A stretch of 64,000 nt of DNA from an uncultured Acidobacteriota bacterium (GTDB lineage Bacteria > Acidobacteriota > Blastocatellia > Pyrinomonadales > Pyrinomonadaceae). The stretch covers positions 62,001-126,000 of the forward strand of contig CALMAH010000015.1 in assembly GCA_937859595.1 (NCBI GenBank), read 5' to 3'. The notes under the pieces are model-generated. The model was not told where the DNA came from. It saw nothing but the letters and a program-made list of their open reading frames with translations, and did not search any database. Both the position numbers and the translations under genes were made by a program. Below, one piece after another: positions 1 through 64,000 of the stretch. The first letter of the stretch is position 1. Every line of letters starts with the position of its first letter.

Positions 1-483
1 GCGGCTTTTCGGCCGGTCGTCGACGGGAACACCGGCAAAGCCCAGCAGCGCAAGCTGCTGCTCGGCCGAGTGGGTCTTCTCACGCCCCCAGAAATCGGCA
101 GAAGAGCTTAAAAGATGCGTGTAAAGGCTGGCATATCGGTAGTTTGAGTAGCCTATGCGATAGGCGGCACCGGAGGCGCGGGATAAGAAGGTTGATGTGC
201 TGCCGCCGTGGAGGTTGAATACGACGTCGTAACGCTTGGAGCGGATCAGACGTGTAGCACTGAGGCGGTCGGACAGCCGCTTGCCTATACGGATCACATT
301 GTCAACAGAGTCAAACCCGTCGAGAAGCGGGGCTACCCAGTCCTCAAGCAGGATGTCGACCTCAGCATCGGGCAGAAAACGTTTTAGGGCTATAAGGGAA
401 GGGGTTGCGAGAACTGTGTCGCCGATAGAGCGAAGCCGGATGACAAGGACGCGACGAACTTCTTCCCAGGCGAACTGCGGCAT
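1..483 (-). CDS. Glycosyltransferase family 9 (heptosyltransferase-like), 3'-truncated by window edge
   Basis: The frame opens at ATG 483 (MPQFAWEEVRRVLVIRLRS) and stays open for 161 codons to the window edge, so the C-terminal half is missing. The N-terminus has the hallmark of ADP-heptose:LPS heptosyltransferases: a beta strand followed by RLRSIGDTVLATPSL, then DVVFNLHGG and the RIGY segment typical of the acceptor domain. In this family the enzyme transfers a sugar from a nucleotide-sugar donor to a lipopolysaccharide or glycan acceptor at the cytoplasmic face of the inner membrane. A Trm112-like gene lies directly upstream on the same strand. Family assignment is secure; the exact sugar and acceptor cannot be told. 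Confidence 0.85.
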   Translation of the reverse strand, partial: MPQFAWEEVRRVLVIRLRSIGDTVLATPSLIALKRFLPDAEVDILLEDWVAPLLDGFDSVDNVIRIGKRLSDRLSATRLIRSKRYDVVFNLHGGSTSTFLSRASGAAYRIGYSNYRYASLYTHLLSSSADFWGREKTHSAEQQLALLGFAGVPVDDRPKSR

Positions 484-526
484 AAACAGACAATGGAGAA
501 TAGACAACGCTTTGATCAATTATCCA

Positions 527-550
527 TTGTCCATTATCAGTTGTCCATTA
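527..550. repeat. Short direct repeat TTGTCCATTA x2
   Basis: The ten-base unit TTGTCCATTA occurs at 527-536 and again at 541-550, with related TATCCATTG just before it. It sits in the small gap between the glycosyltransferase and the Trm112-like gene, and the second copy contains the latter's stop codon. It looks like a simple intergenic repeat; no function can be assigned. Confidence 0.5.
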
Positions 551-724
551 CTTCTCGACCGTCGCTTCTTCGACAAGCATCACCGGTATGTCGTCCCTGA
601 TGGGATAAACAAGACGACATTCTGTATTCTGGCAGGTAAGCTTGGTCTGCTCGTCGTCTATCCTGACCTCAGACTTACATTTCGGACAACGCAGGATCTC
701 TAATAGTTCGGGGCTAACGGCCAT
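548..724 (-). CDS. Trm112/UPF0434-like small zinc-ribbon protein
   Basis: A 58-residue protein beginning MAVSPELLEILRCPKC and ending at TAA 548-550. It has a C-P-x-C pair near residue 13 and a further cysteine pair region (LTCQNTECRLVYPI) followed by the DDIPVML segment that ends almost all bacterial Trm112/UPF0434 proteins. In the wider family Trm112 is a zinc-binding activator of methyltransferases; the bacterial role is unsettled. It lies directly upstream of the glycosyltransferase on the same strand, a common pairing with envelope sugar genes. The fold and family are clear from the motifs. Confidence 0.85.
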   Translation of the reverse strand: MAVSPELLEILRCPKCKSEVRIDDEQTKLTCQNTECRLVYPIRDDIPVMLVEEATVEK

Positions 725-748
725 GATTCATATCCTATTCTATAAATT

Positions 749-1231
749 CTAATCCAAGCTTATCTTTGATAGTCTTAAGCTTTTGACAGCCTTCCTGTGG
801 TCCTTGCTGGACCATATTGATCTAATCCGGTCATTCGATTCAACAAATGTTAGACGAAATAGAAACTTTTTCTCATCAATCAAGGAGTTGTTGGGCACAC
901 ACATTTCCTGAACCACTGTCTGTAGCGGTTCAGGCGTGATATATATAGCTCCCATTACATACGGGTGCTTACCTTTGGGGCCAATTTCATAGTGAAAGTT
1001 ATTGATTATTTTTCTTGATTTGTTTCTGATTGTATAGGAAAAACAAGTCTTCCACCATTCCGACGAACCTTCTTCATTCCATGTCCGTACTACGGATAGA
1101 TGAAAAGGAGCTTTAGAATAGTTTTGAACGATCACAGGCTCATCCACAAAAATAGGATCTTGCCCTTGAGTAACCACAGGTGAAGTTGCGAACAAGAAAA
1201 ACACCAACACTATGCCCAATCTTAATCTCAT
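749..1231 (-). CDS. Hypothetical secreted protein
   Basis: A 160-residue protein with a clear Sec signal peptide: positive start (MRLRLG), hydrophobic core VLVFFLFATS and a likely cleavage after roughly residue 24 (TQGQ). The mature part has four cysteines and no motif I recognise. Its DNA is visibly more A+T-rich than the flanking SPFH and glycosyltransferase genes, which hints at a separate origin. Start ATG 1231 is the only good one before the signal peptide; the ribosome binding site is weak. Confidence 0.6.
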   Translation of the reverse strand: MRLRLGIVLVFFLFATSPVVTQGQDPIFVDEPVIVQNYSKAPFHLSVVRTWNEEGSSEWWKTCFSYTIRNKSRKIINNFHYEIGPKGKHPYVMGAIYITPEPLQTVVQEMCVPNNSLIDEKKFLFRLTFVESNDRIRSIWSSKDHRKAVKSLRLSKISLD

Positions 1232-1270
1232 CAGATCATTAAATAATCGCCAATAGTTACCTAATGCTTC

Positions 1271-2410
1271 TTAAACCTGCGTTCCGCACTCGGGGCAGAA
1301 TTTTGCTCCCGCCGAAAGTTCTGCCTGACATCCGGTGCATTTCGCCTTTTCCTGCGAAGAGCCGCATTCCGAACAGAATTTTGCGCCTTCGCGGAGGTTG
1401 GCCCCGCACTTGACGCAAGGCACCTGAGCGACCTCCATCTTGCCGCCGCAATCGGCGCAGAATTTTGCACCGGCTGCGTTCTGCTTTCCGCATGAGGGGC
1501 ACACAATGCCGGCAGCAGCGCCGCCCGAACCACCGGGCTGGTTTGCGCTGAAGGCATTTGCCATCTGGCCCCCGACTGCAAAGCCAGCGCCGAGGCCGGC
1601 ACCCAGGCCTGCCCCGCCGCCTTCGTTCTGTGCGGCGTCGCGCATTGCATCGGCCGCCTGAAACTGTGCATAGGTTTGGACATTGCCGAGAGCTCCCATC
1701 GAGGCACGCTTGTCCATTGCCGCTTCGACCTCGGGCGGAAGCGATATGTTCTCGACAAAGAACTTTGTTACCTCAAGGCCCCATGAACCAAAATCACCAT
1801 TGATCTTCGAACGGATCGCCTCGCCGAGTTCCTTATACTGAGCCGCAAGGTCGAGAGCCGGTATCTTCATCTCGCCAAGGGCGTCAGAGAACTCAGTGAC
1901 GATAGCCCGTTTAAGCTGGCCGTCGATGTCCTCTGTCTGAAAATGTCCGTTTGTCCCGGCGATCTCACGAATAAATCCGGCCGGATCTGCGACGCGAAGG
2001 CTGTAAGCCCCAAAGGCACGAAGGCGAACGATGCCAAAATCGGCGTCGCGAAGCATTATCGGGTTTGAGGTGCCCCATTTCATATCCGTAAACTGTTTGG
2101 TATTAACAAAATAGACCTCGGCTTTGATCGGAGAATTAAAGCCGTATTTCCATGCTCCGAGCTTAGACAAGATGGGCGTGTTGCCGCCTTCGACCGTGTA
2201 GCGTCCCGGTGTGAACACGTCCGCTGCCTGCCCCTCGAAGACAAAAACGGCGGCCTGCGATTCGCGGACGATAAGCTGTGCCCCGTTCTTGATCTCCTGC
2301 CCATGGACCGGAAAGCGATAAAGCAGCGTATTTTGCGATTCATCAAGCCATTCGATGACCTCGATAAATTGGTTCATCGCGGCTTCTTTGACCTTGTCCA
2401 TTATGCTCAT
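1271..2410 (-). CDS. SPFH-domain protein with three C-terminal zinc ribbons
   Basis: A 379-residue protein. Residues about 15-245 form an SPFH/band-7-like module of the 'virion core protein' type (FIEVIEW near the start, then the GRYTVEGGNTPIL region). This is followed by a low-complexity Gly/Ala stretch (about 265-300) and three successive zinc ribbons with C-x2-C...C-x2-C pairs (CPSCGK/CADCG, CVKCGA/CSECG, CTGCQA/CPECG). SPFH proteins form membrane-associated oligomeric scaffolds; the ribbons suggest nucleic-acid or protein binding. No hydrophobic N-terminal anchor is visible, unlike flotillins. Start ATG 2410 is preceded by GAGGAGAAT. It stands alone between a secreted orphan and a VanZ-like gene. 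Confidence 0.85.
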   Translation of the reverse strand: MSIMDKVKEAAMNQFIEVIEWLDESQNTLLYRFPVHGQEIKNGAQLIVRESQAAVFVFEGQAADVFTPGRYTVEGGNTPILSKLGAWKYGFNSPIKAEVYFVNTKQFTDMKWGTSNPIMLRDADFGIVRLRAFGAYSLRVADPAGFIREIAGTNGHFQTEDIDGQLKRAIVTEFSDALGEMKIPALDLAAQYKELGEAIRSKINGDFGSWGLEVTKFFVENISLPPEVEAAMDKRASMGALGNVQTYAQFQAADAMRDAAQNEGGGAGLGAGLGAGFAVGGQMANAFSANQPGGSGGAAAGIVCPSCGKQNAAGAKFCADCGGKMEVAQVPCVKCGANLREGAKFCSECGSSQEKAKCTGCQAELSAGAKFCPECGTQV

Positions 2411-2551
2411 TCTTTAATTCTCCTCGTGAATAAACTAACGAAGAATATGCCACAAAGTTCGCTCAATTGGAAGTTTTACTGACGTTTGAGACAGACCGGC
2501 TGCCGATTTTTGGGAACGAACGGAGGGCCGTTTCGTGAATGGCGGTTGCCG

Positions 2552-3031
2552 TTAGCCTGAGGCTGCTCTGCGGCGGCGAACCCTTCGGAAAAGAGCGACC
2601 ACGATCACTGCAAAAATACCTCCGGCGGCATCGAGCATAACATCGCCCAAAGACCCGGTTCGCGAGGGGTCGAGCGACTGGCCGTATTCGTCTACCCCGG
2701 CAACGATCAAAACCAGAAGGAGCGCCGCTGCATACCAATATCGCCGAAGCACGGCAAAATGCGACCCCAACAATGCACGCGATGCCAAAAATGCCAGCAC
2801 CGCATACTCGGCAAAATGTGCGAATTTGCGTATCGCGCCGTGATAAAGCCGGAGCGTTTCTTCGGACGCATCAGGAAAAAGGAACTGTAAGATCGGGCGA
2901 ATGAACCTCGATGTCTCGGACATCGCTCCGGCCCCGCTCGAAAGAAATAAAATGACGCCGACCCAAAATAGAACAGGCGCGTAGCGTATTAAACGCCCGC
3001 GCCAAGTGTTTTCCTGTCTTAGATCGTTCAA
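2552..3031 (-). CDS. VanZ-like integral membrane protein
   Basis: A 159-residue protein with four predicted membrane segments. It shows the VanZ pattern: an N-terminal helix ending FLSSG, then IRKFAHFAEYAVLAFLASRAL, and later DEYGQSLDPSRTGSLGDVMLDAAGG. VanZ homologues are small membrane proteins, a few of which confer low-level teicoplanin tolerance; most have no known role. The start is TTG 3031 with AGGAA upstream. It begins 25 bases after atpG and is probably co-transcribed with the ATP synthase genes, with no functional link implied. Confidence 0.8.
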   Translation of the reverse strand: MNDLRQENTWRGRLIRYAPVLFWVGVILFLSSGAGAMSETSRFIRPILQFLFPDASEETLRLYHGAIRKFAHFAEYAVLAFLASRALLGSHFAVLRRYWYAAALLLVLIVAGVDEYGQSLDPSRTGSLGDVMLDAAGGIFAVIVVALFRRVRRRRAASG

Positions 3032-3056
3032 AACGAGGTTTCCTGGGGAAACGGTT

Positions 3057-3932
3057 TTAAAGCGCAGCGGCGCCGCTGACGACCTCGATGATCTCTTTTG
3101 TGATCGCGGCCTGGCGGATGCGGTTCATATTGAGCGTAAGCGTATCTATCAACTCGCCGGCATTTTTCGAAGCAGAGTCCATCGCCGTCATGCGCGAACC
3201 TTGTTCGGAGGCGACGGATTCGAGCATCGCGCGATAGACCTGCGTGACCACCTGTTTCGGAAGCAGCTTGCCGAATATCTCGGCCGGCGGCTGTTCGTAG
3301 ATATATTCGGCTTCGACCCCGCCTTCCGTTTCTTCGTCATGTGAGATCGACGGGATCGGCAAAAGCTGCTCAATAATGGGTTTCTGCGAGAGCACCGTTT
3401 TGAATTCGGTAAATACGAGAAACACCTTGTCGATGCTTTCGTCCTCGGTAAAGGTCTTGATGATGTTTTCTGCTATCTCGGCGGCATCGGTATATTTTAC
3501 CTGCCCTGTCCCGGTCAGGCCGATGTATTCGGCAGCTATCGTGATCTCGCGACGTTTGAAAAAATCGCGGCCCTTGCGTCCAACAGCCATCAATTCGGTC
3601 GAACGCGAAGCGTTCTCATTTAGAAAAGCCTGGGTCGCCTTGATAACGTTGGCATTGAATGCCCCGGCGAGACCTTTGTCGGCTGTAACCAAGACGACTA
3701 GATACTTCTCGTCGCCCCTAGGGTCAAGCAGGGGATGAGAAAACTCTTCGGAGACCTTTGCACTCAAACCACCAAGCACCTCGGACATCTTTACCGCGAA
3801 CGGACGCGCGGCTGTAACCCGATCTTGGGCGCGCTTGAGTTTTGCAGCGGCGACCATCTTCATCGCCTTTGTGATCTGCTGCGTGTTCTTGACCGACTTT
3901 ATGCGTCGGCGCATGTCCAAAAGACTTGCCAT
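3057..3932 (-). CDS. atpG: ATP synthase F1 gamma subunit
   Basis: The 291-residue central-stalk subunit of F1. It starts MASLLDMRRRIKSVKNTQQI, the classic N-terminal coiled-coil helix, and ends with the matching C-terminal helix (MNRIRQAAITKEIIEVVSGA) that together form the rotating shaft. The internal DKGLAGAFN segment is also conserved. Length is normal for the family. It is the last ATP synthase gene in the leftward series atpF'-atpF-atpH-atpA-atpG, 74 bases after atpA. Confidence 0.97.
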   Translation of the reverse strand: MASLLDMRRRIKSVKNTQQITKAMKMVAAAKLKRAQDRVTAARPFAVKMSEVLGGLSAKVSEEFSHPLLDPRGDEKYLVVLVTADKGLAGAFNANVIKATQAFLNENASRSTELMAVGRKGRDFFKRREITIAAEYIGLTGTGQVKYTDAAEIAENIIKTFTEDESIDKVFLVFTEFKTVLSQKPIIEQLLPIPSISHDEETEGGVEAEYIYEQPPAEIFGKLLPKQVVTQVYRAMLESVASEQGSRMTAMDSASKNAGELIDTLTLNMNRIRQAAITKEIIEVVSGAAAL

Positions 3933-4006
3933 TTCTTGATCTCAGATACCAAATTCTAAATTCCGGTATCAATAAACCGGGAACTTCAATTCCGAATTTC
4001 TAACTG

Positions 4007-5545
4007 TTATGCGGCGGCCGCTTCGGCCTCGTCTCGGTTCCAGCGGGTCGCCTTAAAATCCTCGACCGCTTCCTTCATTTCATCTTTCAGGGCGTCGTCG
4101 ATGTTCTTGGTCTCGCGCATCGTATTCATTACGCCAGGATGAGCATTTTTCATATAAGCGATAAGCTCTTCCTCAAAACGCTTCAGGTCTTCGACGGCGA
4201 CATTGTCCGCATGGCCGTTGGTAACGGTCCAAATGATCACCACCTGCTGCTCGACCTCCATCGGCTGATATTGCGGCTGTTTGAGTATCTCGGTTAGGCG
4301 CTTGCCCCGTTCGAGTTGGGCCTGCGTCGCCTTGTCGAGATCGGAGCCGAATTGAGCAAAGGCTGCAAGCTCGCGGAACTGAGCAAGATCGATACGCAGA
4401 GTACCGGCAACGGATTTCATCGCCTTGATCTGTGCCGAACCACCAACACGCGAGACGGAGTTACCAACGTTGATAGCCGGCCGCACACCCGAGTTAAAAA
4501 GGTCGGATTCAAGAAAGATCTGTCCGTCTGTGATCGAGATAACGTTGGTCGGAATGTAAGCCGAGATGTCTCCGGCCTGAGTCTCAATGATCGGCAGCGA
4601 CGTAAGCGAACCTCCTCCGCGAGCATCTGACATCTTTGCCGCACGCTCAAGAAGACGCGAATGGAGATAAAAAACGTCACCCGGATAGGCTTCGCGACCC
4701 GGCGGACGGCGCAACAGCAACGAGATCTCACGATAGGCAGCCGCCTGCTTCGAAAGATCATCGTAGATCGTCAGGGCGTGGCGGCCATTATCGCGGAAAT
4801 ACTCTCCGATGGCGCATCCGGCATAAGGAGCAAGGAACTGCATCGCCGCGGGATCCGAGGCTGTCGCCGAAACGACCACCGTGTAGTCCATCGCACCGTA
4901 ATCCTCGAGTTTTTTTACAACTTGTGCAACGGTCGAGGCTTTCTGCCCAATGGCAACGTAGATACAGATAACGTCCTTACCCTTTTGGTTGATTATGGTG
5001 TCGATCGCGACAGCCGTTTTACCCGTCTGTCGGTCGCCGATGATCAACTCACGCTGGCCACGGCCGATAGGCACCATCGCGTCGATCGCCTTGATTCCGG
5101 TCTGAAGCGGTTCTTTAACAGGCTGTCGGTCGATAATGCCGGGGGCGATGCGTTCGATCGGATTATAAAGATCGGTTATGATCTCGCCCTTTCCGTCGAT
5201 GGCATTTCCGAGAGCATCTACCACACGGCCAATCATTGCGTCGCCGACCGGAACGCTCATGATGCGCTTGGTCCGCTTTGCCTCGTCGCCTTCCTTGATC
5301 TTTTGAAAGTCGCCAAAGAGCACGCAGCCGACCTTGTCTTCTTCCAGGTTGAGGGCCAGTCCGCGTACGCCGTGGGGAAACTCCAGAAGTTCACCCGCCA
5401 TGACCTTTTCCAAGCCGTAAACCTCAGCAATGCCGTCGCCGACCTTGATAACGGTGCCTACCTCGTCAACGGTCATATTAGAGTCGAAATTTTCGATCTG
5501 TGCCCTTATGATCTCATTGATCTCGTTTGCCTTAATTGCTTCCAT
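4007..5545 (-). CDS. atpA: ATP synthase F1 alpha subunit
   Basis: Catalytic-hexamer alpha subunit of 512 residues with the non-catalytic nucleotide site: P-loop GDRQTGKTA, then the signature [18 protein letters not shown] choose ATG 5545 ([12 protein letters not shown]), which gives the usual family length and N-terminus. An in-frame GTG at 5581 would add twelve residues and overlap the atpH stop codon. It lies between atpH and atpG. The beta subunit it pairs with (atpD) is not in this window. Confidence 0.96.
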
Positions 5546-5580
5546 ATAAGTTATTAGCGACCGAGAAAGTATTGCGGCCA

Positions 5581-6123
5581 CTATCTCTGCATTAGTTGTT
5601 CTCTTAAATTCTCGAGCTGAGTGCGTACAGAGCCGTCGTAAACGATCGAACCGATGCGGGTAACCACACCACCGATCAGATCACGATCGATCTCATACTC
5701 CAGATTCACGATCTTGCCGGTAATCTTTTCTAGGCCGGCCTTAAGGTCCTTCTTTTCTTCGTCGCTTAGTTCATGGGCCGACTGTACCGAAGCATTTACG
5801 ATGCCCCGCCGCTCTTCCATCACCGAGACAAACTTTTCGTTTATATCCGGAAGGTCGGTCAGACGGCTGTTCCGTAGGAGGACCCGGAGAAAGTTCGCCG
5901 TCGTTTTCGAAGGGGTGGCACGGGACAATAGCGATTCAAGGACGTTCTCTTTCCTGGTATGTGCGATCGAAGGATTGGAAAAGGCCGTATATAGATCCAA
6001 ATTGGACCGGATCATGTCCTCCCAGGATCGCAGTTCGCCCCTTACTAGATCGGCCTCGCCAGTCTTTTCGACGACATCGGCAAGCGCAGAGGCGTAGCGG
6101 CGGGCAATGGTCTCTACACTCAT
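5581..6123 (-). CDS. atpH: ATP synthase delta subunit
   Basis: A 180-residue peripheral-stalk subunit that ties F1 alpha to the b-subunit dimer (OSCP-like). The N-terminus [14 protein letters not shown] and the C-terminal [28 protein letters not shown], with the conserved GG, are diagnostic. It starts one base after the atpF stop codon region and its TAG stop abuts atpA, consistent with translational coupling in the operon. Confidence 0.95.
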
Positions 6124-6124
6124 A

Positions 6125-6700
6125 TCAGTTCAAACCTCCGATCGCCTTTATACCGGACCTGATCAGCCGGGAATCCGTTTGCGGTGTTACATCGTTACGG
6201 AGTTTCTCCTCTGCCAGCCGAAGACTTTCCTCGACCGCGAAACGGCGAAGTTCGAGTCTTGCAACCTGGCCCACGCGAACGATCTCGCCTGCAGTCTGAC
6301 TGTTAAGCTTTGCGGCCTCAGAAGCGGCCTGTGCCATCAGCCGTCCTTTCTCCAGCTCGATCTCTTCGCGAGCCTGCTTGTTCAATGTGTTGATCTCGGC
6401 ATCGGCACCGGCGAGTTTTGCCTCTATGTCAGTGAGTTTCGCGAGGGCTGCTTTTTTGGCCTCTTCCGCCTTGATAAGTTCAGAGCGGATCTCTTCCCGC
6501 TTTGCCTTAAACGTCCCTGAAAGTGGCTTCTTCAACAAGTAGATCATTACGAGAACGAAGATAGCCAAATTCACAAACCGCCATACCTCGAAAGCCGGAT
6601 AATTGATGTATTGGTTCCAAAAGGCGGAAAAGCCCGCGTCGGGGCCGGCGGCGGCGGCCGCAAGGAAAAGAATGATCGTGGAAAATACCGTCGTAGTCAT
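6125..6700 (-). CDS. atpF: ATP synthase F0 b subunit
   Basis: A 191-residue b-type stator subunit: one membrane helix near residues 35-58 (YPAFEVWRFVNLAIFVLVMI), then a long charged helix rich in E, K, A and L running to the C-terminus. The start ATG 6700 overlaps the TGA of the preceding b' gene by four bases (ATGA), so the two are translationally coupled. Having b and b' as separate genes means the stator is probably a heterodimer. Confidence 0.92.
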   Translation of the reverse strand: MTTTVFSTIILFLAAAAAGPDAGFSAFWNQYINYPAFEVWRFVNLAIFVLVMIYLLKKPLSGTFKAKREEIRSELIKAEEAKKAALAKLTDIEAKLAGADAEINTLNKQAREEIELEKGRLMAQAASEAAKLNSQTAGEIVRVGQVARLELRRFAVEESLRLAEEKLRNDVTPQTDSRLIRSGIKAIGGLN

Positions 6701-7143
6701 GCTTTAAGGATATTGGCGGAGATCTTGTCCGCCATCTTATGGGCCTCCAGAGCGATATCAACCTTTGCATCGGCCTTTGCTTTCTCGATCTTATCGAGTT
6801 CGTCTTTCAGGTGTCGATTGGCTTCCGCGCGGGCACTGAGGATCGCGGTCTGGCGAGCTTCAACGGCTTCGAGGCGTTCCCTTTCGATCATCTCGTAAGT
6901 CTCTGTCCGAGCTTCGAGCATCGTGCGTTCGTATTGCTTCTGCTTCTCCGCGACATCGGCGAGTATCTCTTCGGCCTCACCGCCGCGACCCACCTTTTGC
7001 CTCGAACGTTTGGTGATGACCTCGTTGATGGGCTTGAAAAGGGTGCGATTCAGCACCCATATCATTATCAGTATGAAGCCTATGTGTATGAATAATGTTC
7101 CGTCCGGGAAAAGTTGGATCCCGCCGGCAGCCAGCAACGCCAT
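6697..7143 (-). CDS. ATP synthase F0 b' subunit
   Basis: A 148-residue second b-type subunit at the head of the operon. It has an N-terminal membrane helix (LFIHIGFILIMIWVLNRTLF) followed by a long alpha-helical, coiled-coil-forming tail. The PDGTLFIHI and LNRTLFKPI pattern is that of the b' subunits of cyanobacteria, alphaproteobacteria and acidobacteria. No a or c subunit gene lies upstream; the next gene is an unrelated AraC regulator about 200 bases away. That gap (7144-7346) holds only a small GTCTC...GAGAC inverted repeat near 7190-7209. Confidence 0.9.
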   Translation of the reverse strand: MALLAAGGIQLFPDGTLFIHIGFILIMIWVLNRTLFKPINEVITKRSRQKVGRGGEAEEILADVAEKQKQYERTMLEARTETYEMIERERLEAVEARQTAILSARAEANRHLKDELDKIEKAKADAKVDIALEAHKMADKISANILKA

Positions 7144-7346
7144 ACTTTGATCTTATAAGAACTATATTAAACAGAGCTACGACCGTGCGTGTCTCAAAAC
7201 ATTAGAGACTATCACGCAGCATTTTAAGGGTCAAGCGGTCATTGGCAGGACGCCGCAGTGCAGATACCTGCATTGCTGAGATCCTTTGGTAGTCTGGCGG
7301 ACTGCGGCTGAGCACGTACCTATCGGGTAAATAGAACCCTAGTGAT

Positions 7347-8126
7347 CTACGCGTCAATTCGCAGGCTGCGAATGTACTGGCCGGGGGTCGTGCCGGTCTC
7401 GCTTCTGAACATTGCGATGAATGCACTCGGGCTTTCGTAACCGCTGGCGAAAGCAGCCTCGCCGACCGAATTTCCTTCCACCAGCAGCCTGACAGCCAGC
7501 ATAAGCCGTGCCTGTTGGCGCCATCGGCCGATGCTCAGTCCTGTCTCGCGAACGAATATCCTTTCCAGCGTTCTTGGGCTTGCCCCGACCGCGCGGGCCA
7601 GTTCTCCAAGCGGCGCTTTATTTGAGGCGTCAGCACTTATCAGATCTGCTAACCGAACCGCCCTGGGATCGTTTGGGAGCCTAATCTCTAACGAGATCTC
7701 ATCGGCCGCGGCTAATTGATCCAGCAGAACGGAGGCCAGGTGAACGTGTGTTGGTTCGGAGCCGGAGAGCATACTGAGCCTGACACATTCCAGAATGATC
7801 TCGCGCAGCAAACCCGAAACCTTCAATACCTTGCATCTGTTCGGAAGGCCGCCCGCCGAAGTTGGGTTTATATAGATCGTGCGCATCACGGTTTCTGAGA
7901 TCATAAGAATGCTGTGCCCGACGTCTGGCGGGACCCAGACGCACCTCATCGGCGGGACGACCCATCTGCTGTCTTCAGCATCGATCTGCATTACACCATT
8001 TGCGGCAAAAATGACCTGCCCCCAGGAATGAGCATGGCTTTCGATCACATGGCCTTTTGAGAGCCGAAGGCCAAGCGTTCGGACAAGAAATTCGCTTTTG
8101 TCGGATTGATGGCGAGATCGCAACAT
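7347..8126 (-). CDS. AraC-family transcriptional regulator with N-terminal cupin
   Basis: A 259-residue regulator. Residues about 20-110 form a cupin-like sensory domain (ESHAHSWGQVIFAANGVMQI, then VPPDVGH), and about 160-255 carry two helix-turn-helix motifs of the AraC/XylS type (LGELARAVGASPRTLERIF and VGEAAFASGYESPSAFIAMFRSETG). The architecture resembles NimR-type regulators, which usually control a neighbouring gene. It is divergent from a VOC protein gene, and the roughly 87-base region between them is the natural place for its operator. Confidence 0.9.
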   Translation of the reverse strand: MLRSRHQSDKSEFLVRTLGLRLSKGHVIESHAHSWGQVIFAANGVMQIDAEDSRWVVPPMRCVWVPPDVGHSILMISETVMRTIYINPTSAGGLPNRCKVLKVSGLLREIILECVRLSMLSGSEPTHVHLASVLLDQLAAADEISLEIRLPNDPRAVRLADLISADASNKAPLGELARAVGASPRTLERIFVRETGLSIGRWRQQARLMLAVRLLVEGNSVGEAAFASGYESPSAFIAMFRSETGTTPGQYIRSLRIDA

Positions 8127-8213
8127 TCTTTGACGTTATATCCCTTGACCGCCATTCGTCAATATCAATATACTCATCGGAACATAGAAGATCTCGACAA
8201 AGGAGAGACTGTT

Positions 8214-8588
8214 TTGCCAAACAACATTGTTCATTTTGCCATCAACGCTGACGACTGCGAACGTGCAATCGATTTTTACAAGACTGTGTTCGGATGGACA
8301 TTCGAGGCCTGGGGGCCGCCGGATTTTTGGCGGATATTCACCTCTCCGGACGGCATACACGGCGCCCTGCAAAAACGCCGCGAACTAGTGTCGGGCAGCG
8401 GAATGACCGGTTACGAATGCTCGATCGGTGTCGAGGACATAAAAAGCACAGTCGCCGATATCGAAAAAGCAGGCGGCACGATCGTCTTTCCGCCTTTTTT
8501 GATCGAACATGTCGGCACGGTCGCCCAGTTCGAAGATACCGAAGGGAACCGCGCCAGCGTGATCCAGTATCTGGAAGGAGTTAGCTGA
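8214..8588 (+). CDS. VOC-family (glyoxalase/bleomycin-resistance-like) protein
   Basis: A 124-residue single-module VOC protein. The start is set by the ribosome binding site: AAAGGAGAG lies 8 bases before TTG 8214 (LPNNIVHFAINADD). Upstream ATG frames would run into the divergent AraC gene. The beta-alpha-beta pattern is clear (HFAINADDCERAIDFYKTVFGW, then GGTIVFPP, then AQFEDTEGNRASVIQY with the metal-site glutamate region). VOC proteins bind metals or small molecules; the substrate here is unknown. Its TGA overlaps the ATG of the next gene (TGATG), so the two are coupled. Confidence 0.85.
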   Translation: MPNNIVHFAINADDCERAIDFYKTVFGWTFEAWGPPDFWRIFTSPDGIHGALQKRRELVSGSGMTGYECSIGVEDIKSTVADIEKAGGTIVFPPFLIEHVGTVAQFEDTEGNRASVIQYLEGVS

Positions 8589-9096
8589 TGAGTTTGTTAC
8601 CCATCCAATCGCTCAATCGGCTTAAGTTTTCGGTGTTGTTGATGCTTATTGCTGCCGTCGGCCTGTCGACTACAAAGTTGGGAGGTACCACTGCATTTGC
8701 CTATGACGGTCAACTGACTGAAATTGCCGCATTTCTTGAGAAACGGAGTTCGGCCATAGCATCTGGTGACAAAGAGAACATTCGCGCATCTTATGTCAAT
8801 GATGGAAGGTTTCACTGGTTCGAGGATGGACGTCTAAGATACGGTTCCGTTGACGAGATTCTCGATCAGCTCAAGCTTTTCCAGAGGGAACAAAGACAAT
8901 CACTAAATTGAGCGTTGTGAGAGTAACGCTGGTTTCAAAAAATATCGCCCACTGTAGTGCCGCATTTGAATCAAAGATCGCGATGTCGTCAGGCGGTATT
9001 GAATTCAGCGGCGTGTTCACGATGTTGCTGGAAGAAGATAAAGACGGATGGAAGTTCATTTCCGGCCATACATCTACTGTGGCTAGCGGCAGGTGA
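8588..9096 (+). pseudogene. Frameshifted NTF2-like (SnoaL/DUF4440-type) secreted protein
   Basis: Two overlapping frames together make one protein. The first (8588-8911) has a signal peptide (VLLMLIAAVGLSTT) and the helix LTEIAAFLEKRSSAIASGDKENIRASYV. It falls out of frame after LDQLKLF. The second frame, entered by stepping back one base at 8878-8881, continues PEGTKTITKLSVVRVTLVSK through FTMLLEEDKDGWKFISGHTST, the normal NTF2-like C-terminal half. A single missing T in the run CTTTTCC explains the break. It could be a real mutation, a sequencing error in a homopolymer, or less likely a programmed shift. The gene is coupled to the VOC gene upstream. Confidence 0.75.
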
Positions 9097-9157
9097 TCTG
9101 ATAGTCATGATCTCCTTAGGATTTTTACGGCTATGATAAAATGCAACTATTCTTTTT

Positions 9158-10108
9158 ATGAATGGTTGCACAATATCTTCTTCAATTCGGGCACCGCGAA
9201 ACCGAACTATCGCCATTCTCGATGGCGAAGAAGAAAGATATCGAGATCAGTTGGTTCGTGCGGTAGAAGTACAGGCAAAAAGCAACCTTCAAAACACGGT
9301 AATACAGGGCGATGCGTTTCATATTTTGCCGAACCTGCCAAAATCGAGTTTCGATCTGCTGTTTGCAGATCCTCCATATAATTTAACCAAGGATTTTGGC
9401 AAAGAGAGGTTCAGGCAAACGAGCGGCGATGATTATGAGGGGTGGCTCGATTCGTGGCTTGGCTTCTGCGTTCCATTGCTAAAACCAACAGCCAGTGTTT
9501 ATATCTGCGGCGACTGGCGTTCGAGCTCTGCTATTCAAAATGTCGGATCAAAATACTTCAAACTGCAAAACCGCATCACTTGGGAACGTGAAAAAGGCCG
9601 CGGGGCAAAACGGAATTGGAAAAATACAGCTGAGGACATCTGGTTTTTTACCGTTTCTGACAAATACACATTCAACCTTGATTCAGTAAAGCAACGTAGG
9701 CGCGTTGTTGCTCCTTACAGGGAGAACGGAAAGCCGAAGGACTGGAGCGAAACGCTGTCGGGCAAGTATCGCGACACACATCCATCGAATATATGGACCG
9801 ATATCACCGTGCCATTTTGGTCAATGCCCGAAAACACCGACCACCCGACGCAAAAGCCTGAAAAGCTGCTTGCAAAGATCATTCTCGCAAGCACGAATGC
9901 GAACGACCTGATACTAGACCCCTTTGCCGGTGTGGGAACCACCGCCGTAGTCGCCATGAAGCTTGACCGCCGCTTTGTGGTAGTCGAATCCGACGAGCAA
10001 TATTGCCTGATCACGGCAAAACGGCTGGAAATGGCAGAAGCGGGCGGGGCGATACAGGGCTTTTCGGACGGCGTTTTCTGGGAGAGAAACAGCGGGCCGC
10101 GGAAATGA
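9158..10108 (+). CDS. Orphan DNA adenine (N6/N4) methyltransferase, beta class
   Basis: A 316-residue methyltransferase. The catalytic motif DPPYN (about residue 72) precedes the SAM-binding motif DPFAGVGTT (about residue 250), which is the beta-class order. QGDAFHILPNLPKSSFDLLFADPPY and HPTQKPEKLLAKII are further family marks. The middle part with WEREKGRGAKRNWKN would contain the target-recognition region. No endonuclease or specificity gene is adjacent, so this is an orphan with either a regulatory or a leftover restriction-modification role. Surrounding genes are accessory or broken. Confidence 0.9.
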   Translation: MNGCTISSSIRAPRNRTIAILDGEEERYRDQLVRAVEVQAKSNLQNTVIQGDAFHILPNLPKSSFDLLFADPPYNLTKDFGKERFRQTSGDDYEGWLDSWLGFCVPLLKPTASVYICGDWRSSSAIQNVGSKYFKLQNRITWEREKGRGAKRNWKNTAEDIWFFTVSDKYTFNLDSVKQRRRVVAPYRENGKPKDWSETLSGKYRDTHPSNIWTDITVPFWSMPENTDHPTQKPEKLLAKIILASTNANDLILDPFAGVGTTAVVAMKLDRRFVVVESDEQYCLITAKRLEMAEAGGAIQGFSDGVFWERNSGPRK

Positions 10109-10251
10109 ACGACGAAGACGCGTTCACCCTGTCGTCATCGTCACAAGCTCGGGTCCGACCAATGCACAGAAACGTGGCCACTCTACTTCTGATCGTCAAG
10201 ACCAACAGGTGGACATGCCATCGACTTCACAGATGTAACTTCACTTTACGG

Positions 10252-10713
10252 CTACTCAATTATCGTGATGAGTGTTGGCTTGAGCTGGGCAGTTAAAACC
10301 GTCATTCTATCTTTCCCGAAAACCGGCCTGCGAACGATCAACGAATATTCACCAGCATCAAGTTCGTAAAAGTAGCTTAGATCCAGATCGAAATCATAGG
10401 TTTCATTTGGATCAAGACGAACGGCATATGAGCGGCTGGTTGAGCCACCCCCGTTTCTTGTTGTCAATCTAAACTAGGGGATTCCTGGCCTTGAGAAGTT
10501 GAGTGTAACGTCATTCTTGTTGATCCATTGGTCGAGCACCTTCGAGATGAAGTCGTTGCCGTTATCGACCTGTACTCACTTCGGAATCAGCCCTCCGACG
10601 GAAGAAAGGTTTATAGTCAACGTTAAATCTTTCTCATATTGGGCAAATTGAATCGCAACAGAACAACTCAATATAATGAGGAGCATAAGTGATCGCTTCT
10701 TCACGATATTCAA
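10252..10713 (-). pseudogene. Secreted hypothetical protein gene interrupted by an IS3-type fragment
   Basis: The 5' part begins at TTG 10713 behind a perfect AGGAGG. It encodes a signal peptide (KKRSLMLLIILSCSVAI) and a short mature start (YEKDLTLTINLSSVGG). It then runs into transposase-like sequence and stops. The 3' part (10252-10467) encodes a beta-rich tail ending DAGEYSLIVRRPVFGKDRMTVL. The two parts look like the ends of one small secreted protein split by an insertion. The function of the original protein is unknown. Confidence 0.6.
10474..10590 (-). mobile_element. IS3-family transposase (OrfB) remnant
   Basis: On the minus strand this piece translates VQVDNGNDFISKVLDQWIN and continues NDVTLNFSRPGIP before a stop. 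This is the D-N-G...E/D-F-I-S...LDFSRPG segment of the IS3-family DDE integrase core. Only about 35 codons remain; no ends, no OrfA and no rest of OrfB are present. It lies inside the secreted-protein gene described for 10252-10713. The family call rests on one conserved block but that block is characteristic. Confidence 0.75.
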
Positions 10714-11020
10714 TTTGACCTCCTAATTTGAGCACCGCCAGGTGCCATCCGATCTGCTGAAAAATAGGGACCGGAAACTCGCCCAAATGCTAAGCCGTAA
10801 TCGTTGTCGAAAAAAGTCGAGCGAAAACCTAGTGGAATAATTGTATCGTATCCTGTCAACGGCTAGCGAATAGAGGTGTTTGGGGCAATAGCGACATTAG
10901 GCGCAGCAACGGTGTAGAACCTAGGCCAAGACTTTGAGTGTGGGTTCCCCGATCAAACACCGCCGGGAAAAAAGAGGAACGTATAACTGCCGCTGGTGTT
11001 GGCTAGAGTCTAGAGGAGGC
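10714..11020. other. Gene-free stretch between a pseudogene and ttcA
   Basis: About 300 bases in which I see no credible coding frame, RNA gene or strong hairpin. The region next to 10714 carries the ribosome binding site and presumably the promoter of the broken secreted-protein gene. Confidence 0.5.
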
Positions 11021-11932
11021 TTAGTTGAGGACCTGAAGAGGCATAGAAAATGCCGGCTCGGAGTGGTCGAAGACAGCATCAAGCTCTTTTTCGATGGAGC
11101 CGTGGCCGACGGGGATCGCCTTGACGAGCGGCCCGAAGTTGCGGAAATCGTAGAGTTCGGTATCGAGCAGGTGCGAGCCGGTGACATTCGTAAGCGCGGT
11201 AAGGATAGAGCTTCGGAGCGAAGGTATCTCGTCGGCGAGTTCGGAGACAAGGCGCCTGACGCGTGCCCGCTTGAGGTTTGGCTGCGAACCACAGAGATTG
11301 CAGGGGATGATGGGAAACTGCTTTTCCTCTGCATATGCCGCTATGTCCGCCTCCTGACAGTAGGCCAGCGGACGGATGACGGTGTTGCGGCCATCGTCGC
11401 TGCGGAGGATCGGCGGCATCGCCTTTAGCTGGCCGACGAAGAACAGGTTGAGCAGAAATGTGTTGATAATATCGTCGGCGTGGTGGCCAAGAGCTATTTT
11501 TGTACAATTTTCCTCGACCGCGACATTGTAAAGAATGCCTCGACGAAGCCGAGAACACAGCGAGCAGAAGGTTTTTCCTTCAGGGATGTGCTGCTTTACG
11601 ATCGAATAGGTATCTTCCTCGACGATCCGGTATTCCACACCGATGCTTTCCAGATAGTTTGGCAGGATCTCTTCGGGAAAACCGGGCTGTTTCTGATCGA
11701 GGTTAACTGCAAGAATATCAAACTTTACGGGGGCACGGCGGCGAACATCGAGCAGCAGGTCAAGCAGCGTATAGCTGTCCTTGCCGCCCGAAAGACAGAC
11801 CATAACGCGGTCGCCCTCGGCGATCATGCCGAAATCGGCTATGGCCTTGCCCATCCGCTTAAGCAACCGTGTTTTTGTCCTAGAATCTACAAACAATCTA
11901 CCGAAAACCTCCGAAATCGTTAATTGTCGCAC
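11021..11932 (-). CDS. ttcA: tRNA 2-thiocytidine synthetase
   Basis: TtcA thiolates cytidine 32 of certain tRNAs using a [4Fe-4S] cluster. The 303-residue protein has the PP-loop [15 protein letters not shown], the [10 protein letters not shown] motif and the [12 protein letters not shown] motif that supply the cluster cysteines, plus ALGHHADD. All are in the order of the E. coli enzyme. The GTG start at 11932 is used; an ATG at MGKAIADFG is a possible alternative but would cut the conserved N-terminal helix. It is transcribed alone. Confidence 0.95.
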
Positions 11933-12055
11933 GCGAGGTTAGCAATATCAACCATTAAGAATTAACTAGACACAATTGGGCAAGGTCGTTTATCATTCGA
12001 AAGCAGGCATTTTTCGATATCGACGATCTCAAATTTGTCATCGCCAAACGATCAA

Positions 12056-12075
12056 TGGTCCGTCCGGACAGACCA
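12056..12075. promoter_or_regulatory. Near-perfect 20-bp palindrome upstream of the bactofilin gene
   Basis: TGGTCcGTCCGGACaGACCA matches its own reverse complement at 18 of 20 positions. It lies about 40 bases before the start of the bactofilin gene in an otherwise featureless 180-base gap. It could be an operator or a transcript hairpin in the 5' leader. No regulator is known for it. Confidence 0.4.
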
Positions 12076-12115
12076 CTGCCTAAGTATTTCATAAACGCAA
12101 AGGAGAAAACGTCTT

Positions 12116-12775
12116 ATGATCAGAATGGGAAGGAATTCCAAAACTGAACAACCAGATGCCCCCGACTATCAATCAAGTTCCCCAACTTCGCAGACTTCTT
12201 ATCAATATGGAGCAGATCAGCCGAACACGGTCTCAAAGCCGACCACCGACAGCGAATCGATCGCCCGTGACATAAAGGAAGGAAAGCTGAGCGGCTTTGT
12301 GGGCCACGGGACATCGCTCTCCGGCGACACGACCTTTCAGATGATGCTTCGCGTTGATGGCCATCTGACGGGAACGGTTTCGTCAGAGGGCGGGACGCTG
12401 ATCGTCGGCAACAGCGGACAACTCGACGCCAATGTTTCGGTGGGAACTGCAAATATCAACGGAACGATAAACGGAGATGTTGCCGCGTCTGAAAAGATAC
12501 ATCTTGGCCGCACAGGGAAGGTGGTCGGCAACATCACGACACCGAAACTGGTAATTGAGGACGGAGCCCTTTTCGAAGGGAGCTGCAGCATGGTGAAGGC
12601 CCGCGAGACGGAACAGGCTGCGATACCGGCTCCGACAGAGACGCAATACCAGGCAAGCTCATATTCGAGCTACTCATCGTCCAGCACGACAACCGCAGAT
12701 GACGATGATGATGTGACAGGTTCGGTTGAAGATGATGACGACGATGAAGAAAGGGCCGATGCTGCTTCGAGCTAG
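12116..12775 (+). CDS. Bactofilin family cytoskeletal protein
   Basis: A 219-residue protein. Residues about 60-160 form the bactofilin (DUF583) beta-helix: SGFVGHGTSLSGDTTF, then LRVDGHLTGTV, GGTLIVGNSGQLDANV, INGTINGDVAASEKIHLG. The flanking tails are disordered, with a Ser/Gln-rich N-terminus and a strongly acidic C-terminus (a run of Asp and Glu). Bactofilins polymerise without nucleotide and organise cell-wall or polarity machinery. AAAGGAG precedes ATG 12116 by about 8 bases. A good terminator follows, so it is a single-gene unit. Confidence 0.93.
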   Translation: MIRMGRNSKTEQPDAPDYQSSSPTSQTSYQYGADQPNTVSKPTTDSESIARDIKEGKLSGFVGHGTSLSGDTTFQMMLRVDGHLTGTVSSEGGTLIVGNSGQLDANVSVGTANINGTINGDVAASEKIHLGRTGKVVGNITTPKLVIEDGALFEGSCSMVKARETEQAAIPAPTETQYQASSYSSYSSSSTTTADDDDDVTGSVEDDDDDEERADAASS

Positions 12776-12798
12776 TTAGTTATTCATTCTTTCAGATT

Positions 12799-12819
12799 GG
12801 CGGCTTCGGCCGCCTTTTT
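12799..12819 (+). terminator. Rho-independent terminator after bactofilin
   Basis: Six-base stem GGCGGC / GCCGCC closed by the stable TTCG tetraloop, followed by five T. It lies 24 bases after the bactofilin stop codon. Confidence 0.9.
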
Positions 12820-12912
12820 CTTTTCCGGCGTGCGAAGCAGCGGTAAATGTTTGAAAATAGTGATGCGAAAGGCAACTAGCAGATCGAATGAATTGAAGGA
12901 GGGATCACTCTG

Positions 12913-13332
12913 ATGCTAAATGATTTCAAGAAATTTATCTCACGGGGGAACGTGCTTGACCTCGCAGTCGCGGTGATAATGGGAGCTGCATTCGGTTCGG
13001 TCGTAAAGACCTTTACGGACGGGATCGTGATGCCGATAGTGGGACTGGTAACGGGGGGCATCGACTTCAGATCTCAGTTCTACGACCTGAGCGGAACGGT
13101 GCCGGCAAATGCGACACCTGAACAGATCGAGGCCGCATTGAAAGGCGGTACCCCGGTAATACTTTATGGGCAGCTGGTAGGCGACCTACTCACGTTTCTG
13201 ATAGTTGCCTTTGTGATGTTCATGCTGGTGCGATATGCAATGGGCCTTTTCAGGGGACTCGAAGCAGAATCGGAACCCTCCGGCGAAGTGGTACTGCTCA
13301 CGGAAATACGAGATATTCTAAAGGCAAAATGA
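12913..13332 (+). CDS. mscL: Large-conductance mechanosensitive channel
   Basis: MscL opens under membrane tension to release solutes during hypo-osmotic shock. The 139-residue protein has the N-terminal amphipathic helix (MLNDFKKFISRGNVLDLAVAVIMGAAFG), TM1 running into VIMPIVG-like GIVMPIVGL, a periplasmic loop, TM2 (DLLTFLIVAFVMFMLV) and a short cytoplasmic helix. Length and pattern are normal. AAGGAGGGAT precedes the start. It converges with the 5-FTHF cyclo-ligase gene, leaving only six bases between them. Confidence 0.96.
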   Translation: MLNDFKKFISRGNVLDLAVAVIMGAAFGSVVKTFTDGIVMPIVGLVTGGIDFRSQFYDLSGTVPANATPEQIEAALKGGTPVILYGQLVGDLLTFLIVAFVMFMLVRYAMGLFRGLEAESEPSGEVVLLTEIRDILKAK

Positions 13333-13338
13333 GACTAT

Positions 13339-13935
13339 TCAATTCACATAACCGTGGGGAGCGACAAACGGCAAGATCCGCTCCGGCATGATGCAGATAT
13401 CGAGAGGAACGTCTTGAATGTTTATGTCGTCAATCACCTCGATCGGTGGGAACAGGCTTACGCCCACCTTGAGGCAGTCCTGACGACAGCGAGCGAGAAA
13501 CCTGTCGTAGTATCCCTTGCCGTAACCGACTCGATGGCCCGATTCATCAAAACAAAGTAATGGAACAATGACGAGGTCGATCTCCGCGGGATCGGCCTGT
13601 TCCGTTCCAACCGGTTCTCGAATGCCCCAAGGGTTTTCCAGAAGCTCGGTCTCAGCGTCAAAGTAAAAGCTTTCGAGTTCGCCCGTTTTGCTATCCACGA
13701 TCGGGGCACAGGTCTCGGTGCCCCTTCGCTCGTGCCAGATGCGATAGTAGATCATCGAGGTGTCAAACTCGTTGAATTTTGGAATACGGATAAAGGTATG
13801 GAGCGTTCTGACAGCCGCAAGGTCGAACTCATTGAAGAACCGCTCCGCGATACGAGCGCTCATCGCTGCGACATCGCCCGGGGATAGCAACAGCCGCTTT
13901 TCAAAATAGGCCTTGCGGAGTTCAGATTTTTTCAT
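13339..13935 (-). CDS. 5-formyltetrahydrofolate cyclo-ligase
   Basis: This enzyme uses ATP to convert 5-formyl-THF to 5,10-methenyl-THF. The 198-residue protein has the N-terminal KSELRKAYFEKRLLL and the C-terminal substrate/Mg signature VPLLCFDESGHRVGYGKGYYDRFL. ATG 13935 overlaps the TGA of mnmA by one base (TGATG), so the two genes are co-translated; an upstream TTG is less likely. Pairing a folate enzyme with mnmA makes a small leftward operon. Confidence 0.94.
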   Translation of the reverse strand: MKKSELRKAYFEKRLLLSPGDVAAMSARIAERFFNEFDLAAVRTLHTFIRIPKFNEFDTSMIYYRIWHERRGTETCAPIVDSKTGELESFYFDAETELLENPWGIREPVGTEQADPAEIDLVIVPLLCFDESGHRVGYGKGYYDRFLARCRQDCLKVGVSLFPPIEVIDDINIQDVPLDICIMPERILPFVAPHGYVN

Positions 13936-15053
13936 CAATCACGTACGATCCAGCCGCCGCCGACAACCTCTTCACCGGTTGCTATGTCGTAGAAGATGGT
14001 GGCCTGACCGGGGGTGATAGCCCGCTGCGGTTCGTCAAAGACGATCCGCGCGCCGGCGTCCGGCAGGGCATGGATCGTGGCCGGTGCGGGGTCGTGGCGA
14101 TAACGGATCTTGACGAGAGCGCGGACCGGTTCTTTCGGCTCGTCAAATGCGACCCAGTTAACGCCTTTTGCTGTGAATTCAGTCGATTCTAGGTCGTCAG
14201 CCTCCCCGACCATTATCCGATCTCGTGCCCGCTCTATCTGAACTACATATAAAGGTTTTTCGTGGGCGATGCCGAGGCCGCGGCGCTGGCCGATCGTGTA
14301 ACGATGTATGCCGCTGTGGCTGCCGAGCGTTTCACCCGCCGTGTTCACTATCTCGCCGCCTGCGGGTATCTCGCTCTCGCGTCCCTCGTGTGTCAAAAAG
14401 CGGTCGATGAACTCTGAATATTTGCCGTCCGGGACAAAGCAGATCTCCTGCGATTCCTGCTTTTCGGCCGTATAGAGGTCAGCAGTGCGGGCGATGTCAC
14501 GAACCTCGCTCTTGAGCATTTCGCCAAGCGGAAAATAGGCTCGCGAAAGCTGGTCCTGTGTCAGTTCCCAAAGGAAATAGCTCTGGTCCTTCCAATGGTT
14601 GCGGCCGCGGAAAAGGCGGTAGCGGCCTGCGGTCTCGTCATATTCGACGCGGGCATAATGTCCGGTGGCCACCTTATCGCAACCGAGACTTACGGCCATG
14701 CGGTCGAGAGAGGCAAATTTCAACCTTGAGTTACACGCAACGCACGGAATCGGCGTCTCGCCAGCAAGATAACTCTGGATGAAGGGCTCTACCACATCGC
14801 GGTCAAAATCCTTCTCGAGATTCAGTACGTAGAATGGAAAATCGAGTTTGTCGGCCACGCGACGGGCGTCGTAAACGTCGTCCAGCGAGCAACAGCGAGA
14901 GGGCAGCGGGTCGCCGTTCTCGTCAACGTTCACGTGCCGCCGCTGGTCCCAGAGCTGCATCGTGAAGCCGACAAGTTCATGCCCCTGCTCTTTTAATAAC
15001 GCAGCCGCCGCCGAACTATCGACGCCGCCGCTCATTGCCACCGCGATCTTCAT
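13935..15053 (-). CDS. mnmA: tRNA-specific 2-thiouridylase
   Basis: MnmA puts sulfur on uridine 34 of Lys, Glu and Gln tRNAs. The PP-loop [11 protein letters not shown] is at the start, the two catalytic cysteines are in [10 protein letters not shown] and ESQEICFV, and GHYARV and the C-terminal beta-barrel domain are present. I take ATG 15053 ([10 protein letters not shown]), preceded by GGAAGGAC, rather than the frame's earlier start at 15119. That gives 372 residues, a normal length. It is followed directly by the cyclo-ligase gene. Confidence 0.96.
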
Positions 15054-15128
15054 TTTCGTCCTTCCTGCCAAACCTCTATTATAACGCACGAGACATAGAA
15101 GCCGGGAAGGGCGGTCCATTAGCTGTCG

Positions 15129-15686
15129 TCAACGGCCCTTCTTGCGGTCGTGCCGGATCGCCTTGGCGAGCTTTTTTCCCTCGATCTTTGCGATACTTGT
15201 TGCGGTGTAAAAGATGCCGGGGTAAGCATATTCTCCGCGTCTTATCTCCCAAATACGATGGCCGTCGCGATTCTCCAACCAAGCGTTGATGTGCCACTCA
15301 GCTGCATCGAGCGGGCTGATGTCCCTTTTTTTCCTGTATTCAGGATCATTTATCGATGGAGCGTGAGCGTAGTCGTTCATCGAGAGGTCGCCCCGAAGTA
15401 TGGCATCAGCCTCGGCCGCTGAGTCGACGGTCTTGAATCCGCTCTTGCCCAGCCATCGTTTCAAGACGACCAGGAACTCGACCCGTTCCTGCAAATGCTT
15501 CGCGCATGGCAAAAGCATCCCGCCGACGCGTGTCCCACAAGATGACGAGACGATCCTGAACGAGGACTCGTCAACAAAGACCGTCTTTACGTCCTTTAAC
15601 CAATAAACCGACGTGCCGGTCTGAGACGGAACCGCCGCCGCCGCGAAAATAATGAATATCAACGAAAAAAAAGCCGATTTTCTCAT
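15129..15686 (-). CDS. Hypothetical secreted protein
   Basis: A protein of about 185 residues with a signal peptide (RKSAFFSLIFIIFAAAAVPSQ). The mature part has paired cysteines near residues 50 and 61. It contains a segment (LKRWLGKSGFKTVDSAAEADAILRGDLS) that resembles the 'AEADAVL' motif of small periplasmic proteins of the DUF4136/CsgG-like kind, but I cannot place it firmly. ATG 15686 is chosen because GGGAG sits 7 bases upstream. It lies alone upstream of mnmA. Confidence 0.6.
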   Translation of the reverse strand: MRKSAFFSLIFIIFAAAAVPSQTGTSVYWLKDVKTVFVDESSFRIVSSSCGTRVGGMLLPCAKHLQERVEFLVVLKRWLGKSGFKTVDSAAEADAILRGDLSMNDYAHAPSINDPEYRKKRDISPLDAAEWHINAWLENRDGHRIWEIRRGEYAYPGIFYTATSIAKIEGKKLAKAIRHDRKKGR

Positions 15687-15842
15687 CACATATCTCCCTT
15701 AAGTTCGATCAACACTTCTTTGGGAAGAGTAATGGTCTGATCAGCATCTGAAACATCCATCCGCAGTCTGCCCAATTGGACGTTCAAAGCCCTGATCCGC
15801 ACCTAAGAAGAGGAGACGAAAATGCGCTTCGAAAGCGGACGG

Positions 15843-16955
15843 TTAACGTGAGGCAATCTCAGCAAGACGCGGGAGAAGCGCGACCCTGATGGCTTCGGCG
15901 ATAGCGGCCGAGCCGTCCACATTCGGATGGCCGATGCTGGCAAGTTCGCAAAAACGCGTACGATAACGGAGATTTGTCTCGCGGCGAAGCTCTGTAAGTG
16001 CAGGCCCGCACTCTTCGCGCCTGATCTCGCCCTTAGGGTCGGCGGGACGTCCGCGGCGGGCGACCTTGAAGAGCAGCGTCCTCTTAGCGCCGTAGGCATT
16101 CTCCTCAGCCAAAGGAGTCGGAACAAAAACGGCCCGTTCCGCACCGAACTTTGCATTGACAACGTTAACTGCCCGGCCGAGCGCCTCGTCAGATCCGGTG
16201 TGCCAGATCTGGGAACGTTCGATCATCTTACCGCGCCAGAGACGCCAGATCTGCCGTTTTACGGGATTGTTGATGATCGGCTTGGTCCACCGCGGCCAGT
16301 TGTAAAGCTCAAGCACGTCATTGACGATACGGCCCATCGGCGTATGGCGCGTAATGATCGGGTAATAGCCGACGACGACGATCAGTGCGTTTGGAAATGC
16401 GTGAGCGGTTTCGACTAGCAATTCGCACATGTGGCCAAACGAGTAGAGCTCGATGTCTCTTCTCAATTTGTCGTTGCTCTCAAAAGGGCTGATTATGCGG
16501 GCGACGCCGACCTCCGGCACACTTCCAGAGAGCATGATCAGGTCGACCGAAGCGGGATCGGGGTATTCGCGGCGTGCCATCTCAAGCTGTGCCTTTACAG
16601 TAGGGAAAGAGACGTTGACCTCAGGATGAAGTTTAGATGAGACCGGTATTTCGGCCATCTCAAGCGCGGATCGCTCGGTAGGGTCGAGCTTTATCGTAGA
16701 ACCGGAATGGGCCTTGACGTTGAGGTTGACATGGCCATTGCCGTTAAATATCTCACTCTTGATCCATTGCTTCGTCAAATAGTAGAACTTTTGCTCCTCT
16801 TTCAGACCCTGGCCCCAGACCAGTGAATCACCGATCACCAGGAACTCGTAGCTGTCCCGCCGCCCCTGGGCAAGGCCGGGGGAGCCCATCAAGGCACCGG
16901 CCGCCAATGCGGAAGCCGAACGGGAAAGGAACTGTCTCCTTGAGATAGAAGCCAT
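15843..16955 (-). CDS. SGNH/GDSL-like hydrolase with Tat signal
   Basis: About 370 residues. The N-terminus SRRQFLSRSASALAAGALMG is a twin-arginine signal, so export should go through Tat (tatB and tatC are in this window). The mature part opens with EFLVIGDSLVWGQGL, the nucleophile block of SGNH hydrolases. A late SIGHPNVDGSAAIAEAI resembles the block carrying the catalytic histidine. The family contains esterases, lipases and acetyl-hydrolases acting on lipids or polysaccharides; the substrate is not apparent. Confidence 0.75.
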   Translation of the reverse strand: MASISRRQFLSRSASALAAGALMGSPGLAQGRRDSYEFLVIGDSLVWGQGLKEEQKFYYLTKQWIKSEIFNGNGHVNLNVKAHSGSTIKLDPTERSALEMAEIPVSSKLHPEVNVSFPTVKAQLEMARREYPDPASVDLIMLSGSVPEVGVARIISPFESNDKLRRDIELYSFGHMCELLVETAHAFPNALIVVVGYYPIITRHTPMGRIVNDVLELYNWPRWTKPIINNPVKRQIWRLWRGKMIERSQIWHTGSDEALGRAVNVVNAKFGAERAVFVPTPLAEENAYGAKRTLLFKVARRGRPADPKGEIRREECGPALTELRRETNLRYRTRFCELASIGHPNVDGSAAIAEAIRVALLPRLAEIASR

Positions 16956-17087
16956 CAATAGAAATCGGGCCTCCCAACGATGGCGGCCAATACAATGCTT
17001 AGTCTAACCCGATCCGTGTGAACACGGCGGACCGGTGTTACACAAACTCGGACTCTCACAACCATAATTTGACTCATTCCGGGCGGT

Positions 17088-17745
17088 CTAAGTTGCAGAG
17101 AACAAGAGATATGCAACCCCTCGGCCCCGGCCTGACGAAAGCTTCTTTGCCCATGAGGTCTCCAGCCGGGACCATTCTTCAGGCGGCAAATGCCCGATCT
17201 CGCTTACGGAAAACCCGGCTGAATGGTAGCGCGGGACCAGGCTGGAACGGATGTACGGGTCATCCAGCACGGGAATGCCAAGCCTGTTCAGTTCAGTTCG
17301 ATCGCGTTCGGGGTCAATGCCAATGACGATCTCGAGCGTGCAGCCCGGAGCGGCAATGCGGCGGAGTGAATGGAGAACAACCTCGTCTCCCAAGGCGACC
17401 GCGCGGAGCAGGCTACCCCAGGGAAAATGGATGTGGATCTCATCGGCGACGCCGTCAAACTCTTCGGGAAGGCCCTCAACGGCGGCCTGGACGAACATCG
17501 CATTTGGCAGGCCGCCCTTAGCGGGTTTGCGCGTCGCCCGCATCGATGGTTTTTCGAGCAGTTTTCGATTCGCGTCCACGCCGATGAAGAACTTGTTCGG
17601 GTTCTTTCTCGCCAGAGCAGACACAAAGCGACCGTCCCCGGTTCCTATGTCGATCACTATCCCTTCGCCGGTAGGGGTCGATAAGTTTTTCGAACTCTTC
17701 TCGCGTGAGTTATCAGATGGTGCTGCCACGAATCGCTTTGATCAT
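17088..17745 (-). pseudogene. KamB/NpmA-type 16S rRNA (A1408) methyltransferase homologue with a broken 5' end
   Basis: The body of the gene encodes a SAM methyltransferase with IGTGDGRFV, then KPAKGGLPNAMFVQAAVEGLP, HFPWGSLLR and LETSWAKKL. These match the KamB/NpmA family block for block, including the tryptophans that clamp the target adenine (W104 and W193 when read from GTG 17729). The expected N-terminal hairpin is present but damaged. From ATG 17745 one reads MIKAIRGSTI, then TGA TAA, then LTREEFEKLIDPY in the same frame, after which one base must be skipped to join the core frame. Either the gene is decayed or translation starts inside at GTG 17729 with a non-native leader. Confidence 0.75.
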
Positions 17746-18081
17746 AATCTTAGCCTCTACGGAGAATCTTAACACAAAGTTCCAGAGGTGACAGGAAAGA
17801 CACCAAGGAACAGGATGTCCGCAATTCAAGGTTTTTGGCGTTTCCATATACGGAGGGTTTTTAACACAAAGATCTTGTGAACAATTTGGCCATGTGTGCC
17901 GTAGTAGCTTCACATCAAAATAGGCTTTGTGTTAGATTCTTAAGGTCATGCGTCTCGAACTCGTCTAATTAAACCGCACACTCGGTGCCCAGAGCGGCTG
18001 CCTGCCGGTGGTCTGCGCGGGGCTTTCCCGGCACTCTCCGTGCCATTATTTCATTTGTTTTTATACATTTAGGGGTTTTAT
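17746..18081. other. Gene-free stretch with TTAACACAAAG repeats
   Basis: About 335 bases without a credible gene. The unit TTAACACAAAG appears near 17769 and 17869 and nearly inverted near 17926 (CTTTGTGTTAGATT), giving an imperfect inverted repeat around a roughly 160-base segment. A GGCAC...GTGCC hairpin lies near 18031-18045, shortly before the MATE gene. Confidence 0.4.
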
Positions 18082-19515
18082 ATGTCTTTCGATGGAGTGC
18101 GTCAGCTTGCGGCTGCGGACGAGAAAAATTCGTTTTTATCTGTGCTCGGTGAGGCGTTTCGCGGGACCGACCGCGATTTTACCAAGGGTTCGATCCTGGC
18201 GGGCCTGACGATACTTGCCATCCCAATGACACTGGAGATGGGAATGGAGGCCGTATTCGCGATCGTTGATACGTTCTTTGTTGCGAAACTGGGTGCCGAA
18301 TCGGTGGCCGTGGTCGGGTTTACCGAGTCGATAATAGCACTTGTGTATGCGGTCGCTGTTGGGCTCAGCATCGGTGCGACCGCCACTGTCGCGAGGCGGA
18401 TCGGTGAAAAGGATCCGGAGGGTGCGGCGAGGGCGGCCGCGCATATGATCTATCTCGGGGTGATCGTCTCGATCGCGATGGCCCTTCCCGGCGTGGTCTA
18501 TGCGGCGGAGATACTTACGCTGCTCGGGGCAGAGCCCGCGGTCGTCGAACTTGGCACGCCGTTCATGCAGATAATGATGGGCACGAACGCCGTTATCGTG
18601 TTCCTATTCCTGCTGAATGCGATATTTCGCGGGGCGGGGGATGCGGCGATCGCGATGCGGGTGCTGATAATCGCCAACGGGCTGAACATAGTGCTAGATC
18701 CGCTGTTCATTTTCGGAATCGCATTTTTCCCGGAGCTTGGCGTGACCGGCGCGGCTGTTGCGACTGTCATTGGCCGAGGCATCGGAGTGGCGTATGCGGC
18801 GTGGGCGCTCTTTATGCGCGACAACGGCGGCCGGATAGAGATACGCCGGCATCACTGGCGGTTCGATCCTCGGCTGACATGGAGTCTGATCAGGATCTCA
18901 TCGGTTGCAGTTCTGCAGTTCCTTATCTCTACGGCGACCTGGAGCGTGATCGTTGTACTGATCGCCGGTTTTGGAAGCCTTGCAATGGCCGGTTATCAGA
19001 TCGGCTTGCGAGTGATAATTTTCATCATTCTGTTGGCGGCGGGGATACAGAATGCGGCGGCTACGCTGGTCGGGCAAAATCTCGGTGCAGGAAATCCTGA
19101 GAGGGCGGAGCGTACGGTTTGGATAGCGGGCGGCATAAACGCCGCATTGCTCGGTACGATCGGACTGGTATTTGTGCTTTTTGCCGAATCGGTGATAGGC
19201 ATCTTTACGACCGAGCCGGCCGTGGTCGAATACGGAAAGGACTGCCTGCGGATAATCGGCTACGGATATGCGTTCTATGGGTTGGGAATGGTGATGGAGA
19301 GTTCGTTCAATGGTGCGGGTGATACTGTTACCCCGACGTATCTGAACTTCTTCGTCTTCTGGATGTTCGAGATTCCGTTGGCATATGTGCTTGCATACCG
19401 CTTCGAAATGGGGCCGCAGGGTGTTTTTTGGGCCATCTCGATCGCGTTCTCAATGCTGGCGGTGGTTTCGGCTTTGCTATTCAGACGCGGTAAGTGGAAA
19501 AAGCAGGTGGTCTAG
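18082..19515 (+). CDS. MATE-family multidrug/metabolite efflux pump
   Basis: A 477-residue membrane protein with about twelve transmembrane segments arranged as two MatE repeats. The first begins SILAGLTILAIPMTLEMGMEAVFAIVDTFFVAKLG; the second has AATLVGQNLGAGNPERAERT, the recurrent MATE loop motif (compare GATATVARRIGEKDPEGAARA in the first half). Such pumps expel cationic compounds in exchange for Na+ or H+. The substrate cannot be inferred. It is transcribed alone, divergent from the broken KamB-like gene. Confidence 0.92.
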   Translation: MSFDGVRQLAAADEKNSFLSVLGEAFRGTDRDFTKGSILAGLTILAIPMTLEMGMEAVFAIVDTFFVAKLGAESVAVVGFTESIIALVYAVAVGLSIGATATVARRIGEKDPEGAARAAAHMIYLGVIVSIAMALPGVVYAAEILTLLGAEPAVVELGTPFMQIMMGTNAVIVFLFLLNAIFRGAGDAAIAMRVLIIANGLNIVLDPLFIFGIAFFPELGVTGAAVATVIGRGIGVAYAAWALFMRDNGGRIEIRRHHWRFDPRLTWSLIRISSVAVLQFLISTATWSVIVVLIAGFGSLAMAGYQIGLRVIIFIILLAAGIQNAAATLVGQNLGAGNPERAERTVWIAGGINAALLGTIGLVFVLFAESVIGIFTTEPAVVEYGKDCLRIIGYGYAFYGLGMVMESSFNGAGDTVTPTYLNFFVFWMFEIPLAYVLAYRFEMGPQGVFWAISIAFSMLAVVSALLFRRGKWKKQVV

Positions 19516-19607
19516 CGGCAGCATAGGAAGAAAAGCATTGATCGGGAGCACCGAGGCGGCAACGTTGATCTCTGTGTTCCCGGTGTCCTCTGTGGTAGAA
19601 CATAGGT

Positions 19608-20297
19608 ATGACGGCACGGTTCCCAGACCCGCTGACATATGACTTTCCGGAGTGGCTTCCCTACGGCAAGTATTTATATTATGCACCGGATGTGGTCTCG
19701 TTTGGCGATCTGCTAACGCTGGAAAATCTGCAAGAGGCATACACGAAGGGGATCTTCCCTTGGTACATGGACGGGATACCGCTCCCATGGTACTGTCCGG
19801 ACCCGAGGGCGATATTGGATATTAGCGACCTGAACGTACCGGCCAGTCTGAAGCGGGCGCGAAATAAGGGGCTTTACCGATTTACGATAGATGAAGATTT
19901 TCGCCACGTTATCGAAGAGTGCTCGATGGCGAAACGCCAAGGGCAAAAGGGCACGTGGATAACCCCGGCATTTGTGGAGCGTTACACCGAGCTACACGAG
20001 GCAGGTATGGCGCACAGTGTTGAAGCCTGGGACGAGGCCGGGAACCTAGTCGGCGGCATTTACGGCGTTGATGCCGGGGGCGTTTTCTGCGGCGAATCGA
20101 TGTTCTACAAACGACCCAACGCGTCGAAGCTCGCTCTGCTTTTTTTGTTCGATCACCTTGCGTCGCGCGGCGCAACCTGGATGGACATACAGGTAATGAC
20201 ACCGCATATGAAAACGCTCGGAGCCAAGGAGATCGCCCGAGACGAGTTCCTGGACCGACTCGCCACGGCACAGTCGCACCAGATCAAGTTGTTCTGA
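19608..20297 (+). CDS. aat: Leucyl/phenylalanyl-tRNA--protein transferase
   Basis: Aat adds Leu or Phe to proteins with N-terminal Lys or Arg, marking them for ClpAP through the N-end rule. The 229-residue protein shows GIFPWYMDGIPLPWYCPDPRA, then GTWITPAFVERYTELHEAGMAHSVEAW and GGIYGVDAGGVFCGESMFY, all diagnostic. Length is typical. The next gene, ywbE-like, starts one base after the stop region (TGATATG), so they form an operon. Confidence 0.96.
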   Translation: MTARFPDPLTYDFPEWLPYGKYLYYAPDVVSFGDLLTLENLQEAYTKGIFPWYMDGIPLPWYCPDPRAILDISDLNVPASLKRARNKGLYRFTIDEDFRHVIEECSMAKRQGQKGTWITPAFVERYTELHEAGMAHSVEAWDEAGNLVGGIYGVDAGGVFCGESMFYKRPNASKLALLFLFDHLASRGATWMDIQVMTPHMKTLGAKEIARDEFLDRLATAQSHQIKLF

Positions 20298-20298
20298 T

Positions 20299-20490
20299 AT
20301 GCCGCATCGTGAACGAAAAAATATACGTCCGGGAATGCAGGTCGCCATCGTCCTCAAACAGGACCAACGCACCGGCAAGCTGACCGAAGGCATTGTGAAA
20401 GACCTTCTAACCAAATCGCCAAACCACCCCCACGGCATAAAGGTAAGGCTGACGGACGGGCAAGTTGGGCGTGTGCAGACTGTTTTATAG
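20299..20490 (+). CDS. YwbE family protein
   Basis: A 63-residue protein matching the YwbE/DUF2196 family over its length: NIRPGMQVAIVLKQDQRTGKLTEGIVKDLLT, then HPHGIKVRLTDGQVGRV. The family is widespread and uncharacterised, and looks like a small beta-barrel. It follows aat with a one-base gap and is probably co-translated. A role in RNA or ribosome binding has been suggested by fold only. Confidence 0.85.
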   Translation: MPHRERKNIRPGMQVAIVLKQDQRTGKLTEGIVKDLLTKSPNHPHGIKVRLTDGQVGRVQTVL

Positions 20491-20511
20491 TTGACTCGAA
20501 TTACAGAGAGC

Positions 20512-20540
20512 TTGCAATTATCTGGTTAGAACACTAATAT
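20512..20540 (+). promoter_or_regulatory. Sigma-70-type promoter for the three-Cys-motif gene pair
   Basis: TTGCAA at 20512-20517 and TAATAT at 20535-20540 are separated by exactly 17 bases, and the -10 box lies 25 bases before the TcmP start. This suggests the TcmP-Tcm pair has its own constitutive-looking promoter rather than reading through from aat-ywbE. Confidence 0.55.
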
Positions 20541-20564
20541 CTTAGGGGCAATTCTGTATCATCT

Positions 20565-21440
20565 ATGGCGCATAGGTTCGGTGGACAATGGACGCAGGAG
20601 AAACTCTCCCGGGTTAAGGCCGGGCTGCAAACGTATGTTACAGCCCTAAAAAACCAAAATTTTCGTTTGTTGTATGTTGATGCGTTCGCGGGCACCGGAT
20701 ACGTTAATGCAAAGGAATCTCCATCAATTCAGGCAACATTGTCAGGATTTGAAGATGAGGATGTACGGGATTTTATCTCTGGCTCGGCAGCCAACGCTTT
20801 GGAAGTAGATCCTGCGTTTGACGAGTACTACTTTGTTGAAAAAAACGACAAGCACTTGGCAGAACTGGAACTATTGAAGTTGCAATTTCCACAGTTTGCC
20901 AACCGGATAAACATCGAAAGCGGAGACGCAAACGATTTCTTACAGGGCTTTTGTAGAGGTGACTGGAGATTCAAACGTGCCGTTATTTTTTTGGATCCGT
21001 ATGGAATGCAAGTAAAGTGGAAGACACTGGAAGCGATAGCAAGGACAAGAGCTATTGATCTTTGGCTTTTGTTTCCTCTAGGAGTTGCCGTGAATCGCTT
21101 GTTGAGAAAAGATGCTAATATCTCTGCCGGCGCCAGCTCTGTCTTAGATGAACTGTTTGGCTCAAGCGAATGGTTTGACGAATTCTTTAGGCCGAACGAA
21201 ACCCCCTCGTTGTTTGATGACTCTCCCGGGCTAACAAAAGTTGCAAATTTTGATTCGATATCGGATTACTTTAACAAGCGACTCGAATCCATTTTTGCCG
21301 GTGTCGCTGACAGGCCTTTAAAGCTTTATAACTCTAAAAATAACCCCCTATACCTTCTTTGTTTTGCCGTAGGCAATCCAAACCCTAAAGCAAAAGGCTT
21401 AGCCTTGAAATTTGCAAATCATATTCTTCAAATGAGATAG
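20565..21440 (+). CDS. tcmP: Three-Cys-motif partner protein TcmP
   Basis: A 291-residue protein of the TcmP family. It opens MAHRFGGQWTQEKLSRVKAGL and continues YVDAFAGTGYVN, FVEKNDKHLAEL, ESGDANDFL and FLDPYGMQVKW. This is a Rossmann-like layout resembling a SAM-dependent methyltransferase (glycine-rich loop, acidic residue after strand 2, D-P-Y near the active site). The family is defined by co-occurrence with a three-cysteine protein, which follows here after four bases. The DNA is visibly richer in A+T than the neighbours, a sign of transfer. The biochemical function is unknown. Confidence 0.85.
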   Translation: MAHRFGGQWTQEKLSRVKAGLQTYVTALKNQNFRLLYVDAFAGTGYVNAKESPSIQATLSGFEDEDVRDFISGSAANALEVDPAFDEYYFVEKNDKHLAELELLKLQFPQFANRINIESGDANDFLQGFCRGDWRFKRAVIFLDPYGMQVKWKTLEAIARTRAIDLWLLFPLGVAVNRLLRKDANISAGASSVLDELFGSSEWFDEFFRPNETPSLFDDSPGLTKVANFDSISDYFNKRLESIFAGVADRPLKLYNSKNNPLYLLCFAVGNPNPKAKGLALKFANHILQMR

Positions 21441-21444
21441 ATAA

Positions 21445-22164
21445 ATGGGCGGCAAATCATCAATTGAATGGACGGAATCGACATGGAATCCTGTTACTGG
21501 CTGCAACAAGATCAGTCCGGGCTGTAAGAATTGCTACGCGGAGAGGCTCGCGAAGCGACTTAAGGCAATGGGACAGGCGAATTATCGGAACGGGTTCAAG
21601 CTGACACTGCAGCCGCAAATGCTTGAACTTCCTTTGAAATGGAAGAAGCCTCAGACGATCTTTGTAAATTCGATGAGCGATCTGTTTCATAAGGACGTGC
21701 CGCTCGGATACATTCAGAAGGTCTTTAGCGTGATGAACCGAGCAAATTGGCATCGGTTTCAGGTATTGACAAAACGGGCAGATCGTCTGGCCGAATTGAG
21801 CAGCGAACTAGAATGGTCTGAAAATATCTGGATGGGTGTCTCGGTGGAAAATCAAAAATACGTTCACAGAATAGACGACCTTCGACGAACCGCGGCGAAG
21901 GTGAAATTTCTTTCGCTTGAGCCTTTGCTAGGCCCTCTAAACAATCTCGATCTAAATGCAATCGATTGGGCCATCGTAGGCGGCGAGAGCGGCTTCGGTG
22001 CACGACCAATCAGAAAAGAATGGGTACTAGAGATCAAGCAACAGTGCGAACTGGCCGATGTGCCCTTTTTCTTCAAACAATGGGGTGGCTTTAACAAGAA
22101 GAAAACGGGGAGGTTGCTAGAAGGCCGAACGTACGATGCAATGCCGCGAATCGCCTATGCCTGA
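21445..22164 (+). CDS. Phage Gp37/Gp68-family (DUF5131) three-Cys-motif protein
   Basis: A 239-residue protein starting [19 protein letters not shown] and carrying C-x6-C-x2-C ([11 protein letters not shown]) followed by YAERLAKRL. This is the three-Cys motif of the phage Gp37/Gp68 (DUF5131) family. Later blocks [43 protein letters not shown] and WAIVGGESG are also typical. The cysteine layout and TIM-barrel-like strands resemble radical-SAM enzymes, but this is only resemblance. It forms a two-gene unit with TcmP and overlaps the start of the next gene by eight bases. Confidence 0.88.
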
Positions 22165-23203
22165 AAATTTCCTCATCTACGGGGCCAATGGATACACTGG
22201 CGAGTTGATCACGCGGATGGCGGTCGAGCGCGGGATGCGGCCGATCGTTGCCGGGCGGAATGAGGAGGCGATCACGGAGCTTGCTGAAACGCATGGTCTT
22301 GAGTATCGGGTGTTCTCGCTTGATGAAACCGAAAAGCTTGACGCCGCTTTGAATGAGGCCGCGATGGTCTTGCATTGTGCCGGGCCGTTTTCGCTGACGT
22401 CGCGTCAGATGGGCGAGGCCTGTTTACGGACGAAGACGCATTACACCGACATCACGGGCGAGATCGCGGTTTTCGAGGCATGCGCCGCGGTGGACGAAAA
22501 GGCCAATCAGGCGGGGATAATGGTGATGCCCGGCGTTGGATTCGATGTTGTCCCAAGCGATTGCCTCGCACGCCATCTGAAAGACCGGCTGCCGACAGCG
22601 GCAAACCTCACGCTCGCGTTTTATGGCATCGGCCGGATGTCGCACGGAACGCAGGCGACGATGACGATGAACATCGGTAAAGGCGGGGCTGTTCGCCGCG
22701 ACGGTAAGATCATGTCTGTTCCCGCAGCGTGGCGAACTCGCGAGATCGATTTCGGCGAAGTTACCAAAACAGGCGTCACCATTCCCTGGGGCGATGTCGC
22801 CACCGCTTATTACTCAACCGGCATCCCGAATATCGAGGTTTATACGGTCGCACCCCGATCCGCGGTAAAAATGATGAAGCTCAGCCGGTATCTCGGGTGG
22901 CTGTTGGCGAGCGGGCCGATCCAGAGATACTTGCAAGGCAAGATCCCGCCCGGCGGCCCGACCGATGAGGAACGGGCAAAAGGCAAGACATTGCTCTGGG
23001 GCGAGGCCTCGGACGAAAGCGGCAACCGCGTTGAGGCGCGTATGAAGTGTCCGGAAGGCTACACGATCACAGCCCTGGCCGCGCTTAACATCACCGAAAA
23101 GATCTTGGCCGGGAACTTCATCCCGGGCTTCCAAACTCCCGCCAAGGCATATGGTGCCGATCTGATCCTTGAGATCGAAGGCGTTTCAAGACAGTCTGAT
23201 TGA
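22157..23203 (+). CDS. Saccharopine-dehydrogenase-like NAD(P)-binding protein
   Basis: A 348-residue protein. ATG 22157 ([18 protein letters not shown]) puts the dinucleotide-binding GxxGxxG at the very start. The following ARG-type pattern ([46 protein letters not shown]) is that of trans-acting enoyl-reductase/saccharopine-dehydrogenase-like proteins. The substrate is unknown; relatives act in lipid or amino-acid metabolism. The start overlaps the end of the three-Cys-motif gene, so it may share its transcript, but its base composition matches the host genes. Confidence 0.85.
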
Positions 23204-23281
23204 CGCTTGCCCGTGCGTGTGGGCAAGGAAAGAAGACGCAGATAAGAGCCCGCAGCTGTTATTAACGGTCTTTCAGGAAAC

Positions 23282-25768
<2,487 letters not shown>

Positions 25769-25847
25769 TTACAGATTATTTCGTCAGCCGAACAGGTGAG
25801 AAATCATTACGCAGATCAAAAGAAAATTATACCATTTTGGCCCGATA

Positions 25848-26984
25848 TTAGGTAGCCGAGGGAGTGGGCCGGGACACCTGATCCGTAACCTGCCCGGCAA
25901 CACCGGAACGGACGCCAAAAACCACTGCCCGCGTGCCGAATCGCTCAACAAAACTTTGTTTCGAGGTTGTTACAAACGTTTGGGTCCGGCCATCGAGATA
26001 TTCGAGGAGGTGGGCGATGCGCCGATAGTCGAGTTCCGCGTCGATGTCGTCAAGAAGAAAGAGCGGATATTCGCCTCGAGTGGCGTTAAAAACCTCAATT
26101 GTCGCCAGCAGCAGAAGAAGGAAAGCGCTTCTCTGCTGTCCGGCGGAGCCAAATTTGCGGATGTCACGGCCGTCGAACAGCACCTCGAGTTCGTCTCGCT
26201 GTGGCCCGATCAAAGAATATCCCGCATAGATCTCTGCCTCGGCCCGAAGAAGAAGCCGCTCCGAGATCAATGTGCGGTAATCATCAAGGTCTCCTTTGCC
26301 TTCAAGAGAAGAAATATATCTGACGGATATTTCCTCTGCACCAAACAGCCTCTGCTCGAGCACACCGTTCAGGCGATCGACAAAGCGCATCCTAGCCTTG
26401 TGAATGCGTTCGGCGAGGGCCGACAACTGCTCGTTCCAGGGAGCAAGCAATTCAACGGTCCGTGCACGCTCGGCGTTCCGCTCTTTCGCCTGTTGAAGCA
26501 CCGCGTTCTTCTGCTTTATGATCTTGGCGAAATCAGAAAAGATCTGTATGAACGGGGGATGCAGCGACGAGATCCCCGAATCCAAAAAGCGTCGCCTTGC
26601 ATCGGGCTGACCGCGAACTACCTCGAGGACATCAGCATTAAAAAGCACCGTACTGAGCTCACCCGAATATCGCGGCAGCGATTCCCGCTTGCCATTGACC
26701 GTCAGGATGCGCGATCCGTTCTCCAGACGGACGCCGAGCTCACGTACGATACCTTCTGACTGCCTTACCCGGCCGCCGATCATCGCAACGCTTTCGCCAA
26801 ATCGGATCGTTTCGCTCAGCCTTGACGTCCTGAACGAACGCGACGTAGCGAGTACGTGAATCGCTTCGAGATAATTTGTCTTTCCCTGGCCGTTCTCACC
26901 AAAAAAGATATTGAGTCCCGCGCCGGCTTCGATCGAGCCCTGCAGATTCCGAAAATGGTCTGAGCTTACGGATTCCAGTCGCAC
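25848..26984 (-). CDS. recF: DNA replication and repair protein RecF
   Basis: RecF is an SMC-like ATPase that helps load RecA at gaps. The 378-residue protein has Walker A GENGQGKTNYLEAI, the ABC signature FGSAGQQRSAFLLLLLA and Walker B YPLFLLDDIDAELD. The start is GTG 26984 (VRLESVSSDHFRNLQ). It lies upstream of gyrB with a 151-base gap, so they may have separate promoters. dnaA and dnaN are not adjacent. Confidence 0.96.
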   Translation of the reverse strand: MRLESVSSDHFRNLQGSIEAGAGLNIFFGENGQGKTNYLEAIHVLATSRSFRTSRLSETIRFGESVAMIGGRVRQSEGIVRELGVRLENGSRILTVNGKRESLPRYSGELSTVLFNADVLEVVRGQPDARRRFLDSGISSLHPPFIQIFSDFAKIIKQKNAVLQQAKERNAERARTVELLAPWNEQLSALAERIHKARMRFVDRLNGVLEQRLFGAEEISVRYISSLEGKGDLDDYRTLISERLLLRAEAEIYAGYSLIGPQRDELEVLFDGRDIRKFGSAGQQRSAFLLLLLATIEVFNATRGEYPLFLLDDIDAELDYRRIAHLLEYLDGRTQTFVTTSKQSFVERFGTRAVVFGVRSGVAGQVTDQVSRPTPSAT

Positions 26985-27152
26985 AGTTGCGATTTTATCA
27001 CGCGCGTCCTATTATTCGACTGTGCCCCCATCGGGACGCCCCCCTATTTTTCAGTAAGATATTTCTGGAAGACTCGCAGATTCGAAATTTGTTTAAATAT
27101 AGAGAATGTTTTACATTCTTTAACCAAGTTTAGCAATCTTGATATTTCTTCC

Positions 27153-27659
27153 ATGCGGATCCTGATATTTATCGTTATCTCCTTCATGTTTGCCCTAGGC
27201 GGTTATGCCCAGCAGCAGCTCCGTCCGGGTAATCCCGCGCCTGACTTTTCGGTTGAAACACTGAATGGCGAGTCCCTAAATCTCAGCCAATATCGCGGGA
27301 AGGTTGTCTTGATGACATTCTGGTCAACACGTTGTGCCATTTGCCACAGCGAGATCCCGAGCCTGAATCGGATGGCCAGCCGCTACAAAGACCGTGACGT
27401 GGTGTTCCTCGCCCTGACGATGGAGAATAACACCAGGATCGAACCATATCTCAAGAAAAATCCGTTTCATTTCAATATAGTCCCCAATAGTTTTGGGGTG
27501 GTCCTTAAGTATGCAGACATGGACGCCACGGGGCGCATCAATATGGGATTTCCGTCATATTTCGTAATAGACAAGCGAGGGAATATCGAGCACAGGGCAG
27601 ACGGTTGGGACAAGATCGCGAGCATGGAGGCGCGCATTTCGCGGTTACTGGCCGAATAG
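27153..27659 (+). CDS. TlpA/ResA-like secreted thioredoxin-fold protein
   Basis: A 168-residue protein with a signal peptide (MRILIFIVISFMFALGGYA). The AhpC/TSA-Redoxin fold follows: LRPGNPAPDFSVETLNGESLNLSQYRGKVVLMTFWSTRCAICHSEIPSL. C-A-I-C is the redox-active CxxC. The insert MENNTRIEPYLKK and the cis-proline region GFPSYFVIDKRG fit TlpA/ResA proteins, which reduce disulfides of exported proteins such as apocytochrome c. It is a single gene followed by a strong terminator. Confidence 0.9.
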   Translation: MRILIFIVISFMFALGGYAQQQLRPGNPAPDFSVETLNGESLNLSQYRGKVVLMTFWSTRCAICHSEIPSLNRMASRYKDRDVVFLALTMENNTRIEPYLKKNPFHFNIVPNSFGVVLKYADMDATGRINMGFPSYFVIDKRGNIEHRADGWDKIASMEARISRLLAE

Positions 27660-27692
27660 GCCCCACACAGCGCTATCTCTTTACTCCTTTAA

Positions 27693-27723
27693 CCCGGCTG
27701 TAGGGGTACAGCCGGGCTTTTTT
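27693..27723 (+). terminator. Rho-independent terminator after the TlpA-like gene
   Basis: Ten-base perfect stem CCCGGCTGTA / TACAGCCGGG with a GGGG loop, then C and six T. Confidence 0.93.
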
Positions 27724-27785
27724 GTCCTCAAAAACGGTTGTCTATTGTCCTGCTTTGGGTTATATTTTCAATTCGCTTCCGAAAC

Positions 27786-27871
27786 GGAGGGGTAGCCTAA
27801 TTGGTAAGGCAGTAGTCTTGAAAACTACCGCGGGAAACCGCTTGCAGGTTCGAGTCCTGTCCCCTCCGCCA
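27786..27871 (+). tRNA. tRNA-Ser(UGA)
   Basis: An 86-base class II tRNA. The acceptor stem GGAGGGG pairs with CCCCTCC, followed by discriminator G and encoded CCA. The D arm is GCC...GGC; the anticodon arm GTAGT-CTTGAAA-ACTAC places TGA at positions 34-36 and so reads UCA serine codons. The long variable arm GCGG-GAAA-CCGC and the T arm GCAGG-TTCGAGT-CCTGT agree with tRNA-Ser. Confidence 0.95.
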
Positions 27872-27923
27872 TCCTTCACCCCTGTTATTACTTAGAAACG
27901 CATTCGTCCAGTTTCAGGGCTTT

Positions 27924-28160
27924 TCATCTATTTCGTCGCCGTCCGACATGATCAAGACGTTCAATATCGCTTCCGGCGGTGACCACGGTCGGTTCGAGAT
28001 CGAACGTTCGATGGCGAACCTGAACAATAACGGTCAAGCCCCGCGGGATACCGTCGAGCCGGTAATAGCCGAGAATATTAGAGATAGTTGAGCTAATCTG
28101 CCAAGCGTTACCGGAATAGCTTACGGCGGCACGCGAGAGGCATCAACTGTTTGGATCGAA
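27924..28160 (-). pseudogene. Remnant of a carboxypeptidase-regulatory-like (CarboxypepD_reg) domain
   Basis: On the minus strand this gap carries an open piece ending at TGA 27924. It reads AAVSYSGNAWQISSTISNI, LGYYRLDGIPRGLTVIVQV, then FDLEPTVVTAGSDIERLD. The pattern (V-x-V-x-D-x-G... N-x-x-G-Y-Y-R-F-x-x-I-P-x-G...V-x-V) is that of CarboxypepD_reg-like Ig-fold repeats, common at the C-termini of secreted acidobacterial proteins. No start or upstream body remains. The rest of the gap between the tRNA and the TetR gene holds only the operator described separately. Confidence 0.45.
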
Positions 28161-28220
28161 AACACGGCCGCAGATCCAACTCTTGCTCTGTCCAGATAAA
28201 GTAGGGTAAATTACTTACAC

Positions 28221-28238
28221 TGAATGAATATTCATTCA
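28221..28238. promoter_or_regulatory. 18-bp perfect palindrome, probable FadR-type operator
   Basis: TGAATGAATATTCATTCA is its own reverse complement. It lies about 64 bases before the TetR/FadR-like regulator and its acyl-CoA synthetase. The half-site TGAATGA...TCATTCA is the motif I recall for Bacillus FadR (YsiA), a TetR repressor released by long-chain acyl-CoA. This points to autoregulation of the two-gene operon. Confidence 0.75.
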
Positions 28239-28301
28239 CAGGTCATTTGGCTAGTATGGCATTGATCACCGCCAGGAAGCCTATCGTCTCGTTTGTAAAA
28301 G

Positions 28302-28919
28302 ATGGATCGTTCTGGAAAAAACTCGTCGGCAGTGAGACCGGTCGTGACGGACAAACGTTCCGCCATTCTCCGAGCCGCGATAAAGGTATTCGCCGGAAAG
28401 GGTTACTCCAACGCAAAGGTGGCGGATATTGCCAAGGCGGCCGGGATAGCGGACGGCACGGTTTATCTATACTTTAAGGGCAAGGAAGAAGTGCTTCATT
28501 CGATATTCGACCAGGCGATGAAGGAGTTCATTGACGAAGGGCGTAAGGAACTCGCCGATATACCTACTTCCGAGAAAAGGCTGCGAAGGATCGCGGAGCT
28601 CCATCTCGAACGCCTTGGAGCAGATCGCGATCTGGCGGTGGTTTTTCAGGTCGAGCTTCGAGGATCGACAAAGTTCATGCGTGAATTCTCTGCAGCTGGG
28701 TTTGCCGATTACCTTGACATTATTCAGAAAACGATCGCTGACGGACAGGCAGCCGGCACGTTTCGCGACGACATCAAACCAGTAGTGGCCGCAAAGATAT
28801 TCTATGGAGCTTTGGACGAGATGGTGACAAACTGGATCTTGTCAAAAAAGTCCTATCCGCTCCGTCCAATGGCCGCCCAGGTAACAAAGATCTTTTTAGG
28901 AGGTATGCTGCAGACGTGA
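28302..28919 (+). CDS. TetR-family regulator, FadR (YsiA)-like
   Basis: A 205-residue repressor. The N-terminal HTH is clear: DKRSAILRAAIKVFAGKGYSNAKVADIAKAAGIADGTVYLYFKGKEEVLHSIF. The C-terminal ligand domain (ELRGSTKFMREFSAAGFADYLDIIQ, then AAKIFYGALDEMVTNWIL) has the layout of Bacillus FadR. Its gene overlaps the start of a long-chain acyl-CoA synthetase by four bases, so an acyl-CoA-responsive role is likely. The palindrome at 28221-28238 is the expected operator. Confidence 0.88.
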   Translation: MDRSGKNSSAVRPVVTDKRSAILRAAIKVFAGKGYSNAKVADIAKAAGIADGTVYLYFKGKEEVLHSIFDQAMKEFIDEGRKELADIPTSEKRLRRIAELHLERLGADRDLAVVFQVELRGSTKFMREFSAAGFADYLDIIQKTIADGQAAGTFRDDIKPVVAAKIFYGALDEMVTNWILSKKSYPLRPMAAQVTKIFLGGMLQT

Positions 28920-30778
28920 CCTTGCCGGGTATGGTTGATTTTGTTTCCCCAAGAAAAGAGTTCGGGCGGGGTAAGACGCTTTTCCCTAACGAGCCAAAGA
29001 CCCTCCCGGAACTGTTCGAGGCTGCTGTTAGGGATCATAACCGGCCCGATGCGCTGAGCTACAAGGACGGCGAGACGTGGCACGCAATATCCTCAGACAA
29101 ACTACTCTCTCGGATGAAGGCGGTGGCGGCAGGGCTGATAGGATCGGGCCTTGAGAAGGGCGATCGTGCCGCGATCTTGAGTTCAAACTCCCCGCTGTGG
29201 ACCATTGCGGATGGGGGATGTCAGTTTGCGGGCCTGATCGATGTGCCGATCTACACAACTCTCTCCCCCCAGTCCGTTCAATATATTCTTAACGATTCTG
29301 CATCACGGGTGCTTTTTATCGAGAACCTTGATGCTTTCGAGCGTATCGCGGACATATTGGCGGAGTGTCCGGCACTTGAACTTGTCGTGTTTTTAAACGC
29401 ATCGAGTGACACCGACAAGGGCATTTCACTTGGGGAACTGGAAGCAAAAGGTTCGAAACTTCTGCAGCGAGAACCGAACCTTGAAAGCACGCTCGGCCGC
29501 GCAGCCGGTTCGGATGAGATCGCGACCCTGATCTACACGAGTGGAACGACGGGCGAACCAAAAGGAGTGATGCTGACCCACAACAACATAATCTCCAACG
29601 TTATTGACGCCGGTGAGAGATACAGCTTTTCGGCAGCCGATTCGTGCCTTTCAGTATTGCCGCTGTCGCACATCTTCGAGCGTTCGGCGATGTATCTCTA
29701 TATTTACAACGGGATGGCCGTGAACTATGCGGAGTCGGTCGACAAAACACCGGACAATCTTTCTGAGGTCATGCCGACGATATTGGTAGGGGTCCCTCGC
29801 ATCTTTGAAAAGGTATATGCAAAGGCAAAGTTGAAAGCGGCACAAAGCGGAGGTCTGAAGGAAAAGATCTTCGATTGGGCTATCGAGGTGGCCAAGAGCG
29901 TCGCAATGCTGAAAGAAGAAGGCCGATCAGTACCCGTTACGTTGGCGATCAAGCATAGCTTGGCGGACATGCTCATCTTTTCGAAAATGCGCAAGTTCTT
30001 CGGCGGTCGGCTGCGCTTTTGCATAACCGGCGGGGCGGCCCTCTCCGACGAGATCTACCTGATCTTCACCGGTGCCGGTATTCCGATAATGCAGGGATAC
30101 GGACTCACGGAAACGTCTCCTGTCGTCTCGTCTAATAACCCGTTGGATATTCGGCTTGGAACCGTAGGGAAACCGATAAGAAACATGTCGGTCCGGATAG
30201 CCTCCGACGGAGAGATCGAAGTGTCCGGGCCCGGCGTTATGCTCGGTTACTATAACAAGCCGCAAGCGACCGCAGATGTCTTTACGGACGACGGCTGGTT
30301 CAGGACGGGAGACATCGGCGAAGTTGACGCCGAAGGGTTTCTTCGCATCACGGATCGCAAGAAGGAACTTTTTAAGACATCCGGCGGCAAATACATTGCT
30401 CCGTCGCCAATTGAGCAGATGATCAAGTCGTCCAGGTTCGTTAGCCAGGTCGTCTTGGTCGGCAATGAGCGGAAGTTTGCTTCGGCGCTTATAGTGCCAA
30501 ATTTTGACATGCTCGAGTCCTACGCAAGCCACAAGGGCTTTGAGACAATGTCGCCGGCCGCCTTCTGCCGCGACCGAAGGATAATCGATCTTTTCGAACG
30601 CCAAGTGGCGGTGGCAACCGAGGGCCTTGCAAAGTTTGAAACTGTGAAGAAGATCGCCCTGCTGGAAAATGAATTTACGGTCGAGAACGGAGAGTTGACA
30701 CCTACGCTAAAGGTTAAACGCAGGGTGATCGACGAACGATACCGCGACGTGATAGACGAACTCTACCGTGAAGAATGA
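28916..30778 (+). CDS. Long-chain acyl-CoA synthetase (AMP-forming)
   Basis: A 620-residue ANL-superfamily enzyme that activates long fatty acids to acyl-CoA. The P-loop-like motif is LIYTSGTTGEPKGVMLTHNN; further motifs are MQGYGLTETSPVVS, GWFRTGDIGEVDAEGFLRITDRKKELFKTSGGKYI and the late catalytic-lysine region ENGELTPTLKVKR. It resembles FAA1/FadD15-type synthetases of about 600 residues. The GTG start at 28916 overlaps the stop of the TetR gene, indicating translational coupling and shared control. Confidence 0.94.
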   Translation: MTLPGMVDFVSPRKEFGRGKTLFPNEPKTLPELFEAAVRDHNRPDALSYKDGETWHAISSDKLLSRMKAVAAGLIGSGLEKGDRAAILSSNSPLWTIADGGCQFAGLIDVPIYTTLSPQSVQYILNDSASRVLFIENLDAFERIADILAECPALELVVFLNASSDTDKGISLGELEAKGSKLLQREPNLESTLGRAAGSDEIATLIYTSGTTGEPKGVMLTHNNIISNVIDAGERYSFSAADSCLSVLPLSHIFERSAMYLYIYNGMAVNYAESVDKTPDNLSEVMPTILVGVPRIFEKVYAKAKLKAAQSGGLKEKIFDWAIEVAKSVAMLKEEGRSVPVTLAIKHSLADMLIFSKMRKFFGGRLRFCITGGAALSDEIYLIFTGAGIPIMQGYGLTETSPVVSSNNPLDIRLGTVGKPIRNMSVRIASDGEIEVSGPGVMLGYYNKPQATADVFTDDGWFRTGDIGEVDAEGFLRITDRKKELFKTSGGKYIAPSPIEQMIKSSRFVSQVVLVGNERKFASALIVPNFDMLESYASHKGFETMSPAAFCRDRRIIDLFERQVAVATEGLAKFETVKKIALLENEFTVENGELTPTLKVKRRVIDERYRDVIDELYREE

Positions 30779-30847
30779 TCAGACGACATTTCCGAGCAGA
30801 AAGTGGAGGCATGAAAAGTCATTTCATTACCGTTTTGATAGCGTTCC

Positions 30848-31816
30848 CTACAACGGCCGGATCACAGGCAAGGGCACGCGTCCGGGAAGACCTATCACCG
30901 CTTCATACAAGACCTGTCCGAATGTCTTTCTTGCCTTTCCAACATCCACAATGTCGTTCGGCTGGAGCATTATCTCCCTCTCTCGGCCGCTGCGGATCGC
31001 GTTATAGTCCGCTTCGATAACCTCAGGATCGATCGATCCTTGTTTCCGGCGATAGATATTAACCGTCTTCGTACGAGCTTCTCGGGTTACCCCGCTTGCC
31101 ATCGCGATAGCCTGGGAGAGCGGGAGGCCGCCCTCAGGAATACTGAACTCTCCGGGCCGCATCACCTCTCCGGTCACAAAAATAGAATGTGCCTTTTGCA
31201 CAATTATTATATCGCCAGGCAGTATCTCCGGATTTGCATCAGGCCGACCCTGGCGGAGACTTGCGAGGCTGTACATTCGATTTGGTACTCCGGTCCCGTC
31301 ATTTTCCCAACGTTCTGAACTGTCATCGTCAGGGCACATCGGCGGCCGGGTCCGGAATACCTGTATCATTCCTCCCGCCTTTTCCGTTTCGCCGCCTGTA
31401 TGCGTGATCAGCTCAAGCAGATAGGCCCGGCGGGTCAGTGCGACCTGGCCGGGCTGACGCACCTCGCCATAAACGCTGACCGGCGGACGGCTGTTTCTTT
31501 GTGTAACACGAATACTGGTTTGCGGGTTTCTCAGGTACCGCGACAGGAGGCGGTTTACTTCAGTCCGAAGGTCTCTCTCCGTACGGCATGCCGCTACAAC
31601 AGGGTCATCTACGAACGGTATGGCGATCTTGCCGTCTTCGTCAACTGTTGCCACAAAATCGAATTGCGGTTCGCCGAGCACCTTTCCGGTTATCTCGTCT
31701 CCCGATCCGATCAGATAGCCCTGTGGGGCATTAGGCCCGACCGGCTCATTCTGGGCATAAGACGAAATACAAAACAAAGCGGCGAAAAGAAACAAGATCA
31801 AGGCTCTAACTGGCAT
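30848..31816 (-). CDS. Wza-like polysaccharide export protein (Poly_export/SLBB)
   Basis: A 322-residue exported protein. ATG 31816 is chosen because GGAG lies 7 bases upstream and the signal peptide PVRALILFLFAALFCISSYA starts there. The Poly_export domain (YLIGSGDEITGKVLGEPQFDFVATVDEDGKIAIPFV) is followed by two SLBB-type segments (VSVYGEVRQPGQVAL and IFVTGEVMRPGEFSIPEGG). Such proteins form the outer-membrane exit channel for capsule or exopolysaccharide. It is divergent from the CapD-like sugar dehydratase gene, consistent with a surface-polysaccharide role. Confidence 0.92.
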   Translation of the reverse strand: MPVRALILFLFAALFCISSYAQNEPVGPNAPQGYLIGSGDEITGKVLGEPQFDFVATVDEDGKIAIPFVDDPVVAACRTERDLRTEVNRLLSRYLRNPQTSIRVTQRNSRPPVSVYGEVRQPGQVALTRRAYLLELITHTGGETEKAGGMIQVFRTRPPMCPDDDSSERWENDGTGVPNRMYSLASLRQGRPDANPEILPGDIIIVQKAHSIFVTGEVMRPGEFSIPEGGLPLSQAIAMASGVTREARTKTVNIYRRKQGSIDPEVIEADYNAIRSGREREIMLQPNDIVDVGKARKTFGQVLYEAVIGLPGRVPLPVIRPL

Positions 31817-31982
31817 AACTAAACTCCATAGATGTTGACGATTATTCAGAATACTCCTAAAGTCCCTTTGCTTCAAGGTTTTATTGGATGCAATAGAGGT
31901 GTATGGGGCGGTCTGCATTTGCAACAGTCGACTCCTCCGGCACGAGTTTTCGGATGTAAGATAGCGATCTTTCTTGATATAA

Positions 31983-33971
31983 TTGCGGCGTCGATTCGTT
32001 TTGAGTGAACAGCAGAAAATCGTTGACCGATTTTGGTACCTTCGGCGCCCTCTTCAGTTCATGCTGGATGTGGCGGTGCTCTCGGTGGCCTTTTTTCTGG
32101 CCTACCTTCCGGCGATCAACGTCCAACTTGGCGACTATCATATAAATACCGCGATAAACCAGCTCCCGTTGGTTGTTTTTGTTCAGTTCGCCGCGCTTTC
32201 GCTTAGCGGTGCCTATTCGATCCTTTGGAGATATATCAGTATTGAGGACATGCGGGTGTTCATTCGTGCCGCGGCGATCTCGGGTGGGATCCTTCTCGGA
32301 TTTCGCTTTGCGCTGATGTTCACCAATTTCGACCTGTGGCAGGTGCCTATCTCCGTGATCGTCATCGACACGGTACTGGCTTTCGGCGGACTTCTGGCGG
32401 TCAGGGTTACGAGAAGATTCATTTATGAACTCGCAGAAAAAGGCGGTTTCCGCGGTGGAACCAGAAGGATACGCAGGAAACCGGCACTTGTTGTCGGCGC
32501 GGGCCGGATCGGTGCTGCCCTTGCCAAGGATGTGGTCGGGAGGCTCGACTCGGCCATTCAGATCCGCGGGTTCGTCGACGACGACGAACGGAAAAAGGGT
32601 GGAAGCGTAAGCGGGATAAAGATACTCGGCACTACAAGGGACCTGCCTCGGTTGGTGGAGGAGCTCAACGTAGAAGAGATCATCATCGCCATCGACCAGG
32701 CACAGGGCAAAGAGATACGCCGGATACTCGAAAAATGTGGCGAGATCCCCGTAAAGGCCCAGATAGTTCCCAGTCTCGGCGAGATCGCACAAGGTAGAGT
32801 GTCTGTTAATAGGCTCCGCGATGTCGAGATCGGCGACCTGCTCGGGCGCGAACAAGTGAAGTTGGACGACGACAACCTCTACGAGTTCCTGGGCCGAAAG
32901 GGCGTACTTGTAACCGGTGCGGGCGGCTCAATAGGTTCTGAATTGGTAAGGCAGATAATTCGCTACAAGCCCAACGCGATCGTGCTGGTCGAGCGCGCCG
33001 AATACATGCTCTTTATGCTCGAGCGGGAGCTGAGAGCGAAACATCCGGAGCTGAGATTCGTCCCTCTGCTCGCCGATGCCGGTGACCTGGAACGGATGGG
33101 GCAGATCTTCGAGGAGCACAGGCCTGAGGTGGTGTTTCACGCGGCCGCGCACAAACATGTGCCGCTTATCGAATCGAACTCTGCGGAGGCGGTAAAGAAC
33201 AATATCTTTGCAACTGAGACGGTAGGACGCCTGGCGGGTGAGTTCGGTTCAAGCGACTTTGTGCTTATATCGACCGACAAGGCGGTGAATCCTACTTCGA
33301 TAATGGGTGCATCGAAACGCGTGGCAGAGATCGTCGTTCAATGCCTGAATCGCCAGTTTGAGACCACTTATACGTCGGTCAGATTCGGCAATGTGCTAGA
33401 TTCGGCCGGTTCGGTAGTTCCTATCTTTCGTGAACAGATAAAGAATGGTGAGCCAGTTACGGTGACCCACCCGGAGATGACCCGATATTTTATGACAATA
33501 CCGGAGGCTGCCCAGCTTGTTCTGCAGGCCGGTGCCCTGGGAAACGGCGGGGAGATCTTCATTCTAGATATGGGAGAGCCGGTCAAAATATTGGATCTGG
33601 CAAAAGATATGATCCGGCTGTCGGGGCTTGTGCCTTTCGAGGATGTGGACATCCGGTTCACCGGGATCCGGCCGGGTGAGAAGCTCTTTGAGGAACTCGA
33701 AATATCGGGTGAAGACCTGCTGAAAACGGGCCATCCGAAGATCTTTATCGGAAAGATAGCCGAATACACCGGAGATGATGTTAAAAACATGCTCCGCCTC
33801 TTTACTCGGGCGGCCGAACTGGCCGATGACGAACTGATCCGTAAGATCTTCGCGGATAATTTGCCGGAGGTACGTTTCAACAAGATCAAGACCGAAGGCG
33901 AAACCAATGCAGAAAGCGATGTCGCGGAGAGAGTTGTAACAGAAGCAAAGTTCGGGATGGCGAGCAAGTAG
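31983..33971 (+). CDS. Membrane-anchored nucleotide-sugar 4,6-dehydratase (CapD/WbpM/PglF type)
   Basis: A protein of about 662 residues. Four N-terminal membrane helices (from RRPLQFMLDVAVLSVAFFLAY to IDTVLAFGGLLAV) are followed by a CoA-binding-like Rossmann domain (ALVVGAGRIGAALAKDV) and an extended SDR domain. The latter has VTGAGGSIGSELVRQI, FHAAAHKHVPLIE, STDKAVNPTSIMGASKR and RFGNVLDSAGSVVPIF. The family makes 4-keto-6-deoxy sugars from UDP-GlcNAc for surface glycans. The TTG start at 31983 and a TTG at 32001 are both possible; neither has a clear ribosome binding site. Confidence 0.93.
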   Translation: MRRRFVLSEQQKIVDRFWYLRRPLQFMLDVAVLSVAFFLAYLPAINVQLGDYHINTAINQLPLVVFVQFAALSLSGAYSILWRYISIEDMRVFIRAAAISGGILLGFRFALMFTNFDLWQVPISVIVIDTVLAFGGLLAVRVTRRFIYELAEKGGFRGGTRRIRRKPALVVGAGRIGAALAKDVVGRLDSAIQIRGFVDDDERKKGGSVSGIKILGTTRDLPRLVEELNVEEIIIAIDQAQGKEIRRILEKCGEIPVKAQIVPSLGEIAQGRVSVNRLRDVEIGDLLGREQVKLDDDNLYEFLGRKGVLVTGAGGSIGSELVRQIIRYKPNAIVLVERAEYMLFMLERELRAKHPELRFVPLLADAGDLERMGQIFEEHRPEVVFHAAAHKHVPLIESNSAEAVKNNIFATETVGRLAGEFGSSDFVLISTDKAVNPTSIMGASKRVAEIVVQCLNRQFETTYTSVRFGNVLDSAGSVVPIFREQIKNGEPVTVTHPEMTRYFMTIPEAAQLVLQAGALGNGGEIFILDMGEPVKILDLAKDMIRLSGLVPFEDVDIRFTGIRPGEKLFEELEISGEDLLKTGHPKIFIGKIAEYTGDDVKNMLRLFTRAAELADDELIRKIFADNLPEVRFNKIKTEGETNAESDVAERVVTEAKFGMASK

Positions 33972-33977
33972 ATCCTT

Positions 33978-35186
33978 ATGGTTCAAGCGAGAATATCGAA
34001 AGACCGAATATCGAAAAAGGCCGGCAGTTTCACAGAATCCGTCATCCGTGAGATGAGCCGCGAGGCCGTAAAATATGGTGCAGTAAATCTAGGCCAGGGC
34101 TTTCCGGACTGGCCGGCACCGGACGACATAAAACGCCGGGCCATGGAAGCAATAGCGGAAGACCACAACCAATATGCGATCACCTGGGGTGTGAAAAGCT
34201 TTCGGGATGCAATAGCTGAAAAGACAAAATGGTTCCTGGGCCTTGAGATCGACCCTGAAAGCGAGATCACCGTGACATGCGGCTCAACCGAGGGCATGAT
34301 CGCAGCGATGCTTGCAACAGTGGACCCGGGGGAAGAGGTGATCGTCTTCGAACCTTTTTACGAGAACTATGCTCCAGACGCTATACTTTCCGACGCGAGG
34401 CCTGTTCATGTGCCTCTGCGGAACACATCTGATGGTTTTATGTTTGACCGCGATGAGCTGCGTGCCGCGTTTAACGAAAAGACCAAGGCGATCATAATCT
34501 GCAATCCAAACAACCCTACCGGAAAGGTGTTCTCGCGCGAAGAGATGGAGTTCATTGCGGAGCTTTGCAAGGAGTTTGATGCGATGTGCTTTACGGACGA
34601 GATCTATGAGCACATCATCTTTGACGAAAAGGACAAAGACGGCATCAGGCCCGAACATGTCTGTATGGCCTCGATCGAGGGGATGCGAGAACGAACCGTG
34701 GTGGTTAATTCGCTCTCAAAGACCTACTCGGTAACGGGATGGCGCGTAGGCTATTGCATTGCTCCACCCGACGTCAGTTCCGCCATTCGCAAGGTCCACG
34801 ATTTTTTGACAGTCGGTGCTGCAAACCCATTGCAGCACGCTGGTGCATACGCACTTGGCCTTCCAAAGAGCTACTACGAAGACCTTCAGAAAGAGTATCA
34901 GCGAAAGCGCGATCTTATAGTTCCGGTTCTTCGAGAATCAGGCTTCAAGTGCGAATATCCTGAAGGCGCCTATTATGTAATGGCGGACATCTCGGGCTTC
35001 GGTTACCCGGACGATATCGAGTTTACAAAGCACCTCATTCGCAAGACCAAGGTCGCTGTCGTGCCCGGATCGTCCTTCTACCACGACCCGGCGATGGGCT
35101 CTCAGATGGTCAGATTTTGTTTCTGTAAAAAAGACGAGACCCTTGATGCAGCCGCAGAAAATCTGCTTCGTTTGTCGCTTGGATGA
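33978..35186 (+). CDS. Class I/II PLP-dependent aminotransferase
   Basis: A 402-residue fold-type I aminotransferase. Key marks are INLGQG-like VNLGQGFPDWPAPD, the NPNNPTGKVF substrate loop, TDEIYEHI (PLP-ring aspartate) and SLSKTYSVTGWRVGY with the Schiff-base lysine. The pattern is closest to the kynurenine/methionine aminotransferase group (YbdL- or KAT-like). The exact amino donor is not determined. It starts six bases after the CapD-like gene, so it is likely co-transcribed, perhaps without shared function. Confidence 0.9.
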   Translation: MVQARISKDRISKKAGSFTESVIREMSREAVKYGAVNLGQGFPDWPAPDDIKRRAMEAIAEDHNQYAITWGVKSFRDAIAEKTKWFLGLEIDPESEITVTCGSTEGMIAAMLATVDPGEEVIVFEPFYENYAPDAILSDARPVHVPLRNTSDGFMFDRDELRAAFNEKTKAIIICNPNNPTGKVFSREEMEFIAELCKEFDAMCFTDEIYEHIIFDEKDKDGIRPEHVCMASIEGMRERTVVVNSLSKTYSVTGWRVGYCIAPPDVSSAIRKVHDFLTVGAANPLQHAGAYALGLPKSYYEDLQKEYQRKRDLIVPVLRESGFKCEYPEGAYYVMADISGFGYPDDIEFTKHLIRKTKVAVVPGSSFYHDPAMGSQMVRFCFCKKDETLDAAAENLLRLSLG

Positions 35187-35191
35187 GTTCG

Positions 35192-35983
35192 TTATTCAAA
35201 CAGCCTCTCCTGAATTACAGTCATTGTCGCAGGCAGGTAACCGCTGTTTAGGCTCATCGCCAATTCTTCTGCCGATTCTTTTGTGAAGCGGCCGCTGATC
35301 TCACCGGCATCCGATATTACGCTTCTGATATAAGCCGTACTTATCACCTGGTCGTTGAGTACGATAGCCAGATAATTATTGATGTTCCTGTTCGTCCAAT
35401 GTTCCATTCTCTCTGCACCTGCTTTACTTAACCTGAAGGATATCTGATTATCGTCGTCATTGCCCGTACGTGACACGGCATCTGCGTACTCAATATGCTC
35501 TCCGGTAACAATGGCGTCTTTCTTTACTATCACGAATTGCTCCGAATCATTTTCTCTTTCAGAATAGGGCAGTACCTGCTGGTCGGAGGCGGCGGCAGCT
35601 TCGGCGTCGTCTCGGTTAGAAAAGACTTGCGCCGGTGAAGGGCTGGGTGGTGAAACAAGAGGCTTAAGTTCCAATCGGTAGGTCTGGAACAAGATACGGC
35701 GAAGTCTTTCAAGATCGTGCTCTCCGTATATCTTTACCTGAATTTGATCCCTCGCTTCGGTTGACCTTATTACCTCGCCTTTTAGCCGGAGATCCCGCAT
35801 TTTTGATTCCGTGATCGATAAAGCGCGGTCGATCAATTCATCACTAACCCCGTCGTTTGCCTTGATCGCGACAGTGAAAACTACGCCTTTAGAATAGATA
35901 AAACCCGCTAGACTCTTACAACCAAGGATCGGTAGCAGTTGAGCCATGATCAGTATGGCTACAAAATAAACACTTTTTATCAT
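35192..35983 (-). CDS. Lipoprotein with SecD P1-head-like domain
   Basis: A 263-residue protein with a lipoprotein signal (AILIMAQLLPILGC, cysteine at about residue 22). Residues about 35-115 resemble the periplasmic base of SecD (a ferredoxin-like fold, LRRILFQTYRLELKPLV). About 150-255 resembles the SecDF P1 head (ADAVSRTGNDDDNQISFRLSKAGAERM... NNYLAIVLNDQVISTAYIRSVISDAGEISG). No membrane channel part of SecD is present. It could be a stand-alone accessory of protein export or a domain borrowed for another use. It converges on the aminotransferase gene. Confidence 0.7.
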   Translation of the reverse strand: MIKSVYFVAILIMAQLLPILGCKSLAGFIYSKGVVFTVAIKANDGVSDELIDRALSITESKMRDLRLKGEVIRSTEARDQIQVKIYGEHDLERLRRILFQTYRLELKPLVSPPSPSPAQVFSNRDDAEAAAASDQQVLPYSERENDSEQFVIVKKDAIVTGEHIEYADAVSRTGNDDDNQISFRLSKAGAERMEHWTNRNINNYLAIVLNDQVISTAYIRSVISDAGEISGRFTKESAEELAMSLNSGYLPATMTVIQERLFE

Positions 35984-36125
35984 GATCTACTCCTAGTATC
36001 CTGATGATTTAACCCTTATTGACGGCTAAAGGCAACCCTTGTCCCATGACAAAGCAACAAAATCCTATACAAGGCGCGAAACGCGCAGCAAATACCACAT
36101 CAAAAACCTAACTTTGGAGGTAGAT

Positions 36126-37079
36126 ATGCTTCGTATTATTTTTGCGTTCTTATTTGTGATGTCGATCTCTTCGGCGGCAGCCTTTGCGCAGGATGAGAAC
36201 AGGCCTAGCGGGCCGGAGCGAATGCAGTGCGAACTGACGATGATGTTCGGGCAGACTCCGAGCTATATGGGAGTCCAGACCCGCGATGTAACCGCAGAGA
36301 ACTATGCAGGTCTTGGTCTTTCGAGCCCACGCGGCGTTGCGGTCGACAGCGTAATGAAAGATTCGCCGGCGGAAAAAGCCGGGCTAAAGGCGGGTGACGT
36401 CATTCTGAAGTATAACGGCGAGTCAGTTACCAGCGCTCAAAAACTTTCTCGACAGGTAAGTGAAACTGCTCCCGACCAAAAAGCTCGGATAACAGTGTTT
36501 CGCGGCGGAACGGAAATGGAACTGGATGTGATCATCGGCAGACGCTCAGGCGGCAATATGTGGACCCTGCCAATGGAAATGCCCGACGGCCAACGTTCGT
36601 TCGAATTTCGTGTTCCAGACCTCGACGCGCTGCGATCGATGGAATCTTTCCCGATGCCCGGCGGCGATGGCGATGTTTTTGTCTGGAGATCCGCAGGTTC
36701 GCGTCAGATCGGCATTGGTGTCACACCGCTCACCAAGCAGCTTGCTGAGCATTTTGGTGTAGAATCGGGTGTGATGATAAACAACGTCAGAGAGGCTTCT
36801 CCGGCCGAACGTTCGGGCCTAAGGGCCGGTGACATCATCATCGAGATCGACGGGGTCAAGGTCGAGAATGAGATGCAGGTCGTTCGGGCCATAAGCGGAA
36901 AGCGGGAGGGTGATATAGTCTTAACGGTAATGCGGCAAGGCAACCGGATAAGCTTTACTGTGACCCCGGAGGCCGTCCCCGGAAATGAGCCTCCAAGGCT
37001 TGAACGCAATTTCGGAATGCCCTTGCCGAGCGAACCATTGTTCCCTCGCAGAACAGCAGAGCGTAGGAATATTCTTTAG
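36126..37079 (+). CDS. Secreted protein with two PDZ domains
   Basis: A 317-residue protein. ATG 36126 has TTTGGAGG upstream and begins a signal peptide (LRIIFAFLFVMSISSAAAFA). Two PDZ domains follow: VDSVMKDSPAEKAGLKAGDVILKYNGESV and INNVREASPAERSGLRAGDIIIEIDGVKV. There is no trypsin-like protease domain, so it is not a DegP. It is more like a periplasmic scaffold or chaperone-type adaptor. It is a single gene ending in a strong hairpin shared with the convergent lipoprotein gene. Confidence 0.88.
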   Translation: MLRIIFAFLFVMSISSAAAFAQDENRPSGPERMQCELTMMFGQTPSYMGVQTRDVTAENYAGLGLSSPRGVAVDSVMKDSPAEKAGLKAGDVILKYNGESVTSAQKLSRQVSETAPDQKARITVFRGGTEMELDVIIGRRSGGNMWTLPMEMPDGQRSFEFRVPDLDALRSMESFPMPGGDGDVFVWRSAGSRQIGIGVTPLTKQLAEHFGVESGVMINNVREASPAERSGLRAGDIIIEIDGVKVENEMQVVRAISGKREGDIVLTVMRQGNRISFTVTPEAVPGNEPPRLERNFGMPLPSEPLFPRRTAERRNIL

Positions 37080-37100
37080 AAATTAGTCTGGTAAACGATA

Positions 37101-37160
37101 AAAACTGTTGACGCTTGGCGGAAATGGGATACCTTACCGCCGATCGTCAACAGTTTTTTT
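37101..37160. terminator. Bidirectional terminator between the PDZ gene and the lipoprotein gene
   Basis: AACTGTTGACG (37103-37113) pairs with CGTCAACAGTT (37145-37155); an inner GGCGG/CCGCC helix sits in the loop. The flanks are AAAA on one side and seven T on the other, so it can end transcription from both sides. The right arm lies within the last codons of the minus-strand lipoprotein gene. Confidence 0.85.
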
Positions 37161-37793
37161 GTAGAGCTCGTTGGCTTCCCAGCTCATGCTGCGTGCTTCT
37201 TCCATTAAACGCCGATATTCTTCGATAGAGTCTGCAAAATCTGCCTGGACTGTCTCACGTGCTTCGGTGTCTTTGGGGTCGTAGTTGTCTCTTAGGACAC
37301 GTGCGGATCTATGGAACCTGGCAAACGCCTCCATCTGCTTAAGGATCGATTCTTCCTTTAGGCGAAGGTATTCCTTAAAGTCCGGGTTGATGTTCTTTTC
37401 ACTCGCTTCGCGCAACAAGTCGATAGCTTCGCGGCCGGTATTTGTCCCATCATTTATCAACTGGACCGCTTTTGTTGAAAGGGTACGAACCTGTTCTGCA
37501 TCGTTGGCACGAACGGCATTGGCGAGGTCCGTTCTAAGGTTTTCGTTGGTCCTGTACATCTCGCGTATCTGAGCCAACTTTTTATTTGCATCGATCACGA
37601 GCAATTCGGCCTCACTGGTCTCGTCTCCGAAGCCAAGCACTCCACCCGAATCGGAGCAAGCAAGCGCTGTGAAAGAGACGATCACGGCAGTTGCCAGAAA
37701 AAGCAAGACAGATCGGGGGTTGCACACAACTACTAATTTAACACATCTGTATTGCCATTGAACGGAATGTTCGGTACCGGACACCATAACCAT
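37134..37793 (-). CDS. Hypothetical lipoprotein-like, helical
   Basis: Up to 219 residues. A hydrophobic segment (SVLLFLATAVIVSFTALAC) ends in a cysteine like a lipoprotein signal, followed by a long helical, charged region (residues about 65-215) probably forming coiled coils. The start is uncertain: ATG 37793 gives a long N-terminal extension, while GTG 37727 places the signal at the true N-terminus. I recognise no family. It begins 16 bases after the membrane-protein gene and is probably the last gene of the polyamine-type cluster transcript. Confidence 0.6.
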   Translation of the reverse strand: MVMVSGTEHSVQWQYRCVKLVVVCNPRSVLLFLATAVIVSFTALACSDSGGVLGFGDETSEAELLVIDANKKLAQIREMYRTNENLRTDLANAVRANDAEQVRTLSTKAVQLINDGTNTGREAIDLLREASEKNINPDFKEYLRLKEESILKQMEAFARFHRSARVLRDNYDPKDTEARETVQADFADSIEEYRRLMEEARSMSWEANELYKKTVDDRR

Positions 37794-37808
37794 CTCTGAC
37801 CTAGCATA

Positions 37809-38870
37809 CTAGATGGGGCTGCCAACGGACTCGTTGCCCTTGCGGCGCCAAATAAAACCATCAAGGATGTAATGAGTGAGCTGGGGAACGGCAAGTAGCG
37901 GAACGAGCCACATTTTCCAATCGGCCCAATCCCAGTTCGTCCCGAAAAGCCAAGTGCGCTCGTGCCATACGCCTCGGCTCCAAAAGAGCTCTTCAATATA
38001 CGCAAATGCCCATAATGTCGCCAGGAAAACAAGCCAGTTGCCGGAAAGCCCTTTGTAGATAGGGCCGGCCGTTTCCCGCCGCATCTTTGCATACATATAG
38101 ACGAGTGCAAAATAGGGTACGCCGTGGATGATGACGTTCGTAACCGTAAAGGCGAAATCCGAGTTGAAATGAACTATGCCGACATACCAGCAAACGGCTG
38201 TGGTGGCGACGACGATGTCCTTACCGATGTTCAACATTCCTTCTGCAAAGTAAAGATATACAGATTTAGCAAAATAAGCGGTTAGTGCCGCAACATACAA
38301 CGGAAAAAGGAGCGTTTCAATGACCGAAGGGAGGGAAAAGAAATCACCGGGCAGGAACCAATTGAAGTTTCGCGGCAGAGAGGTCATCCAGAATGCCAGC
38401 GGATAGACCGTCGCGAGATATACCGCCGCCGCATCGATCGCCCAGGTCCACCGTTTGGTCTCCCCAAGCCTGCGCCGGTATAGTGCGACCCAGCCGTATT
38501 GCTGGCGGACGAAATGGAAAACAGCTGCAATTGCCAAGGCCTTCCAGAAGATGAGTTCCCCCTCGGAATACAAAGCAACACCCACAGCGTAGCCAAAGAT
38601 CGGAACCAGCGTGTAGAGCCAGAACCGCCGCTTGTACTCCGCAACGTCAAAATAGACCCTGAAGCTGGTGGACCACACGTGGGCCACGTCTATGAGAAGG
38701 ATCGCGGTAACCCACGTCCATTCAGGCGAGGCGGAATGGAGAATACCAAGCCGCCATCCGACGGCCAACAGCAGCAACGACACCGCGGCACTCCCGAGGA
38801 ATACGGAAAGATCGATATTTCGGGAAAAGAGCCAGATGTTTGGCGATTCAGATGTGGTTGCCGTCCGCAT
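37809..38870 (-). CDS. Hypothetical multi-pass membrane protein
   Basis: A 353-residue protein with roughly eight membrane segments and conserved-looking His/Trp/Arg patches (LLIDVAHVWSTSFRVYFD, AVFHFVRQQYGW, NVIIHGVPYFALVYMYAKMRRE, LTHYILDGFIWRR). Histidines placed in membrane helices suggest a metal- or redox-linked function, but this is inference. Its first 23 bases overlap the end of the 183-residue gene upstream, so they are translationally linked. It belongs to the 37-45.6 kb cluster. Confidence 0.7.
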   Translation of the reverse strand: MRTATTSESPNIWLFSRNIDLSVFLGSAAVSLLLLAVGWRLGILHSASPEWTWVTAILLIDVAHVWSTSFRVYFDVAEYKRRFWLYTLVPIFGYAVGVALYSEGELIFWKALAIAAVFHFVRQQYGWVALYRRRLGETKRWTWAIDAAAVYLATVYPLAFWMTSLPRNFNWFLPGDFFSLPSVIETLLFPLYVAALTAYFAKSVYLYFAEGMLNIGKDIVVATTAVCWYVGIVHFNSDFAFTVTNVIIHGVPYFALVYMYAKMRRETAGPIYKGLSGNWLVFLATLWAFAYIEELFWSRGVWHERTWLFGTNWDWADWKMWLVPLLAVPQLTHYILDGFIWRRKGNESVGSPI

Positions 38871-39399
38871 AGATCAGCGCAGCGTCAGCCCGACGTTTTT
38901 TCCAATTATCCATGAAGAGATCAAATCCCTTTTGGTCATCCTCGTCATGGATCCTTTTTGGCCACGCCGTCTTCAAAAATGTCTCGATCTCGTCCGCAAA
39001 CTCAATTACCGGTATTGCCCAATCTCGCAGATCTGTGCGAACACTGACTCCGTGGGGGAGCGTGTGTTCCAGCACGTTATCGAAATGGGTCACAGACCAG
39101 TCGATCCCGTTACCGCAATTCGGAATGTAAAGTCCGTCGTTGGTTGATCCGGCCGGTAACATTGTGAATCCGCAGCAAGGGATCAGAGTTTCGTTAATTC
39201 CCGGTTCATGGTCTTGGAAAATGGTCCGAAGAAAATTATATGCAGCCGTGCTGACTGTCCAATCGTCATTTCCATCCGAAACGACATGTTCACCGATGCG
39301 AAGAAATATCCGTCCGTGGACACAGCAGTCTTCGTGCGGATCCGATCCATCGATCCAGTGCAGGCTTTCGGCCCTAAGTTCTACCTTAGCGTTTTCCAC
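38848..39399 (-). CDS. Hypothetical cytoplasmic protein in the FAD-oxidoreductase operon
   Basis: A 183-residue soluble protein, acidic, without signal peptide. It carries histidine, cysteine and tryptophan motifs (DPHEDCCVHGRIFLRIG, PCCGFTM, NCGNGIDWSVTHFD). I do not recognise the family. GTG 39399 overlaps the end of the FAD oxidoreductase gene by 14 bases, and its own end overlaps the following membrane-protein gene. The three are therefore one translational unit. The C-terminal part (FDLFMDNWKKRRADAALIYAD) is helical. Confidence 0.65.
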   Translation of the reverse strand: MENAKVELRAESLHWIDGSDPHEDCCVHGRIFLRIGEHVVSDGNDDWTVSTAAYNFLRTIFQDHEPGINETLIPCCGFTMLPAGSTNDGLYIPNCGNGIDWSVTHFDNVLEHTLPHGVSVRTDLRDWAIPVIEFADEIETFLKTAWPKRIHDEDDQKGFDLFMDNWKKRRADAALIYADGNHI

Positions 39400-40990
39400 T
39401 CAACACCCTTTCGGCCGCGCGCAGGCCATGATAGAACGCTTCTTCGAACAGAGCGATACCGCTCAGGTCCGTGTGAGCAAAATGGATATTTCGATACGGT
39501 TCGAGGGCTTTTTGCCTTTCGCCTCCCCATACGAATCCGGGTGTCGGAGAGATCATTGCGTGCCCCCAACGCATGATGTCGATGCGTTCTGTAAGGTCGT
39601 AAATATCCGGATGTGCACGGGCGATATCCGTGAGGCAAACATCGGCAAGATCACGCCATTCGTAGTTGAAAAGCTTTGTGCGTCCATTCTCTTCGTGGCA
39701 CATCGGGTAATAGTATGTCCAGATCGTAGCGCCGTGATCGATCCCTTTCTGGTGAGTCGCGTTCACATATCCGAGCGACGGGCTGTCGTAAAGAACGTTG
39801 TCCCACGCGAGCGGGAAATCGTTCGGGAAAGCGGGCTTTGGACGGTCCTTTAGATGAAGGTTGGCGACAAACCAGGAATTGCTCTGAAACGCGGCCGCGT
39901 CAAACGGCGAATCATCGGAAAATCCGCGGATCATATACGGAGCCGTAAAGACCGGCGATGCATAGATCACCCGCTCACATCGAAAGCCCCGCAGTCCATT
40001 GCCGGCAAGACAAACTACATCGAGGCCCTTTTCCTTTGGTGTAATCGAGACAACGGTGTGGGCGCGGAGCAGATGTTCTTCGACCGTCCCCGCCAAATGC
40101 CGTACAAATCTGCCGTTCCCCTCGGGAAAGGTCATCAGCGGCCTTGAATCTGTACCGGCCGCACGGACACGGGAACAGAAATAGAACAGGCCTGCCCAGG
40201 CCGACGTCTGATCCAGCTTTAGGCCGTAGTCGTCCCGGCATGCATAATCGCACAGCCAAAGTAGGCGCTCGGAAGTGAAGCCTTTCTGCCGAAGCCAATC
40301 ACCAAACGAGACCTTGTCCAACTCTGTTACCATTGCATCATCTGAGCCCAATGCTGACGGAACGACGAAGGCCCGCCTTTTGGATGCATCGCGCCACGAA
40401 ACCCAGTAATCGATCTCTTTCTCGAACAGAGAAAGTTGGCGTTCGTCCTCTCCGCTTTGTCCGGCATGAAGGTATAGTCCGGGATACCATCGTCCCATGT
40501 AAAAAAGCCGCTCCTCGGGGTCACGACATAGAAATTGTTCTTTGATCTGAATATCGCCATCTTCGGTCAGACCTTCCGTTAGCGACATCTCATCAAGCAG
40601 CTCGACAAGTTCTGCATTCTCCCGAAATGGCACCGGTAGATAATGTGCACCCCAAGGATGCGCAACCGGTTCCGACTCTCCGGAACGCGATGTCCCTCCA
40701 GCCTCTTTCTCGAGTTCAAGAATTACAAGATCGCTCTCGCGTTCCTTTTTCAATTTCCATGCGGCAGACAAGCCAGCAACCCCTGCTCCAACTACAACTA
40801 TCTTTACGTTCTGCCAAGCATCTTCGGACAACTCGTAATCCCTTTTGTCCAAAAGGATGTGTCCGTGCTGCCAATTTGCGCCGACGATCTCCCCATCGGG
40901 AAGCGACCGATCAGAAGTGTTCCTACATGCAGCGGCCGCAAATGGCGCCCCGAGGAACATTGTCATTAGCTCACGTCTGGTCAGGTTCAT
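39386..40990 (-). CDS. Tat-exported FAD-dependent oxidoreductase (amine-oxidase-like)
   Basis: A 534-residue flavoprotein. The N-terminus NLTRRELMTMFLGAPFAAAAC carries a twin-arginine motif and ends in a cysteine that could be lipidated. The FAD-binding Rossmann motif is VVVGAGVAGLSAAWKL, followed by ELEKEAGGTSRSG and a late active-site/FAD region (HAMISPTPGFVWGGERQ... NIHFAHTDLSGIALFEEAFYHGLRAAERV). This is the amine-oxidase/phytoene-desaturase superfamily. Its position in a cluster with SpeD and a spermidine-synthase homologue suggests an extracytoplasmic polyamine or amine substrate; that is inference. Confidence 0.85.
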   Translation of the reverse strand: MNLTRRELMTMFLGAPFAAAACRNTSDRSLPDGEIVGANWQHGHILLDKRDYELSEDAWQNVKIVVVGAGVAGLSAAWKLKKERESDLVILELEKEAGGTSRSGESEPVAHPWGAHYLPVPFRENAELVELLDEMSLTEGLTEDGDIQIKEQFLCRDPEERLFYMGRWYPGLYLHAGQSGEDERQLSLFEKEIDYWVSWRDASKRRAFVVPSALGSDDAMVTELDKVSFGDWLRQKGFTSERLLWLCDYACRDDYGLKLDQTSAWAGLFYFCSRVRAAGTDSRPLMTFPEGNGRFVRHLAGTVEEHLLRAHTVVSITPKEKGLDVVCLAGNGLRGFRCERVIYASPVFTAPYMIRGFSDDSPFDAAAFQSNSWFVANLHLKDRPKPAFPNDFPLAWDNVLYDSPSLGYVNATHQKGIDHGATIWTYYYPMCHEENGRTKLFNYEWRDLADVCLTDIARAHPDIYDLTERIDIMRWGHAMISPTPGFVWGGERQKALEPYRNIHFAHTDLSGIALFEEAFYHGLRAAERVLSGKR

Positions 40991-41149
40991 CCTATTTCAG
41001 ATACTATTCTTCGCGGCCAAAATTGCTCTTTTTCTTCCAGCCGAAGCTCGGCCTGTGAAGAAGCTCGCACGTTAGCACTGGTGTCTTCGGTGTGGCGAAT
41101 ATTCCAAACTTTATTCCCCCGGATAGCATGCTATGCAACTTCCCGATCA

Positions 41150-42685
41150 TTATTCGAAACGCCGCCATTCCTCCTCGTAATATCTAACCAGGGCCTGATT
41201 ATCGAGGCGGTTTATCTCGATGTCATCGGAGGGCAGGGTCATGTCCGAGGGCAGCTCAAACAGCCCGGCAAATGAATGGTCGTTTAGGTACCTGAGCTCG
41301 ATGCCGTCGACGGGCCGCTCAGGTACATCGAAGGGTTCTAGCCGGGCTAGAGCGTACCCCCAGACGCCAAAGCTCGGGACTGCTGTTTGAAAAGGCTTCA
41401 CGTGAAAGCCGCTTGCTTCGAGTGTCTTTATTATCGACCAAAAGGAATTACGGGCATAGAAGGGCGATGTACACTGTATGACCACGGCAGCCTCCGGCTG
41501 CAATCGGGCCCGCAACAGGTGATAGAACCTTGTCGAGTATAGCTTACCAAGCGCGAAATTGTTAGGGTCTGGAAAATCGGCGATCGCGATGTCGAACAGG
41601 CCGGCATCGACCTTGTCGAGCCACACGAATGCGTCGGCATTGATGACAGAAACACGGGGGTCGTCAAGTGCGTGACGGCTCAATTCGGCCAATGCGGGGA
41701 GCTCGCTTGAAAGTCGGGTCATCATCGGGTCGAGATCAACCAGCGTAACGCTCTCGACCGTCGGATATTTTAGTATCTCACGGACTGCCAGCCCGTCGCC
41801 GCCGCCAAGTACCAATATCCGCCGAGGAGTACCGTCAAACGCCGCGAAGGCCGGATGAACCAGAGCTTCGTGATATCGATATTCGTCAAATGATGTGAAT
41901 TGAAGATTGCCGTTCAGGAACAAAGAATGGCCGAGTTTCCCGCGAGTAACTACGATGCGCTGATATGGCGAGCTTTTCGCGTAAATGATCTGGTCGGGAA
42001 AGAGTGCGTCTTCCGCAAGTGTGGTGAGCGAATCGGCTTTAATGAACCCGATCGTAAGCAAAACCAAAACGATGAACCCTTTGATACGTAGCACCGTCAA
42101 CCTTCGCGTTTTGATCAACGGCTCCAAAAGCCATGTGCCCCAAAGCCCGACAGCCGCATTCAGCATGCCAAAGAGCAAAGATGTGCGATTTAGCCCGAGC
42201 CGCGGTACTAGAAAAATTGGGAACATTAGTGCGGCTAGAAGGGCACCGACGTAATCGAGCGCAAGAACGCGGGAAACGAGATCTTTGAAGTCAAGCTCGT
42301 CCTTCAGGATACGCATCAGGAGTGGGATCTCTAGCCCAACAAGCACCCCGATCACAAACACCATCGAATAGAGAATAGCGGAGAAATAGGTAACGGTCGC
42401 AAAGGTCAGGAACAACAGCGGTGCCGAAAACCCACCAATGATGGCCACGGCCAACTCGATATCGACGAACTTTTCGGCCAACTCTGTCTCGAGAAAGCCG
42501 GACAGCCACGAGCCAACGCCCATAGCAAACAGATAGATGCCGATAATTAGGGAAAACTGCGTGACCGAATCGCCGAGCACATAGCTCGAGACTGTTGCCG
42601 CGAGCAGTTCGTAAATTAGCCCGCAAGTGGCAATGATAACGACATTAATGAAGAGCAGCGGAACCCGTTTCATAATTGCTGACAC
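41150..42685 (-). CDS. Membrane-fused spermidine-synthase-like protein
   Basis: Up to 511 residues (ATG 42673 is an alternative start, four residues in). The N-terminal half has about seven membrane helices (LLFINVVIIATCGLIYELLAA, IIGIYLFAMGVGSWLSGFLE and so on). The C-terminal half is a Rossmann-fold aminopropyltransferase: DEYRYHEALVHPAFAAF, ILVLGGGDGLAVREILKY, VTLVDLDPMMTRL, then FDIAIADFPDPNN. The conserved D-x-x-Y-H-E and GGGDG motifs are those of polyamine synthases. Proteins of this build occur in envelope clusters with SpeD and DUF350; they likely use decarboxylated SAM at the membrane. Confidence 0.88.
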   Translation of the reverse strand: MSAIMKRVPLLFINVVIIATCGLIYELLAATVSSYVLGDSVTQFSLIIGIYLFAMGVGSWLSGFLETELAEKFVDIELAVAIIGGFSAPLLFLTFATVTYFSAILYSMVFVIGVLVGLEIPLLMRILKDELDFKDLVSRVLALDYVGALLAALMFPIFLVPRLGLNRTSLLFGMLNAAVGLWGTWLLEPLIKTRRLTVLRIKGFIVLVLLTIGFIKADSLTTLAEDALFPDQIIYAKSSPYQRIVVTRGKLGHSLFLNGNLQFTSFDEYRYHEALVHPAFAAFDGTPRRILVLGGGDGLAVREILKYPTVESVTLVDLDPMMTRLSSELPALAELSRHALDDPRVSVINADAFVWLDKVDAGLFDIAIADFPDPNNFALGKLYSTRFYHLLRARLQPEAAVVIQCTSPFYARNSFWSIIKTLEASGFHVKPFQTAVPSFGVWGYALARLEPFDVPERPVDGIELRYLNDHSFAGLFELPSDMTLPSDDIEINRLDNQALVRYYEEEWRRFE

Positions 42686-42756
42686 GTGGAAAAAGCGACG
42701 CGGAGACCCGAAGAGAGTTTCTTCGGGTCACCGCGCCTCCGCAATTTGGAGCTTTC

Positions 42757-43017
42757 CTATCCCTGTATCGCCGCGCCTATTATGATGGCAATACCTATAA
42801 GCATCGCCCCGATAACGATACCCAATGCCGTATTCTGATCGTCCTCGATCTCCTTTCGGATCGAGAACGGTGTCACTTTTTCAAGAACAAAGAACGAGAC
42901 GGCAAAAAAGACAAGCCCGATAAGAACAAAGATCAGTGTAGTAACAAGAACCTCGGCAAGCTGATCGAACCTGACCACCAAAGCGAGTACTCCCGGTTGA
43001 AGCAAATTCATCAACAT
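42757..43017 (-). CDS. DUF350-family small membrane protein
   Basis: An 86-residue protein with two or three membrane helices: VLVTTLIFVLIGLVFFAVSFFVLEKVTPFSIRKEIEDDQNTALGIVIGAMLIGIAIII. This is one copy of the DUF350 (UPF0719, YjfL) repeat, including the typical P-F-S...EI-x-x-x-x-N-x-A-x-G loop. The start codon follows the previous stop directly and has a perfect GGAGG. DUF350 proteins are found with glutathionylspermidine-synthase-like ligases and polyamine genes; their function is not established. Confidence 0.9.
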   Translation of the reverse strand: MLMNLLQPGVLALVVRFDQLAEVLVTTLIFVLIGLVFFAVSFFVLEKVTPFSIRKEIEDDQNTALGIVIGAMLIGIAIIIGAAIQG

Positions 43018-43170
43018 CTATTTTCCTCCACGAAATCCCGAATAAATAAAAGGAACGCCGAGCCGCGATTTACTGCCGGCATTTGCAATTTCCCAACCCA
43101 ACCATGCTGCCGACGCATAGAAGAAAAGAACGGCGCCGCCAAACATCATATACAGAACTTTTTTTGCCAT
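43018..43170 (-). CDS. 50-residue single-pass membrane peptide
   Basis: MAKKVLYMMFGGAVLFFYASAAWLGWEIANAG, then a short basic tail ending FRGGK. One membrane helix occupies most of the N-terminal half. It is too small to classify, but it is well placed: GGAGGG precedes it and its TAG stop is immediately followed by the DUF350 ATG. A short TM peptide at this place is expected to be part of the DUF4178/DUF350 membrane complex (inference). Confidence 0.75.
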   Translation of the reverse strand: MAKKVLYMMFGGAVLFFYASAAWLGWEIANAGSKSRLGVPFIYSGFRGGK

Positions 43171-43193
43171 TTACGAATGCCCTCCGTAGGCAA

Positions 43194-45122
43194 CTAATCG
43201 CCCGAGCTACCAAACATACTCTCGCTCCACCGGCCGGCCTCGAAAGTCGCCTTTCGGATGAGCCCAACGGCGGGGACGATCGCAAGAAGGATCAAGGCGC
43301 ACAGAAAATTTACCCCTCTGTTGACACCTTGCTCCACCTTAACAGTGACCGGCATCGACTGCTGCCATTTCTCCCACGTTCCCGCAACCCGGAGTGTGTA
43401 GTTGCCGCCCGGCAGCGACGAAATGGTCGCATCTTCGGTCTGTCCGCCTTCGGACCAAGCCCCGTCGCTGTCAACGCCCGTGTAATAAGAGATCGGGATG
43501 TTCAACGACTCGATCTCCTGACTCTTATCGTTCACCAGATCTACGTCAAGGTCGGCCCAAGAATTACTTACCGGAGCGTTGGCTGTGATGCGGATATTGC
43601 GCCCCGGCTTCAGCTCGAAGGGTTTGCTAAAAACCACTTGGGGCTGGCCCGAAATCTTGAGCGGAGGGATCTCGATCTTTTCCGTCATTACCGTCGAACT
43701 GATGCCGGTGAACGGGAGCATAAAGACAGCTATAACAAACAGAAAGAACAAGGGCAACGCACCCCAAGTATAATAGAACGAGCCAGTGAAAGGTTGGTTC
43801 GGAGCTACCGACCAAGGTTTGGGAAGGTCCGAAACGCCGAACGCCTTTTCTATTTCGGCGTTGGTCATGTAAACACCTACCGACCAATTCATTTCTCCCG
43901 GCGAGATCTCTTGGGACAGTGCAAGCGGCGGCGACACATAGTCAACAGCTCGCACGGTCTCCCCCTGTTCGATCCGCCAATAGAATTCGCCCTCTACATA
44001 TCGAACCTCAGCTTGTGCATCCTGAAAGATCCTGAATGCACGGCCGTTGTACGTGACCTTGGCCCCGTAACCGATGGAGCCTGATTGGTCGACTTCGGCC
44101 GGGTTAACCGGCTCGACAAAATTCCAATGGTTGTCCGAATGAACAAGCCACCTGAATCCGATCATCGGCTCATACAGGAGATATTCGTGCCAGAAATATG
44201 TGATCCCGTCGATCTTGACGCTCCGGACCATTCGGCCGATGATCTTGAACTTAACGTCTCCGGGAAATGTGCCCTCGGCACCGATCGGCAGAAAAAATGC
44301 GGAAGAGTCCGGGCTCGGGTCAAGCGACTTGAGGTATTTCAGGTTACCCTGCTCAACGTCGAGCAGCGACGCACAATTTGGACAGGTTATCCTCTCGGCC
44401 TTATCCGGAGCGATCAGCGAGAGCGGGCCGCCGCAATTGGGACACCCCAAAGAAGCCGCTGAGGTGCGACGCGGAGCGCGAGCCACAGGTCGAGCCGTGC
44501 CGAGCCCTATCTCATCAAGAGTTACTTGCTTTCCTACAAACACCCAGGGCGGCGAGATGCTGTAATCGATCGTACCGAACGAATTGTTTCGCCCGCTGAG
44601 GTCGGCATAGCGGTTCTGCTCCCCGGGCACCAATTGATATGGGATCTCACCATCGGCAGCCATCGACGTAGCCGTGCCCTTTTCTATCACCATCAGCGGG
44701 TCGGAGGACGGTATCCCGGCAACCTCTTGCCCAATGTCGAGCGATTCGAACGAGGGAAGAAACACGCCCGCAGGCAACGGCTGGAAAAACGTCATGTAGA
44801 ACCGGCCTTGCGCCTCGGCCAGCCATCCAACCCAGCCATTTGAAAATGTGGCATACCATTCGTCCCAGTGGCCGCCCATCTCGTGTTTTAGCTGAGCACG
44901 CCCCGTAAGCTCGAAACGCTCGCCCATGTACACGCCCTTTAGCCCGAGTTGAAGCGGCGATCGGGAATCTACGATCTCGGCGACCTTTCCTAGGTCCGCG
45001 AGTGTCCTATCGGTTCGGGCGATCGCAGATCGGCAAAAGGGACAGACAAGAACAAGGGTCGAGCCCTTCTTGAACTCAATGGGGGCAGCACAGGAAGGAC
45101 AATTTGCCTGGAGGAAACTCAC
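43194..45122 (-). CDS. DUF4178 membrane protein with zinc ribbons
   Basis: A 642-residue protein. GTG 45122 overlaps the speD stop (GTGA) and gives VSFLQANCPSCAAPIEFKKG, a zinc ribbon with a second pair CPFC. A second ribbon (CPNCGGPLSLIAPDKAERITCPNC) stands between two DUF4178 domains. The first is marked by LGLKGVYMGERFELTGRAQLKHEMGGHWDEWYATF, the second by KFKIIGRMVRSVKIDGITYFWHEYLLY. Two membrane helices follow (ALPLFFLFVIAVFMLPF; FLCALILLAIVPAVGLI) with an extracytoplasmic beta domain between them. The protein links a cytosolic sensor-like part to the membrane. Function unknown. Confidence 0.88.
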   Translation of the reverse strand: MSFLQANCPSCAAPIEFKKGSTLVLVCPFCRSAIARTDRTLADLGKVAEIVDSRSPLQLGLKGVYMGERFELTGRAQLKHEMGGHWDEWYATFSNGWVGWLAEAQGRFYMTFFQPLPAGVFLPSFESLDIGQEVAGIPSSDPLMVIEKGTATSMAADGEIPYQLVPGEQNRYADLSGRNNSFGTIDYSISPPWVFVGKQVTLDEIGLGTARPVARAPRRTSAASLGCPNCGGPLSLIAPDKAERITCPNCASLLDVEQGNLKYLKSLDPSPDSSAFFLPIGAEGTFPGDVKFKIIGRMVRSVKIDGITYFWHEYLLYEPMIGFRWLVHSDNHWNFVEPVNPAEVDQSGSIGYGAKVTYNGRAFRIFQDAQAEVRYVEGEFYWRIEQGETVRAVDYVSPPLALSQEISPGEMNWSVGVYMTNAEIEKAFGVSDLPKPWSVAPNQPFTGSFYYTWGALPLFFLFVIAVFMLPFTGISSTVMTEKIEIPPLKISGQPQVVFSKPFELKPGRNIRITANAPVSNSWADLDVDLVNDKSQEIESLNIPISYYTGVDSDGAWSEGGQTEDATISSLPGGNYTLRVAGTWEKWQQSMPVTVKVEQGVNRGVNFLCALILLAIVPAVGLIRKATFEAGRWSESMFGSSGD

Positions 45123-45571
45123 CTGACACCTCCCGCGACTCCTCCGATCAAAACACGGTCTGAAACTGACCCTCCGCGGTCTATACGGCTTACGGTTACT
45201 AGCCTGCTCCCTAGCGCTTCGGCAAGACGCTCTTTCCATGGCCACTCGGGCCTAGAACGGCAGCAATAAAGGTTAAACGTAGCGGTGCGGTCCTCGGGAT
45301 AGGTGTGGCAGGCCAGGTGCGATTCGGTCAGGGCGACCAACCCCGTCACACCGCCCTCGCCCGGAAACTTGTGCCAAACCTCGCCGATCGTCTTAAGTTC
45401 GAGGTCCTCTACTATCGCCTGAAAAATGTCGCGCAGGAGGGCCTCGTCCCGAAGCCGCTCCGGGTCACACTCTTCGGCTTCCACAAGCCACTCTGTTCCA
45501 ACAATGGTTTGCACGCTGGTTCGCAAGCCGGGAAAGGCCCCGGCACGGCGCAATAAATGTGTCGTCTTCAC
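45119..45571 (-). CDS. speD: S-adenosylmethionine decarboxylase-like proenzyme
   Basis: A 150-residue SpeD of the bacterial small type. The self-cleavage site is LTESHLACHTYPE, where Ser84 would become the pyruvoyl group after cleavage between Glu83 and Ser84. A CCRSRP block is further along, where such enzymes carry a cysteine. It makes decarboxylated SAM, the aminopropyl donor for polyamine synthesis, and so would feed the spermidine-synthase-like protein in the same cluster. The start is GTG 45571. It is the first gene of the leftward cluster and overlaps the DUF4178 gene by four bases. Confidence 0.9.
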   Translation of the reverse strand: MKTTHLLRRAGAFPGLRTSVQTIVGTEWLVEAEECDPERLRDEALLRDIFQAIVEDLELKTIGEVWHKFPGEGGVTGLVALTESHLACHTYPEDRTATFNLYCCRSRPEWPWKERLAEALGSRLVTVSRIDRGGSVSDRVLIGGVAGGVR

Positions 45572-45671
45572 GCTTCTTGTGAGAGATCGACGAGGAGCGT
45601 CGAGAAGAAATATAACTCAATTTGCCCCATCTGTCATACTCGATCCTCAAAATTAGTTTCGCGGATGAAAG

Positions 45672-45705
45672 AAAATAAAACGGCGGCCCGGATAAAGAGC
45701 CGCCG
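45672..45705 (-). terminator. Rho-independent terminator after the GWxTD gene
   Basis: On the minus strand, CGGCGGC (45705-45699) pairs with GCCGCCG (45687-45681) across an 11-base loop and is followed by TTTTATTTTC. It separates the GWxTD gene from the polyamine-type cluster downstream. Confidence 0.85.
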
Positions 45706-45730
45706 CCGACGGAAAGTCCGGGAACGATGT

Positions 45731-47362
45731 CTAGTCGACGATTCGGAACTTACCTTTGTTTTCTACTACCTGATCGCCGACCAGGTCTTTTGTCAGCACC
45801 TTGATCTCATATTCTCCGGACTCAAGGTTTGCGGTCGGCAAAAGCCTTGCGAGAGTGAGCCGCTGGCCGGAATCGCTGAGCCCTGCCCAATCTTCCGCCT
45901 GGCGATGGACCTCTTTCCCATTACGGGTCAGCACATACTGCACATCGACCGCGGGCCTGAGCGTCGTCTGGTCGATACGGGCATTGTAAACCTGCAGATA
46001 GATGCCCACCTCCTGGCCGCGGCGATAGGTACCCTCAAGGTTCGGAATAACCTTCGCCCCGCCGATGATAAACATTCCGCCTATGTCACGATCGTCGGTG
46101 CCGCGAAGCGTCGAGGCCAGAACGAGAGACGAAGTGGATAGCAGTTTGTCATCATAGCGCGGTACGGTGAAGCCCTGATTGACTATCCCGCGATTTCCGG
46201 TTTCCACATCGCGAACAACGACGTCAACCCTATACGTCCCCGGAGTTAGCGCAACTGCCTTCTGATAAACAGACTTTCGGTCGCGGGCCTCTGTGAGTTC
46301 CTCACGAGTGGCGTAGGTCGTGATCGCATCCTCAAATATACCGGAACGCCTGCCTGAGACAGCTGTGATCCGGCCAAATACATTGAGTTTGGCAGTTTCC
46401 AGGCCGCCTTCGTTCACAAACCTGAGATCTTTGTTGGATGTCTGCACGGTAAAGGTGACGATGACACGGTCATCCGATTGACGGAAGAAATCGACCCTGA
46501 GATCGAACGGTAGCGGATTATGGTCAAAGATACCGCTATCCGCACCGGCGATCGCCGCAAGGTCGCCAAACCGCACTGATGGCGGCCGTTGAAGATTTGT
46601 TATTATTTCGAGCCGGCGGAAGGGGCTGTCCTGCTCTCGCATGTATCTGGTATTCGCATTGATCCCGGCAATTCGGTCCGCGCGATTTTCAGTTCCAAGC
46701 ATTTCGCCCAGCGTCTGTCCGGCGTTGGGAATATGTAGCATTGCGTCTTTTTCATTGGCGTTTCGTGCAATGCGATACTCGCCGGTTCCGGTCGGATCGA
46801 CGAACTCGATCTCGATACCGTCGCCGACCCCTTCAAGATGCCGGTAGAACCAAACTTCGAACGGATAGGTGGTTGTCGAACCGCCCCCCTCCCAGGGCGG
46901 ACGTTCGTAAGCACCGCCTGCGGGACGCGACTCAATGGAATCCGGTTTACCCCACGCGATATAGATCCGGCCGCGATCCGTTCTCCAGCCGGGGATGCCG
47001 GACGTAAAACGCTCGTTCGCGTAGGCAATGCGTTCGTAATATTCTTCTCGAAACTCGTTCTCTTCGGTGTCGGGATTGGGATCGCGTCGTCTCCAAAAGT
47101 TCTCAATAAAGTTCTCGCGTTCCTCATCGGTCTGAAGGGCCATGAAGGCGCGACGCTCTTCGCGGGTGATTATGTAAGCAACATCTTCATCGATCCATCG
47201 CTTGTAGGCGCGATTCATTGACTCAGGCCTGACATTTCGCGGATTGGCGGTCGGGTCCTGGCTTGGTTGATCGCGTGGCCGCTGTGCCTCAGCCGAAATG
47301 GCGAATAAAAAAGTGAGCAAAAGAGCCGAGAAAAGAAAACGTGAAGTTAAAGCCTTAAACAT
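45731..47362 (-). CDS. Secreted GWxTD-domain protein
   Basis: A 543-residue exported protein (signal peptide FLFSALLLTFLFAISAEA). Residues about 50-200 form the GWxTD domain: YKRWIDEDVAYIITREERRAF, FWRRRDPNPDTEENEFREEYYERIAYAN, then IPGWRTDRGRIYIAWGKPDSI. The C-terminal half is beta-rich, including the segment RVDVVVRDVETGNRGI, and may be one or two Ig-like domains. GWxTD proteins are frequent in Acidobacteria and Bacteroidetes-like groups; no function is established. It is followed by a terminator and is a single-gene unit. Confidence 0.92.
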   Translation of the reverse strand: MFKALTSRFLFSALLLTFLFAISAEAQRPRDQPSQDPTANPRNVRPESMNRAYKRWIDEDVAYIITREERRAFMALQTDEERENFIENFWRRRDPNPDTEENEFREEYYERIAYANERFTSGIPGWRTDRGRIYIAWGKPDSIESRPAGGAYERPPWEGGGSTTTYPFEVWFYRHLEGVGDGIEIEFVDPTGTGEYRIARNANEKDAMLHIPNAGQTLGEMLGTENRADRIAGINANTRYMREQDSPFRRLEIITNLQRPPSVRFGDLAAIAGADSGIFDHNPLPFDLRVDFFRQSDDRVIVTFTVQTSNKDLRFVNEGGLETAKLNVFGRITAVSGRRSGIFEDAITTYATREELTEARDRKSVYQKAVALTPGTYRVDVVVRDVETGNRGIVNQGFTVPRYDDKLLSTSSLVLASTLRGTDDRDIGGMFIIGGAKVIPNLEGTYRRGQEVGIYLQVYNARIDQTTLRPAVDVQYVLTRNGKEVHRQAEDWAGLSDSGQRLTLARLLPTANLESGEYEIKVLTKDLVGDQVVENKGKFRIVD

Positions 47363-47524
47363 AAAACATCTCCCGAACCAGTTCTATCCAAAAAGAAAAA
47401 GCGAAATCGACACAGAATAGGATCTTTACCAAAAATGGCAAAACCCTGAACCTATGATTTTAGAAAGAAATCTCCAAATGTTCAAGATGCGTAAGCGGTG
47501 TATTTTGGTTGCCTTTCGCAGGGC

Positions 47525-48589
47525 TTAGCCCTCGACTTCTTCGGGTGTACGGCGTTTTCGAGCAAAAAACCATGCGATGCCGATCGAAACTATGTAGAGC
47601 GCGAACATCGGGGCAGAGAAAAGCATTAGATTCAAAGCATCGCCGGTCGGCGAAATTACCGCCGCAACGATGAGTATTACTACGATTGCCACCTTCCAAC
47701 TCCTCAGCATCACTCCCGGCGTGATAAGGCCAATACGGGCAAGTACATAGGCGATGGCCGGCATCTGAAAAATGAAACCCATTGCGAGCATGATCAGCGT
47801 TATCAGGTTGAAATATTCGCTTGCACTGAGCAATAGGCGGAACTCAGCCCCAAGCCCAAGCAGATATCTGGCAGCCGGAGGAAAAAGAATATAGTACGCG
47901 AAGGCGGCGCCGGCAACAAAGGATATCGAAGAGAGAAGCACGAAAGGCCACACATACGCCTTTTCGTGGGGATATAATCCGGGCGAGATAAAGCCCCAGA
48001 CCTGGAACAGGAGAAAGGGCACGGACAAGGCGATGGCCGCATAAAGGGAAACGGTGATGTAAAGTGTGAACGGTTCCTGGGCCGTTGTTACGATCATCCG
48101 TTCTTCTCCGCCGGGGTCGCTCTCCGCATCCGGAGACAGATCTACCGGCAGCAGCACGCCCGCCGGAATAACAGAGTTTGACGTAATGATAGGCTCTTCT
48201 GTGAACAGCCCTGTCTTTCCTTCTGCGTTTTCCGCGACTATCGCCCTAACGGTCGTACCGGGCTGAACCACTCCCGTTCCAAGCTTAGTGGCGCGGTCAA
48301 ATACATATAGGCCGCCCTCGCCCATTTTTAGTGACGAGACCGGAAGGGTCTTTTCGCCGCCGGTACGTCCCTCGACCGGAAGCTCGCGCCGTTCGGCCTC
48401 TGAAAGTGCCTTACGGATCGGAACGCTTAGGAAATAATAGATGGTTCCTGAAAAATAGAAACAGACCACAAATCCGGCGATAATGAACAGCACGCACCTG
48501 ACCAGCCGACGGCGAAGCTCATCGAGATGGTCAAGAAAGGACATCTCCTTTCCCGCTTCTCCCCTCGAACGTTTTTTGCTGTTGCTCAT
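47525..48589 (-). CDS. tatC: Sec-independent protein translocase TatC with long periplasmic insertion
   Basis: TatC is the receptor for twin-arginine signals. ATG 48589 (MSNSKKRSRGE) gives 354 residues; the earlier in-frame start would overlap tatB. FLDHLDELRRRLVRC and the later VWGFISPGLYPHEKAYVWPF are the substrate-binding hallmarks, and six membrane helices are present. Between TM1 and TM2 there is a loop of about 120 residues (from SVPIRKALSEAERRE to GGEERMIVTTAQEPF), where E. coli has under 40. It lies just behind tatB. At least two proteins in this window carry Tat signals. Confidence 0.95.
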   Translation of the reverse strand: MSNSKKRSRGEAGKEMSFLDHLDELRRRLVRCVLFIIAGFVVCFYFSGTIYYFLSVPIRKALSEAERRELPVEGRTGGEKTLPVSSLKMGEGGLYVFDRATKLGTGVVQPGTTVRAIVAENAEGKTGLFTEEPIITSNSVIPAGVLLPVDLSPDAESDPGGEERMIVTTAQEPFTLYITVSLYAAIALSVPFLLFQVWGFISPGLYPHEKAYVWPFVLLSSISFVAGAAFAYYILFPPAARYLLGLGAEFRLLLSASEYFNLITLIMLAMGFIFQMPAIAYVLARIGLITPGVMLRSWKVAIVVILIVAAVISPTGDALNLMLFSAPMFALYIVSIGIAWFFARKRRTPEEVEG

Positions 48590-48633
48590 AGGAATTATGC
48601 TTCGACGGGAACAGCCGTTTGCGTACCGCAATT

Positions 48634-49056
48634 TCAGAGCCAACTGCGCTTGTCGTACTCATCGGGGTGAACATTCTCGTCTGGCTCAGATACCTGTTCA
48701 AAGCCGGGCTCGGCACCCCCTCCTCTCCAGTCCGTCATCTCGGAAGGGTCTAACTCGCGGATCTCGGGGTTGATCGCTCTCGCTTCTGAGACGATCTCTT
48801 TTGGGCTTGATCGCGGCGCAGGACGCTCGGCCTCTGTCTCCAACCGTCCGACATCGAATGCGCTTATCTCTTCCTCAAAATCGACTTCGCGTTCCCACGT
48901 CGTTTTGAACTCATTTGCCGTATTTCTCATGGTGTACATGATCTTCCCGATCTTACGTGCATACTCGGGTAATTTACGCGGACCAAGAAAAATGAGCGCA
49001 ATGATGCCGATAAATATCAACTCTTGGGTTCCGATCGATTGAAAGATTAAGTACAC
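48634..49056 (-). CDS. Twin-arginine translocase subunit TatA/TatB
   Basis: A 140-residue protein: one N-terminal membrane helix (IGTQELIFIGIIALIFLGPRKLPEYARKIGK) with the F-x-G-P-x-x-L-P hinge, then an amphipathic helix and a long disordered acidic/proline-rich tail. Length and the E at position 11 (TQELIF) favour a TatB-like role. GTG 49056 is the start. tatC follows 44 bases later. Confidence 0.88.
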   Translation of the reverse strand: MYLIFQSIGTQELIFIGIIALIFLGPRKLPEYARKIGKIMYTMRNTANEFKTTWEREVDFEEEISAFDVGRLETEAERPAPRSSPKEIVSEARAINPEIRELDPSEMTDWRGGGAEPGFEQVSEPDENVHPDEYDKRSWL

Positions 49057-49070
49057 AAAAAATTGTTGGC

Positions 49071-50090
49071 CTATTCGACCCTGATCAGTTTGCCGTCATG
49101 TTCCGAGACGCTACCGATAATAGCCGATCCGACGATCGCATCGAGAAATTCACCCGCTGATGCCTCCGGCATACTTATTAGCAGCCCTCCTGCGGTCTGC
49201 GGGTCGAACAACGCGCTCTGCATCTCACCGGAAACGCTCTCCGATATTGATATTGTATCACCAACATAGACCCTGTTGTTCTTGTCGCCGCGGGTCAACA
49301 TTCCCTGGGCTATCAGTTCCAGAGTCTCAGGCAGCAGCGGCACATCGCGGGAAACGATCTTCAGTGTCGCATTGCTCGACTTAGCCATCTCGAACGCATG
49401 GCCAAGCAGGCCGAAACCCGTTATGTCTGTGCATGCATTAGCACCGATCTCAACCATCTTTTTCGATGCTGCCGCAGCGGAAGTGGTCATTGCCTCGATG
49501 CACGCGGCGAGAGCTCTCTCACCAACCACTCCCCGCTTTACCGCGGTGTTGATCGCTCCGGTCCCGATAGGTTTGGTGAGCACGAGCACATCGCCGGACC
49601 TTGCCCCGGCGTTCGTGACCACTCTTTCCGGATGGATAATGCCCGTAACCGCATACCCGAATTTCATTTCCTGATCATCTACCGAGTGACCGCCCAGAAC
49701 AACTACACCCGCTTCGTTCATCGCCGACTGCCCGCCAAGCAAGATCTTCCCGAGAACGTCCCAGTCGCCTTCTTGCGGATAGCAGACAACGGAAAGGGCG
49801 GATAACGGCGTGCCGCCCATCGCATAGATGTCGTTTAGCGAATTAATGGCGGCTACGCGACCATAGATCTCCGGGTCGTCCGCGACGGGCGTAAAGAAAT
49901 CGACCGTTTGAACAAGTGCGGTATCTTCAGATAGGCGCAACACACCCGCGTCGTCGGAACTCTCGAATCCTACGATCACATTTTCGCCTGGCTGTTTCGG
50001 AAGCTTGCTCAAGACTTGAGCAAGGTCGCCTGGAGCGAGTTTAGCCACTCAACCCGCGCAGGAAACCATTTCCGTCAGACGCTTTGTCAT
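49071..50090 (-). CDS. selD: Selenide, water dikinase (selenophosphate synthetase), probable selenoprotein
   Basis: SelD makes selenophosphate from selenide and ATP for Sec-tRNA and selenouridine synthesis. The frame from GTG 50048 already shows KLAPGDLAQVL, VQTVDFFTPV, NDIYAMGGTP and TDITGFGLLGH. Reading upstream through UGA (50051-50049) gives MTKRLTEMVSCAG-U-VAK from ATG 50090. This places the UGA exactly where other SelD proteins carry the catalytic Cys/Sec, three residues before the conserved lysine. With Sec the protein is 339 residues. A hairpin suitable as a SECIS lies 24 bases after the UGA. AGGAGG stands 13 bases before the ATG. Confidence 0.92.
50004..50051 (-). promoter_or_regulatory. 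UGA selenocysteine codon and bacterial SECIS-like hairpin in selD
   Basis: The UGA occupies 50051-50049. Twenty-four bases downstream on the minus strand, CTTGCTCAA pairs perfectly with TTGAGCAAG (50024-50004) around an apical A-GUC-U. The distance and the GU-containing apical loop fit bacterial SECIS elements such as that of fdhF, which SelB reads. Confidence 0.7.
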
Positions 50091-50146
50091 CAGGTACAGG
50101 ACACCTCCTTCAGTAAAGTGCAGATAAATCGTGTGGCATCAATGAG

Positions 50147-51058
50147 TTAGCTGGCCGAGGCCGTCTGGTCGCGTTCAGCGGTCAATAACCGGAATAGCCT
50201 GTCTAGATCGTCCGTGCTGTAATATTCGATCTCGATCTTCCCGGCCTTTCCCTTAGCTGAAGGGCGGATCTTAACGTTCGTACCCAGGCTCCTCATCATC
50301 TTCGTCTCCGCCGAGCGAACGTTCGGATCTACGGACGCCCTAACATCCTTAGTGACACCACTTACATTGCCTGTGGATCGTGCCCTCTTGATTGTACGCT
50401 CTGCCTCTCTTACCGACATCTGCCTCTCGATTATTGCCCGTGCGGTCCGTATCTGCAGCTTCCGGTCATCAGAAAGAAGTAGAGCTCGGCCGTGGCCGGC
50501 AGTCAGTTTTCCCTCCTCGATCAACTGCTGAACCTCTGCCGGAAGCCTTAAGAGCCTCAACATCGTTGCGATAAGAGAACGCTCCTTTCCTACTCTCTCT
50601 GAGAGCTGCTCCTGCGTAAGTCCAATATTATCAATGAGTTTGCGGTAGGCATTAGCCTCTTCGATCGGATTCAGCTCTTCGCGCTGGATGTTCTCAATAA
50701 GCGCTATTTCGAGCAGTCGGTCGTCAGCAACCTCCTTTATCACGGCAGGCACCTTGTGAAGGCCGGCTCGCTGCGCTGCCCTCCAACGACGCTCTCCGGC
50801 AACTATTTGATACCGTCCCCCGACTTGGCGCACGACGATAGGCTGTACGATCCCATTTGCGACAATAGAGTGTGCCAGCTCGTCGAGGGCCTTTTCGTCA
50901 AACCGCGTTCGTGGCTGGCTGGGGTTGCCCGAAATGAGGGAAACATCTAACTCGGTGATCCTTTCGGAACGTGTCTTATCGCCATCGGCCGCAAAAGGCC
51001 GTTCTTCCGAATCGCCGAGCAGAGCGCTCAGGCCCCGGCCAAGCGGTTTTCTAGCCAT
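50147..51058 (-). CDS. parB: Chromosome-partitioning protein ParB
   Basis: A 303-residue ParB. The N-terminal ParB/Sulfiredoxin domain has [47 protein letters not shown] (the GERRxRAA CTP-binding motif). The central HTH is [29 protein letters not shown] and a C-terminal dimerisation tail follows. ATG 51058 overlaps the parA stop. ParB binds parS and, with ParA, segregates the origin region. Confidence 0.95.
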
Positions 51059-51812
51059 GTTCCAATATCTCCTTTGTTAACTGCAAATAGCTTTCCGCAC
51101 CCTTAGACCGAGGGTCATAGAGCAGGATCGGTTTTCCGAAACTTGGAGCCTCGGCCAAGCGGACGTTCCGGGGGATCACTGTCCTAAACACCTGTGGGCC
51201 GTAAAAGTCGCGAAGGTCTTTTGCTACCGCTGACGAGAGATTCGTGCGCTCGTCATACATCGTAAGCAACAGTCCCTCGATCTTAAGCCCCGGATTTAAG
51301 TCTCGCTTCAACCGGGATAGCGTTTCAAAAAGTTCGGTAACCCCCTCAAGCGCGAAATATTCTGTTTGGATCGGTACCAGTAAAGAATCGGCGGCTGTCA
51401 GCCCGTTCACGGTCAAAATTCCCAACGAGGGCGGGCAATCCACGATTATGTAGTGGAAATATTCGCGAATCGACTCCAGGAGCTTCTTGAGTATCTTCGC
51501 CCGATCTTCAGCGTCCGCGAATTCGATTTCGATGCCGGCCAAGTTCTTATCTGACGGTAATACCCATAATTTTTCGATCTCTGTCGGCAAGACGGTCTCT
51601 CGTACCGAATTGCCCGAGATCAGGGCATCGTAAAGCGATCGTCGGCTGGTAGACTTTTCAATCCCGGAGCCGGAGGTGGCATTTCCCTGCGGGTCCGCAT
51701 CAACGAGCAGTACTTTTTTTCCAGAAATTGCCAAGCCGGCAGCCAGGTTTATCGCGGTAGTGGTCTTTCCGACGCCGCCTTTTTGGTTGGCGATCGCTAT
51801 GATCTTACCCAT
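51051..51812 (-). CDS. parA: Chromosome-partitioning ATPase ParA (Soj)
   Basis: ParA-type Walker ATPase. ATG 51812 ([24 protein letters not shown]) puts the deviant Walker A at the N-terminus as usual; the upstream start at 51836 is less likely. [15 protein letters not shown] and [18 protein letters not shown] are the other nucleotide-site motifs. It overlaps parB by eight bases. Two 16-bp palindromic sites lie in the gap before it. Confidence 0.96.
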
Positions 51813-51915
51813 TTTCTTCGATCGATCTCGTGTCAAACTGTTCGTGTTCGGATCTGGTCATCAACAAGAAGAGTCTATGACAAGTTTGGTCGAAACGAAA
51901 CCCAAGACAACGATT

Positions 51916-51964
51916 TGTGGAACGTTCCACATTGAAAAGCAGCAGAAATGTGGAACGCACCACA
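51916..51964. promoter_or_regulatory. Two tandem 16-bp palindromic sites upstream of parA
   Basis: TGTGGAACGTTCCACA (51916-51931) is a perfect palindrome. TGTGGAACGCACCACA (51949-51964) is the same site with the two bases at positions 10-11 changed. Their starts are 33 bases apart, about three helical turns. They lie in the 155-base gap between mnmG and parA. The half-sites are those of a parS-like site in swapped order, so they may bind ParB or another regulator of parAB. Confidence 0.55.
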
Positions 51965-51967
51965 AAC

Positions 51968-53857
51968 TTAGTTACGGAACTTATCTTTAGGCTGGACGGC
52001 CGTCAAATGCACCAAAACGGTTGAAAGAGCCGCAGGAGTTAGTCCGGCGATCGACCTCACCTGGGCGAAATTTCTTGGCCGCGCCCGTTCCAATCGTTCT
52101 TTCATTTCAATTGAGAGCCCGCTTATGGATTCAAAATCAAAACTCTCCGGCACTCTTAGCGCGTCGTGGTGATTCACCCGTTCTGTCGCCGCCCTCTGTT
52201 TCTCTATGTAGCCGGCATAGAGAGTATCGGCGAGGGCGGTCTCAAGGTCCGCTTCAGTCACTTCTGATCTGATCTCCTCTGGCAGGAGCCTGTAAACAAG
52301 GTCCGCCTTCACCCCCTGACGCATTGCAAGCTGCGAGAGTCCGAACGAATCTCCAAGGTCCGCACCCAGTAGCTGCGAAACCGCCGCATACTCAACCGAG
52401 GACCTTTTGAACCGTCTCTCGTCAAGTGCATTTCTAAGTCTGGCCAATCGATCTCTTTTCCGATTGAACCTCTCCCAATCGATCTCACCAACTAACCCTG
52501 CTTCCCGCCCTTTCGGTGAAAGCCTTTGGTCGGCGTTGTCGTGCCTCAGTGTCAGCCGAGCCTCTGCCCGCGACGTAAACAGCCTGTAAGGTTCATCCAC
52601 CCCGTGCCTGATGAGGTCGTCCACGAGAACTCCGATATAGGCCTCATCTCGTTGTAAAATAAGGGGTTTACGGTCCGATACGTAGTACGCTGCATTGATC
52701 CCGGCCATCAACCCTTGGCAGGCGGCTTCTTCATATCCCGTAGTACCGTTTATCTGCCCGGCGAGAAACAGTCCCCGCATTCGGGTTGACCCCATGGTAG
52801 GCTGCATCTCGCGCGGGTCAACAAAGTCGTACTCTATGGCATACCCCGGACGGATGATCTGAACCTCCTCGAATCCGGGGATCATCCGCAACAGTTCAAG
52901 CTGCAAGGTCGATGGCAACGAGGTTGAAAAACCATTCAGATAGACCTCATTCGTGCTATAACCTTCGGGTTCCAGAAAGAGTTGGTGTCGGTCCTTGTCC
53001 GCAAATTTGACCACCTTGTCCTCTATTGACGGGCAATATCTGGGCCCTACACCCTTGATCTTTCCCGAATAGAGAGGCGATTGATGAAGATTGTCGCGGA
53101 TCGCCTGGTGAAGCCGGGCACTTGTATATCCGATAAAACACTGAATCTGCGGCTGGTCGATCTTTTCCGTGGCAAAGGAAAATGCCACCGGCTTTTCATC
53201 GGGCGGCTGCGGTTCAAAGGCGTCCCAGTCTATCGTTCGCCCATCTAGCCGCGGCGGCGTACCTGTTTTCAAACGACCAACGGGAAAACCGTGTCTCTTC
53301 AGGGACTCGGCCAGCTCAATCGACGCAGGCTCGCCGGCACGCCCCGCCGAAGACGTCTCCTTGCCTGTATGGATAGTACCGTTCAGAAATGTCCCTGTCG
53401 CGATTACGACCGCCTTTGCTGAAAACCTTCTTGTGTCCTGAAGCTGAACTCCTATAACACTAGTGTTTTCAATAATTAGATCGGTAACCACACCCTGCCT
53501 CAAGTGGAGATCAGGCGTGGCTTCAAGAACGCGGCGCATTTCCGTCCGATAGAGGCTGCGGTCGGCCTGTGCACGGGGCGACTGTACCGCGGGCCCTCGG
53601 GATCGGTTGAGCAAGCGAAACTGAATTCCCGTACGGTCGATAACTCGTCCCATGATTCCGCCAAGTGCGTCGATCTCTCTGACTACATGGCCTTTTGCTA
53701 TTCCACCAACTGCAGGATTACACGACATTTGCCCGATCAGATCGAGGTTGATGGTAACGAGAGCGGTCCGTGCACCAAGGCGCGCCGCGGCCGAGGCCGC
53801 TTCGCAGCCGGCATGCCCTGCACCGATCACTATCACATCAAACTTCTCGTCAAACAT
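51968..53857 (-). CDS. mnmG: tRNA uridine 5-carboxymethylaminomethyl modification enzyme MnmG
   Basis: MnmG (GidA) works with MnmE on uridine 34 of several tRNAs; mnmA for the 2-thio step is also in this window. The 629-residue protein has the FAD motif DVIVIGAGHAGCEAASAAARLG, then MSCNPAVGGIAKGHVVREIDALGG, CIGYTS-like CFIGYTSARLHQAI and GYIEKQ near the C-terminus. It heads the mnmG-parA-parB series but the usual rsmG between mnmG and parA is missing. Confidence 0.97.
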   Translation of the reverse strand: MFDEKFDVIVIGAGHAGCEAASAAARLGARTALVTINLDLIGQMSCNPAVGGIAKGHVVREIDALGGIMGRVIDRTGIQFRLLNRSRGPAVQSPRAQADRSLYRTEMRRVLEATPDLHLRQGVVTDLIIENTSVIGVQLQDTRRFSAKAVVIATGTFLNGTIHTGKETSSAGRAGEPASIELAESLKRHGFPVGRLKTGTPPRLDGRTIDWDAFEPQPPDEKPVAFSFATEKIDQPQIQCFIGYTSARLHQAIRDNLHQSPLYSGKIKGVGPRYCPSIEDKVVKFADKDRHQLFLEPEGYSTNEVYLNGFSTSLPSTLQLELLRMIPGFEEVQIIRPGYAIEYDFVDPREMQPTMGSTRMRGLFLAGQINGTTGYEEAACQGLMAGINAAYYVSDRKPLILQRDEAYIGVLVDDLIRHGVDEPYRLFTSRAEARLTLRHDNADQRLSPKGREAGLVGEIDWERFNRKRDRLARLRNALDERRFKRSSVEYAAVSQLLGADLGDSFGLSQLAMRQGVKADLVYRLLPEEIRSEVTEADLETALADTLYAGYIEKQRAATERVNHHDALRVPESFDFESISGLSIEMKERLERARPRNFAQVRSIAGLTPAALSTVLVHLTAVQPKDKFRN

Positions 53858-53950
53858 GGTCTCTCGCAGCGAAAAATAGCGGGCTCGGCCGCTATTTGGT
53901 CAAAGAATAGATTGTAGTGGAAGATGATCGGTTTTGCCAAGAAAAAACGG

Positions 53951-55462
53951 TCACGCCCACAACGCCTTCAAGGCCGTATCCGCTATGGACTGGTATCGGG
54001 TCAGTTTTACGCGATCGGAGTTCTTGAAGGTTACAAATGCCATGAACCCAAATTCCATCAATTTCTGAAACGCGAGATCCGTAAGAAGGACCTCGGCACA
54101 CGGTTTATAGACCGTTTCGGTTCCTTCTTTATAGACGTGAACCGGCAGCCCGTCAATATCCTGTTTGAGCGCCCGGCCCATTTCCCAGCCGTAGGCCGAG
54201 TAGCTTTCAGCAAGCAGCAGCCCCATCGCGAAACAGGGATTCGCCCAGGCATAAAGCTCGTGAAAAGGTTGGTCGACAAATTCTTCGAAAGAGAAGTTCT
54301 CCAGCGGGTCAGTATCCGCACCGTACGGCAGCCTGGAGAGAAGCCGCGGCATGACCATTCCCAGATATTCAGCCTCTGGCTTGCTGCAGAGGACCTTCCA
54401 CAGCCTTCCGGCCTCCGAGTCTTCCGGTATCTTCCACGAAGCAGGATCATGGCTTTCCGCTAGCGACCGCACCCCAAAAACCTCAGGAAGCATGTACGAG
54501 ATGAATGGCGCGTTCGCCGCCGAAGCCAACTTGCCGACCCTCATCAGCGTTGCGATATCGTCCACATTCGCGTCAAACGTGTAGTTGCCCAGAACTACTG
54601 CAAATGGTTCGCCACCGGGAGTTTCGATCGTGTCATTTATCAGATGACGGAACAACGTGGTCTCCGATAAACTATTGGCACCCTTAAGGTTATCTGCAAG
54701 CTCATCTTTTGAAATATCGAGGAGATATATCTTCAGATCGGTCGAGGTCTCGATCCTGCGGACCATAGAGAACAGGCCGCGCCAAGTTGCCTCGAGCTCC
54801 TTAAACCGCCTGTCGTGGAGTATTCCCCGCATCAGACCGGAAGTCGCCGCGTCCACCGCCGCGATCATCCGTGTCTGTTCGTCATCGTCAACAGACACCA
54901 GATGCGGACGGACAATTTCGTTCACTAGATCTGCTATGTCGCGCGACAGCTCAGGCTTCGGTGCCGCACCGCCTCCGGTGGGCGTCGTGAGTATTGCGTC
55001 TAGCAAGTTGTCTGGAAGAGGGGCTTCAGGTGTAGTCTCTTCGGAACTCGCCGTCGGCGCCTTTTCTTCCGCTGCGGTGACATCGAACCGCTCGCGAACC
55101 TCTGTGGCGGCGGAATAAAATGTCTCCTCGCTTTTCAATCGCTTTCTCAATTCACGAAGTTCCAAAAAGATCGGCACCCGAGCAAATATCTGGTCCGGAT
55201 GCATGTCGTCCAGGCTTCGGAACTCAAGTCCGAGAACACTGTCGCCGTACTCAAGTTCTAGGCGGACGCCCAGCTTTTCTATGGTCCCGTCAAAATTATC
55301 GCGGTCGATCTCGATCAGGCGTCTGTCGGAAACCGGCCACCGTTCGGCATCTCCAGCAAGATCGCCAAGGACTAAGATCTTGAACGGGGGCTCTTCGACT
55401 ATTCCGGTTCTTTGTGATTCAAGCGTAAAGAGGGCTTCCAGGTTTTCTTCCGTCGGGGGCAT
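53951..55462 (-). CDS. TssB-TssC-like contractile sheath fusion protein
   Basis: A 503-residue protein. Residues about 25-125 resemble the sheath small subunit (FKILVLGDLAG, RLIEIDRDNFDGTIEKLGVRLEL, EFRSLDDMHPDQIFARVPIFLELRELRKRL). An acidic, Ala/Pro-rich linker (about 130-175) leads to a TssC-like part: RFKELEATWRGLFSMVRRI, GEPFAVVLGNYTFDANVDDIATLMRVGKLASAANAPFIS and PYGADTDPLENFSFEE. The protein ends soon after the ALKALWA segment, so the C-terminal part of a full TssC is short or missing. No other type VI secretion gene is nearby. It may belong to a remote or reduced contractile system. Confidence 0.82.
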   Translation of the reverse strand: MPPTEENLEALFTLESQRTGIVEEPPFKILVLGDLAGDAERWPVSDRRLIEIDRDNFDGTIEKLGVRLELEYGDSVLGLEFRSLDDMHPDQIFARVPIFLELRELRKRLKSEETFYSAATEVRERFDVTAAEEKAPTASSEETTPEAPLPDNLLDAILTTPTGGGAAPKPELSRDIADLVNEIVRPHLVSVDDDEQTRMIAAVDAATSGLMRGILHDRRFKELEATWRGLFSMVRRIETSTDLKIYLLDISKDELADNLKGANSLSETTLFRHLINDTIETPGGEPFAVVLGNYTFDANVDDIATLMRVGKLASAANAPFISYMLPEVFGVRSLAESHDPASWKIPEDSEAGRLWKVLCSKPEAEYLGMVMPRLLSRLPYGADTDPLENFSFEEFVDQPFHELYAWANPCFAMGLLLAESYSAYGWEMGRALKQDIDGLPVHVYKEGTETVYKPCAEVLLTDLAFQKLMEFGFMAFVTFKNSDRVKLTRYQSIADTALKALWA

Positions 55463-55572
55463 AGCATTTTACTCCAAATGGTATTTGGCACAAACTATTA
55501 TGCTTCAGAGCGGAAAAGTCAATTGTTGTCGTTTACAATGGAGAGCTCACTCCGTCAATTTGAGGGGCTTAC

Positions 55573-55953
55573 CTAGCTGTCCGCGGTAAGTGCCCTGCGG
55601 AGAAAGGCGTTCTGTTCCTCGCCAAGTCCAAGGAACTTCAGGCCAAAGCCGAATCCTTCGAGAACATATGCGATCTCACCTTTGAAGCTGATAGTCGTCC
55701 CGTCGCGGTCCTTAAGTTCGAACGTCACAATTTCGCCGACCCTGAAGTTAGAGATCGATTCGACATAGCAGCCACCAAAACTCAGGTCGCTGATACGGGA
55801 TGCCCTGCGGCCGGCCGAGGAATCAAGGATGATCTCGATCGCGACGTTTAGACGATCATTGTTTCGTTCTGGACGCGGCGGTTCACCGATCGACATAAGA
55901 TCTGTAATTATATTCGAATTACTCAATTGTTCGCTAGTGGGCTTACTTAGCAT
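55573..55953 (-). CDS. PilZ-domain protein
   Basis: A single-domain PilZ protein of 126 residues from ATG 55953 (the earlier ATG 55971 adds six). It has DLSFGGCYVESI (D-x-S-x-x-G) and a preceding GRRASRISD, with RPERNNDRLNVAIEII before it. These match PilZ except that a canonical R-x-x-x-R just before the first strand is only weakly visible (RPERNNDR). PilZ proteins usually bind c-di-GMP. It is the nearest gene upstream of the sheath fusion, about 110 bases away. Confidence 0.85.
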   Translation of the reverse strand: MLSKPTSEQLSNSNIITDLMSIGEPPRPERNNDRLNVAIEIILDSSAGRRASRISDLSFGGCYVESISNFRVGEIVTFELKDRDGTTISFKGEIAYVLEGFGFGLKFLGLGEEQNAFLRRALTADS

Positions 55954-56189
55954 ATGTGCATACTTCCGCAAGATCTATGCTTGCGCTTATCAGCGTCGTG
56001 ACTTTTCTCTTCCTTCGACAGCGCCAGTTATTAGATGGTCTATAGTCTCAAACCGTCCGGTTCTCCCAAAAACAGAGCCAGCAAATAGAAAAAGCCGCCT
56101 CTCCGGGCATTCGCCATCTAAGTCGACGAACACCCGGACGATGCGGGCACGAGTTCCGGTCAGCCGATAACCGTCTTATTTGCAATCGG

Positions 56190-56717
56190 TTAGACAGTCT
56201 TTGCCACAGCCTGTTCTTTACCGGCGGTGGCTTTCTTCATCGAAAGCATCAATACCCCGTCCTTGAAGTCGGTTGTCAGAGATCCGTCTTTGACCCGGGA
56301 GGGAAGCGGCAACTCCCGATAGAATCTGGTTCCCCTCCATTCCGAGTAAATGGTACTCTCATCGCTGCCTTTGAGTTCCGAACCGGCACGACCGGTAACG
56401 AACAACTGGGTGTCCTTTACGCTTACCTCGATCTCGTCTGGTGAAAAACCCGCCAAGGCCATGCACACGCTGATTTCATCGTCCGTTTCCTTGATCTCAA
56501 CTGGTACCTTTCTCAGGACCTCGGACTCCGCCCGCATCCAGTCGTCTATCGGCGAGCCTAAGGCCCGTCCACGTTCTTCAAAAAAGCCGAATGCGCGATC
56601 CGAGATCTCTCGGGTTATCTCTTCAAACCGCTCAAACATCTTCTCCATATCAACCAGCATTGGTGACAACGAAAACGTCGGCTTATCACGTTCCATCATT
56701 CTTTTCTCTTTCTCCAT
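56190..56717 (-). CDS. Small heat-shock protein (Hsp20/alpha-crystallin)
   Basis: A 175-residue holdase chaperone. The alpha-crystallin domain spans about residues 70-165: VPVEIKETDDEISVCMALAGFSPDEIEVSVKDTQLFVTG, then FYRELPLPSRVKDGSLTTDFKDGVLMLSMKK with the family's A/G-x-L-like GVLML motif. The N-terminal region is rich in charged residues. A -24/-12 promoter (56776-56792) lies 59 bases before the start, placing it in the sigma-54 stress group of this region. Confidence 0.93.
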   Translation of the reverse strand: MEKEKRMMERDKPTFSLSPMLVDMEKMFERFEEITREISDRAFGFFEERGRALGSPIDDWMRAESEVLRKVPVEIKETDDEISVCMALAGFSPDEIEVSVKDTQLFVTGRAGSELKGSDESTIYSEWRGTRFYRELPLPSRVKDGSLTTDFKDGVLMLSMKKATAGKEQAVAKTV

Positions 56718-56775
56718 GACTTACTCTCCGTAAAAAACATGGGAGTCCAATTTGATCTTGTTACGACGACAAGCC

Positions 56776-56792
56776 GGCAAGAAGTGTACCAA
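56776..56792 (-). promoter_or_regulatory. Sigma-54 promoter of the Hsp20 gene
   Basis: Minus strand TTGGTACACTTCTTGCC. The -24 GG and -12 GC are ten bases apart, and TTGG..AC and TTGC match the consensus TTGGCACG-N4-TTGCW. The expected transcript start is near 56765, about 48 bases before the ATG. The gap 56793-56926 otherwise holds an inverted repeat GCATCGA-N8-TCGATGC (56844-56865). Confidence 0.65.
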
Positions 56793-56926
56793 GCTCCGTA
56801 TAAAACTGAGCCCAAACAGACCAACGGCAGAAAAAAGGAGCAGGCATCGACCCTGCAATCGATGCTGCCCCTTTACTATGTACCAAGGACACCCTCGGCA
56901 CATAACGAACCGCCTATTTATGCCTC

Positions 56927-57112
56927 TCAGTGCTTCACGAGCTGATCGTGAACCGACGTAGGAAGCACAGACATCATACCCATGAAAGTCATCCCAAAGG
57001 CAATGAAGCCGAATACCACAGCTGTGACCGGCGTCATTAGGCCAGTTACAAACATTCCGAACGCTACAAGAAAAATTAAAGCCCAGAGAATGAAGTAGAT
57101 CTTTGTCAACAT
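56927..57112 (-). CDS. Small hypothetical membrane protein
   Basis: A 61-residue protein of two membrane helices (IYFILWALIFLVAFGMFVTG; AVVFGFIAFGMTFMGMMSVLP). GGGAGGAT precedes ATG 57112. No family is recognised. Its strong sigma-54 promoter and place between Hsp20 and the PNPOx gene suggest a membrane-stress or energy-limitation role (inference). Confidence 0.75.
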   Translation of the reverse strand: MLTKIYFILWALIFLVAFGMFVTGLMTPVTAVVFGFIAFGMTFMGMMSVLPTSVHDQLVKH

Positions 57113-57160
57113 GGCGATCCTCCCGTTTTCGGCCGCTCATCGACCGTCACTTTGAGTAGG

Positions 57161-57177
57161 TGCAACAGTCGTGCCAA
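57161..57177 (-). promoter_or_regulatory. Sigma-54 promoter of the small membrane protein gene
   Basis: Minus strand TTGGCACGACTGTTGCA, a perfect match to TTGGCACG-N4-TTGCW. The transcript should start near 57150, about 38 bases before the ATG at 57112. Confidence 0.85.
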
Positions 57178-57216
57178 TCGTACGGACCGTGTTTTGCAGC
57201 TTTCGGAATGGGTCTG

Positions 57217-57232
57217 TGCGAAGGAATTCGCA
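57217..57232. promoter_or_regulatory. Inverted repeat TGCGAA-N4-TTCGCA, candidate activator site
   Basis: TGCGAAGGAATTCGCA, a perfect 6-base dyad, centred about 75 bases upstream of the predicted start of the small membrane protein transcript. A similar dyad (TGCGGAATATTTCGCG) lies in the same relative place upstream of the tandem UspA gene (62281-62296). Confidence 0.5.
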
Positions 57233-57292
57233 GTTTCACGTTACGGAAAGTGGGAATCTACGCACAAGCCGATGTGAAGGAGGTGTCAAAAG

Positions 57293-57784
57293 CTAATATG
57301 TCGGGTGGGTCTCTTGTCCGGGCACAAGCGGCGTGCCCGTTTCGCTCCGGTCTACCGAAGCTCGGCCGGTAGCTATTTCGGGGTCAATTCTTAGGATCGC
57401 CTCAACATTCTCACGGATCCAACTGTCCATCCAACGAATGCTTACTGCGGGCGTAAGCGTAGGATTCACTTTGCCGATCTCTTCAAGTGCCTTGTTGCGC
57501 TCATCCACGTCTTCGACGATCTCCGCCCTGCCCGACACCACTACGCTTTTCCAGTTCCGGTCATCAACCACGTTTTCAACCTGCAGGCAAACACGGGGGT
57601 TGCGGCGGACGATCTCTGTCTTCTTCCCCTCGGTTGTATAGACATAGATCGTCTTGCCATCAAAGACATAGTGGACCGGAACCACATATGGCTGGTCGTC
57701 CACGGAAAATCCCAGATGTCCATACCGAACCTCTGAAAGCAAGGTGTCGATCTCATTCTGCCGCATTTCTTCTACTTCGATCAT
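57293..57784 (-). CDS. Pyridoxamine-5'-phosphate-oxidase-fold (Nim-like) flavoprotein
   Basis: A 163-residue protein of the PNPOx-like split-barrel family. EEMRQNEIDTLLSEVRYGHLGFSVDDQPYVVPVHYVFDGKTIYVYTTEGKKTEIVRRNPRVCLQVENV is the pattern of NimA/nitroimidazole-resistance-type and related FMN-binding proteins. The C-terminal tail (RSETGTPLVPGQETHPTY) is family-specific. The flavin substrate is unknown. It lies head-to-head with a UspA gene; a weaker -24/-12 element sits upstream. Confidence 0.85.
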   Translation of the reverse strand: MIEVEEMRQNEIDTLLSEVRYGHLGFSVDDQPYVVPVHYVFDGKTIYVYTTEGKKTEIVRRNPRVCLQVENVVDDRNWKSVVVSGRAEIVEDVDERNKALEEIGKVNPTLTPAVSIRWMDSWIRENVEAILRIDPEIATGRASVDRSETGTPLVPGQETHPTY

Positions 57785-57863
57785 TGGCCAGCTAACTCCT
57801 TTTGACCCGCGGGTGATGGTCGTCTACGATACGGTGACTATATCATAAATCAAACTGGCACTC

Positions 57864-57880
57864 TGCAAGGCGTGTTCCCG
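57864..57880 (-). promoter_or_regulatory. Possible sigma-54 promoter of the PNPOx gene
   Basis: Minus strand CGGGAACACGCCTTGCA: GG and GC are ten bases apart and TTGCA matches, but CAC after the GG is replaced by AAC. A weaker candidate than its neighbours, kept because of its position about 80 bases before the start codon. Confidence 0.4.
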
Positions 57881-57894
57881 GTCATCACTTTCGA

Positions 57895-57912
57895 TTCGGC
57901 ATACGCATTGCG
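57895..57912 (+). promoter_or_regulatory. Sigma-54 promoter of the single-domain UspA gene
   Basis: TTCGGCATACGCATTGCG: GG (57898-57899) and GC (57910-57911) are ten bases apart, and GGCA and TTGC match the consensus. The transcript should start near 57923, with GAGGAG and ATG 57948 following. Confidence 0.7.
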
Positions 57913-57947
57913 TTTGTGACGGATATTCGGATCTTGAGGAGACATCT

Positions 57948-58400
57948 ATGAAGATAATGATCGCTACGGACGGTTCTGATTTCAGTAAACGGGCAGCTGA
58001 GAAAGCTTGTGAGTTTTTTGGCGAGCGGGCCGACATCGACTATTTGGTCGTTTCGGCATATGAAGATGCTCCGATTCCCGCAACGGAGCCTTTCGTTATG
58101 GCACCTGAGTATTATCAACAGATCGCGGAGTTTACCCGCGAACAGGTACAGAAGCACGCGGATGAGGCCCAGGAAATAATCCGTTCCCGGCTCCCGAACG
58201 CAAGGGTCACGGTTGAGATACTGCGAGGCAAACCAGCAACCCGGATCGTGGAGCATGCCGAATCCTGGGATGCCGACATCATTGTAGTTGGCTCTCATGG
58301 ACGAGGCTTTTGGGGGCGCCTGCTTGGATCCGTATCAAACTCGGTCGTCAACCACGCCTCGTGCTCGGTGCTCGTTGTCCGGGGCCCAATGGACGAATAA
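57948..58400 (+). CDS. Universal stress protein, single UspA domain
   Basis: A 150-residue UspA-fold protein: MKIMIATDGSDFSKRAAEKAC, then DADIIVVGSHGRGFWGRLLGSVSNSVVNHASCSVLVVR. The G-x-H-G-R-G...G-S-V-S-x-x-V motif is of the ATP-binding class. It stands behind a sigma-54 promoter and is followed after six bases by a membrane protein gene. Likely part of the island's low-energy or redox stress response (inference). Confidence 0.93.
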   Translation: MKIMIATDGSDFSKRAAEKACEFFGERADIDYLVVSAYEDAPIPATEPFVMAPEYYQQIAEFTREQVQKHADEAQEIIRSRLPNARVTVEILRGKPATRIVEHAESWDADIIVVGSHGRGFWGRLLGSVSNSVVNHASCSVLVVRGPMDE

Positions 58401-58406
58401 GCCGCC

Positions 58407-58817
58407 GTGACAATGGTCTTTTTGCGTTCGTTTGCCGTTTGGCTGCTGATGATGATCGGCGAGTCTTTGAACGGGACTTTTCGCGAGTTGTTCCTGGTTT
58501 CGGCCGTCGGTCAGGATCGCGCGAAGCAGATCTCCTTTCTTGCCGGGGCAGTGATCATTTTGAGTTTGGCCATAGCGTTGATCCGCTGGATTGGCCCGGA
58601 TACCCACTATAAATTGTTGGGCATGGGAATAGTCTGGGCAGGGTTGACGCTCGGCTTTGAGATATTGCTGGGCCTTTTCGCGTTCGGTTATCCGATCGAA
58701 CGAATTGCGGTTGAATTTGATCCGCGAACCGGATCTTTAATGCCACTAGGCATACTGATCCTTGTTGCGGCGCCATTCATCGCGGCTCGGATAAGAGGAT
58801 CCTTGAGTATGAAATGA
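58407..58817 (+). CDS. Hypothetical four-helix membrane protein
   Basis: A 136-residue protein with about four membrane helices (FAVWLLMMIGESLNGTFRELFLV, FLAGAVIILSLAIALIRW, LGMGIVWAGLTLGFEILLGLFAFG, LGILILVAAPFIAARIRG). No family is certain. It starts six bases after the UspA gene and is almost certainly co-transcribed with it from the sigma-54 promoter. It converges on the histidine kinase gene. Confidence 0.75.
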   Translation: MTMVFLRSFAVWLLMMIGESLNGTFRELFLVSAVGQDRAKQISFLAGAVIILSLAIALIRWIGPDTHYKLLGMGIVWAGLTLGFEILLGLFAFGYPIERIAVEFDPRTGSLMPLGILILVAAPFIAARIRGSLSMK

Positions 58818-58859
58818 CCTTATCGTATCGGCACAGGCAAATCGTCCGGCATTAGTTGG

Positions 58860-60770
58860 TCAGTCCGAACGCAGACATGACGCCAATGTTTCAAGGAGTA
58901 TATCGGCCGTGAAGGGCTTTGAAAGCACGTTCCGGATCCCGAGATCCTCTACCTCCGAGCGCTGGCTGTCGTTCATCAACCCGCTCATTACGATCGGCCT
59001 GACATTTGGGTCCATTCGCGTCATTGCCCTTAGCATCGAAGGGCCGTCCATATAAGGCATCGAAACGTCTGCAATAACAGCTCTGATCTCATCGTGGTGC
59101 TCCGCGAATACGGCGAGACCTTCCGTTCCATCTCCAGCCGTGAGTACTCGATAACCAAACTTTTCGAGTGTTGCCGATGTGACCTCGCGAATGTTCTCCT
59201 CATCATCAACTATCAAGATCAGTTCTCCTGCGCCCAAAAGTTCTGTGCGTGTCTTTGGTTCTTCTTCCGCTATTTCCCTCTCGGAGGATATGGGGAAATA
59301 GATCGAGAACTTTGAACCTTTCCCCGGTTCGCTGTAAACGTTAATGAACCCGTTGTGGCTTCTCACGATCGTCAGAACAGTAGAGAGCCCGAGCCCCGTG
59401 CCGCGGCCGATGTCTTTGGTGGTGAAAAACGGATCGAAGATCTGCTTCTTTATGTCGCCGGTCATCCCGGTTCCAGTGTCGCTGACAGTTATCAAAATGT
59501 GTTCGCCGGGAATGGCGTCGGGGCTCATCCGTGCGTAGTTCTCGTCAATAGAGATGCGGTGCGCCTCGATCGTCATAGTGCCGCCGTTCGGCATTGCGTC
59601 CCTCGCATTTATGGAAAGATTCATCAGAACCTGGTGGATTTGAGTTGGATCTGCTGAAATTGGCGCGAGGTCAGCTCCGATATCATATTTCAAACTAATG
59701 TTCTTTGGGAGCGTTCCTGACAAAACCTTAATTAGTTCCTTTATCAAATGCCTGACCTGGACCGGCATACGCTCGCCCTTCAGCCCTCTTGCAAAAGTGA
59801 GCACCTGCTGCACAAGAGAGCTGCCCCGTTCGGTGTTTTTCTCGATCATCTCGAGCCATTTCGCCGATTCGGGGTCTGGGTTTCTGAGTTTCATCATTCC
59901 TACCGACATCATGATCGGTGAAAGAATGTTATTGAGGTCGTGGGCTATCCCGCCGGCGAGCGTTCCGATCGATTCCAAACGCTGCGCCCGCAACAGTTGT
60001 TCCTCGGCCCTTCTACGGTCAGAGACGTCTGTGTTGATCACTAGTACATAGTCAGGTTGTCCGTGTAGGTCGCGGACAAGGGTCCATCGGCTTTCAACCT
60101 TGATGGACTGGCCGTCATTTCGAAGATGGGTTTCGTCGGATCTCCATTCGTCAGACGTTTCAAAACTCCGCCTCACTTCGCGGATCTTGTCCTGACCGCA
60201 GCCCACGATCTCCGAATACGGCCGGCCAAGGGTTGTTTTAAGCCCGGCTTGGTAGATCCGTTCGGCGCCTTTGTTCCAGTAGATTATGTTGTAGTTCAAA
60301 TCGCATACGATTATCGCGTCCTGCGCCTTATCCAAAAGAGAGGCCTGCTGCATGATCCTTTCTTCTGCCAACTTTCGTTCCGTGATCTCATATCGAATCG
60401 CTATGTACTGGAACGGTTTCCGGTTTTCATCCAGCATCGGAACGATCGTGGTGTCCACCCAGTAGAGCTTTCCGTCCTTTGCTCTGTTCCTGATCTCGCC
60501 GCGCCATACGCGTCCGCTTGCGATCGTTGTCCATAGATCGCGTATGAACTCTTTCGGATGGTAGCTTGAGTTGATCATCCGGTGATCTTGGCCGATCAAC
60601 TCCTCGCGGGAGAATTTTGAAATCTCGCAAAATTTGTCGTTTACGTAGGTGATGCGCCCACGTTGGTCGGTTATTGCAACAATGGCCGATTGGTCCAGAG
60701 CGAACTTCAGGTCGGAGAGTTCCTTCAGAAGCACCTCCACAGGAGTGTTAAGGGCATCGTTATCGGTCAT
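58860..60770 (-). CDS. Cytoplasmic hybrid sensor histidine kinase (PAS-PAS-HisKA-HATPase-REC)
   Basis: A 636-residue kinase without membrane helices. Two PAS domains (about 20-135 and 145-255) are followed by an H-box [14 protein letters not shown] with phospho-acceptor His277, then the ATP-binding N and G boxes ([30 protein letters not shown]). A C-terminal receiver follows ([26 protein letters not shown]). The PAS sensor input is unknown (redox or small ligand). ATG 60770 overlaps the response regulator's stop by four bases, so they are an operon and partners. Confidence 0.93.
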
Positions 60771-62188
60771 ACGGTCAAGTCGCCGGGATCGCTTCCGGTA
60801 AGCTCCTCGTAGAGCCCGGCCTTTCGCAGCTTATACCTGAGTTGGTCGCGGGAGATGTTCAGTAGCCGTGCAGCCTGCGTAAGGTTGCCGCCTGTTCGCT
60901 CCATTGCTTGCCGGGAAAGTTCAAATTCTACCTGTTCAAGGTCAACACCTCCGTCCGGAAGCATAATGACGGCATTGCCGCTCTCTGCTGCAGAACCCGT
61001 CCCCGAAAGCATATCGGCGGGCAAATGGGTGGTGGTCACAAGCTCGGTGTCTTCGAGTATCGACGCTCGTTCTATCACATTCCTAAGCTCGCGGACATTA
61101 CCCTTCCATTCGTAATTCCTGAAGATCGTCTCGACCGGAGGCGAAAGGCCCTTCAGCGGTTTCTGTCTCCTCTTTGGGTTGACTTGATCGATGTAGTGGC
61201 CCGCTAGAAGCATCACGTCGTCGCCACGGTCGCGGAGCGGCGGGATATCGATCTGGATGACCGAAAGCCTGAAGAAAAGATCAGATCGAAAGCGGCCTTC
61301 TTCGCCGGCACGTCTTAGGTCCTGGTTCGAGGCGGCCACGATTCGTGAGTCCATCCGAATATCCTTGAGCCCACCAACCCTGCGGAAAACCCCATTCTCC
61401 AACACCCGAAGAAGCTTGGCCTGGAGCGAAAGTTCCATCTCTCCGATCTCATCCAGAAAAATTGTTCCGCCCTGCGCCTGCTCAAAAAGTCCCTCCTTTC
61501 TTTGTTTAGCGTCCGTAAACGCGCCCTTCTCAAATCCGAACAACTCCGATTCGATCAGTGTAGCTGGTAGGGCGGCACAATTAATGGCAAGGTAAGCGTG
61601 AGGCGCACGTGACGAAGTAAAATGGATGGCTTTGGCGAAGAGATCTTTGCCAGTACCGGTCTCGCCTTGCAGAAGTATCGAAGCAACGTCGGAATCGGCA
61701 ACGCGAGCGGCAAGCTCCTTAACCTTTTTCATTGCCGGGGATTCACCGATGATCTGTTCGAAACTAAAGTCCGCCGCTCTCTGCCGTCTGACGGTCTCGA
61801 CCTCCTTTCGAAGTGTGTGGGTCTCAAGCGCGTTGCGTAGCGTGACCTCGAGCTCCGCAAGCCGCACCGGCTTGCCGATAAAATCATGGGCACCCGCACG
61901 GAGCGCCGCCACAGTGTGCTCCACATCCACATTCCCCGTAATGATGATCGCGATCAGGTCGGGGCGTGCCGTAGTGAATTTCTGCAGCAGGTCTATTCCC
62001 GAGCCGTCCGGCAAGTCAACATCTATCAATGCAACGGCGGGATCTTCGGCATTGAACGCCGCCTCACCTGTGGCAACGGTTTCAGCCAGAATCGGAACAT
62101 AGCCCCATGTGGAAACGGCCTCTGAAAGGGCCATCCGAATAAATGGGTCGTCGTCAATAATGAGTGTCCGAACATCTTGTCGGTTCAT
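60767..62188 (-). CDS. NtrC-family response regulator (REC-AAA-Fis), sigma-54 activator
   Basis: A 473-residue regulator from ATG 62188 ([14 protein letters not shown]). The receiver (about 5-115) has IDDDPF and [10 protein letters not shown]. The AAA+ domain (about 140-375) has Walker [16 protein letters not shown], the sigma-54-contact loop GAFTDA and Walker [13 protein letters not shown] Fis-type HTH ([24 protein letters not shown]) ends the protein. It needs sigma-54 by family definition. With the kinase directly downstream and several -24/-12 promoters nearby, it probably controls the island. Confidence 0.95.
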
Positions 62189-62280
62189 AGGCTTGGCAAG
62201 TTCCCCTTCCGGTTCCGTGTACGGCGGCAAAATTCTATTTCCTGTATATCGCGAAGACGGTGATGCATCAAGCGCCGGTG

Positions 62281-62296
62281 TGCGGAATATTTCGCG
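62281..62296. promoter_or_regulatory. Candidate activator site upstream of the tandem UspA gene
   Basis: TGCGGAATATTTCGCG, about 98 bases before the predicted transcript start. It resembles TGCGAAGGAATTCGCA at 57217-57232. Both have TGCG-N8-CGC with A/T-rich centre, a plausible binding site for the NtrC-type regulator. Confidence 0.45.
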
Positions 62297-62359
62297 CAAC
62301 GATCAGTTTATTTTCCATTTCCCCGGTCTACGCGCACTATCGGGCGCGGCTCGCTCAAG

Positions 62360-62376
62360 TTGGCACGGTCATTGCT
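62360..62376 (+). promoter_or_regulatory. Sigma-54 promoter of the tandem UspA gene
   Basis: TTGGCACGGTCATTGCT, a perfect match to TTGGCACG-N4-TTGCW. The transcript should start near 62387; the ATG is at 62437. The gene is divergent from the response regulator. The rest of the 62189-62436 gap has the candidate activator site only. Confidence 0.88.
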
Positions 62377-62436
62377 CTTGTCTAGTTACCGGATCATCTG
62401 CGAATATTGTAGAATCTGCGAAACTGAGGATGCACA

Positions 62437-63363
62437 ATGAAACTTCTTATTGCCTATGACGGTTCTCGATGTGCGGACGCCGCACTAGATGACCTTCAAA
62501 GAGCGGGATTGCCCGGCGATACCGTTGCGGAGGTTATTTCGGTGGCCGAGGTTTGGCTTCCACCCGCCGACAGCGCAAATGGGGACATTACGACTGACCC
62601 TTATATAATGAGCCTCGTCGAACGGCGAAGGGCAAAAGGGGAGCGAGCATTGGCGGAGTTCGAAGCATACGCTCACCATGCGGAGAGCCGCTTAAAAGGG
62701 ATGTTTCCAAGTTGGGCCGTTACGAGCAATACGACCTACGGCTCACCTGCGTGGGAGATCCTTTCCCGCGCCGAAGAGACAACGCCAGACCTAATCGTTA
62801 CCGGATCACAGGGGCAGTCGGCCATCAGCCGGTTCATACTCGGTAGCATCTCCCAGAAGGTATTGAATGAGTCAAAAGTCTCGGTTCGCGTGGCTCGAGG
62901 GAAGATCGACGTCGACCCATCGTCGATCCGACTGATCGTCGGTTTTGACGGTACCCGCGGCGCCCGAGCCGCTTTGGACCGCGTCATTTCGCGGAGTTGG
63001 CCTGCTGATACCGAGGTCCGCTTGCTCTCCGTTATTGACCCCGTTTCGCCGACTGCGATCGGCCGATTTGTTCCGCCGATCAGTAGTGCGGTTGACGAGG
63101 TAAACAAAACTGAGCTTGAGTGGATAGAGGGACAGGCAACCGAGGCGTTGAAGGACATTGAAGCTGCGGGGCTTGGATGTTCCCATAGCATTGTTCAGGG
63201 TTCACCAAAGAAAGTGATCCTGGAAGAGGCGGAAAACTGGAACGCTGACTCTATCTTTGTCGGCGCAAATGCATATGGCAGCAAGCTTGAACGATTCCTA
63301 CTGGGAAGTGTTTCATCCGCGGTTGCGGCGCGGGCACACTGCACGGTCGAGGTCGTCCGCTGA
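62437..63363 (+). CDS. Tandem-domain universal stress protein
   Basis: A 308-residue protein of two UspA domains. The first (about 1-150) has [20 protein letters not shown] and [35 protein letters not shown]. The second (about 160-308) has [19 protein letters not shown] and [37 protein letters not shown]. The glycine loop of the second (GANAYGS) is less classic, so ATP binding there is uncertain. The perfect sigma-54 promoter upstream ties it to the adjacent two-component system. Confidence 0.92.
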
Positions 63364-63369
63364 CATGTC

Positions 63370-63999
63370 TCATTTCTTATCCATCTTCTCTATGTCGGCC
63401 TGTAGCCGCGAGATCGCTGCGTTGCCAGGTTCTGCTGCCTTTAGCCGTTCAAGGGTTGCGTTGGCATTTCCGGCCTCTCCCTTTTTCGTGTAGGCAACGG
63501 TAAGGTTTTGCAGAGCCTGTATCTGATTCGGATTCTTCTCCAGTACTGTGTTGAATTCCTTTATCGCCCTGTCATAATCCGGATCGGGCCGAAATACGAA
63601 CGTTAACCCAAGATCTGTCCTAACGTTCATATCGTCCGGCCTCTTTTCAATAGCCAGAAGATAGGTCTTTTCCGCCTCGGCGTATTTGTTCGAATCGAAG
63701 TAGGCGTTCGCCAGGTTTATGATCGTTTCGTAATCGTCAGGTTTGAGCTTCCGCGCCTGTTCAAGGAACTCGATGGCGCCGTCAAACCGCTGGATCTGGT
63801 AATACATTTCCGCGGCCCGGATCTGAGCATCAAAATTTTCGGGTTCGGCCCGAGCCTTGTCTATTGCGGCTTGGACCTCGGGGATCGAACCTGATTGGCC
63901 ATCACCGATAGAAGGATGGCCTGCCGGAAGCCCCATATTCGGCTGCATTACCTGTCCCGCTTGAAGCATGGCTTTTTGGTTCATCGAGTTTGCGAACAC
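63370..63999 (-). CDS. TPR-repeat protein, probably 5'-truncated by window edge
   Basis: The visible part is 209 residues with about three to four tetratricopeptide repeats: [73 protein letters not shown] and on. A Gln/Gly-rich stretch precedes them. The frame runs to the very edge (GTG at 63999), so the true start may lie beyond. It converges on the tandem UspA gene with six bases between. TPR proteins are scaffolds; no partner is apparent. Confidence 0.8.
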
Positions 64000-64000
64000 A

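Follow-up and report, generated by a model that had tools for sequence, protein, structure and literature searches.

What is a gene for a fused bacterial sheath protein doing on its own beside mnmG, far from any of the genes with which sheath genes usually travel? The question is raised by an ORF at 53951-55462 (minus strand) of the window, by which we mean the whole 64,000-nucleotide stretch of Pyrinomonadaceae DNA analysed here. The ORF starts with ATG, is intact with 0 internal stops and encodes a 503-aa protein that reads, from ORF, Pfam and orthologues, as a TssB-TssC(N) fusion without the TssC gpW/gp25 domain. The first-pass annotation had proposed a TssB-TssC fusion through an acidic linker, with a TssC part that lacks its C-terminal segment, and both statements hold: Pfam matches T6SS_VipA at residues 24-114 (E 2e-15) and PF05943, the VipB N-terminal domain, at residues 198-493 (E 9e-70), and finds no match in the 503 residues to PF18945 (VipB_2, gpW/gp25-like domain 1), so that the loss of the TssC C-terminal segment is real. 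Indeed, in the alignment the protein stops at the very boundary where domain 1 would begin. Sixteen PDB sheath chains match the fusion, TssC chains on its second part and TssB chains on its first, and it misses the cut-offs of the NCBIfam equivalog models for TssC (TIGR03355, 235.7 bits vs 271.5) and TssB (TIGR03358, 55 vs 97.25). A frameshift or assembly artefact is ruled out by the orthologues in many independent assemblies, which form one clade, and by a conserved C-terminal tail of their own.

Taken from its N-terminus, the protein opens with a TssB/VipA-like lobe (about residues 22-128; 55079..55399, minus strand), delimited by Pfam, HMM coordinates and alignment with canonical TssB, from which both the N-terminal HKIDRVRPPRV segment and the C-terminal acidic tail are absent; a possible remnant strand is all that is left of the canonical N-terminal segment. 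We take the HKIDRVRPPRV segment of TssB to be the TagJ-binding part and the start of the handshake arm. There follows a mostly disordered acidic linker (residues 129-173; 54944..55078, minus strand), recognised by composition and by a pLDDT < 50 for residues 130-172, which when counted from about residue 111 to 173 (63 residues) holds 13 D/E vs 4 K/R. Within it lies an LLDAIL motif at residues 153-158 (54989..55006, minus strand), placed by HMM coordinates, alignments and a predicted short helix, the motif definition being that of PMC4239648. The TssC N-terminal lobe (residues 174-490; 53993..54943, minus strand), assigned through Pfam and Foldseek, comprises sheath-protomer domains 2 and 3, and the family alignment places a conserved tail where domain 1 would be (53954..53992, minus strand), with the consensus RFQSIADP..LKGRW and near-invariant S492, L498 and W502.

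Is the gene an orphan? Locally the answer is yes, since a search of the window with T6SS seeds found no type VI secretion (T6SS) gene besides the fusion, and no tube, baseplate, spike or membrane gene lies beside it there. For the genome as a whole the answer is no. The window's genome (G000, 3.8 Mb, 98% complete, with Pyrinomonadaceae, Acidobacteriota, as its relatives) carries on contig C14 a canonical cluster of FHA proteins, tssK, tssL, tssM, tagJ, tssA, tssB, tssC, hcp, tssE, tssF, tssG, clpV and PAAR, in which the tssC product (496 aa) has domain 1. The stretch after clpV on C14, where relatives have vgrG, reads N, and the genome's own vgrG is therefore not seen. The first-pass annotation's orphan label thus describes the neighbourhood and not the genome. 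It had also named the grounds on which it would give up its view, namely a complete T6SS cluster in another part of the genome, including tssBC genes of that cluster's own, together with a lack of conservation of the fusion: the cluster is there, but the fusion is conserved.

How closely the gene follows the T6SS can be gauged from a sample of 396 Acidobacteriota genomes, in which 390 reach 90% completeness or more with contamination no higher than 5%. Sixty-six match the query, and 22 of those 66 carry a member of the fusion clade; canonical TssC is found in 22/22 carriers, and the fusion in 0/330 genomes without canonical TssC (Fisher p 3e-19, relatedness ignored). TagJ (PF07024), present in 45 of the 66, is likewise found in 22/22 carriers, and the fusion in 0/21 TagJ-negative T6SS genomes (Fisher p 4e-5 against TagJ); because relatedness is ignored in this test too, both p values are descriptive. 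Since the fusion is absent from 23 of the 45 TagJ-class T6SS genomes, about half, it is not essential. Local gene maps had suggested that relatives without the fusion have no tagJ either; this proved wrong, as tagJ lies elsewhere in those genomes. Within the genus the fusion occurs in 17/27 T6SS-positive vs 1/10 T6SS-negative genomes, the single exception being G029, a 2.5-Mb MAG, 90% complete, with neither TssC nor TagJ. Fourteen further carriers were reached via other loci; canonical TssC is present in 13 of these and TagJ in the 14th, and the Oleiphilaceae carrier has no TagJ. Taken together, a link between the fusion and the T6SS is well supported.

These figures also bear on the suggestion, made in the first-pass annotation, that the gene might be a component of an undescribed contractile apparatus. 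The gene does stand alone in the window and has retained the sheath fold, but a tube, baseplate or membrane gene is not to be found nearby, domain 1, which is needed to build a sheath and fit it to its tube, is missing from every clade member that was scanned, and every carrier of the 396-genome sample has a normal T6SS, as does the window's own genome. With canonical TssC in all 22 carriers, and with distant relatives lying in T6SS clusters or vgrG islands, a structural unit of such a device is very improbable.

Where did the fusion come from, and is it still under selection? Orthologues with 52-65% identity occur in 18/37 genomes of the genus, one as a fragment (G017), and more are found in further members of the family. 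Distant members come from Bryobacterales/Solibacteraceae, other Acidobacteriota, deltaproteobacterial MAGs (Thermodesulfobacteriota, Myxococcota) and one Oleiphilaceae MAG. When a maximum-likelihood tree is built from the TssC N-domain, 40 family proteins make up one clade with support 100/99, on a 0.69 branch from canonical TssC; the family is of single origin, and PF18945 is absent from every clade member scanned with Pfam. Close pairs of the truncated family have dN 0.05-0.14 and dS above 1 where estimable, and dN so far below dS places the fusion under purifying selection. Could it nevertheless be a decaying, functionless tssBC duplicate? It does diverge faster than canonical TssC at the protein level, a point in favour of decay, but one clade spread over several phyla, free of stop codons, with dN far below dS, a conserved C-terminal tail and linker motif of its own, and a gene that nearly all Pyrinomonadaceae carriers have at the mnmG site makes this reading scarcely credible. 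The 594/625-aa fusions of G358/G207 were considered for membership and fall outside the fusion clade in the tree. Three second sheath-like genes close to T6SS clusters (L158:17213-19090, L159:6075-7859, L160:11493-12833) lie outside the main fusion clade; two are fusions of 594-625 aa with long divergent C-termini and one is a 446-aa TssC with domain 1.

What kind of protein, then, has been conserved? The AF2 model, built on a 36-sequence alignment, has a pLDDT of 84.3 and a pTM of 0.80; its helices correspond to those of domains 2 and 3, and residues 130-172 are disordered but for one short helix, 153-159. The helices matching domain 3 are H115-126, H174-184 and H193-215, assigned by order and sequence, not superposition. 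A Foldseek search of the PDB with the model ranks TssC/VipB sheath chains first (E 5e-23). A phage origin was rejected, as a search of a viral structure library gave no significant match (best E 1.9e-3). In P. aeruginosa the inner layer of the sheath is domain 1, which takes strands from the neighbouring TssC C-terminus and the neighbouring TssB N-terminus; domain 2 is a mixed TssB/TssC sheet, and the outer layer contains domain 3, a bundle of three helices, along with the ClpV-targeted TssC N-terminal helix (PMC5807055). The fusion is predicted from its model to keep the domain 2/3 sheath fold without domain 1 and, having lost the part through which protomers are interwoven and which is turned towards the Hcp tube, is probably incompetent to polymerise as a sheath. 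The first-pass annotation's other suggestion, a repurposed sheath fold, is accordingly well served by a conserved domain 2/3 fold, a lost domain 1, a single clade and purifying selection.

A protomer of this sort might still act at the end of a real sheath, docking by domain 2/3 on the terminal disc and blocking or stabilising further addition, so as to set length or cap the distal end. Domain 3 helices are predicted in the fusion, and in real sheaths the third of these packs on the heterodimer below (PMC5807055); the fusion is, moreover, confined in the 396-genome sample to TagJ-type T6SSs, and TagJ partners a short TssA, without use of the TagA distal anchor (PMC7896307). Yet the main inter-protomer contacts (domain 1, the TssC C-terminal strand and the TssB N-terminal arm) are either gone or can no longer be recognised, and a cap would have no need of a ClpV-type motif, so that we regard an end piece as unlikely.

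It is this motif that guides our preferred reading. The TssC of one T6SS class carries LLDEII in an N-terminal helix that docks into the N-domain of ClpV (PMC4239648; the docking motif also in PMC5048182, where a peptide of E. coli TssC1 binds its ClpV with a KD of about 26 uM), and LLDAIL at residues 153-158 of the fusion follows the LLDEII pattern and lies where the TssC N-terminus would begin. Across the family, the permissive form LLxx[ILM] occurs in 33/42 linkers, against a mean of 0.5 and a maximum of 4 in shuffled linkers, and the strict form in 31/42, against a shuffled mean of 0.02; most of the 9/42 linkers that are off pattern retain a related LL or IL segment. L154 is invariant across 36 aligned family members, and the rest of the linker beyond the motif aligns poorly. 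Whether the fusion makes up for a ClpV signal missing from canonical TssC was also considered, and ruled out because the carriers' canonical TssC has LLDKIL-type motifs. Nor is there support for the fusion binding TagJ as TssB does, the HKIDRVRPPRV segment being absent. TagJ is usually present where the TssC LLDEII motif is missing, the stated exception being Solibacter, an acidobacterium (PMC4239648). In acidobacterial T6SSs (G000 C14, L003/L004 and relatives) TagJ is often found together with a canonical TssC that bears an LLDxIL motif, a pairing which PMC4239648 had described as almost exclusive of each other, and the presence of both in the same genome widens that exception.

We are confident that the fusion is a T6SS-linked, sheath-derived accessory protein without domain 1. 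More specifically, it may derive from one sheath heterodimer and serve the genome's ordinary TagJ-class T6SS: the TssB and TssC lobes would fold as one chain, keeping domains 2 and 3, which make up the middle and outer layers of a sheath, and the linker helix would resemble the one by which the disassembly ATPase ClpV seizes TssC. Acting in trans as a soluble mimic of a sheath protomer, the fusion could then bind ClpV, and perhaps also the domain 2/3 face of the real sheath, so that ClpV would be recruited, primed or buffered and sheath turnover tuned. A protomer mimic in trans best explains why domain 1 was lost while domains 2/3 and the ClpV-type motif were kept, and we hold this reading as a whole to be almost evenly balanced, with ClpV binding and the direction of the effect being what we infer. 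That ClpV engagement is the main job of the protein is plausible, though we lean somewhat against it. The motif could be an inheritance from the TssC ancestor kept for another reason; LLDKIL is present in this genome's canonical TssC, so ClpV already has its substrate signal; and in Pyrinomonadaceae the fusion sits by mnmG, away from the T6SS.

The neighbourhoods of the gene deserve a closer look. In the window, mnmG (51968..53857, minus strand), then parA and parB, lie downstream of the fusion, which we read as positional context only, and presumably selD, tatA and tatC as well, if we go by names taken from a reading of the sequence. Upstream come genes for a PilZ-domain protein and Hsp20. 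The nearest upstream gene is, as the first-pass annotation had said, the PilZ gene (55573..55971, minus strand), 110 bp from the fusion. In Pyrinomonadaceae and close relatives the fusion lies directly upstream of mnmG-parA-parB in nearly all loci, and in 10 of about 24 Pyrinomonadaceae-type carrier loci a PilZ gene lies immediately upstream on the same strand; neither the fusion nor a PilZ gene was found at the 18 fusion-less mnmG loci of relatives, where mnmG is preceded by mnmE or unrelated genes. By eye, the PilZ protein at 55573-55971 keeps the c-di-GMP motifs RxxxR and DxSxxG. The Hsp20 protein (56190-56717) has a DUF2934 segment ahead of its alpha-crystallin domain.

Outside the Pyrinomonadaceae/Blastocatellaceae branch, T6SS or vgrG linkage is the rule for 11 of 15 members (L018, L019, L020 and L161 being the others), whereas the window's own lineage, with its mnmG site, does not show it. 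L070 has the order tssB-tssC-tssE-tssF-tssG-clpV-233aa-FUSION-152aa-vgrG, and L040 is alike; the fusion lies between divergent tssB and tssK in L151, two genes ahead of tagJ-tssA-tssB-tssC in L152, next to vgrG after clpV in L155, L156 and L157, in vgrG islands in L021 and L022, and within about 10 kb of vgrG in L153 and L154. A PF00375 sodium:dicarboxylate symporter gene follows the fusion in two distant genomes (L125:10750-12066 and L152:5247-6518), which may be chance.

The frequent vicinity of vgrG also fits a spike or effector role. The fusion might be a placeholder or loader for VgrG/PAAR/effector spikes that retains an intermediate of the baseplate or spike until displaced by the real component, by analogy with TvpC, a published VgrG paralogue without the Gp27 domain (PMC13373197). 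Locations in vgrG or effector islands in L021, L022, L040, L070, L155, L156 and L157 suit this idea, as does the DUF2169 (TvpA-type) adaptor in the L022 island, but no vgrG was seen adjoining the gene in the 25-member Pyrinomonadaceae/Blastocatellaceae branch, the gene is near tssK or tagJ in L151 and L152, and the gene was not seen to be accompanied by any one effector or PAAR family. We regard a loader as unlikely, on a par with an end piece, and continue to favour a soluble protomer mimic acting on ClpV.

Is there any precedent for such a protein? Like canonical TssB/TssC (VipA/VipB), the fusion has the VipA and VipB-N folds, the domain 2/3 helices and an LLDEII-type motif at the start of its TssC part, but it is a single chain, has neither domain 1, the TssC C-terminal donor strand nor the canonical TssB N-terminal arm, and forms a separate clade. 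The closest precedent is ImpD/TssC40 of Agrobacterium tumefaciens, a second TssC that is required and non-redundant in a T6SS with TagJ (PMC3702570); it too is a second sheath homologue of a TagJ-containing T6SS, but is encoded inside the T6SS cluster. On the tree this type is represented by L033:12060, a second TssC that appears ImpD-like; it retains VipB_2, carries no TssB lobe and branches outside the fusion clade. TagJ/HsiE1 (ImpE) resembles the fusion in being an accessory tied to ClpV and the sheath, and co-occurs with it, but is an unrelated protein that binds the TssB N-terminus, a segment absent from the fusion (PMC4239648). TvpC is likewise a structural paralogue minus its polymerisation domain, but is derived from VgrG, not from the sheath, and works in a spike pre-complex (PMC13373197). 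Full-length single-chain TssB-TssC proteins are found in Oceanospirillaceae and relatives (L048:9896-11860, L049:2226-4169, L053:9917-11878, L058:8028-9977, L076:9917-11860); these chains of 647-654 aa keep domain 1, stand at the head of the T6SS cluster and are the only sheath gene found in 4/5 genomes. They share with the truncated family the single ORF, but represent an independent fusion event (100/99). In the open-access literature, with subscription papers and preprints set aside, we found no description of a TssB-TssC fusion or of a sheath homologue without domain 1, and the fusion, which some soil and sediment bacteria with a T6SS make, is probably a sheath-derived accessory, a regulator or adaptor of the known machine that has so far gone undescribed.

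A bolder and rather doubtful proposal is that the family represents a widespread, undescribed class of T6SS regulator, a single-chain protomer without domain 1 that would act in trans, either on ClpV or at the ends of sheaths, to set their length or recycling, and whose gene, in one lineage, has come to lie in the mnmE-mnmG-parAB region beside PilZ, possibly linking sheath turnover to c-di-GMP. Even short of this, the annotation of such genes is corrected, which would otherwise pass for orphan or broken sheath genes. Work on how sheaths are assembled, kept to length and recycled by ClpV has been done mainly in Pseudomonadota with TagA/TagB/TagJ, and our reading of the fusion parallels the recent TvpC finding for VgrG. 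If it is true, a sheath-derived accessory from which the polymerisation domain has gone, and in which a ClpV-type signal has been kept, would be a new way of regulating a contractile machine.
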